NCBI RefSeq assembly: GCF_910592395.1
Contig: NC_088315.1
Coordinates: 14,057,808 to 14,121,807, forward strand
Direction: 5' to 3'
Origin: Lineus longissimus
Taxonomy: Eukaryota; Nemertea; Pilidiophora; Heteronemertea; Lineidae
DNA length: 64,000 nt
Every line of letters begins with the position of its first letter. The first letter of the stretch is position 1. Position numbers and translations under genes: made by a program. This document shows, one piece after another, positions 1 through 64,000 of the stretch. Under the pieces are notes generated by a model, which had not been told where the DNA came from, made no database searches, and saw only the letters and a program-made list of their open reading frames with translations.

Positions 1-609
1 TTCCGCCCACCGTGGCGCTTACAATTTTAGACACCTTCGAACTTCAATCATGTATTATTACAAAAATAAGAAAGAGATAAGGCTGGGATAGAGGTAACTA
101 AAAGTAATGATAGTATAGACTCTTTAGGTTGCACTGTTACTGTACAGGGCCTTTTTAATTGGCCCGAGACGAGTGTTTTATTGACACGTTCTTCAGTGCG
201 CGTGGCGTGTGTGAAGTGAGAGTTTATTAATAGACGGCGCCACCGTTAAGGTATAATTTAGCTGATGAAACTAGTGTTCAATTTAGTGAAGTTTCAAAGC
301 TATTCTGAGTCTGTACTAATGTAAAATGACAGCAGCTTAGTACTACTGCTGATAGTCAATGTCTGTCCTCTGTCCTTGGTAAAAGATGAAGTCACAACTG
401 GTCCTTTTTAGAAAAGAATGTCACAACCAGTCATTTGTGAGACAAAGTCACAATCTGTCTCCAGTGTATTTAGTGTCGGTATTTTTATCTTTTCAGTTTT
501 TACGTGCTCTGTGGTGCCCTTTGTAACGCGAATGTGAACAAAGTTTTAAACGAAAGAAAGTCTTCATTTCTTATTGACTTAAACTGCCACAACATGTGTT
601 GTATTGTTG
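1..609. other. non-coding flank, nothing recognised
   Basis: AT-rich sequence with only short chance reading frames. I see no exon, element end or regulatory signal I can support. Confidence 0.5.
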
Positions 610-1487
610 CTTGGAGTAAGTACCATAAGAATATCATCAAAAACAAGTCACTAATAAGCGAGATATTGCACTTTTTACCTATTTCAGTTTTGGCCTCCTG
701 GTGGCCAAATTGAGTACCAGATCAGATTCGGTGTCCGAGTTTACATGACGTAGGGAGTCATGTGTACCAAATTTCAAATTCATAGCTTTAGCGGTTAAGA
801 AACGTGTCATAGTTACAATCAAACGACCAATTTACGCCATTTGACCTCTGTTACCTTGAAAAGCAGGTCAAATCAAAAACTCATCTGATATGTGATGTAT
901 CCGTGCTAGGAGAACCTACCATAACAATTTTATTGAAAAGGAGTCACTAATAAGCAAGAGATATCACACTTTCTAGGTTTTCACTTTTGGCCCCCTGGTG
1001 GCCAAGTCGAGAATCAGACCGGATTGAAATTCAGGGTCAGAGGTCACCTGACTTGGGGGGTCCTTTGTACAAAGTCTCAGTTCATAGCCTTAGGGGTTAA
1101 GAAACGTGCCACAGTTACGCTCCAAAGGCCATTTGCGCCATTTTACCTCGGTGACCTTGACAAGTACGTCAAATCAGAAAACCGGTATCATATTTGATGT
1201 ATCCTTGCTAAGAGTATCCACCATAAATTTTTTACCAAAAACGAAACAGTAATAAGCGAGATCTTTTAGCTTTGGCCCCCTGGTGACCAAGTCAAGACTC
1301 AGACCGGACCGAAATTTAGCGTCCGAGTTTATCTGACCTAGGGGGTCATGTGTACCAAGTTTAAAGTTCATAGCTTTAGCGGTTAAGAAACGTGCCACTG
1401 TTTTTGAAATAGGATACGACGACGACGACGACGACGGACACCGGACACTGCGGTATTGTATAGACTCCCCTACGGTGAGCCAAAAAG
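610..1487. repeat. tandem array of a ~300-bp dispersed repeat (array 1)
   Basis: About three diverged units of roughly 300 bp. Landmarks recur in order in each: an 'aataagc-gagat' block (near 651, 951 and 1249), 'ccctggtggccaag', 'gtcatgtgtaccaa', 'ttaagaaacgtgcca' and 'ccttgaaaag-aggtcaaatc'. The array ends in a GAC microsatellite (1416-1437) followed by 'ggtgagccaaaaa'. The same family forms a second array at 56450-57580 and isolated pieces elsewhere. The shared tail suggests a non-autonomous mobile element whose body has been tandemly amplified. Confidence 0.85.
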
Positions 1488-1616
1488 TGGCTGCAATTAC
1501 CCCACTTTACCTTACATGCTGTAATGATAAAAATTGTCAAAATCTGTGTCAACAAGCAAAAAAGTGGGTAGATTTATGAAAGTTCGTTCACCTTTTGACT
1601 TGAGTTCCCAGTGAAG

Positions 1617-1704
1617 ATGGACGTAATTGGGAGGAACTGGATAAACGCCAGAATTGTGATTGCGTCTGTATTCGGTGACAAGAAGAGCAAGGTCGCTATT
1701 GCAG
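1617..1704 (+). CDS. candidate first coding exon, unassigned
   Basis: An ATG in good context (GAAGATGG) opens a 29-codon frame (begins MDVIGRNWINAR) that runs exactly into a strong GTAAGT donor at 1705. It ends in phase 1. Spliced to the PMT 5'-UTR acceptor at 2451 it would stop after a few codons, so it is not an N-terminal extension of PMT. It could be an upstream leader exon with its own small frame, or an exon of another gene. I do not recognise the peptide. Confidence 0.25.
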
Positions 1705-2095
1705 GTAAGTCTGCTCGCACTTTCATCTGAAATTCATCAATTTCTGTATATCGGCAGCAGGTTACTGAATAGCTTAGTCGCATACTCCCACTGAGAGAAA
1801 TGGGCAACACGTACCAAAGCTGGCGTTATAGTTTGATGGGACGACTCCATACCGCATAAATTGGTAGAAGTCTCGTCAACAAACTGGGTAAAGGCCACCA
1901 TTTTGATGACAGACACTGGAAAGACATGAAAGAGAGGAGGAAATACCTAAGATCAGTACACGAAGGTGAAAAAGTCTGTTGAAGGTGGTTGAAGCGGTGA
2001 CCCGTGAGGCAAAAAGATGAAATGGAAACTTCTACATGTATAGTATGAATTGAAGCGTAACAAAAACGCGTCCACAACACGCTAGCCGGATCCGT

Positions 2096-2499
2096 CACTG
2101 CCTGGACGAAAGTGCGCGCATTGCGTTTTTAGTCGGACGATTGGTCCGCTCAAGTCGGCGGAGTGCGCGGACTACTCGCCTACCAAAGCGAAACTGTGGG
2201 TCGGCGAGCGAGTATAAACTGGCCTTAACGATCTCTTGCAGAGTGTCGCGCGCACGTGTGGCAACCAATAACTAAAACAAATGCGTTCATTAAAGATAAT
2301 CTTTAAAAAATATTATGTCAGCATTTTTGGGTTTGGCATTCCGACTTTTTAATACAAAAGGTCTCGCCGCAAAAGGATAATTTGGTGAGAGAAGGGGGTC
2401 ACATCCTCTTGGCTGACCTCACCAGGAACGACTTTTTTTTCATTTCTTTAGGTACAATAAAGTACTAGTCTTTAACTGAACAAAACTCGTATTCCAACC
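2096..2499 (+). promoter_or_regulatory. probable promoter and 5' leader of the PMT gene
   Basis: A locally GC-rich stretch (about 2100-2230) with a TATAAA at 2213-2218 lies just upstream of the first PMT coding exon. A pyrimidine tract ending in CTTTAG at 2446-2451 looks like a splice acceptor, so 2452-2499 would be 5' UTR. An in-frame TAA at 2473-2475 blocks any upstream extension and supports the start at 2500. The TATA assignment is inference. Confidence 0.35.
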
Positions 2500-5400
2500 A
2501 TGGACTCCGATTCAAAATGCTCAACAGCCGAGCTCCAGAAATTACTGGACAACAAGCTATACACCACACGATTGATCAGAACATATGAACGCATCTACGG
2601 CGAGACGTTCCTCAGTCCGGGAGGCTCAGAGGCAAGCAAGGTATAATCACCATTTACAATTCTTTCCAAAGGAATTTGCATAAAAATTCTTAACCTGGTT
2701 CCTTGATTGGTACAACAAAACTCCGCCGGTGAAGCAGGATTGAGAGAATCTGATTGGCAAATGAACTGACGTATTTCGAAAATCCCTGATATGGACCATA
2801 GGAGGTGTTGATTCGCCAACCAATACGACAGTGAGATATCAACTGCAATTCTAAAACACCTAAAACTAGACTTTGAAACGAGATTTTTGCTGCTTTTTAC
2901 TTCTTCCATATTTTCAATCACTTGGTTTTATTATATCGCTCGATAAACTGCTGACGATTCTTCTTCTTTAGGATATTGTATCGTATCTTGACCTGGCTCC
3001 GGGTATGAAGTGTCTGGACGTCGGGTGTGGCACTGGAGGAAATGCGTTCTACTTGGCCAAGGTATGTGAGACTGCAGGAGATGCTGTCACAAAAACGTAT
3101 GAATCCTATCATAGCTAACGAAATACCATCGAATCGATAAATAGGATAAATAGCTTGTGATGACTTCCCCCTTTTTTTGACCAAGGCAAGTCAAATTATG
3201 ACCGTCACGAACCCCTACAGCATATCATTGGGCGAACAACGACACGTGACCGGTCCATAAAAACTGCTGTTACCCGATAGTTGCGAGCAACATTTATGGA
3301 CCTTTAGAGTAAACAGACACTCTAAGATGGACCACTCATGAGTTAGAAGGGTGCTCTGAAGTAACGTGTCACTGAATTTTCAGCATCATGGTGTTGAAGT
3401 ACACGGTTTGGATCTTTCCAACAATATGGTGAATCTCGCGAGAGAATACGCAAATGGGCGATATAAGGACGCGAGGTTATCATTCGCAGTTGAAGATGTC
3501 ACAACAAGCGAGTTTCCTGATGAAAGTTTCGACGTTATCTACAGTCAGTGTGTATTGTCACATATTCAGGACAAGTTGAGTTTATTCAAGAAATTACGGG
3601 TAAGAAAAGCGTCCTAAATGACGGGTCGTGTTCCTAAGATTTTGAAGTAATTTAGACCTTGCCTCTCTCAAAATAGCGCGTGGTCGAGGCAGCCATGTGG
3701 TGGTGAAATCGATGAGGTTTTCGACCTTCACGAGCAACATCTGCCATTGGTTCCGTCAGGTGATACCATTTGGTAACCTGGACGAAACTGAACAAATATG
3801 GCTATGCGTGCGGCCATATTGTATGTACATGTAGGGACAACTTGGGCGTGGTAGTTACCTGGCCAGGAGGATAATGACTCTGCGCCGCCACCATGGGCCG
3901 CCACCAGTAGGCCCTAGTATCACACAGATGCCGAGTTCTAATAATGATTTTGGACGGTGTTGCGAGGCAGTTTTGGACATGGCATGTGAATTTCAGGCAG
4001 GCCTATGGTTACACCCCGTTCTAATGCATTGTTTATTGCAGTTCAATGACTTTTCAATAGTTTGGGGAAGTCACAGTTGTGCTGGGAGCCATTTTGTATT
4101 AAAAACCAACATAGTTCATGCCCAAGTTGTCCCTTTAAGATGAATACAGAATCGTAACCAGTGTTTTAGGCTGCTGTCAAACTGTAAATTCTTTACTCCA
4201 ACAATCCTTGGATCAACAGAAAACAGACTTCAGCACTTTGATAATTCTTCACGATATATACCTTCGTGTCAAAATGTGATATTTCAGACTTGGCTGAAAC
4301 CTGGGGGTAGACTCCTCATCGCTGATTACATATGCAGTTCGGGGAACCACTCCAAGGCCTTCACGGACTACATCGCCCAGCGCGAATATCACATCTTACC
4401 CGTGGAACAATACTCAAAGGTAAGCGTAGTTTATCCCCGCCAAATGACGATCTCCCAGTGAGAGGAACGGTAGCATCTGCTGCGGAGTATAACTACGCTA
4501 GTATCATTAAATTGCCCCAATGACTAAACCAGAGGGCTACAAGTGTTACAGCAGTGAAATCTCCCTGGTATCGAAGTCAAGTTCTACGCTATTATCTAAA
4601 TGAGTGTTCAGCGGTTTTTATTCTCGGTCGACCACATCCACCGCCTTACTGCTTCCAACAGTCGACCTAGCATAATATGAGCCCGGGTGTATCTGACAAC
4701 TAAACGACTAAATGTATTGAGTCCATATCACAGACCAAACGATATAGATCCGTGCCCTAACATAGAAATTGGGTAACCACTAATCAATGCACGGAGTCTA
4801 TAGCTTTTTTTAAAGGTATCTGCCTTCGGGCCAACAACTTCATAAAGATGGTTTTTTTCCGTAACAGCAACTAATGCGATCAATTGGTAACAGCCCACCA
4901 ACGCAGTGTCCGTAAAATTCAGTATCGCCTAATTGTATAATCTAAATCGTCCAAACACAACTTTTTATTTCTCTTGGTTGATCTGTCTCCTGAAAGTTAC
5001 TAAGGTCTCGTTAGGGAGTTTTTCCCGAATGTACGCGATGATGACGTGCCCCGTTAACAGGACGGAACATCTATTTTAAAATGCGTTTCGAATGTGATTG
5101 CAAGAGGATAACCCATTTGTGTCGTATATCACTGAAAATGCCCGATTTCCCTGATTCTGCAGGATGTTAAATCGGGCATTTTATTTCTTTAAATAAATCA
5201 TAAGCATCGCATTGGCTCTTAGCTCTGCTCACCATCCCAAATGGCAATATTGCCAATTGGGTCGGACAATCACGGAAAACCCCAAATATTATACATTGCT
5301 TCCTGTATAATTCTTACAGTGACCATTCTCTCGTTAAAGATATTAGGTTACGCTACACAAAAATCAAAAAGAAATCGAGGGTCAACCATTGAACTTTTGA

Positions 5401-7530
5401 GATATGTTGAATTTTTCACAAGTCAGCGAAAAACGCACCAACTTACTGGCACTGGACGGCATTTCAACACGGGCCCGACGCACATCCAAAGTTCAGTGTA
5501 CACATACGTCGGCAACAACAGTAAAATGCGTAGTTTCTTGTCAATAGCCGCCTATTGAGTAGCGCTCCAGGTTTCAGAAACTCCAAATAACATGTATTTG
5601 CCAAAACAACTGCTAAATCAACACTGGCGTACTGTGAGGACCAAGAAATCTGTGATTTTTTAGGAAAAAACTCCCTAATGAGACCTTACATTGATAAAGA
5701 ATTTAATGATTTCAGGTGTTGGAATGTGCAGGTTTCAAGACTGTCATCGTCAAAGACAACACTGGCGTCTTCGCTTGGACCTTACAGACGGATTTGGCGC
5801 GAATAGAGAGCAACAAGGAGGATTTTATAAATGTAGGTAAAGGTTTCATTAGGGACTTTTTTGTATTCATGCGCGGCCAAGCCCTAACCGTAGTTCCTTA
5901 AAGACCATTGATTTCTTGGCCGTTGTTTTGGCAAAGACACGTTTTTTTGGGAGTTTCTGAAACCTGGAGCGCTACTCAATAGGCGGCTAACAAGAAACTA
6001 CGCATTTTACTGTTGTTGCCGACGTATGTGTACACTGAACTTGGGATGTGCGTCGGGCCCGTGTTGAAATGTCGTCCAGGGCCAGTTGGTGCGTTTTTCG
6101 CTGATTTGAGCAAAATTCAACATATTATCTCAAAAGTTCACTGGTTGATCCTCGCGAACATTTGGGAAAAACTCCCTGACGAGACCTTAGGGAGTTTTTC
6201 CCAAATGTACGCGATGATGACGTTTCCTATTAACAGGATGTAACATCTATTTTAAAATGCGTTTCCAAAGTGAATGCATGAGGACAACCCATTTGTGTCG
6301 TATATCACTGGAAACGCCCGATTCCCCTGATTCTGCAGGATGTTAAATCGGGCATTTTATGTCTTAAATAAATCATAAGCGTCGCATTTGCTCCTAGCTC
6401 TGTTCACCATCCCAAATGGCAATATTGCCAATTGGGCCGGACAATCACGAAAACCCCCAAATATTATACATTTCGTCCTGAATAATTCTTAGACAAAGAA
6501 AACGTGCTCTTCTTCTCGATTTACGTACTTTACTTCAAAAAAGTCAGTTTTAACACTACTGCACAAATATAGAGTGGTCTTAAAGTTCCATTTGGATAGA
6601 GAATTGACGGACTGATTTGGAAATTCATTCCAACCATGCAAATGTTTCAGAAATGAGAAAAAGCTCCTGGGTGTCATGACATGCATGATGTGTCTTGCCT
6701 CTGCATTTCTGTACTCAGACATGTCAGAGGGTTTTCAACTTTCATATCATTGAAGAAATAATTCATTCCAATCTACAAGTATGTCAATCACATCATTTAT
6801 TTAAAAATCGTCTGCTAGGACATACAGGACAACGTCGGTGGAGACAGTTGTGACATTTCAATTTTCATTGCATAGAGATTTGACGGACTGATTTGGAAAT
6901 TCATTCCAACCATCATGGGTGTCATGACATGCATTCAATTATTATTTCACCACAAAGAGCTGTTTCTGTCAGCAGATATGAGACAGCTACCGGGGCGGGG
7001 ACTATTTCTTTATGGGGCCTTATTGTTCAACGTCTCCAAGGAATTCTATTTTTAGAGTCCAATGGGGGGGGGCTTCCCCCAATGTACTGACTAAAACCTG
7101 TCACTTTCAGAGAACGGGGAGGGGGTTTGGGGGACACATCCCCCAATGTACTGGCTAAATATGTCAGAAGGACGGGGGTTTGGGGGGGGGGGGGGCTCCC
7201 CCATGTCAAACAGTTGTGTGAGTTCACTAGAGCTTGCTCTTTACATATTAATGAGAATGAAACACGGTAGAACCTCTCCTCTTGGGACACACTCGGGACT
7301 GACAAATGCTGTCCTCAATAGAGACGTGTCTTACGATACTAGTTGCAGGTCAAACAACCTACAAGAATAGACGACAGCGAAAATGTCCCATGTCTCATTT
7401 CGTTATCTAACTTTCTCTGTAGGAATTCAGCCCGGAGGAATACGACCACATATTTGAAGTCTGGCAGGCCAAGTTGCGGAGGGCACAAGAGGGGGAGCAG
7501 GGGTACGGATTATTCGTTTACGAGAAGTAA
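2500..7530 (+). CDS. PMT: phosphoethanolamine N-methyltransferase, six exons, complete
   Basis: Exons: 2500-2640, 2972-3061, 3384-3599, 4288-4419, 5716-5832, 7423-7530; all introns are phase 0 with GT/AG ends, giving 267 residues. The start lies in a strong context (CCAACCATGG). It is a class I SAM-dependent methyltransferase: motif I is [12 protein letters not shown] (about 62-73), the SAM-ribose acidic loop is GLDLS (85-89), and [13 protein letters not shown] (151-163) follows. Family knowledge: the enzyme methylates phosphoethanolamine stepwise to phosphocholine; length matches single-domain enzymes such as the ~266-residue Plasmodium PMT. The catalytic pair appears conserved (Tyr21, His137), but the usual SRD before the histidine reads SQC here. 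It faces an ethanolamine kinase gene downstream. MITE-like elements tightly flank exon 5. Function is confident; substrate range is inferred. Confidence 0.93.
5001..5688. mobile_element. MITE-like element A in PMT intron 4
   Basis: It begins TAAGGTCTCGTTAGGGAGTT and ends with the near-exact inverted complement (CTCCCTAATGAGACCTTA), a terminal inverted repeat of about 23 bp. The left half contains a strong internal hairpin around 'aaatgcccgat...atcgggcattt' (about 5138-5182). No coding capacity is visible. It ends 27 bp before PMT exon 5. Confidence 0.8.
5838..6189. mobile_element. MITE-like element B in PMT intron 5
   Basis: It begins TAAAGGTTTCATTAGGGACT and ends CTCCCTGACGAGACCTTA, the same terminal inverted repeat as element A. 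Most of the body is an inverted copy of the right half of A (5400-5688). The left end starts only 5 bp after the end of PMT exon 5, directly after the donor bases GTAGG. Confidence 0.75.
6187..6492. mobile_element. partial MITE-like element C
   Basis: A direct, roughly 300-bp copy of the left half of element A (5008-5320), including the same internal hairpin. It abuts the right end of element B, sharing the bases TTA, and lacks a right terminus. Confidence 0.75.
6597..6937. repeat. short direct repeat in PMT intron 5
   Basis: A segment containing 'gacggactgatttggaaatt' at 6605 recurs at 6886 with the same following 'gggtgtcatgacatgcat'. The second copy lacks about 32 bp found in the first. 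This looks like a local duplication. Confidence 0.6.
7060..7205. repeat. G/C-homopolymer-rich low-complexity tract
   Basis: Two diverged copies of a 'cccccaatgtactg-ctaaa' unit are separated by runs of G, including a 14-G run near 7181-7194. It lies in PMT intron 5 just upstream of the last exon. No gene is visible. Confidence 0.5.
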
Positions 7531-7620
7531 CAGATCTCGAGACGTAAGAGAAGATGAGACAGTCATATGCAGGTGTAACGTATTTGATTGTCTCTCAGAT
7601 CTCAGTCAATACTCCCCGAC

Positions 7621-7626
7621 AATAAA
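7621..7626 (+). terminator. probable poly(A) signal of the PMT gene
   Basis: AATAAA lies 91 bp after the PMT stop codon, a normal distance for a short 3' UTR. Confidence 0.6.
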
Positions 7627-7708
7627 TTAGCGAAACGAGCTATGACCGGACAATGAAAAAATAAGAAATTAAAGATCACGAGACGTAAAATAATATGCAG
7701 GTGCATTA

Positions 7709-7792
7709 CCAACGCTGTTATTATTATTATTATTATTATAATGCCCTAGTATATACAAAAGTCTCGGCCTACGGCGGAGGTGTTGCTGCTGG
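7709..7792 (-). repeat. TTA microsatellite joined to a Helitron-like end fragment
   Basis: About seven TTA repeats are followed by sequence whose reverse complement reads 'cctccgcc-taggc-gagacttttgtat', matching the 5' end of element W at 45779-45815. It is probably a relic of the same family. Confidence 0.5.
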
Positions 7793-8837
7793 ATCCCCCT
7801 TTTCCAAGCTCCATACAGATGTCAACATGCAGCGCAGTGTGGAGAGTACGTGAAGATCGTTGTATACTGCACGAAAAGAGATTCCGTTGTGATTATTTCC
7901 AAAACGGTTCTTGGTTAAAAATTGATCTCTCACTTTCAGTATTTGGTTGTCTTACCAAACACTGGAGCAGCCATTTTGTCAAAAGCTTCAATGAACCGTC
8001 TCGGTTTTGGTCTACCTTTGAGCTCCCGAAAGAATAGCGAAAGTCGTTTTATATTTTGATAAATGATGAATATAACTACTTTTCTCCAACAACAAATGAA
8101 TGTTTGTACAATTTTACAATTTTTAAAAAATAAAAACATTTCGATCTCAATTCTGTCATCTCAATTCTGTATTGAAATAGCCAATAGCAATCCAAATGAA
8201 TATTCTCTTAGAAATCTCTCCTCCTGTTTCCATTGCTACCCTGTGAAAAACGATTCTTCAACAAGATGAATTGATCGGTATAGCACGTAACATCATGTCT
8301 GCTTTCCGATTGGTCGAGAGAGGTCCGATTCGTCCCGCGTGATGATTGGGAATCATACTCCTACTCTAGACCAATCAGCACTTGTTTCGCTTCAACCAGT
8401 TTTATTGACCGTCCTTGAATACACACCATAAACATAGCACGACAATAATTTATTGAAAGATGTACACACTGAAGTATTCTGAATAGATTTTAAAAGCAGG
8501 TCTTAAACCGCAACTGAATTTTTTGTATGCCCCTTCTGTCCACCCATGCTGTAACAGTGTGCTCAAACATCGTAATTAGCGACCGTGATCGAGAGATGTC
8601 AATCACTTGTACAGCCCAAAGTCGGCGCAATGGTCGCCTTGATTGTGATTTTTCCCATTCTCATTTCCCCTCCCCGTTTCAGGAACGTTATAAAAGAGAA
8701 AACGTGTGTCCCGTTAGTAGCTAGTACCGCACGTTAGTGGATACGGCTAAAAATCTGCAGAAATATTGGCATCTGGGCTAGAGGAACATAGTGTAAAAAT
8801 ACTACAGCGATAGTCCACCCCCTTCCTATTTTGTTGT

Positions 8838-9625
8838 CCAGGGTCTTCGTTTTAAAGTTGGTGGGGTCTTTGTTTTATAGTTGGTAAAATTTCGATAATA
8901 CTTGAATATGTCGTTTCATTATATGGCAGGTTTTTGTTTGAGTGGTATCTGTAACTATGCTGACGATTTTGTAGCAATTGAGTCATTTTAAGTAAATTAG
9001 GCTACTGTACAAAAGGTGGTTTCGTGCACGTATAGCATGAGGAAAGGGACATCTGCCTGTAGGAATGTCACCAGTCGGTGGATATGGCTGAAAATCGGCA
9101 GTAAATGTATCTGTAAAGTGACTGCGGTCGAATTAAAAAATTGTACTTGAGCACATAACACATAGCACACATCATATAGTACAGACCAGATTTAATTTAT
9201 TCTATTCCATCTACAAAAATCGAGTGGAATGTGTAAAAGTAAAGTTTGTTTATTATAGTGTCACCCCTAATGAAATAGCCAGCCATCTTTTTGGCTTATG
9301 AGACACTCTTTACTTCCCAACTCCTATCTCTAATGCCAGGCGCCTGGCGAAGAAGGCAGTTTGTAGTCTATATTTAACTAGCTGGCGGCTAACCAACCGG
9401 CCGCATCGGAAAGAGGTAACCAGCGGGCCTCGAACCTTCGAGACCTTCCGTTCACGAGGCAGACGCCTTAACCACAAGACCATCGAGATCGGTATATTTG
9501 GTCAGGGTCTTAGGTCTTCGTTTCATAGATGCCCTAATATTTTCTAGGGTCTCAGGTCTTCGTTTTATAGATGTCCTAAAATTTAAGGGGTCTTATGTCT
9601 TCGGTTTATAGATACCCTAATTTAG
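8838..9625. repeat. short periodic repeats, otherwise non-coding
   Basis: The unit 'gggtct-aggtcttcgttt-atagatgccctaa' occurs about three times with a period near 42 bp (9503, 9546, 9587). Two looser copies lie near 8840-8885. The sequence between contains no recognisable gene except the tRNA-like piece noted separately. Confidence 0.45.
9397..9492 (-). other. tRNA-like, probable SINE head
   Basis: The reverse complement contains a box A-like GTGGTTAAGGCG and a perfect box B core GGTTCGAGGCC about 30 bases later. The T-arm and anticodon stems do not pair well, so this is more likely the tRNA-derived promoter of a SINE, or a pseudogene, than a functional tRNA. Confidence 0.35.
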
Positions 9626-9964
9626 GAATGAAACAGTACGATAGTAATTTTTTTGCTCGTATACAACTACATCTAAAACTTATCAGTTTATTTCGAGGCG
9701 AAGATCATGCCACGACATAGTCCTGTCGGGGATAAAACAAATAAAATTGCTTAGAATTAGGCTCATGGCGGTGCCGTGTGGTATTAGGCCATGTACACAA
9801 CTACCTTGGTGACTTCAGCTGATAGACCAAATCGCGTCCTTTATGATTCATGGTTTAATTCTGGTCCCGGTTTTGAAATTTTAATGGTTCCGGTAGGTAC
9901 TTCTGGTAAGGGTACATCAGACATCCGCAAGGCAAAATGCCAGGTTTCGATACCCACTATCGAA

Positions 9965-10012
9965 GGTCCAAACACTCAAATGGCATAAATTGCCCGTTTG
10001 AGTGTTTGGACC
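9965..10012. repeat. perfect 16-bp inverted repeat with 16-nt loop
   Basis: The arms GGTCCAAACACTCAAA (9965-9980) and its exact complement (9997-10012) would form a hairpin. A smaller 7-bp hairpin (ttcgata/tatcgaa) lies just upstream. No element ends are evident. Confidence 0.6.
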
Positions 10013-10019
10013 CATGAGT

Positions 10020-11819
10020 CCTTGGGCCCAAACATGCATATCTAAATAGAGGCAGATTCCTATGGACGTGGCCGCCTCTATGATACGAGTTATTCTGGCC
10101 CATAGTTCCCATCTACGACTTGGCCAACTAACCCTAGGCTGAAGATACTGCGTAACTGAATAATTCAATCAACGAAGTTTACTAGTGTAAATAATAATTT
10201 TATTCATCTTAGAATATAATGCATGTGATGTGCTTTAAATGAAGCTGACAACCTCAGTTGATCTAGTACCAGAAATCACAGGTTTTTGGCGAGGGTCGTG
10301 AAATCCCCCCCCCCCCCCCCAATCAAAGGATGTTTGTGTTTACTGACTTCGAAAAAGTTTTACCACATTCCCCAATGTTCCAGAATGGGATTTCATTTGT
10401 TTTATTTGTTGCTCAAAGTCCAGTAAGCCATCTCATCAATGAGTCGCCTGTGTCACATGGCTCTTTGTGGCTACATATATTTGGTACTTTGCCAATAGTT
10501 CACGGCATTGAAATATATACCGACAGAAGGTCTGACCTCGCAGGAAGCTAACTAGCTACAGAGACATAGGAGGGGGAGTTGGCTTCATTAGTAGGAATGT
10601 TCATGTGATCATCAGGAGACTGGTACGGAGAGGGACAGGGAGATTTATTAATAGCTAAATGATCCAATATCGTAAATACACCCGGTATACAAAGAAGCTC
10701 CAATATACAAGCCTTAAATACTTATTTGGTTCTGGACAAAGTGTCTGGCAGAGGTTATTGTTGTTTGACAACAGTTCGAGTTTATTACTTCTTGGTAAAG
10801 AAACTGCAATCTGATGACAGATTGCTTTGAATCATGTTTTAAAATAACTGAGAGAAAGTGATTTTTTTGGAGAAATGAAAAGGCCAGGGGCCATTGTGCT
10901 CACCGTATTAGTAGACAAATTGTGCTTGTTAAGAAACGTGCCACGTGCATATATATAGCCAAATGGAAATTGCATGCCATCTGTGACCTAGTTCAAATAA
11001 AAAACATCTGTGACATCATACCATATGGTGGTTAGACGTACCCATATTATCAGATTTTTAGCATTCGGGCAAGTAGTTAAGCAATAATCACATTAGGGCC
11101 ATTTAGACGGCAGGTCTCAAAAATTTCGCAATTCGGTATCATCTGAACGCATTTCTGTAGATATGGAACTCTCCAATACCTGTTGCTTATGGAGGTAAAA
11201 AAAAAAAATTTTAGTTCGATGCAGCCAGGTAAAATGAAGCCGGTTCGGTATCCATTTGGGTTTAAACGACGCTTTTGATCCGGATGCATCTATATTAAAA
11301 CTACCTCGATCGATGTTTTTTTAAAATCCGGATGGGACCACATTGATCCGGATCATTTTGCATTTAGACGAGAAAAATTTAAACCACATTCGGATTCAAT
11401 CGGATCGCATGTGGCTTTTTTCCCGTCGTCTAAACGACCCTTTTATTAGGTTTTCAGATATAACACGATCGAGGCGAATCGCAATGTATGCCCCCGCTCC
11501 GTGGGCACCAGTGTCCTGGTTTTGAAGTTATGGGGTGTAAAGGAAAGATGGCCTCTTGCTGGCCATATTGAATTTCCGAGAGCGTGACCAAAATCCATAG
11601 GGAACCTTCCCCCAATCCACCCTATTAAACCATGGAATTTAGAGATCAATCGAGATAACTGTTCTTGAGTTATAATACGGAATGGGAAATCCAAGATGGC
11701 CTATTGGTGGCCATATTGAATTAACATTTGGTTCACATGTACAGTATCCTATAGTCAGGTGATTTCAAGAACCGAAGTTCAGTTTGCTCTGATTATGCCC
11801 CCGCCATAGTGGGGGCATT
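10020..11819. other. non-coding region
   Basis: It holds a poly-C run (10305-10320), a piece of the ~300-bp repeat family near 10885-10945 ('gtgctcaccg' and 'ttaagaaacgtgccac'), and a small 'tgcccccgccatagtggggg' hairpin near 11797. I see no gene. Confidence 0.4.
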
Positions 11820-12098
11820 ATGTACTTGGGTGGTTACCTTTACAGCATTGGTTGCGACACGTCTTCTTCCTGTATATTGGCAAATACAACCCAAACCACA
11901 TCTTGCTTGCTTGGGGACAGGTTTCCTCCTAATCAGGCAGAGGAGTTCTGCCAACCACTTATTGAAGTTGGAATTCTACTGGGTGATATTCCAGCGAAGT
12001 GTACTTCTTTGGTACAGTCTCAGGACCTTACAATAATGAGAGGTTTTAAAGTCCTAATACGAAAGTACTGTAAACAATGGAAGATAGAAAATACTGAC
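11820..12098 (+). pseudogene. possible relic of a pogo/Tigger-type transposase
   Basis: An open frame reads ...LLGDIPAKCTSLVQSQDL followed by FKVLIRKYCKQW. This resembles, weakly, the third catalytic block of pogo/Tigger transposases (a 'PPNTTxLLQPLD...FK..YRK' pattern). There is no convincing remainder of the gene. The BEL element is inserted directly after it. The assignment rests on a short motif only. Confidence 0.25.
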
Positions 12099-12340
12099 TG
12101 TTACGGCCAAAACACAGTTTCCCATTCGCTTGTAGGATGCAGTATGCCAGATCCTAAATTAGCCGCCTTTGTTTACTTTTAATTATCTTTGGCTAGCGCA
12201 GACGCAACAGCATCTGTTTACCTAAGTAGCTTGGGGGAGTATCTAGGTCACTTCCTCGCTAGATCTGCAACACTGAACACACTAGAAGTCAACTCCGTTT
12301 TAAGTGCCAATTTACAGTACTATAATGCTCCAATAAGATG
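12099..12340 (+). repeat. BEL 5' LTR, first part
   Basis: The first 242 bp of the LTR, nearly identical to 28221-28460. It stops at the LINE insertion, where AATAAGATG (12332-12340) is the left copy of the LINE target duplication. Confidence 0.92.
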
Positions 12341-12964
12341 CAAGGAGGACCCACCAGCCAGCCAGAAGCTCTGCGAGACATTTGTCATCCCACGAATCGT
12401 GTATGGATTGGAGGCCACAACCGCCACAGCCACACAGCTAGAGTCACTTGACAGATGCCACAGAACCATCATCCGCAGGATCCAGGGCCTATCAGAGAAT
12501 ACAGCTTCAGCCGCCGTCTATCTCCTATTAGGTGCACTTCCAATAACTGCCACTGTTCACATACAACCCCTCTGCCCCCCCCCCCCCCCCCCAAGAGAGA
12601 CTGCAGTATCTGCAATTTTGACCAAATTGAGATTTTTACATATCATGACACAACTCAACACACTCTTTCTATTGAACACTTTAGTTCCCATAATTCCCAC
12701 CAGGGTGGCCTGTTACTGTATATCACATTAGCAGTATCTACATATCAGACGTGGTAAAACCAAGCAAAAGAGCAGTATCTTCACTTACTGCACTTTGGCT
12801 TGGGATGGCGTTATAAATCTGGAAGATACTGCAGTTTTGCTTGGGAGAAGTCACATTTCTGAAAGTGAGGCTGCACTTACTGCAGAATTGTTTACATCTC
12901 AATTTGACATTGTTCTCTCTCATTGCATGATTGTCTCTGTTTCACAAGCCATTTTTCCAACAAA

Positions 12965-15900
12965 ATGGCTTGTTCTCGCGGAAGGATCATCTTAGAAATG
13001 GCGCTGAAGGCACAAAGAAGCAAGAGGGTCAATGATAATGGTAAGATTTAGTCAAAGAAAGTTACAGTGAGGCAGAAAGTTTTCAGTTTGTTTCAAGGTT
13101 AGGCCTACCGCCCGACCCTAAATGTACATGGGTTGTTCTATAGGAATACGTCCACCTAAGGTGTTATCAAACCAATTGGTTCTGTCTATGTAGTGTAAAG
13201 CTCCCATATTGTAATGGTTGCTTTTATCTATGACTTTTGAAAGGATTTAGGCCTACATCGTCCGGAAATAGTTCACGATCATCCGACAATTGATTTCCTG
13301 TGTATTTTGCATCTGCAACTGCTTCAAAACTCACAATTTTATCCCCTCCATAAGGTCATGATAGGCCTAAACTATTCAAACACGGGTATATCGGAGAATC
13401 ATGTTAAATGAAGGCCATACTGGTACAAAATGTAGGCCTATGCCTACATACCCGAATGTTCCGTGGGAGAGAACGTGACGCTATTCCTTTTTTTTATTTG
13501 GTTCAGGCTGGAGGTGTCAGGCAATTCCTCCCCCCGCCGGTTGCCCATCCGCAAGCCTATTGCCAGGCCTCTGAACCTGGTGAGGGAGGGGGCACTGCCG
13601 AGGCTTTTACTACTAACATATCCTCAAGTAATAGCCATCCTAGGGTATGCAGGTGCTGGGCCCTCTTCCCGTGTGGACCCCACTTCGTGTAGTACACTGT
13701 TTCAGATTCTGCCAACAACCCATCAAAGCCATAAATCCACCCAGCCCAATTTTTTGGCTTTCTAATCGAACTTGGGAGGAATGATGCAGGGATGAATCAC
13801 TCCAATAAGGGCCAATATAGCCCTAGTTATTGATTGGGACATCTCGCCCATATCTGTTCTCTCTGGAGGAACTTTAGGGTACATGAAATCTAATAATTAA
13901 TTTACTCATTTCATTTTCAGATAAAGTGGTCATGCAAGACACCTTTTCGAGACCTTCCGCAAGACCTCCAGTAAAACATCAGAATGATGGTGAAATAATG
14001 CAACCTGCACACTCGACTCCTGTAACGCATCACACTGATGGAGAAAAAATGGAATTTCAACCAACCCCAGGTAAGTGTATAATTCATGGTTCCTGTTAGC
14101 CACATTCACTTTTAATGATTTAACCCTTTCGCTGCGGATAAACGTGCAGTGCACGTCATGACACATGCACTGTCCCGTGCGGATGACGTGCACCGCACGT
14201 CATGAGGTTAAAATTTTCTCATTATGTATCTCTTGATCGCACAACGCAGCACACAGCGTATAAATGCTCCCTGCATGTGGATATCATCAGTACGATGTAA
14301 AATCTGAAGGGAGAGACACATGACACTATTATTTTGGCGGTCAGCAGGATGGAGCAGGACATGACACGTGTTTGAAAAAATGCCTCAGAGGCAGAAGTTT
14401 TTGTCGAACGGCGCCCTTGAATACCTTGCTGATTATGATGGCGGGTATGATGTTTTAGATGAAGGAGGTGGCTTTTAGCCAATGGACTGCGGCTGTAAAT
14501 ATGATTGAAGCACTGAAGGGGAATGTGACTACCCTGTAGACAGTGTTGTAGCAGGGATGGTCACATATTGCATGTGGAATTACCAAAGGACACAACATGT
14601 TCATAGACCTTGTTCATCCCACGGCAGGCCCACCCTATGGACATTCAGAGGCTGAGGGCAATAGCAATGATGGGTATATCAGATTCCCTGTGCAATTCTT
14701 TTGAAACAAAGGTAACGAAGTGCTCCAGTACATGGACCTTTCATTATAAATTTAACTCTCTTATTTTCAGCTGCCACTCCAAGGATCAAACCAACAAGAA
14801 GCCCTGTTAATCCTGAAGCAGTCGTACCAGCAGCCATCTTTCACGCCATGCAGTACGTTGTACCAGAACCAGCGGTTGAGATAGCGGTGGAGGCTACAGC
14901 AACAGAGGTAGAACAATTAGCTGCCGACCTTGAGATAGATCAGGAGTTGCTTACTGGTGTCCTTCCCGGCGATGTCTCAACAGATGAACCATCCATCGAA
15001 ATACTGGCAGAGAACACTCTTGGTGACGCAGCCGAGACCCACCGAGACGACCCAAATGAAGACCTTCCAGCAGGACCGGCCGATACTGAAGTCGAGGAGC
15101 CACCACACAAGAAGTCGAAGACTACTGAGCCAGCACAAACACCAGTCTGGCAATCCTGCAAATTATCTTGCAAAAGAGGGTGTTCAGAAAAGATAAATGA
15201 CAACCAAAGAACGAAGATTTGGCAGGCTTTCCAGAGTTTAAGCTACAATGGGAAACGCCAGATGATCTTCCGTCATGTTTCGAGGATTCCTAAGCAGAGA
15301 CTATCTAAAGGAGAGCATGAAAGTAGACGTGACAATACATTCTTGTACAAACTGACAAATGCCGATGGTGTTGATCAGCAGGTGTGCAAAGCATTTTTCC
15401 TGAACACTCTTGGGTATAACACAAAGAATGATCGCTTGATAACTACAGTTATGAAGACCACTGCTCCAGCAGATCTTACGAGTACACCTGACATGCGAGG
15501 ACGACAACCTTCTACCAAGAAGATCGACAGGGATCCCATCAAGGAGCACATATTGTCATTTAAGCCGTCTACAAGTCATTACAGACGAGAACATGCCCCG
15601 TACAGGAAATATCTTCCTAGCGATATCACATCGGAGTTTATGCACTCTGACTTTCGAGAGAAACACCCCAATTTCAAGTGTGGATTAGAGACCTATCGGA
15701 AAAGTGTAAGGGATATGAACATAAGCTTCGCAAAATTAGGTGAAGAAGAGTGCGAAACCTGTACAAAACACAAAACAAGAGCAAACATAGGTCGTGAGAA
15801 ATACCAAGAGGACAGCAACAAAGATTGGCCTGATGATTGCGTGGTCAAAAGTGCCGATCTTCAGAAAGTGATTATGCTCCCGAGAATGCCGGGTAATAAA

Positions 15901-16740
15901 ACGGCAATCTTCACGCGCAGGATCATTGCCTTCCATGAGACATTTGCCACGCTTGGCAAAAGGAAGAAAGGAAAGCCCAAACAGAAAACCATTTCTATAG
16001 TGTGGCATGAAGGGGTCGCTGGCAGGAAAGCCGAAGAGATAACATCTGCCTTTCTGACTGCATTGGAAAAAGTCCGTGACAAAAAGCATGTCATCTTGTG
16101 GCTTGACAATTGTTCAGCCCAGAACAAAAATTGGTGCATCATCACGCAACTTGTGGCACTAGTCGACAGCAACAGGGTCAGTTTTGAAGACGTCACCCTC
16201 AAATTCTTTGAGCCAGGGCATACGTTTATGTCAGCAGACTCTTTCCATCATGGCGTTGAACTCGAAATGAAACAGTGGAAAGGTGTCGTTGAATCTGAAA
16301 TGAAATGCCGGAAAGGGGGAAATGTGTACGATTTCCAAGAATTCGTTGACGTCATTGCAAGTTCAAATTCAGGGAGTGCAGACGTAATTGTTCTTGAGAA
16401 TGAAAAGGTCCGTGCCTACAAAGGTGGCCAGTCGCAGCCCAAACTCAAGAGAGCACAAGTCCTGCTTGCCGCCATCAGTGTTATTCAATTTCGCAGAGGT
16501 TCTACAAGTTTCTTTTACAAAAAGGAACACAACGACGTAGATTTCACTGAGGTCGACTTCTTGAAGAATAGATTTGATCTTGAGGTACCACAAAAGCTAC
16601 GTGAACGTGGGAGGGGTATCCCTGCTGTCAAAAAAGCTGATATCATGTCAAAGCTTTGTCCCATGATGCCAGCTTCTAGAAGGTTGTTCTGGAACAACCT
16701 TATGGAAGACAACAATGCAGAACTTGATGTCTTGGACTAA
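12965..16740 (+). CDS. putative transposase of element T, three exons, intact
   Basis: Exons 12965-13040, 13921-14070 and 14771-16740 join in frame with consensus splice sites, giving 731 residues (731 codons plus stop). Order: short basic N-terminus; a Pro/Glu-rich region; a cysteine cluster CKLSCKRGC (about 205-213); then a long conserved region with SHYRREHAPYRKYL (about 344-357) and MNISFAKLGEEECETC (about 391-406). Three acidic blocks look catalytic: ADLQKVIMLPR (Asp438), ILWLDNCSAQNKNW (Asp521) and FFEPGHTFMSADSFH (Glu556/Asp565). From memory this matches a large family of uncharacterised invertebrate proteins, possibly the one catalogued as DUF7869; unverified. Location between terminal inverted repeats makes transposase the best guess. 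A second in-frame ATG at 12998 is an alternative start. Confidence 0.8.
14120..14211. mobile_element. short TTAA-bounded MITE-like insertion in T
   Basis: It begins TTAACCCTTTCGCTGCGG and ends GAGGTTAA, with internal repeats of GTGCAGTGCACGTCAT-like sequence. A related piece lies at 50036-50130. TTAA ends suggest a piggyBac-type target, but no transposase is present. Confidence 0.45.
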
Positions 16741-18410
16741 TTATTGAATCTGCGTGTGTGTGCCTGTGGAATATCGCTCATTCATTAGTCATCTCCCCTA
16801 AGAAAAACATGAAAGCTGTAGTTGATTTCGAGCTACATGTCGGAAGCAAAACTCAAATGTCTTACGTGTAGCTTTTTAAGGAAACTAAACATTCCTCCCC
16901 TATGCTAACATTTGAGATTGTCTTTGTGGCAGAGTACTTGCTACCAGGTCTTGTAGTTAAGAGACACGAACAGGAAACATAAAGCAACATAAAAAAGCAT
17001 TTGTGAGGTGAAGAACCTGATATCGAAGTGCACATTATATGTGGCTTATAGCCCATCTTTCTACAATGACGTGGATGTGGACTTGTTAAGTCCTTTGATG
17101 GATTTCTGTAAAGCGTTTGGGTCGAAACATTAGTGTTTATGGCAGTTTTTTTTGTGCCAGTTAGCAAAATTTTTAAATGAGTTTTAATTGTTTTTATTGT
17201 TTTTATTGTTTTTAATACATTTTGATACATTCATATCTCTAGTTGTTGTTTTTCTAGGTTGCTGTAGATATTTGTCCCAATGGAAGCTGTTTTGCCACAG
17301 ATACTGCGGTCTCCATGTTGCCATTTCCATATAAATACCCAAGTAAAACTGCAGTATCTACATTACATTCTTTGTAGATAAACTATTTCATACCATTTCT
17401 AACTCCTAAAATGTATACACCAATATAGTATCTAATCATCCCATAAACCTTTCAATTCACTCATATGCTTCACAGGGCAAGCAAGAAAACTTTACACTTG
17501 ATTTTCTCAGTTCGAGAAAAATGTAGATACTGCAGTCTCTCTTGGGGGGGGGGGGGGGGGGGCAGAGCTGTCACTCTTTGGGGCTATCACAAGACTAGAC
17601 ACGGTTAACCCACTGTATCAGGTGGCACTTAGACAATTAGCGACGAAGACAGACACTTCCAAGAGCTGGTTTGCACAGGTCCGCAAGCTGGGATGGCACT
17701 ATGGCATTGATGTGAATCAGGCAATAGTGTACCCTTGGCCTAAATCCTCCTGGCGAGAACACACAACCCTACTAGTAAAGGACAAATGGTACACAAAACT
17801 GTCAATCGAGGCAGGCAGTAAGAAGACTCTCAAATGGCTGATTGTTCATCAGACTTGGACAGGCAAACCTCACCCATTATGGCTTCCGTGCAAAGGCAAA
17901 CCATATATGGTGGAGGCTGCAACCACAAGGGCACGTCTACTGGTGGGTCGATACGGCCTACAAGTCACAAAGGTCCAGTTCTTAAAAAAGGAGATCTCCC
18001 CAATCTGCCCCCTGTGCAACGAAGAGGAGGAGGATGTTGTTCACTTCCTGATCAGATGCCCAATCATGCAAGAGATGAGAGCTGCCAGGATAGAGAACCT
18101 CCAGAAACTATACACAGAAGAAAAGCTGACGCCACCAAGGACAGACGATGAAGTATGCTCTGCGGTGCTGAACGGATGGGGATATATCACTCAAAATAAC
18201 ACTAGAAACAATAGAAATATTATCATGCTAAAGCTAAACAAAAACGTAATAAGTGCCAATAAACTCTCAAACTTGCTGTGCCACAAACTGCACACTACGC
18301 GAGACATTAAGATAAACGAAAAACTACTTGCAGAGGATCAGGATATCGACCCGAGCAAGGTGCTCCGATCAAGCGGAGGGATCTACTAATACAAGACAAG
18401 GAATAAGATG

Positions 18411-18571
18411 TAATGGTTCGGATTTATATGGGCCAAATGTATCGTAGTCGTAGGACTTAGCCTGTATTCGAGATTCAAGTAATAAAGAGAGGTTTAGATG
18501 AACAAAGACGCTTGATTTCGATACTACGCATTGATGAAGCCCGAGATCCCCAATTACCCCCGGTCATTACA
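18411..18571 (+). repeat. BEL 5' LTR, second part
   Basis: The remaining 161 bp of the 5' LTR, including an AATAAA at 18481-18486, ends GGTCATTACA. It matches 28461-28490 plus 48561-48702 of the 3' LTR. Confidence 0.92.
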
Positions 18572-18653
18572 TTCATTGACGATACAAGGTCAAGATTTAA
18601 GGTGGTAAGAAAAGCATTTTATTATTTCGCATCGACAATTTAGAAGTAAGAAG

Positions 18654-19673
18654 ATGGCCTCAGGCGCTGATAGACCAAAGCGGGCATCAAAACCAACAGA
18701 GAAGGGCCTAGAGTATGCCAAACAGTTGTTAGAAAGGACTCAAAGAAGGGCAGCCCCGGCCTTCCAATCTGATATTAAATCGTGGGATCAGGATCAAGAC
18801 TTCCAATCCCAGGAACATGATCATCGTGATGATGATGTGCGTCCGGATGACAGCGTATCCCAGGCAGCATCCAGAAGTTCAAAGCACTCCAGCACCACCG
18901 CTAGCTCCCTTGCTAGGGCTAGGATGAAGGAAGAACAAGCTGTGTTGGAACTGTCTGCCAGAGCATCCGCTATGAAAGAGCGCAAGGCTTTGGAAGAGAC
19001 AAAACTAAGACTCGCCATGGAACAAGCCATGATCACGATGAGAGAAGAGGAATTAGAGATTCGCACCAAGCTAGAAATCGCCAGTGCAAAGGTTAAGAGT
19101 CTAGACAAGCTGGATAGTGGCAGCTATCAAGCGCCCTCTGTCACCGGCAGGAGTCCACGAAGTCTGTCGAGTGTGATGCCAGCAAGAATGGATACTGGTG
19201 AGAAACTAGGTGACGCAGCTATTGGTCAGAATTCCAGTGGTGCACCAGTGGGTGAGAAGCCCACCATCACAACGGCGGCTCCGAAGAATACAGTACCAGA
19301 ATTCCAGAAGATCGAGGTGCAAAGCAAACCAATGGCAGTGGAGAAGCCTTTAGTAACAGCTGAGATCCCCAAGAGTGCACCAAGTATCCAGCAGCAACAA
19401 ATGAATCCTGTAGCCCAAGAATTCGTCTTAGACCAAAGGGACGTGTTCCAGTATGTTCCAGCGTACATGCCCATTCAGCAAATGTACCCGTCAGGCGCGC
19501 AACAACCAGTGATGCCAGCTTACCCAACTGCTTCAGGTGATGTCCTAGCTACCATGGTAAGAAAGCTAAAGAAGCCACAGTCGGACATCAAGACCTTCTC
19601 TGGGAATCCCCTGGACTATCGAAAGTTCATACGTCAGTTCAATTCAAGAATTGTGGCCAACACGCTGACTAAC
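18654..19673 (+). CDS. gag: BEL/Pao gag, truncated at its C-terminus
   Basis: About 340 residues remain. The start ATG follows the LTR by 82 bp. The N-terminus is Lys/Arg-rich (ADRPKRASKPTEKGLEYAK), followed by a Ser-rich linker and a long charged helix likely to be a coiled coil (about 84-146, RARMKEEQAV to KSLDK). A Pro/Gln-rich spacer leads to the BEL/Pao gag signature FSGNPLDYRKFIRQFNSRI. The frame then runs into the LTR of an inserted Gypsy element at 19674, so the rest of gag is lost. Confidence 0.85.
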
Positions 19674-20692
19674 TGTGACGGGGCACAATTAACAGTGTCC
19701 ATTATCATCCAACATTTATGTTCAAATCATATCATCTTATATATAGTTAGTTTTATACCAGTTAAATGAGACTTCATTTAACTCAATGTCATATATTATA
19801 CTTAGGTTAGTTAGTTCACTTTTTACCATAACGTGTCAGGATGTTGTTCTCACAAACAACCATCCCAGCAGGACACAAGGTATAAGGAAGCTATCATATA
19901 TTCTAAAACTTCTAAGCAACTCCGGATTGGTACCAGTTGGTGACAGGTTTGGAGTGGTGCGTGGGCGTTTTAAGCCTATGAGATGATCAGCAAGAGGGAG
20001 AGTCTGGCACAGGAAGTTAACTTTTCCTGTCTCTGCCAGTTACAGTTTCTGGGAAATTGTGGAGTCATTCTCACATGGTCCTAAGATATTTAGTTGGGGA
20101 ACAAGGGCCAAACATCACTTGCGTCTTGATCTCTTGCGAGGCAAGACCGTTGTTTAAAGAGAACTCATCATTAGATTAGATCCAATTTATGGAATTTTGT
20201 GAGATCATTCAGGAGATTCCAGTATGCTCTTAAGTAGCCCAGGAGCGAGAGAAAGATTGGTTCAGGAGAATTTACATGTCATTGTAAAGGAATAGAGGAC
20301 CGCGTGATTGGTCAAAGGAAATAGACTGTGGAAAGGAGTATCCCACGTCTATGGGATCGTAAGGTGACCTGTCATTGCCCTTTTTGTTCGGTTCTTTTGG
20401 TTGCGTATGCAAACGTGTATATAACATGCTCAAGAATATGCTAGTTGAATAAATATACCATATCCGGAAAGAATCTAGCCTTAGTTTAATTCTGCTTGGC
20501 TATAAATGGCGTTGTCGACAGCAGGATTTGGGTTATTTGTGAAAATTGAGCATAGAGCATGTACACAGTTTACAAAAGGGTAATGACAGAGGTTGAGAAC
20601 TGATGAGGCATGAGCACAGTGCTGCTAAGACGGATGTTTCCAGGAAGACTATCCTAGAAGTGACACGTGTCGGTGATGTTGTGACAACCTAC

Positions 20693-21633
20693 CAAGGAGG
20701 ATACCGCGGTGACGTCACATCACGTGATCCTGACCCATATTAGTGATCGCTATGGCCAATCAGATTCAGCCTACTGACAGCACCAGCACTGAACACATCT
20801 CCACGTCTCACTGTCTGGTGCGCTCCTGTACACAAAAACACCAATAGACATGAAATATTGCAATACCTAGTATGGATTCTTCCTGTGTAGAATAAAATTT
20901 ACAGAGCAGATTACTTCCACGAATAAAAAAGACGTTTGGCGTGGCCAAAGTGCGGAAATAATGGGAAATAATGTCTCCGCTAAAATACACTACGAAATAC
21001 ACTAGGCAATGCACTACGCGATACACGGTAGAGATGCAGTTGAGTTTGTTATTGTTTTGACTTAGAAGCCCGCCCATATCATAATATATTCATGTATTTA
21101 TGAAGTATGAACTCATTTCTGTCCCATACAACTCTAAGAACAGTCAATTTCTCCTTAAATCATCACCGAAACCGCGATATCCGCAGGAAGATTTCGTTCT
21201 AGTGTCCGAAAATGCATGATCTTACAGGGGCGCTAACTCGACAAATAGAGGGGATCTATGCGAGTTTTAGGTATTACAGGTCTCGAACTTGTAAAATCTG
21301 TAAACATGCCTCCAAATCCCATTATGATAATGAAGAGATTGCCCCATATCTGGGAGACTGTTTTGAAACCATCGCTAATTTTGGAAGATCGGTGCCGGCT
21401 ATTTGGTTTAAAAACCCTATTTTTCCCCATCAAAACAGCACTTTTCATTATTCAAATGATAGCTTATTGTCTGAAGACTTATTTCATAGCAGAAAAGTAC
21501 TAATAACTCCTATTCGATGCGAAAAATCTAACTTTTTTGATGACTTGATTTTCCCTTGGCCGTGGATCGAGTTTGTTTACAATATGCAGCGCCATCTTGG
21601 AAAAGCCGTGACGTCACCGCGGTATCCTCCTTG
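20693..21633. mobile_element. 941-bp Mutator-like non-autonomous element 'S'
   Basis: Perfect 26-bp terminal inverted repeats begin CAAGGAGGATACCGCGGTGA and contain the palindrome TGACGTCA. They are flanked by a perfect 9-bp target duplication ACAACCTAC (20684-20692 and 21634-21642). The 9-bp duplication fits Mutator-like elements. A 140-codon open frame (21212-21634) runs out through the right inverted repeat and shows no recognisable domain, so I do not call it a gene. Confidence 0.9.
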
Positions 21634-21958
21634 ACAACCTACTTAGGGATGACTGCAGCAGAACTTGATCGAGTGGAGCCGGATCAAACATTCCAGGAAC
21701 AATTAACAGGTGCTGAAGTGACATTGTTTACATCATATGAACTATTTTAAGACTGTGGCTTATAAATAGACTTGATGTTTTTATATCCGATTGCTGAGGT
21801 TGATTTTGTTGCGTCTAGACGACACATGCCATGGGACTGTGAGTTGTGCTCATCATTCTAGGGTCAACGTGAGGTTACTGGGCCACAATCCTTATTTTGT
21901 TTTGGTTCTGTGCATATTATCTTTCCAGTATTTAGGTTAAGTTGCAGTGAGATTTGAG

Positions 21959-23016
21959 GATGGCAGACTTACAAGACCTGAGTGAAGACCAACTGAAGCA
22001 GAAGATTGCTGACCTGAGGGCTGACCTGACAGCAGCGAAGCTAATATAAATGAAGCAAATGCAGTTGGGAGCATCCGTGAGCTTAGGGGTGAGTCCAAAG
22101 CCTTAAAGGAAACTGTAGATAAGCTTAAAGGTAAGGATACTGTATATGCGGGGAGGGACCGAAAGCTTGAGAAGTTGAGGGGGGCACCAGTGGCCAGTAA
22201 AGACCCAGAAGTAGAAGAGTGGGTCAGAGATGCCCAGGGCATCATAGAGTCCAGGAAACTGAAAGGGCAAGATGCCATTAACTTTGTAACTGACCATTTG
22301 GCTGGCGACGCCCGTGTGGAAGTGGATAGTAGGGGGAAGATCGACGATGTCAAAGATCTCTTCAAGATTTTGAGGAATGTCTTTGACATTGCCGATTCTT
22401 TGCCTCAACTGAGGCGTAAGTATTATGCGAGGTTGCAGGCGGAGGAGGAGAATTCGGGGCGAGAATTCACCAACGCATGGAGATGCTGGACTCCGCGCTG
22501 AAAGCCACTAAGGAGGAGGCCCTTAGGGCACAGCTCGCGGAAGGGTTTAAAGACCCTCAACTCCGGCGAGAAGCCCTTCGCTGGATCCGCGAGAAGAACG
22601 GCAGCTTTTTCGAGTTGCGAGACTGGGCAACAGAGTGGGTCCGCCAGGGTGAGGCCAGTGATCTAAAGGTAAAGGCCAAAGTTAGGGAACATCAGGCAGA
22701 ACCAGCCCTGATGGAAATGCTCAAGGAACAGAATGTTATCTTGAAGGAGCAGGTGAAGGCTCAACAGGAGTTGGCAAAACTCATTGCAGGAATGAATGGG
22801 CCAACTAGTAAAGGGCAGAAATATGACCAACGGGGACGGGCCTGTTTCAAGTGCGGCAGCCTGGATCACCTAATTAAGGACTGTCCAGATGCACAGAAGA
22901 AAGCCAAGGCTAAGAAAAATACGGGTAAGCCCAAAGCGAAGACAAATGAACAGGCGGTCACAGGGGCGTTAAACTTGTTCGAGCCCCTGCTGAGGGCCGA
23001 GCAGCGGGCGATTTAA
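21959..23016 (+). pseudogene. gag: Gypsy gag with stop and frameshift
   Basis: A frame starting ATGGCAGACTTACAAGACC hits a stop near 22047, continues in another frame (VEEWVRDAQGIIESRKLKG), and shifts again near 22480. A CCHC zinc knuckle, CFKCGSLDHLIKDC, lies near 22843-22886, followed by a Lys-rich tail. The layout resembles gag of Gypsy elements related to PNMA-type proteins. At least two disabling changes are visible. Confidence 0.75.
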
Positions 23017-23069
23017 GAGGCTCTGTTCTTGCCAAGGCAATTGGCAAGTGCCCGGAAGCCGATATTCAG

Positions 23070-24970
23070 GTGTGGGGCGTGAGTGTCCGGTGTTTATTAG
23101 ACACTGGGGCCCAGGTAAGTACCTTGACAGAGAGTTTCTTCAAGGAAACTCTCAAGGGTCAGGTAAGGGTTCTGGATACGTCTTCCTACCTGAAGATTAC
23201 CGCTGCCAATGGCCTGCGTATCCCTCACGTTGGGTATGTTGAATTAGATATTGTAGTGCATGGAAGAACATTTGAGAAAATGGGTTTCCTTATTGTCAAG
23301 GATACTCCAAGCTTTAGGAAGAAGGTTGTGCCAGGTATTTTAGGCAGCAACATATTGAGGTGGTTGAATGATAGTTTTCAGGGTCAACAATTAGACACTG
23401 ATCGGGATTCAGTGTTACATTTATACAGTCATTGTGCCGTAGGTGACCTACCACCGGCGGTAGATGCAGACGACCATGGATTAATCAGTCAGGTGAGAAA
23501 CGCTAGTTCTGAACCCCTGCTTTTGCCAGCTGGCACAAAGAGGATCATCAAAGCTAGCGCCCCTTTCCCAAAAAGGGGTACCTCGTACTGTGCCTTAATA
23601 GAAGGCATACCATCAGAAGACTGCTCGCTCCCAAAGGGACTAGTAGTAGCAGCTTCGTATTCCATGGTCATTGACGGCCAGACCTGGGTTCAAGTAGCCA
23701 ACTTTGGGGAAGAAGATGCCTACATCCCAGGTAAGTGTTTATTAGGAAATTTATTGTTGGGGGAAGTACCCTCAGCTCCCATGAACGTAGAGGTAATGGA
23801 AGTCTCTGCGAATGAGGTCAAGGTTGGGAGACAGTATGACCCGGAACCAACACCAAGCAAAGCTACCACAGAGAAGGTAGCCCGACTGATGGAAACCATG
23901 CATATTGGTGAGTTGACTAGATCCGAAAGGAAGAGATTTGAGCAGTTGCTTCAGCGGTTTCCTGATCTATTCAGTGATGGTGATCATGACTTAGGGTACT
24001 GTGACAAAGTCAAGCATAAAATTGTACTAACTGATGATAAGCCTATCAAGGTCCCTCATAGGCGTATTCCACCTCATCAACTGCAGGCTGTTAAGGAATA
24101 CCTGGAGACTCAGCTTCAGGCAGGTATTATTAGGCCTAGTACATCAGCTTATGCTTCAGCGATAGTTTTGGTTCGCAAGCCGGACGGTAAAATGAGAGTT
24201 TGCGGGGATTTTAGATCGTTGAACGCAAAGACAGTCAAAGATGCCCAACCCGTAGTTAGAATACTAGAGGCCTTGGAGGCATTGTCTGGCTCAAAGTTCT
24301 TTTGTACTTTAGATTTAGCTCACGGTTTTCTACAATGTGGAATCGAGGAGGAGGATATCCCGAAGACTGCTTTTCGGGCTGGGTTTGCAGCCCTGTATGA
24401 ATACACCCGTATGCCGATGGGGCTCTGTAATAGCCCTGCTACGTTCTCCAGACTGATGCAAACTTGTCTTGGAGATCAGAATCTGGTCTCTCTTGTAGTG
24501 TATTTAGACGACATTTTGATCATGGGGAAAACCTTTGATCAAACCCTGGAGAGGCTAGAAATGGTTTTCACGAGGTTGCAAAGCTTTGGTCTGAAAATCA
24601 AACCAAGTAAGTGCCATTTCTTTCTTGCAGAAGTTAACTTTCTTGGTCATGTAGTCTCAGAGAAAGGCATAGCAACTAATCCTGAGAAAATTGCAGCTAT
24701 CAGAGACTGGAAAGTCCCTGAAACCGAGAAGGAGTTGAGGTCATTTTTAGGGTTAGCCTCCTATTATCGCAGGTTTATCAAAGGATTTGCCACCATGGCT
24801 GCACCCCTTCATGTTCTTTTGGGTGGTCCCAAAGGAAAAGACAAGACCAAAGGTAAGAGGTTAAGAGACGAGGAATTTCGGGCTCAGTGGACTCCTGAAT
24901 GTACAGAGGCATTCAGAAAATTACAGGATAGCCTGTGCACCTCCCCAGTACTGGGATACACAAAGGAAGA
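23070..24970 (+). pseudogene. pol: Gypsy protease-reverse transcriptase, truncated, fused in frame to BEL protease
   Basis: The aspartic protease motif is CLLDTGAQVSTL near the start. Reverse transcriptase blocks follow: VRKPDGKMRVCGDFRSLN, FCTLDLAHGFLQCGI and the active site VYLDDILIMG, then PSKCHFFLAEVNFLGHVVS. The reading frame does not end with the Gypsy sequence. It continues open into BEL protease (MAIIPVKVRLK...) and stops at 25088, giving a 672-residue chimera. RNase H and integrase are absent. Confidence 0.8.
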
Positions 24971-27796
24971 GGACACAGAGGTTACCATGGCAATCATCCC
25001 AGTTAAGGTCAGGCTCAAGAACACAAGAAAGGAAATCAACACCTATGCTTTCTTTGACCCAGGCAGCACAGTCCACTTCTGCACGTAGATCTGATGAGAA
25101 GACTGGGAGCTGGAGGAAAGCGAGCGAAAATAACCCTCAACACGATGGGCTCAGAGCATACGATGCAGACCTACATTATCAAGGGCCTAGAAGTCTGTGA
25201 CTTAAACAGCAGCAACCCAGTGGAACTGGGTAGGCTGTACACGAAGGATACGATTCCTGTATCTCCACGACACATCCCCAGGAAGGAGGATATCCAGAAG
25301 TGGCCGCACCTTAAAGAAGTGGACCTACCAGAGATCAACAGTGAAGTGGGACTCTTGATTGGGAATGGCGTCCCTGACGCTTATTCCCCCCTCCAGTCGC
25401 TGACAGGCCCGCCAGAAAGCCCACATGCAGTGAAGACACGACTTGGGTGGATAACCTGGAACGTCGTACGCAGCACCAACACCAATGCAGACATGAGCCA
25501 CTCGGTGAACCGGGCTGAAGTTTCAGCAGTAAAGGAGCTAGAAGATTACGAAAGACTAGACAGACTAGTGCGAAGCTCAATCAACCTTGATTTCCTGAAA
25601 GAGGAGTTGACGAAAGTGAATACTCATTGGAGGACAAACAGTTCATGGAGATGATGGAAGAGTCCATCCACCAGAAGGAAGGCCAATATGAAATGAAATT
25701 GCCCTTCCGTAGAGAAGACGTCCAATTGCCTAACAATCGTTCACAAGCCCTGCAGCGTCTAACTAGCCTGAAACACAAGATGAAGAAAAACCCGAAGTTC
25801 CATCAAGACTACAAGGATTTCATGCAGCATATATCAGATCATTCTTATGCAGAAGAGGTCTCCGAGTCAGAAGTAGATCGAAATGATGGCAGGGTCTGGT
25901 ATATCCCACACCATGGGGTATACCACCCAAGGAAGGCTAAGATAAGAGTCGTCTTTGATTGCTCCGCTAAGTATGCTGGCCTGTCCCTTAATGACACTCT
26001 ACTTCAGGGCCCCAACCTGACCAATAATCTAGTTGGCGTGTTGCTGAGGTTCCGAAGATATCCGGTGGCGATCACTGCAGACATTGAAAAGATGTTCCAT
26101 CGGGTGAGAGTTAGCAGCGAAGATAGGGATTACCTGCGATCCATGTGGTGGCCAGATGGCGACGTGGAAGCTGAGCCCAGAACGTACCGGATGAATGTCC
26201 ATTTGTTTGGGGCTGCATCATCCCCAAGTTGTGCCAACCTGGCACTCAGAAAATTAGCAGAAGACTATCGTGAAAACTACAGCGAAAAAACCATCAAGGC
26301 TATCCTGAAATCTTTCTATGTTGATGACTGTTTGGAGTCGATCAAATCAGAGGTCAAGGCCATCCCCCACGTCAAAGAACTAACAGGCATCTGTAATCAA
26401 GGAGGGTTCAGGTTATCACAGTGGCTAAGTAATAGCTGCATGGTTTTGGAGTCGATACCTGTGGAAGAGCGATGTAAGGGCGCTAAGGATCTTGACCTCG
26501 ATAAGGATCATCTGCCAATAGAACGAACACTTGGCGTGACATGGCAAGTTGAGAATGACGCCTTCAGTTTCGCTATAAAGATAGAGGATCGCCAGCCTAC
26601 AAGACGAGGATTGCTGTTCGTTATTAGTTCGGTGTACGACCCCCTTGGTCTAGCTGCACCTTTTATCCTCCCAGCGAAAATCCTTCTCCAACGTCTGTGT
26701 GAAAAAAATCTTGGCTGGGATGAAGAAATAGACGGACCCGAACTTGAGAGATGGCAAGTGTGGCTACAAGACCTACCCAAGCTAGAGAAGCATGTCGTTC
26801 TCAGATGCGTAAGGCCTAGGAACCTTGGGGTCATTCGCTCAAGTCAGGTGCATCACTTTGCTGATGCTAGTGAGGCCGGTTACGGGACTGCCTCTTACCT
26901 CAGGCTCGAGGATACAAATGGTAATGTGTCCTGCACTCTGTTGCTAGGCAAGGCCAGGGTAGCCCCGTTAAAGAAGACCACCATACCCAGATTAGAGCTG
27001 ACGGCAGCTACTGCAGCAGTTAAGATGAATCATCTCATCATGAAGGAGTTGGACTACCCAGTCGATAACACCTTCTTCTGGACAGACAGCACCGCAGTCC
27101 TGAGATACATCAGAAACGAGACAAGCAGGTACAAGACGTTTGTGGCGAACAGGGTTGCCGCAATCCGTGAGGGTTCTGTCAGTCATCAATGGAACTACGT
27201 ACCAACTGGGGACAATCCTGCGGATGATGCTTCACGCGGGCTGGCAGTGGACCAGTTTCTGAAGAGCGAGCGATGGATTCAAGGGCCAAGCTTCCTCTAC
27301 AAACCACAAAGAGAATAGCCGCCCCATAACAGCTGTGCCAGAGGACGCCAACGACTTGTTGGCACTGACTCCCAACCATTTGCTGCTTTCGAAGCCAACA
27401 GAGCCCTTTCCGCCAGGCGTATTTACCAAGGAAGACAATTATGCCAGAAGACGTTGGCGCCAAGTACAACACCTAGCCAATGTCTTTTGGAGGAGATGGG
27501 TGAAGGAGTACCTTCCTTTACTCCAAGTCCGACAGAAATGGTTGAAGACCAAAAGAAACGTTCGACAAGGGGACATAGTCTTGATGGTTGATAACCAGGC
27601 TCCGAGGTGCCACTGGCCCTTGGGTAGGGTGCTCGAAACCCAAGAAGACAAGCAGGGCGTAGTTAGGACAGTCAAGCTCACGAACAGCACAGGCGAGTTC
27701 ATCAGACCAATCCACAAGCTTTGTCTCATACTTGAGGTAGATGACAACATCCGTGGCATCATCGAAGAGGACGAAGGAAAGAAGGTAGTGGGGTAG
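24971..27796 (+). pseudogene. pol: BEL/Pao pol: protease, RT, RNase H and integrase C-terminus; disrupted
   Basis: The BEL protease segment (IPVKVRL..., TYAFFDPGSTVHFC) ends at a stop and frameshift near 25086-25094. It resumes through the linker typical of BEL (LPEINSEVGLLIGN, KTRLGWITWNVV) and shifts again near 25630. The RT-RNase H frame (25627-27318) contains RVVFDCSAKYAG, ITADIEKMFHRV and the active site FYVDDCLES, followed by FADASEAGYG and WTDSTAVLRYI of RNase H. After 27320 another frame holds only the integrase C-terminal domain ([18 protein letters not shown]). The zinc-binding and catalytic core of integrase is missing, so an internal deletion lies near 27310-27340. Confidence 0.85.
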
Positions 27797-28220
27797 ACCA
27801 GGTCACGTAAAACTGACTCGTCTACTTTGGGAGATGTAAGACGGCTCCTGCCTTCCACTAGTCTGCAGGGCCTCTCTGGCAAGGAGGTAGCACCTGCTTT
27901 GCCCCCTGAAGCAGGGTTACGCATCGAAGATCCAAGATGCAAGTTGAGAAGTCACCCTTCCAGCAGACGACTAGACGAGCAGGATGTCATCTTCAATCCC
28001 ACAGAGACATTTAACAAAACTTAGAGACTCTAATTTTTAGTTATTAGTATATTCTCAGAATGAACAATATATACCTTACATATTAGGTTTCATGGAATTT
28101 CCATGGTTCGCGTATAATAATCAGGGTAGGAAACTATATTAGTTGAATTTAAGGTTTTGGCCTTTCGTTTTAGTTGAGATTTTTGGTAATTGCTGCAGAG
28201 CTGCAATTAGGGGCCCGGGA
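27797..28220 (+). other. BEL 3' untranslated region
   Basis: Non-coding sequence between pol and the 3' LTR. It ends with a G/A-rich stretch (aggggcccggga, 28209-28220) immediately before the LTR, where a polypurine tract is expected; it contains three C residues. Confidence 0.5.
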
Positions 28221-28490
28221 TGTTACGGCCAAAACAGTTTCCCATTCGTTTGTAGGATGCAGTATGCCAGATCTTAAATTAGCCGCCTTTGTTTACTTTT
28301 AATTATCTTTGGCTAGCGCAGACGCAACAGCATCTGTTTACCTAAGTAGCTTGGGGGAGTATCTAGGTCACTTCCTCGCTAGATCTGCAACACTGAACAC
28401 ACTAGAAGTCAACTCCGTTTTAAGTGCCAATTTACAGTACTATAATGCTCCAATAAGATGTAATGGTTCGGATTTATATGGGCCAAATGT
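28221..28490 (+). repeat. BEL 3' LTR, first part
   Basis: It starts TGTTACGGCC, matches 12099-12340 and continues through the stretch also seen at 18411-18446. It stops at the insertion of element X; ATGT (28487-28490) is repeated on the far side at 48561-48564. Confidence 0.92.
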
Positions 28491-28868
28491 GGGTCAATTC
28501 ACAGTAATTTACCACTTTCAGTCCCAGGTGCATTTTTCCTGCTTAAATTACCTGGCAAAAGAAAATATCATGTTTTTTATGAGCATTTATGTACCGCACA
28601 TATATCTGACAGTTCAACCTAGTAATTATTTTTTGGAGGAAATTTTTTAGACATTTTTTGAGTCGATATATTGCAAATTATCACTGTCCCTGTTATCACG
28701 GTCATAACATCAAATGCACATTTCCTCCAAAATATCATCAAAATTATAATGATCATTGTGTGTTCTTGTGTTAAAATATCTTTTGCAAACTCACATACTA
28801 TGGAATTCCTTTCTAATATCAGTAAAATATAATTATTAGCACATTTTGCCCTGTCCCCAGGTTTGCAT

Positions 28869-29296
28869 GTCATTCCTGTTACCAAATAGGGTTTTACCTT
28901 AATTGGAAATCTGACAGCTTTCATTGGTGTGACAAACGGCCCAAAGGGGCCTCTAGTGCATGATTCTTGGAGGGAAATTCAAAATGGTGGCATGTTGCAA
29001 GGACTTTCATGAACTTGGTGAGTAACTGTGCTAAATTGCCGTAGTATGCTTATTCAGAGTCACTACTGTTACCTTCTTTTTGAGTAATATATTGTAGTTT
29101 ACGGAGAAAACTGAATTAGGTTAATTAGGTACTGGGATGAAGTTATAAATGAGGTCAAAATAGCTACATCCAGGCCATGGTTTTTAGTGCAGTGACACAA
29201 ATAATGGAGTCTCGTCATTCCTGTTACCGTCATTACTGTTACCACAGCCGTGGTAACATGGGTAACAGGACTGACCAGTGTAGTAACAGGAATGAC
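28869..29296. promoter_or_regulatory. left subterminal repeat cluster of X
   Basis: Six copies of the 15-mer GTCATTMCTGTTACC, two of them directly adjacent at 29214-29243 and two inverted. Mirror copies sit near the right end. Such clusters are usually transposase-binding sites; that role is inferred. Confidence 0.6.
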
Positions 29297-31214
29297 ATTC
29301 TGTGTTAGAAAGGACCCAAAATTAATCGTATTTCATTGATGCGGCCATAATTCGCTTTTACATGTAACTACTAACAAGACGTTAGGCCTATAGGCCGCTT
29401 ACGCTGCCTAGGGGCGTATTTTGCTATCCTAGCCAAGTTGCCTGGTGAACTGTATAAGGAAACACTTTGGTGGGGCTGTACCACACTGTATCTGTACCCT
29501 GTACCTTGTGCCACAAATATCAAGGCCAGTAGACTCGCACCTAGGCCTACAGTACTTCATGTAGCAGTCACATATATGACAGTGCCACCTGGGTCCTGGC
29601 CTATTGTATGTTGTTACAGGTAGTATTTTGCTGTACAAAATTGAAGATGTTGATATGTTTCAGGTTTCGTTTTCAGGTTTAATGGTCGTGTTTTATTTAG
29701 GACTGCACCATGCCACCAAAATCACGGGCGCAGATACAGCGGGAGTACAGAAACAGAAGAGACCAAGATCCAACTAGAAGACAAGTGTACCTGGAGCAAG
29801 AAAAACAACGATATCAAACACAGCTACAAACAGGGAAGAAAAAGAGAATTGGTGATAAGACAAAACGTGAACAACGCCATACAAGAAGAATCTGGAAAAA
29901 GGCACAGCAAAAATGCAGGGCTGCAAAAAAGGAAGCACCTCTCACACCCCCTCTAACACCAGAGGAAGCCGCTTCAAGTAACAGGTATTTTATTTCTGAG
30001 CATCTCTCTTAACCTGCACAGACTCTCATTAACTTTTAATCAAATGTTAAATGTAGGCCTGACTACAAATTATAAATGTCCAAGACACCTTTGGCTTTAG
30101 AATACCCCTTTGCATTTTTTTTCAGAAAACGAGGCAGGAAGATGGTGAGACGTGATCGTGCGGCCTGCTACCGCAGACTTGGTTCATTAGCTTCCAAAGT
30201 AAAAAAAGCTGAACAGAAGGCTGAGAAGTATAAAAAGAGGTTCCAGCGCTTACAGGCTAAAGTCCAGAAAGATGTGCCGAAATCCCCAAGAACTATACAC
30301 AAAAAGCTACTCGTAAAGTTCCCCCTTCATAGCCAGGCCAGGAAGAAGCTTCAATTTGCCTTGACAGTTTCCGAGGAACTCAAGAAGAAGTACCGTACAT
30401 CAGAAAATGAAAGAATGAAGAGAATCATTGCAAGAACTGTCTATTCGAAGATAATTAAAAAGTACCGCCTGCAAAAATACTACCAGGAATGCCTCGGTTT
30501 TCGGCCCAGGAATATAAAAAACACAGAAAGCAGGAAAAAAAGGAAAGACAGTCTGTCTCCGGCACTGATTCAGGCCGTCCATGAATTCTACGTAAGAGAC
30601 GATGTCTCTCGGATTACAACTGGGAAAAAAATGACCGTCACCCACAAGAAACAGCGGGAGCAGCGACGAATTCTTTCTGATACGCTCAGTAATCTCCACT
30701 CGAAATTTCTCTCTGAGCACCCAGACAAGCAGTTGCAATATACAGCGTTTACCAAGCTTCGTCCTTTTTGGGTCATGCCTCCGAAGGAATCCGATCGGAA
30801 GACCTGTCAGTGCAAGAGACATGAGAACCTCGAATTTCTAGCTCAGAAGTTCAAGTACATTGGAGCATTGGAATCAAGTGACGTGGAGGAACTAGCAAGG
30901 TCTCTGAGCTGCGACCCAGATTCCATTTATTGCATGTATGGTCAATGTGATAGATGCAAAGAAAACTAGAATTGTCGGTTGAGTCTGCAGGCAGACTCTG
31001 GAGTCTCCGTCAACTCTGGGGTGCTTTGTTGAGGAACTGGAGGAGGCAGTATGTTTTGGTTAAAAGTTTATTGGGAAAATAGATATATACATATATACAT
31101 AGTTGGAGATCAAAAGTCGGGTTACTGGTTTGTAGACCTTGGTATGAGAATTGTCTTCGCTGGCAAGGTTTGCATTGGGTTTATGTTGCTGCTGTGTTAA
31201 CGCTGTGTTGGGAT

Positions 31215-32147
31215 CGGCGGGCAGAAAATGCATGCTGCATACCGTCTGCAGACTGGGGGTTTTCTCATGAGTCAATAGAATCTAAGGTCTGGAATTAGGG
31301 GACCATATCAGTAGTTGCTTTGCGCCAACTTCTGTATTAAAATTAAGATCTGGAATTAGGGGACCATCTCAACAGTTGCCATGTGATTTTCACACTAAAA
31401 AATAAGAGGCCATTTCAGGTATATGCCAAACGGTAGAACAAAGATTATCTAGGCCGTTGTGCAAACAGGCTTTGCGATACACCACGAGTTGGGGTGTAGG
31501 CCTAAATTCATTTAACTGTGAACCAAGTGCATCCACTGGCACGCTACATGTATGTGTGACTCGCACGGATTTAGCACGTAGGGCCTACATGATGCTAATC
31601 AGCTAGGAATCGGATGTATCTTGTGACCAGGACTGTAGTAATAAACATTTGCCTGAAAACATTTTTTATTTGGCCTAACAACACCTGTTTAGAATGTCAA
31701 AGAGGCCGGTATTTTCACTTAACATCAAGAGACAGAGGAGAACTGTCAAGGTGGGTGTTTGATATACAATGGTTTTCTGTTCCCTGGGTTTCTTCATTCT
31801 GTTATCTTTAATTATATTTACCAATATCATTCAGCACTTTTTATCATGAAATCCTGCCTTTGAAACGATCCCAACCTTGCCGGCCAATCAACCAGGCGCA
31901 CGAGGCACAACAGGCCGATACAATATACATGTTCTGTATTAAGTACGTCATCTGTCATGCACACCCAAAAAAATCTTCCTGCAAGATGATTCACAGGTAA
32001 TTCAAATATAAGAAAACAAACGTTGAAAAAAAGTTGGCGCAAAGCAACTACTGATATGGTCCCCTAATTCCAAACCTTAGATTCTATTGACTCATGAGAA
32101 AACCCCCAGTCTGCAGACTGTATGCAGCATGCATTTTCTGCCCGCCG
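31215..32147. mobile_element. 933-bp Mutator-like element 'U' with long inverted repeats
   Basis: Terminal inverted repeats of about 115 bp begin CGGCGGGCAGAAAATGCATG. A perfect 10-bp duplication GTGTTGGGAT flanks the element (31205-31214 and 32148-32157). There is no coding capacity. A 9-11 bp duplication and long inverted repeats fit a non-autonomous Mutator-like element. Confidence 0.88.
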
Positions 32148-32182
32148 GTGTTGGGATAGCAGCGATGGTGATGTTGTGGTTC

Positions 32183-32256
32183 ACATGTGCCTTGGAAGAG
32201 ACTAGAGAAGCAGGTCCAGGACAGATTGCCGCGAAAATTTATAAATAGTTCGGGAA
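32183..32256. repeat. inverted-repeat arm inside Y (partner 37183-37256)
   Basis: This arm (core 'aggacagattgccgcgaaaa') is present in inverted orientation at 37183-37256. Before the Gypsy insertion the arms were about 140 bp apart, so Y carried a sizeable palindrome that the retrotransposon entered. Confidence 0.7.
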
Positions 32257-32396
32257 ACTTATAACATCCTCTTGCAGCATCCTCTTGCAAACAGGGCCTA
32301 CTCCTTACGCATCTTTCTGATTGAGGGAGTAAACATATCGAGGCCACATATCGAGTGATCGATGGCCGGATTTGTCAGGATGTCAAGCCAGCTTCC

Positions 32397-32538
32397 TGTA
32401 GTATGAGACACCATACATTATGAGTCGAGTTCAATAGTCTATGCCCAGAGGGCGCTGTAATTTAGTGACTACTAATAAACATGTTATGTTTTCATATCCG
32501 CCTTGTTTATGATCATCAACCTACGTAAATCCTCGACA
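32397..32538 (+). repeat. Gypsy 5' LTR
   Basis: The 142-bp LTR contains AATAAA within 'actaataaacatg' near 32471. It is unusually short for an LTR but typical of some compact Gypsy lineages. Confidence 0.93.
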
Positions 32539-32871
32539 TGGTGTCAGAAGTGGGATGAGATGAAGAAAAACATTTATAGAACAGGTTGAACTTATTAGTA
32601 TGTCAAAATCGGTTCTATTCCGATTGTAAACGGCTGACAAAAGTCCGGGCCGAAAGTAGGTCATGGGCCACATGGCGGAAAAAAAATCGTAATCGGAACG
32701 TTCGTCGCGCACGTGCTTCAAGTGACGTTGACCTCGCACAACGATTAGGAGATCTACGGAGGCCGGTACGGTTCATGCGAAATTCTAGGCGGAGTTCGGA
32801 GATTCTTAGTAGAGAATCTAGTGAACGTGCACACTTGAAGTAGTTTCTTAGGCGAGAACTAAAGTATAACC

Positions 32872-35800
32872 ATGGCAACTGCAATGCCATATCAGGTGCA
32901 ACCACCAGAGAAGTTTAACTTCAAACCAGATGACTGGCCGAAATGGAAACGACGTTTTAATAGGTTCAGGGAGGCATCTGGGCTTTCGACTAAGTCACAG
33001 GAAAACCAAGTAAATACGTTGATTTACTGTATGGGCGACGAAGCTGATGACATTTTAAACTCAATAACATTAACGGATGACGATAGGCGGTCATATGATG
33101 TCATCGTAGAAAAACTTGAGAGTTACTTTTTGCCAAAAAGGAATGTTATATTCGAGAGAGCTAAGTTTAATCAAAGGCGACAGTCAGAGACTGAGTCGGT
33201 GGATCAGTTCATAACTGATTTGTTTAGCTTAGCAGAACATTGTCAATTCGGAAACTTAAAGGATGAGTTGATCCGGGACAGAATCGTTGTTGGCATAAAG
33301 GACACTAAGCTAGCTGAGAAAATGCAGCTCAACTCTAACTTGACATTGACTAAAGCTATGACAATGGTCAGACAATGTGAAAGCGTTAAAGCACAACAAA
33401 CTGTGTTAAGGGGCACTGAGCTAGGCAGCACCGCGGAAGTCGCGAAAGTAGGTGGTTCTGATAAACCTACAAGTAGTAAAGGTGGACACAAGAAACCAGG
33501 TTGGGTGAAACAGCATCAGCGAAAGGGAAACCCAGGTGGGAGAACTAAATCACAATGGAAAAACAAGGACGGGAAGTGTCATAGGTGTGGCAAGACTCCA
33601 AGTCATAGTAAACAGAATTGCCCAGCGAAGGACGCTGAGTGTCATAAATCCAAATTTACTGGTCATTATCAGAAAATGTGTAAAAACTCTAAAACTGTCA
33701 GTGAAATCCAAGAAGAAGGTATATTTCTAGGTGCAGTTAACAGTAAGTTACACAATGGCTGGGTGAGTGCCGTTAAACTTGGAAGCACCAAGGTTAATTG
33801 GAAAATAGACACTGGAGCGGAAGTCTCTTGTATCCCGTATGGCATTTACACTAGGAATAAAGCGTCGCTAGGGAAGCTACACCAGCCAGACCGGAAGCTA
33901 TTCGGTGCTGGAGGGAATGAACTTCAGGTGAAGGGTGTCATTCTAACCAGGCTACAAAAACGTGATGTCAAGGTTGACTCTGTAGTCTATGTCGTTGATG
34001 GACTTAAAAATCCATTACTAGGACAACCAGCGATCCGTGCATTGAAGCTTGTGTCTGTTGTAGAATCAGTTGATAGTGAGAGTGCTGATATCAAGAACAT
34101 TAAGGCCAAATACCCAAAGTTGTTTTCAGGACTGGGAAAACTTAAAGGGGACTACACCATAAAGCTAAAAGATGGTGCTGAGCCCTATGCTATTTCTGCG
34201 GCTAGACGAATTGCCATTCCACTTTTAACAAGGACCAAGACGGAACTCGAAAGGATGGCAAACATAGGGGTTGTCTCAGAGGTGAGAGAGCCAACGGATT
34301 GGTGTGCTGGCATGGTTGTAGTACCAAAATCGAACGGTTCTGTAAGAATATGTGTGGACCTGACTAAACTTAATGAAAGTGTCTGTCGTGAAAGGCATCA
34401 AATGCCATCTGTTGATTATACTTTGGCACAGTTAAAGGGTGCAAAGGTCTTTAGTAAGCTAGATGCAAATTCTGGGTTCTGGCAGATCCCATTGGATCCC
34501 GAGAGTAGAAAGCTCACAACGTTCATGACCCCATGGGGCAGGTACTGTTTCAATAGACTCCCCTATGGAATCTCATCGGGACCCGAACTCTTTCAAAAGC
34601 GAATGCAGGAAATTCTTGAAGGACTTGACGGCGTTCTAGTTGAAATTGACGACATACTTGTCTATGGTATGGATCAGCAGGAACACGATAGGAGGTTACA
34701 CGCAGTGTTAAACAGACTCATGGAATCGGGAGTAACTCTGAATGGACCGAAGTGTGAGATCTCTAAGGAGAAACTGTTGTATTTAGCACACATACTTGAT
34801 AGTGAAGGCATTAGGCCTGACCCAAGGAAAATCAAGGCAGTACAGGATTTTCCAGAGCCAAACAATGTGCCAGAACTCAGGAGATTTCTTGGCATGATAA
34901 CCTATCTAGGGAGATTTATACCGAACTTAGCGAGTAAGACTGAACCTTTACGTTGTCTTATGAGTAAGAAAAACAGCTGGGTCTGGGAAGGTCCCCAGAA
35001 AGGAGCATTTGCAAGCTTGAAAGCAGAGCTAATATCTCCACCGTTACTTGCGCATTACGATCCGGAGAAGGAAACCATAGTCTCAGCGGATGCTTCCTCT
35101 TATGGATTAGGAGGAGTTATTCTACAGGTTCATGAGAAAGGGGTTAAAAGACCTGTAGCATATGCGTCAAGGACTTTAAATGACACTGAGAAGCGTTATG
35201 CACAAATCGAGAAAGAGGCGTTAGCGGCCACATGGGCTTGCGAGAGATTTTCGGACTATGTGCTAGGGAAAACATTCTCATTGGAGACAGATCATAAGCC
35301 TTTAGTTCCACTGCTGGGAGGAGGCAAGAGCCTCGAAATGCTGCCAGCCAGAGTGCAGAGATTCAAAATGAGACTTATGAAATACTCGTACCAAATCAAA
35401 CATGTGCCGGGAAAGGAACTCTACATAGCAGATGCTCTTTCGAGGGCACCCCTTCAAAGGGAACGATCTGAGGCAGACATAAAATTTGATGCAGATGTCA
35501 CTGCATACGTTTCGGCTATAACACAAAATCTGCCAGCCAGTGAAAGACGGCTGCAGCAGATTAAGGAGAAACAATCAGAGGACGAGGTTTGCCGTCAACT
35601 GTTGCAGTACTGTAGAGATGGATGGCCAGACCGTCCATTCGTTAGAGGTGCTGTAAAGCCCTTCTATCCAATCTCAGGCGAGCTTACCGTGCAAGATGGG
35701 TTACTAATGAGAGGGACTCGTATAGTCATTCCGATGAGTATGCGTTTAGAGATACTTGATAAGATCCATGAAGGCCATCAGGGAACAACTAAATGCAGGG

Positions 35801-36843
35801 AAAGAGCTAAACATAGCGTATGGTGGCCGGGATTGAGTACCCAATTGGAGAACCTTGTTAAAAACTGTGCGGTCTGTGCGAAAGTGAGGAGCTATAGGCA
35901 CGAGCCTAACCTTCAGGGTGAATTTCCTCGCAGACCTTGGCAAGTAATAGGGACCGATCTTGCCGAACACAAAAAGCAACAGTATCTGATCGTAGTCGAT
36001 TATTATTCTAGGTACATAGAGGTTGAGAAACTGTCAAGTCTCTCATCTCAGGCAGTCATTGGACACTTGAAAAACATGTTTGCCAGGCATGGAATTCCGG
36101 AGAGACTGAGGAGTGATAACGGACCTCAGTATGACTCTCAGGACTTCAGATGTTTTGCCAATAAGTTTGAATTCGAACATGTGACGAGCAGCCCTTTATA
36201 CCCACAAGGGAATGGAGAAGCTGAGAGAGCGGTGCAAACGGTTAAAAACTTGATCAAGAAGTCAAAGGACTTCACATTAGCATTGCTAGCGTACCGTTCA
36301 ACTCCATTGCAAAATGGGTACAGCCCGAGTGAACTGTTAATGGGCAGGAGATTGCGGAACACACTTCCTCAGCATCATTCGAAGTTGGAGCCAAAGTGGT
36401 CTTATGGTGACTTGAGGAAAAAGGAGGAGGAGTATAGGAGAAAAATGACTTTGAATGCTGATAAACATCACACAGCCAGATCACTGCCACAGCTAGGCAT
36501 AGGAGACACTGTGTGGATTCCTGATAAGGAGGTCACTGGTTCAATCTCAGGACATGCTGAGACTCCACGTTCTTATGTGGTGACGACACCAAAGGGAACA
36601 TTTAGGAGAAATAGGCGGAGCTTATGCCAATTGGCACCGTCTTTGAATACTGATCAGGACAGTCAGGTTGCTCCAGACATTTCAGATCATTCATCTGTGA
36701 GCAATGGTGAATCAGGAACAGTTGCAGTAGAAACATCACAGAATGATACTAGTAATTCTGCAGGACAATCCACTCCGAGACCACCAGTTGTCACAACCAG
36801 ATCTGGTAGAATTTCAAAGCCAGCAGTCAGACTTGATCTGTAG
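32872..36843 (+). CDS. gag-pol: Gypsy gag-pol polyprotein, intact (1323 residues)
   Basis: Gag opens with FNFKPDDWPKWKRRFNRFR (about 15-33), near-typical of invertebrate Mag-like Gypsy elements. The first zinc knuckle is complete (C236, C239, H245, C250); in the second (C257, H265, C270) the second Cys is Ser260. Protease has DTGAE (Asp313). RT has FSKLDANSGFWQIPLD and EIDDILVYG (about 590). RNase H has SADASSYG (about 739). Integrase has the HHCC domain (HEGHQG to NCAVCAK, about 966-998) and catalytic D-D(35)E residues in GTDLAEH, SDNGPQYD and NGEAER (about 1029, 1083, 1117). There is no stop or frameshift, and no env. Gag and pol form one frame, so no frameshift signal is needed. The gene appears capable of coding; activity is inferred. 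Confidence 0.93.
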   Translation: MATAMPYQVQPPEKFNFKPDDWPKWKRRFNRFREASGLSTKSQENQVNTLIYCMGDEADDILNSITLTDDDRRSYDVIVEKLESYFLPKRNVIFERAKFNQRRQSETESVDQFITDLFSLAEHCQFGNLKDELIRDRIVVGIKDTKLAEKMQLNSNLTLTKAMTMVRQCESVKAQQTVLRGTELGSTAEVAKVGGSDKPTSSKGGHKKPGWVKQHQRKGNPGGRTKSQWKNKDGKCHRCGKTPSHSKQNCPAKDAECHKSKFTGHYQKMCKNSKTVSEIQEEGIFLGAVNSKLHNGWVSAVKLGSTKVNWKIDTGAEVSCIPYGIYTRNKASLGKLHQPDRKLFGAGGNELQVKGVILTRLQKRDVKVDSVVYVVDGLKNPLLGQPAIRALKLVSVVESVDSESADIKNIKAKYPKLFSGLGKLKGDYTIKLKDGAEPYAISAARRIAIPLLTRTKTELERMANIGVVSEVREPTDWCAGMVVVPKSNGSVRICVDLTKLNESVCRERHQMPSVDYTLAQLKGAKVFSKLDANSGFWQIPLDPESRKLTTFMTPWGRYCFNRLPYGISSGPELFQKRMQEILEGLDGVLVEIDDILVYGMDQQEHDRRLHAVLNRLMESGVTLNGPKCEISKEKLLYLAHILDSEGIRPDPRKIKAVQDFPEPNNVPELRRFLGMITYLGRFIPNLASKTEPLRCLMSKKNSWVWEGPQKGAFASLKAELISPPLLAHYDPEKETIVSADASSYGLGGVILQVHEKGVKRPVAYASRTLNDTEKRYAQIEKEALAATWACERFSDYVLGKTFSLETDHKPLVPLLGGGKSLEMLPARVQRFKMRLMKYSYQIKHVPGKELYIADALSRAPLQRERSEADIKFDADVTAYVSAITQNLPASERRLQQIKEKQSEDEVCRQLLQYCRDGWPDRPFVRGAVKPFYPISGELTVQDGLLMRGTRIVIPMSMRLEILDKIHEGHQGTTKCRERAKHSVWWPGLSTQLENLVKNCAVCAKVRSYRHEPNLQGEFPRRPWQVIGTDLAEHKKQQYLIVVDYYSRYIEVEKLSSLSSQAVIGHLKNMFARHGIPERLRSDNGPQYDSQDFRCFANKFEFEHVTSSPLYPQGNGEAERAVQTVKNLIKKSKDFTLALLAYRSTPLQNGYSPSELLMGRRLRNTLPQHHSKLEPKWSYGDLRKKEEEYRRKMTLNADKHHTARSLPQLGIGDTVWIPDKEVTGSISGHAETPRSYVVTTPKGTFRRNRRSLCQLAPSLNTDQDSQVAPDISDHSSVSNGESGTVAVETSQNDTSNSAGQSTPRPPVVTTRSGRISKPAVRLDL

Positions 36844-37037
36844 ACTTTGTAATGAAAAGAAGTCAGGATGTTGTAATTCATAGTATTTCCATAAGAGACA
36901 TTGGGTTAATATAGTTATAATAGTTATAATCTAGTTCAGAGACATTTGAGGAATCATCTCTATAGCTAAAATTTAAGTTGAGTGTTCAGTTGTTCATTGG
37001 ACTTTTATAGGACTCTTTAAAGGCTGAGAAAGGGGGA

Positions 37038-37179
37038 TGTAGTATGAGACACCATACATTATGAGTCGAGTTCAATAGTCTATGCCCAGAGGGCGCTGTA
37101 ATTTAGTGACTACTAATAAACATGTTATGTTTTCATATCCGCCTTGTTTATGATCATCAACCTACGTAAATCCTCGACA
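37038..37179 (+). repeat. Gypsy 3' LTR
   Basis: It matches the 5' LTR base for base as far as I can read, and follows the polypurine tract directly. Confidence 0.93.
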
Positions 37180-37530
37180 CTTCCCAAACTATTTATAAAT
37201 TTTCGCGGCAATCTGTCCTGGACCTGCTTCTCTAGCCTCTTCCATGTGCCTTAAACACTATTCTGCACATGCGACTTGCGCATGACCGGAACTTGATCGT
37301 CTTATCAACGCCGTCGCCTCGCTCCAAGGCCCTGCCTGTATTGACCACTATTGTTGCCGCGAAAATTTGTTTGTAGCAAGAATAACTTATAACAACAATG
37401 AATCATAAAAGATTTCAATTTATGTCAAAGCAAGTGTGTTCCTGTAATCGTTGCTCTTAAGTACGAATTGATCAATTGCGGCCATTTTCAGTCCATTTCC
37501 ACGGGCCACTTCCTGTCCAACATGGAAGCT

Positions 37531-37656
37531 ATCGAAATTGGCAGGGAATATGGTCGCATAATACGTCTCGTTTGGAGAATGTGCAATGGCGGAAATCGAA
37601 ATTGGCAGAGAATATGGTCGCATAATACGTCTCGTTTGGAGATTGTGTAATGGCGG
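37531..37656. repeat. two-copy tandem repeat, 64-bp period, in Y
   Basis: Two copies begin 'atcgaaattggcag-gaatat' (37531 and 37595) and differ at only a few positions. Confidence 0.8.
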
Positions 37657-38085
37657 ATCAAATTTTCACGACCCATCGCCAAACGGCTGTCTCGTCTCCT
37701 AAAATATGTCGTTATTGCTCGCTAAATAATTCTGAAAATTCGCACTGCACACCTTTGATGTTTCGATAAACAACTCATTATACTATTTGATTTACTTAAT
37801 GTCCAGTTTTCCCTAAACTTCGCGAACACGAATCCACCTGGGTTCTCCAATCACTAATGATATACATAGTGCATTGCATACACCGTAGTCACATGGAACG
37901 GGGTTATAAATTGGGGGAATTTGCCTAGCTAAACCAAGAGTCTCCTTTCAACCCTACATACGTAGGTTGACGGAGACTAATGAAGTTCCCATTCTGCATC
38001 ACAGCCTAGCTGATGACACTGCAGTCACATACCTAAACTGGGTCAGCGAGAAAAATGACAATGGTTCAACGATAGGGGAGGTTCG

Positions 38086-38514
38086 CCTAATTTGGACCAC
38101 CCCCTAAATTGGACCACCATCAATTCTCAGCATTCATTTACACCAGTGAGCTGTGGAGCCATCTAGGGGATGAGTTTCACACTAAAATGGAAATGGCTGC
38201 AATGTAGAAAGTTTCTTGGCGGAAATTTTTGAATAAAGGTAAGAATTAGTTTTATGCTCCTCAACTAATAGTTTGCAACCTGGTTTCAGGGAGGGCCACA
38301 GCGCCAGGAAACAAGAGAACTGAATCTCTCTGTGATAAATACATTAGTTAGTAGCCTATACACAATTATAAAGCATGGCCTGGAAAATAACTCTTTGCCC
38401 CCTGGAATGCATGCAGGAATACACCCACCTGCACGCATGCCCTAATATGGACCAGCAAGCGTGCCCTAAATTGGACCAGTGGTCCAATTTAGGGAAAGGG
38501 TGGTCCAAATTAGG
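38086..38514. promoter_or_regulatory. left subterminal motif cluster of Z
   Basis: CCTAAATTGGACCA or a one-base variant occurs at 38086, 38103, 38441 and 38465, and inverted at 38480 and 38501. A matching cluster lies at 42269-42361 plus 42518. These are likely binding sites for the transposase DNA-binding domains; the role is inferred. Together with the nearby first exon they may also influence the element's own promoter. Confidence 0.65.
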
Positions 38515-38605
38515 GCAACATATTGGAACATCTCAAATTACACAAAGGCTTATTATTTCAGGAAAAGCCCGGCTTAGGCCCCCTTACAGACAGCACGCAG
38601 TTGCC

Positions 38606-41600
38606 ATGGCCACCGAAAACGAGGAAACGGGGCCCAACAAGCCAAAAAGGTAAGGCTAAAGCCTACGAGAAGCAGATGATGATAAATGATGAACCTACAG
38701 CACTTGATAGACCAATAAGCATGTTTTCCAGCACTTTTAAACAATTGAAAGCCAGAAAACACATCCATCACCTGGGAACATTATCCGATGACCCCAAAGA
38801 CTTCATTACTGCTCCCCTGAGCAATAAATATTGAATTTGTTTTCAACACAATAGAAAAAAGTACAGATTCTGAAACTGATATAGAACAGCTGTCCTTCTC
38901 ATTCTGACCCGTAAGACACATTTATTCTTCATCTTTCAGGCAATTTATACTCATTTTAAGTAGATTCCAGCATCGTATGTCAAAAAGTTCTATTTTTGGG
39001 AATATTCTTCATAAACTTTGTGCTTTTTTCTTGGCAAGATATTACTGATTCTCACTCCAAAATGGCAGGAAAAGGAAAACGCATTTTCTGACCAAAAATT
39101 TTCAGATTTTTCCAGGGGGAAGGCCCCCACTCAAATGCGCCTTCGGTGCCCTGTTTCACTGCTCCCACTCTTGGGAAACAAATTAAATATGACCCTGAAT
39201 GTTACTCGATTCTTTCAACAATTCAGTTGTGATGTTTGATTTTTATTTTCAGGGGGAAATATGGGAAATGGACCAAAGAAGACATGGAGCGAGCAATCAT
39301 GTCCTACAACAATGGTGATGCCGGGATCAACGCCATCAGCCGTACATATGGGGTTCCTAAAGCTACATTGAAAAGGCACATGGAGGATAAAAACAAATAT
39401 GCCAATGGAACAGTGAAAGTTTTGGGGCGTCCCTGTGCTCTGCCAACTGAAGTGGAGGACATGTTGGTGGACTATGCGTTGCAGCTGGAAAACATGCTTA
39501 TTGGTCTATCAAGAAAATCAATTATGGAAATGGCTTACCAATTAGCAGAGGCTAATGGACTAAAACACTGTTTTAATGTAGAGAAGGAATCAGCTGGGCA
39601 CCACTGGTATGAAATGTTGATGAAGAGACACCCGACGCTGTCCCTACGCCAATCAGAGGGAACTTCCACTGCGAGAGCCGAAGGATTTAATCGGGAAAGC
39701 GTGGGAGAATTTTATGAAAAACTAGCCTCGTTGATTGACCGGTACAGTTTCCTTCCTGAGAACATACATAACATGGATGAGTCGGGGATAACCAACGTCC
39801 AGAGGCCGGGCAAAGTCATCGCAAAACGGGGAAAAAAGCAAGTTGGGTCTCTCACGAGTGGTGAAAGAGGGACCACCACAACCATTGTCTGCTGCATGAG
39901 TGCTGCAGGTAATTTTACTCCACCAATGATAATATTCAAAAGCAAACGAGAAGTGAAGGGCTACTATAAGCGTGGGGCACCCGCAGGGAGTATAATTGAG
40001 AATAGCGAGTCGGGTTGGATCAACAGTGAACTGTTCTTGAAATGGCTGCAGCACTTCGTGGCACATGTCGGATGTACGAAGGCTAAGCCTGCATTAGTGA
40101 TACTGGATGGACACTATTCCCATACGAAAAATGTCCAGGCCATTCAGTTTGCACGTGATAACGGTGTCGTGATGTTGTCTCTGCCACCCCACACCACGCA
40201 TCGCCTGCAACCATTAGACAGAGTTTTCTACAAAGCCCTCATGACCCGCTATAATGAAGAGTGTGACAAGTGGATGAGGACAGAGAAGACGAGAGTTGCA
40301 GTTGCCAATGTATGCCAGATCTTTGGACAGGCGTATATCAGAGCGGTGTCAATGGAGACGGCGGTCAATGGCTTCAAGTGCACAGGTATCTGGCCATGTG
40401 ATAAAACCATATGGTCGGATGATGACTTCGCTGCAGCTGATCGACTCCAGGCAGCCTACAGTGCAATCGACCTGGAGCAGGAGGTGCCACAAAGTGAAGC
40501 TACCGGTACTGGTGATAAAGACCATGAAAACAGCATCAACCAAAATCCCCCCTTGGCTCCTGATGAGGATCCACAACCAATTTCGAGAGAGTCTGTTGAT
40601 CATGTTAATTGTGACAGACCAACCAGCCCGCCAACCAGTAGCAAACAAGATAAGGGTAGGCCTACCCGTAGACCTAACTTTGGATGCATCCCAACCAACT
40701 CAGATGGTCGATGTTTCTTCCGAGCTGTTGTGATCTGCCAAAATAAAGCTTTGCAGTCAGGAGAAAGAGACGTTGACGGCAATTTGACTGATCTGAAATT
40801 AAAGATAATGGAGCAAGCAGCTGCAGATGCCCTGAGATCAGAAGTGGTCACCCACATGCTTGATAACTTTGAGCAATATCAACACTTGGACAAAGGACTC
40901 ATAAATGCAGACATACCTCAAAGAATCCACTACGATTCGATGGAAGATAGAATTGCATCCATGGCAAATCCCACTGAGATGGTAGGAGAGCTGGAAATCC
41001 GTGCAACTGCTGAGCACCTGCAACGACAGCTATCCATCCGTATCGGCGATTCAGAGGATACTAGGCCTATACAGTTTGGGACAGAATTTGAGCAGCATCC
41101 TCCGATATCAATAGCATACACAGCCCATGCTGAAGATGTGGGCCATTATGAAGCTTTAGTGCCTTCTGCTTGTAGATCAGTTGACCAGGGACCCATTGTT
41201 CATGTTACCCCTGAAATGTTGAGGCATTCCGCTGGTAGATCGGTTGACCGGGGACCCATAGTTACCCCTGAAATGTTGAGGCCTGTCCCAAAACCCAAAG
41301 TTGCGAGAGTGAGGAAGCGTCAAACTACAAGAGCTGAGGTAATAACATCAAGCCCTTATCATAAGCAACTTCAGGCACAACAGGGAAAGAAAAAGCAAAC
41401 GAAGAAAACTATGAAAGGAAAGGTGACAAAGAAAGGAAAGGAGAATACTATGAGTAGGCCTATTACTAGTAAGAAGGGGAAGAAACCCCAAAAGAAAGCT
41501 AACCGCAAGCTATTTCATGCAAATGACGACGACTCTGATTGTGGTGATTGGTACTGTGTCTTGTGCGAGGAAGCAAGAAAGGAAACAATGGTCAGATGTA

Positions 41601-41674
41601 CAAAATGTTTCACATGGATTCACCAGACATGTGCAGGTGGTGTACCCCCACATTATAAGTGCGACCTATGTTAG
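38606..41674 (+). CDS. pogo transposase fused to OTU protease domain and PHD finger
   Basis: Exons 38606-38649 and 39253-41674 (AG|GTAAGG donor, TTTTCAG acceptor) join in frame to give 821 residues; the start is CCATGG. Order: psq-type helix-turn-helix (about 18-60, YGVPKATLKRH), CENP-B-type DNA-binding region (about 75-155), and DDE domain with NMDESG (Asp190), VILDGHYSH (Asp300) and LQPLD (Asp337), the DDD form seen in pogo. After an acidic linker comes an OTU-like cysteine protease domain: NSDGRCFFRA (Asp499, Cys502), GELEIRATAEHL and VGHYEAL (His646). Next are a two-copy RSVD-GPIV-TPEMLR repeat, a Lys-rich region, and a C-terminal PHD finger with all eight zinc ligands (Cys783 to Cys821; the last Cys is the final residue). 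All key residues are present. Confidence 0.9.
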
Positions 41675-42268
41675 AGACACTGAATAATTCGATGGCTCTG
41701 GTTCTGCATAGTGGCTGAAGGTCATTAATTCGGTGATTGTTTATGTTGTGTTTTTAATCGTTACAAAAGTGATTTGTTACTTTTTTGTATTTTGGACAAA
41801 GCAGACTGTCCATCAATTTGCATCAGGTTCATTTGTAATGTTCAGTGACATTAAATATTGATGTTTTTTTACGGCAGATTTATTTATTCTTGCAGACAGG
41901 GAGTTCTCTCTGTGAATACTATTATTAGTACTAGGAAGAAATGATGACCTAGTAAGGGACCATAACAAAAGACAAAAGAAACGAAATTTAAAATAAAAAT
42001 AAATAAACGGTTTGAATTAACCACTAGACCTGGAGTTGTAAAATGTTTGTAGCATAGTGTGTAACAATGACACACACTTAGGCTACTACAAGCCAGAGTT
42101 TGCAGGGAGATTCCCATTACCTCAGTCAGTAGAATGTTTGTAGAGATCCCCTTGAGAACAAAATTCTTTCCTCACCTTACAAGTGCACTGAAGAAGGCTC
42201 TTTAATTATGCATCAACCTTATTCCATCTAAACTCTATAAACAAGAGGGCAAAATGTGTAGAATACCC

Positions 42269-42531
42269 GATATTGGACCACCCTGCCCTAAATTGGACCA
42301 CTTGGTTCAATTTAGGGACAGGGGTGGTCCAATTTTAGGATGCTTACCCTAAATTGGACCATTTTGGCAAAAGTTTGTTTTTGCCCTCTTGTGAAAAGTA
42401 TGAAATGCTACAACTTTATATTTAGCCTGTGCGAAGACCTTCAGGTGCTTCAACATATAAGCTTAATTGATTGTCACAGCAAGCTAAATTAGCAGAGATA
42501 ATCAGCCATGAAAAAAGTGGTCCAAATTAGG
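42269..42531. promoter_or_regulatory. right subterminal motif cluster of Z
   Basis: CCTAAATTGGACCA-type motifs at 42287 and 42348, inverted forms at 42303, 42325 and 42518, and a partial copy at 42269. It mirrors the left cluster. Confidence 0.65.
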
Positions 42532-44435
42532 CGAACTTCCCCTAATGAAAAAGCAGTTGATTAACTCAACTATGTCAGTTGCTATTGAAGTACTTCAGGA
42601 TAGTATCAAGCTGTTCAAAAGACACGTCTTCAACATTAGGAATCAATTCAGGGAATACAGACGAATAAGACAGAATATGCAGGAAAATGAATGCTTGATC
42701 CACATAGATTTCTCTGAAAATTACACCAATCAGTATGCCGATGAAGTACAAACAATGCATTTCGGAGGTTCTCACGAGCAGACCACTCTTCACACGGGCT
42801 GCCTCTATGTAGGTCAAAATGTCACCAAGGCATTCTGCACCATCTCTGATTCAAGACAAAAAGATCCAGCTGCAATTTGGACCTACCTAGAACCGGTCTT
42901 TGAATGGGTCAACAAGGACTATCCACTGGTAGACACGGTCCATTTCTTCAGTGATGGGCCCACAACACAATACCGTCAGAAGAAAAACTTCTACCTGTTC
43001 AGCACGAGGCTAGAGAAATTTGTTGGAGCAACTTGGCACTTTTTCGAGGCCTCCCATGGAAAAGGTGCCCCAGATGGAGTAGGAGGAGTACTAAAAAGAA
43101 CAGGAGACAGACTACTGAAAGAAGGAAAAGATGTGCAAAGCCCACGCATATTTTATAATTTAATGAAGGAAGCTACCACTGTGAAGTTGTTCTTTGTAGA
43201 GGCGAGTAGAGTACAGGAGGCTTCAAAGATGTTACAGCCAATAGAGAAGCATCTGAAAAGTTTGCCAGGTAAGCTCATCTATGCTGTGTGGAAAAGTGTA
43301 ATATTTCATTTCAATGGTATTCTAGTACATCCCATTTGGTACATTTGCTTTTCTGAGATGATAAATGATAGGGACACTCATCTGTGATCATCTTTTCCAG
43401 GAACTATGACTATGCACCAGATTGTGAGATTGTCACATGCATCAATTTTCTACAGAGATGCAACTTGTATGTGCAGCATGGGATTTTGTGAGTGCATGAC
43501 CGGAAAGACGGCAACATTCCCAGACATGCCAAATGTTAACAACAACACTCTGGATGAATCGGTTGAAGAGCATCAAGTGTTGTCTGTTACAGCCAATACT
43601 AGTACTCAGTCTAAGGTAAGTTGCCAGAATGAACTAGGATACATTGTATAGAAATAATTCACACATGTGTGCTAACATTCCCTCTCGTAGTCTTAAAAGG
43701 CTAGGCCTAACTGTTTTTTCCAAATCTGATTTCTAGACCCCTGCCTTGCTGCAAGAAGGTGAAAGTGTGCCAGGTACCAGTGAGTCTGAGGTAAGTAATG
43801 CTGGAATGAAAAGTACTATTAGCATCTCCCCTCACAGTATTGCCAATAATGTTGTTTATCATATGGCTGAAACTTGCAACAGACAATACTGTAGGCTTAC
43901 GTAGATTTATTTCATTCATTTTACAGGTACCTGTACCCATCACTACATCTGCTTCAAATAGTACGGCTTTGCAGGAGGGGCCAGGACCATTGCAAAGACA
44001 TCTTAATCCCTGTCACTTCAAGTGATGACCATCTCCTCAATGCGTGGTGCATTGTCATCTACCATTTTGATGGTAAACCATACCCAGGGGTTATCAAGGC
44101 CTATGACGAAATTGGTGTGGAGGTCAAATGCATGTCAAAAATTGGCAAAAACCGCTTCTTCTCGTCCGGTACTCCTATGACGACATCATTACCCTCATCA
44201 GCGAACCAAGGAAAATAACGGAGAGGCGAGATCATTTCATGGTCAATCCTGTTGTGTGGGAACTTGTTGCGGACTACATTGACAGTGAATGACACTTTGC
44301 CATAAACATGAAGTTTGAGAAGTGATCAATGGGCAAGAATAAGGTTTTTGCTGTTCCGAGGGCTATTTTTCCTGTTTTGTAGGCAGTGCCCAAGTAGTTG
44401 ATTCAATTTAGCATACCGTAATCTACATTTTTTTG

Positions 44436-45161
44436 GGGTATTGGTAAACAGAGAACTCAACAAATGAAGAACTGGAGAACTCAAATTATCGATTAGTTTT
44501 GCCTAAAATGGTACTTACTATACTTAAGAACAACTTGTAAATATTTAACTTATTGTCCTTTCTTTTTGGAGTCCCAATGATACAGAGTCCCTTCACCATT
44601 ATGATTGGTGTGTAAGGAGATGTAGTCCCAGTGAAGCAGAGTCCCTTCACTATCATGATCGGTGTATAGGCTAAATAGCGTTGTAGTTCCAAAATAGTAG
44701 AATATACATGTATATTGTAACTTCAGTAAAATTATTCATTTGGAAGTAAAGATATGAATATAGAAAAGTATCAGTATGCACCATTTCAATCAAATTCACA
44801 TACATGTATTCACAAAACTTTCTACAGTGTCAGATCAAAGGCATTGAGCTTACACACCGATCATGATAGTGAAGGAACTGTGCTTCACTTGGACTACAAA
44901 AGGAAAGGACAACAAGTAAAAAATTTACGAGTTGTTCTTATGTATAGTATAATAGCAGCAGTGTTCATCTTGCCTACTTGCTGCTATAGCCACATGCATC
45001 CATATTAGCTGCAAAACTATTGCCAAATGTTACATAAATCTACCTGAGCAGGCCCAGCTTAATACACTGCTGATAATAGTAAGTACCATTTTAGGCAAAA
45101 CTAATCGATCATTTGAGTTCTCTAGTTCTTCGTTTGTTGAGTTCTCTGTTTACCAATACCC
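44436..45161. mobile_element. 726-bp fold-back element in the right arm of X
   Basis: Long inverted repeats begin GGGTATTGGTAAACAGAGAA and are well conserved over at least 85 bp; shorter pairing continues inwards. The flanks are both runs of seven T, possibly the target duplication. There is no coding capacity. Confidence 0.75.
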
Positions 45162-45302
45162 TTTTTTTGTGGTATGACTGGTAGTGGTAGAGATTGGGTG
45201 TTGATGTTATAGAGTTATTGTGTTGGAAATTTGGAGCCATGATGTTTTGGCCATGTTTTATGGCCATTGTTAAGTTTGAGGTTTGTACAAGTTAAATAAT
45301 TA

Positions 45303-45696
45303 GTCATTACTGTTACCGGTTGTCATTACCGTTACCTCTGTGTCATTACTGTTACCAAGGTATTTGGGTGATTTCTCGCAAAATGAATCAAAATTCTGCA
45401 GGTTTTATGACATTGTTATTTTCATCCATTACTATGGTAAATATTTCTAATTGTATTTTTTCTTTTATTTTGGAAGCCTCTGTAAGAAGCTCAATAGAAC
45501 AAAGTCCATTGTACACCATTGTGTAGCATTTGTGCAATAAAACTGTTTTTGAGACAAATCGGCTGGCTTCTTTTTTGATAACCGCCTTATTCTTTTAATA
45601 GGGACAATATTCCAACATTAATCAGTGATGATGATTCTCCTAAACTGTCTACATAATATTTATTGTGAAGGCGACTTGTCCAGTAACAGGAATGAC
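45303..45696. promoter_or_regulatory. right subterminal repeat cluster of X and poly(A) signal
   Basis: GTCATTMCTGTTACC copies at 45303, 45322 and 45342, and an inverted copy at 45682, mirror the left cluster. AATAAA at 45536-45541 is a likely poly(A) signal for the X gene. Confidence 0.55.
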
Positions 45697-45774
45697 TGCA
45701 TAAACCTTAGTACAAGGTAAAAATGAACCAAAAAATAATAAGTACTATTACAAACTCCACTGCTGGACCATTTA

Positions 45775-48447
45775 TTAGTCTCCGCCATCGGCTGAGACTT
45801 TTGTATTAGGGTATTATTCTCCTCAAGTTATTCTCCTCAAGAAATTATTCCAGCAAACTCTCGTCTCCAGGTGAAAGCTTCATATGTACATGAACACGGC
45901 AATGCATTGCAAAACATCGATAAAACGAGGGTGTCCATGAACTAAGAAGTCAATCTGGGTTTCAGCCGCGAAAGTGCTATGGGCATGCATAGCGCAATAC
46001 ATGTAAATTTTTAACCAATAAACCTCGCCATACCGGCACGATGACTGGTGCCCCGCGTTATGTGTATTACATATTGGCTGCACATATGGAGGAACATAAT
46101 GGATAAAGACCAGGGACGAGTCTACACCATCGAAGCATCTATATCATAATACTATAAGGCGGCTCGCTAAAGTGCCATTTGGGGGTCGTGTTTCGTCTCG
46201 AAATTTTGCACGTTTGCAGGTGATATGTTATCCTGATGCAACGTCATGTTTATTTTCGGAAATTTACTTCAGCGGAGCAGTAATGAGGGATTTTTAATCG
46301 GACACGGTCAATTCTCCTTATCACTCACGGAAGCCAAGCCATTGCTTTTCAGTTATGCAGGGGATTAATGAATCACCTGCACTCCCTGTGGGGTGACTAA
46401 CACTACCTGTTGAACGGCTGGCTGTAGGGGGATGATTGGAACAGCCTGTACACGTGTTGACCTGCTGAACCAAGGTTAATGTTATTTTCAATCCACGATT
46501 GTAGGTCACCTGATCTTCGAGATTTCGCGGGAAAGAAATTGTAAACAAACGCATGTGTGCAGTTCAAATGTAAACAAAAATGTATTTTGATACTTTTGGT
46601 TGCTGGACTTGGGTTTTCCCGCAGTAAGGAGCTGGGGTCAAATTGATGGTCTATCGTATATTGGTACTGTATTAGCCAGAGCTAGCCCTTGATTATGAAG
46701 GGATTTTCAAATTAAGGTTACAATGGTATGTTTATGTCCTCACCACAGCTTTCAAAACTTGATGTATCTGAAGAGGCACTCTGAACTTGGCATAGCCTTA
46801 TCAAGGAGCTGCTCACGGTGCTGAACTTCTAGCTTGCCTGTCGACTAAGTACCTTGCCCGAGATCATGCTACATGTAGGAGGAGCACGCATTTTAAAGTT
46901 TTAGTAGTGAAAGTGCAATTGGTCCGAGCCATTTGGAGGCCGACATGTGAAGGCCTATCTGGGTTCTCCTTCATCTCCGTATAAAAAGGGGCATATTGCT
47001 GACTAAAGAACGAGGTATATTCACATTGCCTAATCATCTCATTCCGACCAATTGATTTACTTTTATATGCACGCATACAGCACGCCACAGGGTCCGAGTC
47101 TGTGGACAAATGGTTGGTTTAATTTGTCTCTTCGATATTGCTCCTTTGATATTGCATTATATTTTCATTGCAATTCAATCTATTCAAGGTATAGCCCATT
47201 TGAACCTGCCTGCGCCACGGGTACAATGCTAGTTTTTCTATAATACCGGTATAAAATATAATATAATATTTGGAGTTTATGGGCTATGAAATAAGAAAAA
47301 ACGGCAGTGAATTAAAGCGGCTGAGTTTCAAGAATGTGTTCTTCACTTCTGGACACTTTATGTTGCCTTGATCAGTCGTATTTCGCACATAAACCATCGC
47401 TCCGCTGAAGTGAAAGTGCGATGTTTTTGTTTTGTTTTTGTCAACATGCATGGCTGTGTGCATTCACGGCTGATCATCCATGCACTGGATTTTGGTCGGA
47501 GAGCATTTTTAGTTCCTGGACGTATAGTTAGTCCACGTTATTCGGTGAAAATGTGCTGTAGGCCTACCGACGTGGATCTATAGCACTTTCCACAGTATGT
47601 GGCTCATATCTTTATTTACCTCTTGCAGTAACCATGTCATCGCCGCCATCATCATCATCATCATCAGCTTCACCCTTGAAGATAACGTACTCCACAACCA
47701 CAAATTACACCACCCCTTCAAAGTAAACTTCATCACCAACTTCAATGACATCATCCCCATCACCCTTGAAGAGATCGTCCACAAGCTCAAATCACACTAC
47801 CCCTTCGAAGAAAACGTCGTCGTCGTCATCGTCACCAGCCACGCCAAGCAAACAGGATGTTGTCGTTGGAACGCAGCATAACAACAAACGGGCCATTTCA
47901 ACCAAATGGCAATAAAAACAATAAAAGCCACCCAAACATTTTCGGGATGAGTATAGGCCTACTGCAAACCTAATCGCAATCATAACTATTGTCAATGATA
48001 TATATTGCTTGAAATACACCAGCAATCAATAAACCAAATTAATATTATTCATTTATATTTATTCATTCATTCCTTCCATTCATACGAAGCGCACATTCAA
48101 CTGCGGCTTCACATCCCTTCCTCAAGGGCTCATCTCAAAATGTCCTTATGAAAAAGACGACATAATTCGGTCTCCCCCTTCACCCCTCCCCGCTCTTGCA
48201 ACCAAACTAAACAAATGTCCCATAATTCTTCAGAACATAAATTTATATCACTCTCAACCCCCTCCCTACCACTAAGACCACATTATTTCGTCTTTTTCCC
48301 CTCCAATCAACCGAATCGATCGTCTTATCCCAACATCCACTCTCACCCAGACAATTTCTCAATCCCCCTTCCATTCACAATGCGAACAATACCCCTACAA
48401 TGAGGCGGAGACTCCAGAGTCTGCTAAGACTCAACTGACAATTCTAG
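45775..48447 (+). mobile_element. Helitron-like element 'W' in the right arm of X
   Basis: It starts TTAGTCTCCGCC (45775) and ends with the hairpin AGACTCCAGAGTCT (48409-48422) followed by AATTCTAG (48440-48447). It is inserted between A (45774) and T (48448) with no duplication. The ends match those of Y, which lies in the opposite orientation, while the interiors differ. The body is non-coding, including an ATC microsatellite near 47644-47664. No Rep or helicase motif is present, so it is non-autonomous. Confidence 0.68.
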
Positions 48448-48560
48448 TTAATATTTCTGTAACCACATCTTTACAACCAAACTTTGTTTTGCATACCCCA
48501 GTGTAATGACATGGCTCTGACTGACCATTGACAAAGTGGTCAATTACTGTGAAATGACCC

Positions 48561-48702
48561 ATGTATCGTCAATCGTAGTCGTAGGACTTGGCCTGTATTC
48601 GAGATTCAAGTAATAAAGAGAGGATTAGATGAACAAAGACGCTTGATTTCGATACTACGCATTGATGAAGCCCGACATCCCCAATTACCCCCGGTCATTA
48701 CA
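48561..48702 (+). repeat. BEL 3' LTR, second part
   Basis: It resumes after element X with ATGTATCG (about 7 extra bases relative to the 5' LTR), contains AATAAA near 48613, and ends GGTCATTACA before the CTGAC duplication. Confidence 0.92.
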
Positions 48703-51700
48703 CTGACAATGACAGGAACTGTGATCAAATTTCATTACAGTCGGTTGGTACTATTGTTAGTCAAGCATGGGATGCGGTGGCCCTGAATCCACGGCCAGGG
48801 CTTTTCAGGTGGCCGGATTAAAAACCTGAGACCGACTGACATTACCATGATGCACACGGACATGACTTACTTTTGGGTTAGACGAACTGTCCGACGATGA
48901 AATGGCGAAATGTTAATTTTGAAGAAAATTTGGTGTAGTAGAAGCACGGTTTCGTTATGCTTGAAACATCTCAAAAAGAACCAATCTTGTTGAAAATGTT
49001 AGTTGTGTTGTTACATTTCTATAGGCTCACCCCGAACAAGGAGTGTTTACCTTTCTCACTGCTTTGAAAAGTGATCTTAGTCGGTTGTGGCAATTGCACA
49101 CATTCAAAAAAAGAGCCAAGAATTTTTAACAAAATCACACCATTATGAGTAACTAGACTGGTGTCAAATTCCATGTCTTTTGTGGAAGTTTTTGAATTGA
49201 CTGGCTCTGCAGAACTTTACCGGACTCCCAAAAGAACCTCAAATCCATAATATAATAACTTCCCGCTGAACTGGTTCACCACCGATTTATGGAGTACTGC
49301 AGCTTGAAATTTAACTTGAAGGCAGGTTATAGGCAGGATCAAGGGGGAGGCTTCCTATTGGGGGGGGGGGGGGGGGGGGGGGGGTCTGGATGTTATTATA
49401 ATCAATGACTATAATCAACATGCACTGTTAGCGAACTGAATCTAGTTTGAATAAGTGATCAAAATACAATTCCTTATACACAAGTTAATAGTTAGAATAG
49501 ACTATAAGACAGTGGAGACACTCATTGGTGACTTTTTGTACCTTTATCTTGTCTACCTGACTCCTGCCTACAGTCTATCAAATTGGGCTGCAAGCAGCAA
49601 ATGAGAAACACTTTGACTGGAGTCAATATGAGGTTCATCTTATTTGCTATAAACATGAAAACACTTTTGTCCCCCAAATTTACCTAAATTCCCTCAGGTA
49701 GTAACCATATATTTTGCAACAGACCACCACCAGTTCATTATTATCCTACAAATAAGGCGAAATTTCACCTAAGTATATGGCATAATCGTGTCAAGCCTGA
49801 ATCGAATCACTCTGGCATCTTTAACGATAAGAACTTGTCCTTGCACCGGAAGTACTCATTCATTCGAACAATTGCATAGCTGTAAGTAGAAGAGGAGAAA
49901 TCAATAATCAAATGATAACTGATTTTTGAAATGTAGAGTAATGGTCATGGATTTCAAACAGTTAAAAGTCTGTAACTTGGAACTAAATTTTAAACTCCGC
50001 ATTGAGTTAAATCCACAAACTTAACGACAACGGAACTTAACCCTTTTGCTGCGGGTGACATGCATAGCACGTCATGTACATGATCCCATATAGTGCTTAT
50101 GACATGCATGGCACGTCATTCCCTCCTAAACGTTTCGTCACCAACACTTCAATTGGTTGCACCCCCTCTTAACATGAAAAACACACTCGGGATGATTAAA
50201 TATATAAGTTAGCTTCCGGATAGTATAGATGGCGACATTTTTGAATAGTTTTGACCGTTCCGATTAAAGTAAACTCCACTGTTCATTACTGGTATCGACT
50301 GTCAGTTGACTTGTTACTCAATTTGAAGACTGCTCACTAGCAAGAAGACAATGTGAGGTAACTTGGTTGATATGTGGATTTTTTTCGATCTTTGCTATAT
50401 CAGGGCATCCCGAGGAAATCAGGATTTAATGCTTGCTTTTAGGTCACTTTTACACATTGAGATAATTGACCAATTCTAAATGATTATGCCACTTGATGAA
50501 GTATTAATGTTAGCCTAATCGGCAAACCATTTGGGTTTTTAGAGGTTTGACTTTTCTTTTCAAATTCACCGCATTTTCGACACGATGTAGCCCCAATAAC
50601 TTCCATTTCATCAATTAATCACAACTATGTGAAGAATGCTATCAAATTGCAATCATTACCGGTTAAAGGACCATCGGGATTATTATTGCAGTATGTTTGT
50701 TCTTCTGTTGGTTTATCAGTAAACTATTTTTCTGAACGTGTTCGATGCTTTTTCAATTTTGTTTCAGCTCTTAGATATAGTAGAAAACGTGTCTTTTGTT
50801 ATTTTCAGTACGCGCAAGTCCTGGCGCGAAACACCTATCCCACCCACCTGAGTGCACACCGATATCCGAGTTCATGTCGACCCGCTATTAAGACGAGATA
50901 TCATTTTAACGTATCGTCGCAAATGCGGGGTAATCCAGCGCCAACAACATGATGTCGGAAAAATCAAGGGGTAGATCCTAACTCCAGGAAATGCCTCACA
51001 GGTGCATCATTCCACGTGGAAAGAGTCGATGTATGGAGAGCTAACTCAGGTCAAATTGGAGTCAAAATCGAAAGAGCATGATAATTCAGTCCGATTATGA
51101 ATTTTTCCTTTTTTGTGCAATTTGTTGATGGAAACTACTTATGTAGAATAGGAGGTGACTGGGCAGCCGACAGCTGGGTAATATTGCCCTTAATATTAAT
51201 AATGCCAATGGTCCCTTAAGACGGAGTTAGGCATAAATTTGATAGCCTGTCGGAAAACCCATTGACAAAAGCAGATCTGATCTTGCACAAGGGATTTCTT
51301 CACATGATTCTAAGATGGAATTCCCGCTACCTTTCATCCAATCAGCATTCAGAAATATGAAGACATGATCTCAAATTTGCATAGTTCATTACGGAAACCC
51401 ACTGCAGACTGTATAGATATTCATTGGACAAATCGTGCTGGTTAAGGAACATACTATAGTATATAGCCGAATGGAAAAGTCTCGGCATCTAGACATAAAA
51501 ATTTTCTGAGGGAGAACCCCCTCCTAAATATTGTACAAGTAACCTGTGATACACTGCAACTAGTGGACCTCCCCTGAGAACATTCCTGGATGCGCCTACT
51601 AGTAATACTTACTTAAGTAATCAAAGTTGATTAATACTCACTCTAAGTAATCAAAGTTGATTGTCGAATACCTGGCTTGAACCAGACCCCAGATACCCCA

Positions 51701-52846
51701 GAATAGATGAGAGGCCTGCAAATAAGAATGAGTCTCCATGAGATGTTAATGTGACCGAAATCAATCGAAGAGATTTTGCAAAATAAAGATCACCCTCACA
51801 TGATCTCATATACAATGAAATGAAAATAACCCAAGTCATTTTTCCATTTTTTTTCAATTTGACACACTGCAAATGCAACACAGTAGACCCAAGCTACTAA
51901 ACGTGCTGATTTACATCTTACGTGATTTGATTGTGAGCCAATTTATCATACCCGGGTCAATTATCGGAGATTCAACTGAAAGAATGAGTTGGAACTCATC
52001 CCGAAGAATGTGAATTCACAAGCTGCATCATCCTGATTGTGGCTGTTTCAGAACTTAAATGCCTTGCTGACAAGTCAAATAAACATTCCCGAGTAAGGCC
52101 GAAGCCGAGCACTTTGGAATGTTGGTGATGTGAATTTGGAACTTCTACCCATTACCCCCAGTGCGGCCATCCATAGCGGCCATCCGTAGCACACCTGGCT
52201 TTTTCTTGCGTTCAAACGGGGCGACACGCGTCGAAAATCAAACATGTTAGATATTTGGCGTTTAGTTGCGGCAACTGGCGTCAAGTCGCGTTCGCCGACG
52301 CCGTTCGTAGCAGACTAGGGATTTTTCAGGCGTTCAGGACTCTTGCGGCAAAAAAATGCCTGTGAACTCCGAAGTTGGCGGCTAGTGTGCTGCGGGCTTT
52401 AGTGCCTTCCAAAATGGTCATCATGCCCTCTAAAATATTCTCTCATATTTTTCAATACCCAAGGATGAAACGGTTCTAAAATGAATGTTCCAATAGTTTT
52501 CAAATTCAAGGCTTGCTCTTATGCTGTGAATTAGGATGTAACTTATGTCATTGATGGCATGATTGCCATACTCTACACAACTTTTTTTGGGCAGAAATAG
52601 CAAAATAAAAGAATCAGTGCTAGTGGGGTTTGGCAGACCACACAACTGATTGATCGTTGGCCAGGAAACCCAAGAGACCGCAGGCTATTACTATGATATT
52701 CAACCCTTAGGCCAAGGTAAATCAGCTGCCCATCGTGTGTCCACTTTTATGCAGTATCCATCTATTTCTGTAGGGCTCCTGTATGTATGCCGATTTCACA
52801 CAAAATTAACTGATCCAAATCCAAGGGAAGAAAGCCTTTAACCTAC
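48703..52846. other. non-coding region between BEL and the kinase exon
   Basis: It holds the right CTGAC copy, a long poly-G run (about 49360-49384), a TTAACCC... MITE-like piece (50036-50130), a dispersed repeat (50686-51222) and scraps of the ~300-bp repeat family (about 51420-51480). I looked for the missing 3' exon of the ethanolamine kinase on the - strand and did not find it. Confidence 0.45.
50686..51222. repeat. dispersed repeat (partner 60168-60375)
   Basis: 'gcagtatgtttgttctt...tcagtaaactatttttctgaacg' at 50686-50750 and 'tgataattcagtc-gatt-tgaatttttcc' onward at 51050-51222 both recur in the same order at 60168-60375. The other copy lacks about 300 bp between them. Confidence 0.7.
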
Positions 52847-55800
52847 CAATGCTAGCTGATTTGTTTGTACATATAATGTCTGAACATCTTTCTCTGTGAC
52901 CACATCCTGTCGTTTGACATGTTGGAATTTATACTCGAGAAAACGTCGCAGCCATTTTTTCTGGTACTCTTCATCTGGGTACAATTCATAGTTAACCTCA
53001 TCAATACCTAAATAAAGATAAAACAAAATGCAATCATAACATCGAACTGCTGTGCCCAATGTACAGGCTGTTAAATAACTCCAGATCAGAGCTCTGAGCT
53101 AAATAATGTACAAGACTACCAGTAATCCACAACGGTACTACTGTACTCACTTAAATTGCTTTGGATGTGAAGTGTTGATGAACATCAGTTTATGCATTTT
53201 CAGCAAGATGGCCCTCATTTTCATGGATGATAGTACGATAGTGTGAGAAACTGAATCGGTTTGCCATTTTCATAGGGTTGTTACCAAATGCATCATGATT
53301 ACGATGAAGTTCAGTTATGTCTTCATAACAAAATTAACTTTTTGCAAAAAGTAAACAAAATTCATGGTCCAGAATGATTTAGGAGCTGATATCAATACGA
53401 GCAAGATATATTAATACCGCAGTCTGGACCTTTGCATCAAATCCGTTGAAGTTCAGCTTGAGACAAACCAGTCCATTAGATGTATGGTTACGATCAGCCT
53501 CCATGTCCCTGCTTTCTTGGGAACCAAGAAAATGTGGCTGTAAAAGCCGGGGGAACATGGATTTTGAAGGACCTGGATAGCTTGCTTCTCCAGTAATGTC
53601 GCGACCTCTGCTTGGAGGGCAGAGGCCTTGACTGGGTCCTTCGATGGCTGAACTTGGGTTGGATATATGGTAGTCGGGGGGGGGGGGGGGTACGGTTGAA
53701 ATCTAGTTTCACTCCATACCTCAACATGTTTGGGACTGGGGACCCCTTGCAGGTGGCCCCGACTACCGGAGTCGGCTCCTTTTTGCGTCGGGAGGAGAAA
53801 GGAGGGGGGAGTCACTTCTTCCGACCTGCACCCCTTGGACGAAAGGAGTGCCTGGTCGGACTGGATTCACCCTGGTTAGAGGAAGTATTTTTCCTCTTCC
53901 AAGTCCGGCGACCCTCCGCTTCCCGTCGGAAGGATCCAGCAGGAGCAGGCTGACTAGGCGGGGTAGGCCTAGGCAGGACCTGCCTGGCGTACGGGATTGA
54001 ACCCGATGCCTGCTGGGGCCTCTCTATCTTTCTAGCGTTAGGTAGAGAGGTCTTGGCCCTCTGAGTCGCAGTGGGGGCATATAATTTGTCCCAATCTTTC
54101 TGTACTTGAGCCGCCTCTTGTACAGAATCTGCGAACAGGAAAGAACCGTCCATAGGAGCGGTTCTTAAAGGCCCCTTCTAGCTGGGGGGGATCTGATGAC
54201 ATTGAGAGAGCCCAGGGCGGCGTCTCTACGGAGTAGGACGCTATTTGCTGCGGTCTTGGCGGACAGAGCAATAGCGTGCCTAATCGAATGTCACAAGCGA
54301 TTTTGTGTCATCAGATAGTGACTCATTATCATTTAGGGATCTGGCTAGGGCCAGGTCAGTGTGCTCCGCATAGGAGAGCACCACTAACGTGTCTTTGGCC
54401 AGACCCTCTTGTGCTCTAAGTTCTCGGTAAGCCGAGGAGGAGGTCACCTTAGGCACAAGTTGGTCCAGCTGTACATCGTCCTTTAACGTGGAAGTCGATG
54501 CTGCAGCTGGACAGCCGGCCAAGCTGACTCGGTAATAGTCAGCGCGGTACTGCCTAACGGGAGGAAGTTGTGCCGTGAACAACTTCCCCCGTTTACACCA
54601 AGCTTCCGGTCTGGCTGCCGGAAGGACAGGGACGGAAGTACGTTGGTGGGCGCCATGGGAGTCTTTGATTGTACGCTCCAATAGTTCAGCGACTGCTACC
54701 ACCGAAGGGGAGGGAGGAAGGAATTCAAGGGCCCGAGTGGAGGCTTGAGACACCTGTGGATTGGGATCCACTTCCTGTCCCTAAAGTAAAAAGGTCGGTG
54801 CCGATAAGGCTGGCAGTTCCGGCGGGGTAGGGCACAGATCCTGCAGGAGGTACGCTCTGATCAAGGATCGGAGTGTCCTCATATCCGACAGGATACTGGC
54901 CTCCTCTGGTGACAACTCCTCCTGATTGGGGGGAGCGGTAGCCTGGCTGAGAACTCTAGTTCTCAGAAAATTCCTCTAAAATAGAGGAGTCGGATGGTGG
55001 TATCCGATGGGACCAGGCGCACCAGAGGAACCGGAACCCTGCTCCAGATGGCTGAGTCTATCAGTAAGACCCGCTACCATCTGGATGAGCTGGGACAGTT
55101 GCTGTCCCGACTCGGGTTCAGGGCCCGACGTGCGGCTTCTCTCAACGACGGGCGGTTGAGGAGAGGGTGGGCGCATAGGCGAACCCTTGAAGCCGTATGT
55201 ACGGCCGAATGGGTCTTCCGGAAGCGGAAGTTGCCCATATCCTGAACAAGAGTTCAGATGTCCCCTCTGCGTAGCTTGTTCCATGGGAACGACGCCTCTG
55301 CTACGAGGAGGGGGTGGCACTTCCAGTTGGCTCCACCTAAGAGGTTGGCCAACGTAGGGAGGTGCCTGCATTTCCGGCAGGACGAAGTCCAAAACCTGAA
55401 ATGCCCATAACTCCTTCGCCGGTATGGAGCTACCAGTTGCCCTTTTAGGAGGAGGTACGGGGGGCGGAAACGCTGTTACCGAAGACGCAGGGCGTTTCGG
55501 AGTTGGCATTTTGAGGTCCGTCCCTTCTCTACTGTGTCCGTGAGGACTGGGGTTATTTCGCAGTAAAGACTGAGAAAAACCCCCAGTAGGGTCTTCGGTT
55601 ACTGATACGCGGGAACCCGCGTCAGCAAACAAACTGCAATCGGCGGACCGGAAGCAGGGTGCTCCCGCGGGTACAAAGGGCTTGTACACGGGGGAGCGGA
55701 CGACGGAGAAACCGGAAGGTTCCCTGAGGTCCGGGGTATAGTAAACCCTTGGGACCACAGACATTGATAATGTCAGATCCCGCATCCTTCGCAGCCGCGG

Positions 55801-58800
55801 CCAGAACCGGAACTCGGCTGACGGAAGGGGTGGTGGCGGAAGGTCTGGTAGACCTCCGGGTTTTCTGCCGGAAACGGAACCGGAAGAGGCTTAAGGCGTC
55901 TTTGCGGCCCGTTTCCCGCCACCAGACGAAGTCCTTTGTGGTGAGACAAAGGACGCCATCGGAGGGGTACGCCATATAAAAAATGGTACCAATGCCAATA
56001 AAAACACTGGGAACCCCAAGTAGGCCAGAAAGGACGCAATTATCAAGGGAAACGAAAACATGCCTACTTGAATTAATCACTATTGCAATGGATCTGATTC
56101 TTGTTCATTACAATAGAGAGGAGAATAGCCTACGTAAATCTACCCTACCAAGATCAAAATAATGGAGCCGGGTCGACAAAGCTAGCTAAGAGCGGTCTAT
56201 AATTAAATAGACTGGACAATACTAATGCCAAGATTAGTTTGGCGGTCTACTCCGTAGGTGAATGAACCCAAAGACCGTCTCGACTTGGCTGGTTGAATTT
56301 GGAAAATCGAATTCACGGCAGCTTTGAAAAAACGATGTGCGGCCGAGCTGTTAACTCAGTTCTCCCTTTATAAAATTAAAGGGATACACTTGTGTTTGAG
56401 CCCAAATTGAGTAACATGCAAAAGTGTTCCATAGGTCAGTTTGAATGACACAAAATGAGATATTGCACTTTTTCAATTTTGGCTCCCTGGTGGCCAAGTT
56501 GAGATTCATATTGGACCGAAATCCAGTGTCAGAGGTTATCTGACCTAGTGGGTCATGCGTACCAAGTTTCAAGTTGTTAGCTTTAGCGGTTAAGAAACGT
56601 GTTATTGTTACACTTAAATGGTCAATTTCAGCCATTTGACCTCTTTGACCTTGAAAAGTAGGTCAAATTAAAAACTCAATGGACATGTGATGTATCCTTG
56701 CTTGGAGTACCTACCATAAGCGAGATATTGCACTTTTTTGGTTTTGGTTTGGCCTCCTGGTGGCCAAGTCAAGAATCAGTTTTAATCGAAATTCAGTGTC
56801 CGAGGTCACATGACGTAGAGAGTCATGTGTACCAAATTTCAAATTCATAGCTTTAGCGGTTAAGAAACATGCCATAGTTACACTCAAACGGCCAATTTAT
56901 GCCATTTGACCTCTGTGACCTTGAAAAGTAGGTCAAATCAAAAACCCTGTATGATATGTGATGTATCCTTGCTTGGAGAACCTACCAGAAAAATGTTATC
57001 ACAAATGGGTCACTCATAAGAGAGATATCACACTTTTTAGGTTTTCACTTCTGGCCCCCTGGCAGCCAAGTCAAGAATCAGATCGGACTGAAATTTGGTG
57101 CCAGAAGTTATATGACGTAGGGAGTCATGGGTACTAAATTCTAAGTTCATAGCTTTATCGGTTAGGAAACGTGCCATATTTACACTCAAACGGACAATTT
57201 ACGCTATTTGACATCTTCCGCCTTGAAAATCAGGTCAAATCAAAAACCGGTACGATACGTAATGTATTCATGCTAGGAGAACCTACTATGAAAATTTTGT
57301 CGCAAACGAGTCGCTTATAAGAGACATATAACACTTTTTGAGCTTTCCACTTTTGGCCCCTGGTGGCGAGGTCAAGAATCAGATCAGACCGAAATATAGT
57401 GTCAGAGGTCACCTGACCTAAGGGGGTCCTGTGCACAAAGTTTCAAGTTCATAGACCTACATTGTATAGGTTAAGAAACCTGGCACTGTTTTTGAAACAG
57501 GATAAAGACGACGGACGACGACGACGATGGAGCCACACCCTACAGTGAGCCGTCGGTACTGGGGATTGAACCTAAGACCTTTGGATTGATACAGTCACTC
57601 TAGAAGCAGCCAATGGCTTTGAGATGGCAACAATATTACATGTATTTCCAAGATGGCAGCCTTCCAAATTTAAAAAAAATCAAGACAATGTAAGATACAT
57701 GTACAAGAGTAAAAATAAAAACAAATTCTTTTTAATTTCACCGTCAGTATCAGGGATCACACAACCTTTTCGGGTTCATAAAATACAAAAAAACACAAAA
57801 AGGGCAATTGCGGCCATATTTGAATTCCGATTTAGCTGAAATTTAGCGTACACATGTAGGGTACTTATATTCATCCCTACACCAAATTTGAACCTTCGAC
57901 ATAACAACGACATAACAGCACCTGACGATGTCATATGCATCCTCATTGCATGTATCTATGATAAAAATGTGATGATGGAGTCCTTAGTTAGGGAGAAATA
58001 GCACTTTTTGTGCTTTTGGTTTTAGCCATCTGGTGGCAAAATCAAGAATCAAACCGGATCGAAATTTGGTCTACCAGGTGTCATTGCATCTATGGGAAAC
58101 ATATTTATGAAGTTACAAGTTGATAGCTCCAGTAGTTACAAAAAGTGCCTTGCTAACAGATGACGACGACGATTGACACCACGTCATAAGATAAGCACAC
58201 CTCTCTGGAGGTGAGCTAAAAAGCCTGGGCCGACTGAATTGAAACTCCGATAGTGCTGACAGGACATAATAGAGTATAGTGTAATGGTTAAATGCTTTAC
58301 ACTATTCTCTGTTAGGCCCTGTTAGCGCTATTGCCATTGGTGTTTCGATTCGGTCGGCCCTGGGTTTTAGCCAAATTGGTGCCACACTCAAAAGGGAGAC
58401 CTGCCACTTGTTAGGCAGACACAATAACCATTAGGCCATTGCCTCAGAAATGCATGACACATTGCATGTTGTGAGGTCATAGGTCATTGGAGTCCGTGTA
58501 CACAATGGGCGATATGAATCAAGGCTAGCAAATGCTTTTATCTACATGTAAGATTTTATGTAAATTTACAAAGGGCCTTTCTTTAGAAAATTGAAATAAA
58601 AGCATCTGCTACCTGTAGTCTTTATTTATATCACCTATTGACTGCAACATTTCTAAACACTCACCAGCATATTCACAGAAATGATTTGATATATCATAGG
58701 CCTCGGGATTCACGCCACCGTATTCATAGTCTATGAAATAGGCCCGGTCTGAAAATAGAAAGCATGATCTGTCATGTCTGTGAAATACACCCACCATCTG

Positions 58801-61800
58801 ATGGCGGAAGCTAGGAAAGCACGATGGCACAATGGAAGAGCACCTGACTTGTGAGAGGATCGTCGTGGGTTCGAGGCTTTGCCCGAGTCACTCAGTATAC
58901 TTTAAAGTGTGGCCTGAAATGGTCAAGTGAGTACTCGGGCACTTTGCCCAACATCAAATTTATGTCTGCAAATCAAAGATTTTATGTTGGGCACCCAATG
59001 TAAATTTGACATAAACTTACACACCGAATTTGAGCTGGAAGTAATATTTCATTTTGGGTAGCTCCAACATAAGGTCTATGTTGGGCATATTGGGCAACCC
59101 TAAAATAAATTAATGTTTGAAAGCTTTTAAAAATCCAAAATAGGTTTTTTCAAAATTGGATAAAAATGAATGATTCAGGGACCATTTGCTCACTTATCTG
59201 CATAATGTTTGTTGGATCACATATCACAGATAACAGAAGACACTGACCTTTGACCGTCCAACACTTTGACCCTGTGACCTTGAAATGTAGGTCAAATCAA
59301 AAAGCTGGAGGATATGTGATGTATCGTTGCTTGAAGTACCAATCATTTACAAACTTTTCGGACCAGTATAGAAATATTATGATTACAGGAGTTAATGCAT
59401 ATTTTCATGTTATGTTTGGCCCCCTGGTGCCCATGCATGAATCATATAAAGCTGTGATTCGGTCACCCAGGGGTAAGTTTGAGTTCAGTAGCTTTAGCAG
59501 TAATGAAACGTGTCACCCATGTCTGGCAGTTTGGCACCAACAGACGCCGGATGCTGCGCCATTGTAAAGGCTCATAGGTGAGCCAAAAATTATAATAATG
59601 TGTTTCTGACCGGCAGGCAATAGAAATTCATTATGGAATACATGCAAAAATGCTTTTTACATTATAATTAATTGGCAACCTTTAACATGTTTACGAGAAA
59701 AAATCCAACATAGAATCATGTTGCTCAAACGTAAACTCCCATCCTCTCAACGTAAATTTTACGTTCGGTCTCCAATACAGGATTTCCGTAGAGCTGGGTA
59801 GAAGCTTTGTTTATTCATGTCATTGGGCATGTATAAAAAATTATGTTGTGTAAGATTTTCATAAAATTTGGGCATATTTGCCAGTGACGTACAGTTTATG
59901 CACTAATTGGTTTCTAAACAAAGCTTTCTGGAGTCAACTGGCAATGTAGCAATTCTTATTAGCTGTTACAAATGTAACTCACCATTTTCTTCTGTGATGA
60001 TGATATTTTTCAACAACAGATCATTGTGAGAGAAGACCAGTGGGGAATTAACATATTCTGCTGCTTTCTCCAGAGTCTCTATCTCCACCAGAAGGCGCTT
60101 GCTGTCGGGAACTTCCATTTTTAACCTGAAATCAATGATTTATTATTGAAGGAATGACTGGCTTTTTACTGCAGTATGTTTGTTCTTTTGGTTCATCAGT
60201 AAACTACTTTTCTGAACGCTTTTGATCGGGTCAAATCAGAGTCAACAACGAAAAAGCGTGATAATTCAGTCAGATTTTGAATTTTTCCTTTTTTGTGCAA
60301 TTCGTTGACGTAAACTACTCATGTAGAAAAGAAGATGACTGGGCAGCTGACAGCCCTTAATAAACCAATGGTCTTTTAACCCTTTGAGGGCCAAAACTGC
60401 CATTCAATGTTTTTAGAAACCCAACCGTTGAGTGCCAAAACCGTCATTTGATGTTTTGACACGTCTTTAAGATAACGTAAGATGGAGGTATATAGGCTTA
60501 TGCAAGGCTGGCACCGAAAAGGTTTACAGGAATATTCTGCTGGTGTTTTTGATTCTATGTTTTTTGAGACTAGCAAAATTGAAGAAACGCAATGTAAAAG
60601 TAGATTGAGATGAAATTGCTTGAATCAAAGTTTTCTATCAAAAAACGCTACACCAAAGTCGCAGTTTCACAGAACAGCGAAATACATATTAGACGCGAAC
60701 ATTCCCTGGTTAACAGTAATTTATCCAACAACTTCAGGGTGAAGGAATCACCTGAAAATATGAGTTCTGACTATAGATCCAAGCACTTGATTGGGAAGAA
60801 TGTTTACGAAGACGTCGCGTCACGTCACGTCACAGTACGTCATGTAAAAATGCATCGTGACATGACGACAGGCAACACTATGTTATGTAAACGTTGTTCC
60901 CAATCAAGTGCATGGATCTATAGTTCAGAGCAAATTACAATGTAATAGTAACCCCAACTCACAGTTTGTTGAGAAACAAATGATACGTAAAAATAAGAAG
61001 CAATGAATTACAAGAACACTGTACATCTGCAGGGAGACCCACACTGTAGTCTGTCAAAACATCAAGACCACTCAACTCTAAACTCTTTATTTGACTTTCA
61101 AATTTAAAAGGTATAAATTAAACCATACCGTTCATTTCTCTCTGGCTCAGGAAATTCGGCAGGGATGACTTTCAACCATTTCCTCATGGTGCGAAATACT
61201 GTCGGCGTAATGTTGGAATCTTTTAATTCTGGAACTTGCAATGCATGGAAGTTGACCATTTCTTTTGCAATTAAACTGGAGAAGAAAATAATTTGGTTGT
61301 CATGATGAGACCTACCGAAATCTCTCATCTCAAGGCATAAAGGCATACGACATCACATTCTTTTCATTTCAATTTTTGTGAAAAACAATGGCAACACATA
61401 GCTTTCGCGCTTTAACGGTCTCAGACAAGTTGCTGTCCTTCGAGCATGATGAAAAATCTCTATTTTGTTATATTTTTAAGGACTTGACACTGAACTGGGC
61501 TGGGGTTTTCAAATACACATAAGCTTAACTGAGCCATCAGTTTGTAAGAAATTTTCATGGGATTCAAAGAAAGATAAAACTTCTACACAACTATGGTTTA
61601 TGGTACTGTCTTTAACTGTAGTGGTCTAACCACAAGCAGCAATTCCCTGCCGTTAACGGTGGAAAACACTGACCCCAACAAGCTCAACTACATGTAGTCA
61701 AGCTTCAGTCTGATTAAACCAGAGGACAATAAGGCCCAAACATGCTAAAATAACATACTGTAGAACAGAAAAATGTTGCGTTCAGGATATTTTCATGTAC

Positions 61801-63145
61801 ATGTATTTCATGAGTAGGTCCTGCTCGCAGAAAAAATATTCTGCCGCAAAAAAACTTGCTTTGTCACTTTTCAGCAAGAATTCCCTATAATTGTTGCCAA
61901 GTTTCTGTATAGGCCTACCCTCTTGTGCATCATATAAATTACACTCCACAAACACAAATTCCACACCTCTTCAATGACTTATGCCTTATTAATGCTCATC
62001 TTTGTGTTCTATAGCCTTAAATTTCTCCACACAGTGAGACCTGTCAGTGGATATGAGTAAACATCGAGGTTTTGCAAAAAACCATCTCAAAATCATATCC
62101 GATACAAATTATGGCAGAAAATCATACCAAACTCTAGATCTTTTGATGATCTTTCGGTTGAACACCATTAGCACCGATTTCAGACTTGGCAAGACAACTT
62201 TATTTGATTGTTTCTGTGCGTTGTCAAGCATGGCACCCAGCCATGTGATATTTTCCTCGATCAAATGGTTGTAACGCATGGGTGACCTCTGTGATGTGGT
62301 AGAGAGTCGATGTGATTTGACGTCACGCGTCATTGTTGAGGGCTGGACAACGTATCTGTATCACGTGTTGTGGTGAGCCAATTAGAAGGCTGCTTCCAAA
62401 ATGGTGATTTTTCATGAAAGAGTCATATTTATTCTCGCCACCAGTCTTGGCATGCTGTCCATATACACTTTCGACACAGCGTTTTTGAACGCAGAAGACT
62501 TGAAGCTAGGTTGTTTAGATCATGAAAGTGCGCTCTTGGTACAGGCCTTCTGATTGGTTAATATTTGTGACTTTTCTTTATCGAGTAACTTTTTGTATAA
62601 ATCACGCGTTTTCAATCATAGGCCGTTAACACTGGCAATAAATAGTTCAAAAATTAAGAAGACATATTAAAGTAATTATGAGTTGGAAATTGATATCAAT
62701 CACAATAGTCTGAAACGTATGATATTAATTGACATGCTAGAAACAGCGGGAGACTTCCGAAAACAAGATCGGCGGTAGCGTGCCATCTAGTGAGGAATAA
62801 CAGAACCAACTTATACAGGAAGATGGTTGGTGTCCGGGTCGGCGAAGTGGATTCAAGGCTTGAGAGTCAAGATGACAAAATACTGCACCTTCCAATATGG
62901 TCTTCTCGCACAGATTTCTCATCAAGGGTCCGTCCAGGAATAAAGCCATATGCTAGACCATTCTTGAAGGCACAGTACAGTGATTTAGCACAGCCATGTT
63001 GCTCAAGGAGCTTCATATTCCTTTTCTCCACATCTCTGTCAATGATGATCTCTGTCTTCTCCCCATAGATTCGCACCAGGACGACATCTTTAAAGTCACC
63101 GAGATGGCAACCAACCAACACGTTAGTGATGCCTTCAGTGAAAAC
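52847..63145 (-). CDS. ETNK: ethanolamine kinase, partial (five internal exons)
   Basis: Exons in transcript order: 63145-62889, 61275-61129, 60125-59983, 58748-58665, 53007-52847. All junctions are GT/AG and the phases match, giving 264 residues. The N-part is FTEGITNVLVGC, VVLVRIYGEKTE and HGCAKSLYCAF, closer to ethanolamine than choline kinases. The phosphotransferase motif FSHNDLLLKNI (Brenner-type HxD) and the choline/ethanolamine kinase signature YFIDYEYGGVNPEAYDISNHF are intact. The C-part (YELYPDEEYQKKWL, VTEKDVQTLYVQTNQLAL) ends where family members continue with SHFFWGLWA. The start exon lies beyond 64000. The last exon was not found. The product phosphorylates ethanolamine with ATP in the cytosol, supplying PMT's substrate. 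The 5.7-kb intron between the last two exons holds a DIRS-like relic and repeats. Confidence 0.92.
53453..55785 (-). pseudogene. DIRS-like retrotransposon gag and RT start, decayed and truncated
   Basis: On the - strand, a Pro/Ser-rich gag-like frame (55785-54976) is followed after a stop by another (54771-54280) and by frameshifted pieces to 53812. The start of a reverse transcriptase follows (53815-53453): EVATLLEKQAIQVL, FYSHIFLVPKKAGTWR. That spacing and the VPKK block resemble DIRS/Pat-type tyrosine-recombinase elements. The RT stops after about 60 residues, and no RNase H or tyrosine recombinase is present. It lies in an intron of the ethanolamine kinase gene, in the same orientation. 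Confidence 0.6.
55786..56345 (-). other. probable 5' region of the DIRS-like relic; no gene
   Basis: GC-rich sequence upstream of the gag-like frame gives way to AT-rich flank near 56090. I could not define a terminal repeat. Confidence 0.35.
56450..57580. repeat. tandem array of the ~300-bp dispersed repeat (array 2)
   Basis: About four units, with the 'gagatattgcac' landmark near 56457, 56717, 57019 and 57322. The order of blocks is the same as in array 1. It ends in a GAC-rich tail (57505-57530) and 'acagtgagcc'. The array sits in the large kinase intron. Confidence 0.85.
57960..58217. repeat. single diverged copy of the ~300-bp repeat
   Basis: Contains 'agaaatagcactttttgtgcttttgg', 'atctggtggcaaaatcaagaatc', a short GAC tail and the terminal 'ggtgagctaaaaag'. 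Confidence 0.65.
58224..58363. mobile_element. 140-bp near-palindromic fold-back MITE
   Basis: The arms (left starts CCTGGGCCGACTGAATTGAA) are complementary almost from end to end, apart from about a 6-nt bulge, leaving a loop of roughly 12 nt around 'tggttaaatgct'. An RNA copy would form a long hairpin. It lies on the antisense strand of a kinase intron. Confidence 0.75.
58817..58895 (+). other. tRNA-like, probable SINE head
   Basis: Box A-like TGGCACAATGG and box B GGTTCGAGGCT lie at suitable spacing within 'gcacgatggcac...cccgagtc'. The stems do not form a clean cloverleaf. It is immediately upstream (on the + strand) of kinase intron sequence and is probably a retroposed tRNA-derived fragment. 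Confidence 0.35.
59240..59590. repeat. partial copy of the ~300-bp repeat
   Basis: Contains 'tgtgaccttgaaatgtaggtcaaatc', 'gatatgtgatgtatcgttgctt' and a terminal 'ataggtgagccaaaaatt'. Confidence 0.65.
60168..60375. repeat. dispersed repeat (partner 50686-51222)
   Basis: A contiguous shorter copy of the repeat described at 50686-51222. It is followed directly by 'ttaaccctttgagggcc', a common end of TTAA-type MITEs. Confidence 0.7.
60771..60922. mobile_element. 152-bp fold-back element
   Basis: The arms start CTATAGATCCAAGCACTTGA and pair over about 38 bp; the centre is rich in 'cgtcacgtcacg' motifs. It lies in a kinase intron and has no coding capacity. Confidence 0.65.
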
Positions 63146-64000
63146 CTGGAAATAAAGAGGGACCCAGTGTGAGAATAACATTCTCTGAGAGACATGGCTC
63201 TAAAAAAGTGTGCAGAAAGAGAGCGAATTCCGATATCAAGGATGTGACGGTGTCCAGAGCGAGAAAAGGAAACACTTTCAAAGTCAAACAGTTCTCCTTA
63301 GATTTAGAACTGGTCTTACTTGTTCCACGGAAAACTAAAGGCATAAATGTACATGTATTTTGGTTTTGAAATGGCCAGGGGTCATGTGCTCACCTGTGGT
63401 CAATAACAAGAATATGGTTACCATTATGGCTACAGAGAATTTGACCCGAGAGTGACCTCGAAAAATATGTTTACGTTACGTCATGAAGGTACGACGTTAT
63501 ATTTCAACACATCACTACGCATTGTGGTGCATAATTGCAAGTATGCGCCATCCTCCTGGTTGGAAAACAGATTTTTTAAAGCCATTTCCAGTTGCTTTGG
63601 GATCCACAATTGGCTTGATGAAACTGGCTGAAAATTTTATGGAACAAAGAATTCGGGCAGTGATATTTTAAATTCGCAATGAAGTTTGGGCAATCCAAAG
63701 CAAATACATGTAAGTTTTAAAAAGAACGCATTCTTCCAACCAGCCCGAGTGTGGGTATTGGAAAACTATGGATTACAAAACTATGGATTGGACTTGGAAA
63801 GTCTGGACTGACAGTCATCACTCTCCACCGCCTGGAATGAACTGAAGTCCTGTCCCAGCTCATTTCCCAATACCCCATCAGTTGACAAAGTTGTTGAAAC
63901 AGGAGCATCATGAAGTCAGAAAAAGTGGCAGAATTTCAAGAACAAGAACTCTGTGAACAATGATACGCAACCCCTTTTTAAAGGGACAATATAGGCAGCA
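63146..64000. other. upstream intron of the ethanolamine kinase; no exon found
   Basis: I looked on the - strand for the N-terminal kinase exon and saw none. A piece of the ~300-bp repeat family ('ggccaggggtcatgtgctcacc') lies near 63372-63395. Otherwise nothing is recognisable. Confidence 0.4.

Follow-up and report, generated by a model that had tools for sequence, protein, structure and literature searches.

A pogo-type transposon of Lineus longissimus whose transposase combines an OTU-family domain with a PHD-type finger

Can the transposase of a small DNA transposon carry its own ubiquitin-type protease and, if so, how was such a domain acquired and what might it do for the element? This question is raised by a locus of Lineus longissimus within a stretch of 64,000 nucleotides (hereafter the window; contig C8, positions 14057808-14121807, from an assembly of 391 Mb in 30 contigs), where the initial annotation had placed an element at 38075..42542 encoding an intact protein of 821 residues with a pogo transposase core, an OTU-type domain and a PHD finger. 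Both the boundaries and the gene model were recovered in our analysis: positions 38075-42542 of the window hold a complete pogo-type element of 4,468 bp. Its two terminal inverted repeats of 26 bp (left, 38075..38100 on the plus strand; right, 42517..42542 on the minus strand) differ from each other by one mismatch and are flanked by a TA target-site duplication, the left half of which (38073..38074) is where the match to a second copy begins and the right half of which (42543..42544) is where that match ends. Terminal inverted repeats and a TA duplication are among the features by which we assigned the element to the pogo superfamily. Inside the ends, the motif CCTAAATTGGACCA recurs with two mismatches or fewer, forming a left subterminal group of six sites in both orientations (38086..38514) and a right group of six sites (42267..42531); these 12 sites lie within the element and the remaining window has none. 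The subterminal repeats are likely candidates for binding sites of the transposase.

A search of the genome with the 806-residue protein encoded by exon 2 returned at least 60 places, the best two being the window element and a copy on contig C7 (16774747-16777164), in which the exon-2 frame is open as in the window copy. The two copies are 99.93% identical over 4,473 bp, with 2 mismatches, one of which alters a residue (EML to EMF), and 1 gap; their match ends at TA on either side, and the flanks differ beyond it. No short derivatives were seen when the genome was searched with the left 457 bases (eight places, all within the two copies; four candidates scored). When the flanks of the window element were joined with a single TA, a frame was open from just past codon 6, across the junction and through the 381 bases examined, as expected of an empty site, which gives modest support because the right-hand frame is open regardless, so that the test amounts to some 55 codons on the left. 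Taken together, the second copy, the TA-bounded match, the lack of left-end derivatives and the joined-flank frame fit a recent and precise insertion and a family that has moved recently. The presence of two copies without older relics also fits a recent arrival, and horizontal transfer of the element is possible. That the locus is a domesticated host gene and no mobile element at all, which its low copy number (two found) might suggest, is hardly credible in the face of intact inverted repeats, a TA duplication, the joined-flank frame and a near-identical second copy.

The transposase is predicted to be encoded by two exons on the plus strand, namely a short exon 1, MATENEETGPNKPKR, with its ATG at 38606 (38606..38649), and exon 2 (39253..41674, through the stop codon), which lies in a frame open from 39233 to 41674; the putative intron between them spans 603 bases (38650..39252, plus strand; GT at 38650, AG at 39251-39252). 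Exon 1 and removal of the intron would add 15 residues, giving a transposase of 821 aa. In the N-terminal part, an HTH_psq DNA-binding domain (39272..39397, plus strand) scores 22.5 bits, above the Pfam cut-off of 20.4, whereas the HTH_Tnp_Tc5-like DNA-binding domain (39449..39643, plus strand) reaches 17.7 bits (20.0 as a piece) against a cut-off of 22.2. CENP-B_N, at 12.2 bits, is also below its cut-off (21.2). The DDE_1 catalytic region (PF03184; 39776..40291, plus strand) scores 75.7 bits against a cut-off of 22, and the triad D190, D300 and D337 lies exactly where it had been placed, with 36 residues between the last two aspartates (DD36D). An N-terminal helix-turn-helix domain above the cut-off and a DDE_1 region with a DDD triad both agree with membership of the pogo superfamily. 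The exon-2 protein had no match at E 0.1 among solved structures.

The length of the element and the size of its protein also fall within the ranges reported for the pogo superfamily in the part of Gao et al. 2020 (PMC7386202) available to us (1.20-5.20 kb and 300-977 aa). According to the same part of that survey, Fot-like elements have both HTH types but are almost always DD35D. The spacing in Tigger, pogoR and Lemi can include 36, as here; however, Tigger and pogoR are described there with CENP-B_N plus HTH_Tnp_Tc5, or HTH_Tnp_Tc5 alone, whereas CENP-B_N is below the cut-off in the window protein, and Lemi with HTH_ABP1_N plus HTH_Tnp_Tc5, or HTH_Tnp_Tc5 alone.

Downstream of the catalytic region lies the OTU cysteine-protease domain (40697..41149, plus strand). 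A profile search upheld the OTU similarity put forward in the initial annotation: PF02338 scored 27.6 bits in the exon-2 protein and 31.1 bits in a piece of 210 aa (cut-off 23.3), its match spanning profile positions 1-128 of 128, and the domain scored 30.8 bits in a Pfam search of the full genome. The OTU motifs are present, namely SDGRC with C502 (Asp-Gly-x-Cys; codon 40712-40714) and GHY with H646 (the late His; codon 41144-41146), both residues again at the positions given before. A single-sequence AlphaFold model of the OTU piece had a pLDDT of 31.7, too low for use, and the comparison of this piece with solved structures gave no significant match, the best being OTU domain-containing protein 2 (E 0.96) and a DNA ligase appearing at E 1.5. 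OTU domains are mostly deubiquitinases, and the OTU of the window transposase is most likely a deubiquitinase that would protect or assist the transposition complex.

The source of the domain was looked for in several ways. In the genome search, no divergent relatives of the window OTU appeared beyond the two copies (two candidates passed the first look), and neither the OTU piece nor the exon-2 protein had relatives among viral contigs. In a local phmmer search of a set of 60 proteins with filters off, the best non-self match was L039 (E 0.006), which we did not accept as the origin of the domain. The full-genome Pfam search found 69 OTU places, among which only the two window-family copies fall inside pogo frames (coordinates compared by eye); 14 of the 20 OTU pieces compared group by eye into three near-identical sets, and many genomic OTUs are repeats. 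Just two copies of the window family were found, at least two therefore existing, which is all that would favor a chance insertion of the OTU into one copy or an assembly fusion; since the domain sits inside an open frame of 813 codons in both copies, on different contigs and between different flanks, such an accident is extremely improbable.

The OTU is followed by a linker (41161..41500, plus strand), partly common to OTU-less relatives, with a duplicated VTPEMLR motif, the motif EVITSSPYHKQL and a lysine-rich stretch, and then by a PHD-type zinc finger (41555..41671, plus strand). The claim of a PHD finger held in part: all eight ligands are present in C4HC3 order (C783, C786, C797, C800, H805, C808, C818 and C821) and the best structure matches are PHD fingers, but the PF00628 score (12.2 bits in the whole protein, 18.9 as a piece of 57 aa) does not reach the cut-off of 24. 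When matches to solved structures were taken to E 0.5, the best four of 26 were PHF13 (two), PHF20 and PHF23, at E 0.0044 to 0.010, a modest similarity, with ribonucleases from E 0.046 marking the chance level. A single-sequence AlphaFold model of the finger (pLDDT 49.4) was too low for use. Histone H3 tails are a frequent ligand of PHD fingers, and we take Y782, M794 and W803 to be candidate positions of a methyl-lysine cage, as in some fingers of the PHF13/PHF20/PHF23 type. In both copies found, one intact protein thus unites the pogo transposase with an OTU-family domain and with a PHD-type finger, as had been proposed.

To see how widely this arrangement occurs, we considered 30 transposase loci of the same genome that were fetched by similarity to the exon-2 protein, with the best candidates scored. 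Absence of an OTU was judged by a motif scan of the forward frames over each locus and 1.5 kb beyond the transposase match (extended by 2.5 kb for L003); a home-made profile of 20 genomic OTU pieces was insensitive, detecting L001, L002 and, weakly, L007 and missing L004. Asp-Gly-x-Cys with OTU-like sequence occurs in 7 of the 30 loci (L001, L002, L004, L005, L006, L007 and L009), and in five of them (L001, L002, L004, L005 and L007) a single open frame encodes both the OTU and the finger. A loose OTU pattern matches 15 loci; L016, L017, L018, L020, L021, L025, L026 and L028, which lack Asp-Gly-x-Cys, were rejected as OTU carriers, their matches being ascribed to chance.

These results reveal a second pogo clade, L004-L007 and L009, with an OTU-like domain at an equivalent place. 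L006, a close copy, is interrupted by a stop codon where the His-Tyr motif lies, and L009 is broken, its remainder being L064. The OTU pieces of L004 (15.6 bits) and L007 (17.0 bits) are below the Pfam cut-off of 23.3, as are their fingers, and the OTU assignment in these two loci is a putative one, based on the weak Pfam match, on the presence of the Cys and His motifs and on the similarity between the two pieces (phmmer, 89 bits). With these scores in mind, the three-part arrangement cannot be regarded as unique to the window protein, since it is also found in L004, L005 and L007.

Next in score to the two copies is L003, with a transposase 41% identical to that of the window. Its family resembles the window family in being DD36D, in having the same linker motif, KTERAEIITSSPYKKRL, and in having a degenerate PHD-like finger closely downstream of the core, but differs in that tail and core are in different frames and that no OTU motif was seen in any forward frame of the locus or the next 2.5 kb. 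L013 and L014 have another tail (DYVL...) with no Pfam match. Eight of the 30 loci show the full finger pattern (six OTU carriers plus L022 and L023), and degenerate fingers occur in L003 and L019. Because the finger occurs both with and without the OTU, it is probably the older module and the OTU an addition.

Was the OTU then captured once or twice? Trees were built solely with relatives from this genome; the tree used here comprised 18 of the 30 transposases, picked by similarity to the window protein, and the OTU group was defined after a first tree in which the place of the window lacked resolution. The window protein and the L004/L007 group are set apart in this tree by OTU-less families, and a single clade of all OTU carriers was rejected (AU p 0.00025, at a cost of 46.6 log-likelihood units). 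The tree did not favor a sister relationship between L003 and the window family, though it did not reject it (p 0.083). Mapped on the tree, presence and absence of the OTU requires at least two changes, whereas a single gain needs about five losses. A comparison of profiles of the window OTU and the OTU of the other clade aligned 20 columns with a probability of 0.7%, phmmer with filters off listed no match of L004 or L007 to the window OTU, and beyond the Cys motif no similarity between the two OTU types could be detected. Two separate captures would be the simplest reading of these data and more likely than one.

A single ancient capture in a pogo ancestor, with subsequent losses in L019, L016/L020, L011, L012/L014/L015 and L008/L010/L013, would explain the equivalent place of the OTU in both groups, between the core and a (V/F)(T/S)PE(M/L)(L/V)RP linker. 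Rapid evolution of the OTU could mask a shared ancestry of both types, as the domain diverges fast enough to hide a common origin (L004 and L007 are 35.8% identical in the OTU and 65.1% in the core). We nevertheless regard one capture as unlikely against the rejected OTU clade, the number of losses and the failure of both profile and phmmer comparisons to link the two domains. The OTU was probably acquired more than once in the pogo superfamily.

Previous reports bear out the statement in the initial annotation that OTU domains are known in other mobile elements. In Ginger1 (Bao et al. 2010, PMC2836005, in the part consulted), a DDE transposase bears an extra C-terminal OTU or, in one family, Ulp1 plus PHD, and the authors propose that transposition benefits from the ubiquitin pathway, e.g., via repair. 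Ginger1 thus resembles the window element in carrying an OTU C-terminal to a DDE transposase, but its transposase is Gypsy-integrase-like and distant from pogo, and the part of Table 1 shown lists families with OTU or Ulp1, including one with Ulp1 and PHD, and none with OTU and PHD. Helitrons and Helentrons carry OTU or tegument-like deubiquitinase domains; in the portions of PMC4067079 and PMC9741609 that were available, Helentron OTUs are proposed to give a signal leading to chromatin modification, the tegument-like proteases of Helitrons are proposed to prevent degradation, and transposon OTU domains are stated to be untested as of 2022. These are rolling-circle elements without a DDE transposase, unlike the window element, and the same portions make no mention of PHD. 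Neither OTU nor PHD appears as a term in the main text of two pogo surveys, one being PMC7386202, and no report of an OTU domain on a pogo transposase was found in full-text searches of the literature, although such elements may be catalogued in Repbase. What is new here is an OTU on a transposase of the pogo superfamily; ubiquitin-type proteases on transposases are already known.

How might these modules work together? We consider it fairly probable that the window element is a complete, recently active pogo transposon whose captured OTU would strip ubiquitin or ubiquitin-like tags and thereby help transposition. The transposase may bind the clustered subterminal repeats via its helix-turn-helix domains, while the DD36D catalytic domain would cut and rejoin DNA at TA sites and the PHD-type finger would probably anchor the transposase to histone tails and keep the complex on chromatin. 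The OTU, presumably captured at a position after the catalytic core and before the linker and finger, would take ubiquitin or a ubiquitin-like tag off the transposase, or off chromatin or repair proteins at the site of transposition, and the complex might thus escape degradation, or the break might be repaired favorably. Enzymatic activity, substrate, benefit and histone reading are predictions. A shared benefit of the OTU may be argued since ubiquitin-type proteases recur in Ginger1 and Helitrons.

It is also conceivable, but in our view rather doubtful, that the OTU has no protease function and that both it and the finger are additions with a structural role or a role in protein interactions, the active-site residues persisting by recent ancestry. 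The two copies are near-identical, so that retention of C502 and H646 says little on selection, and the OTU evolves fast. However, Asp-Gly-x-Cys and the late His-Tyr are kept in L004, L005 and L007 even though the OTUs of L004 and L007 are only 36% identical. Between these two loci, pN and pS are 0.44 and 0.81 for the OTU, 0.22 and 0.93 for the core, and 0.32 and 0.89 for the linker-finger module, suggesting that protein change is held back in the OTU, less than in the core or the linker-finger; this is a rough estimate because pS is saturated.

With two intact near-identical copies, an OTU-less relative and a second OTU lineage, this small cut-and-paste element suits a direct test of ubiquitin removal in transposition. 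More tentatively, it is possible, at somewhat less than even chance, that two pogo lineages of one genome independently captured a deubiquitinase-type OTU at the same seam between core and PHD tail, giving self-contained transposases that would both recognize chromatin and remove ubiquitin at the sites they target. If true, such convergent capture would point to ubiquitin as a means by which hosts repeatedly restrain DNA transposition.

The pogo-type element (38075-42542) has probably been inserted into the reading frame of another gene, whose two parts would lie at 37890-38074 and 42545-43387; a Pfam search of the flank at 42545-43384 with an E-value threshold of 0.01 returned no match. Retrotransposon sequences are also present in the window, namely a Ty3/Gypsy-type polyprotein with reverse transcriptase, RNase H and integrase (32872-36843, an open frame of 1323 codons) and adjoining pieces of Gypsy-like and Pao-type retrotransposons (22950-27315).

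Within the element, a 30-base segment of the inferred intron of the transposase gene (38703-38732) and a coding segment of exon 2 (39484-39513) are perfectly complementary in antiparallel orientation, and this match is present in both the window element and its near-identical second copy elsewhere in the genome. Folding of the RNA from 38650 to 39530 gave a predicted energy of -245.5 kcal/mol, which corresponds to z = -3.9 when compared with 20 shuffled sequences, with the two segments paired in a predicted 30-bp duplex enclosing the 3' splice site. Such a duplex might play a role in the regulation of splicing or serve as a source of small RNAs.

The VTPEMLR linker motif of the window transposase forms a short internal duplication (41161-41282). 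In two related pogo transposase loci of the same genome (L013:1399-3204 and L014:769-2694), a common terminal module (DYVL...), which has no Pfam match, occupies the place of the PHD-type finger, suggesting that tails may have been exchanged among pogo families. OTU domains are abundant in this genome; a full-genome profile search detected 69 Pfam OTU places (including L032-L048 and L056). Several of them belong to near-identical repeated families, some with frames of more than 500 codons, and these families look like further mobile elements.
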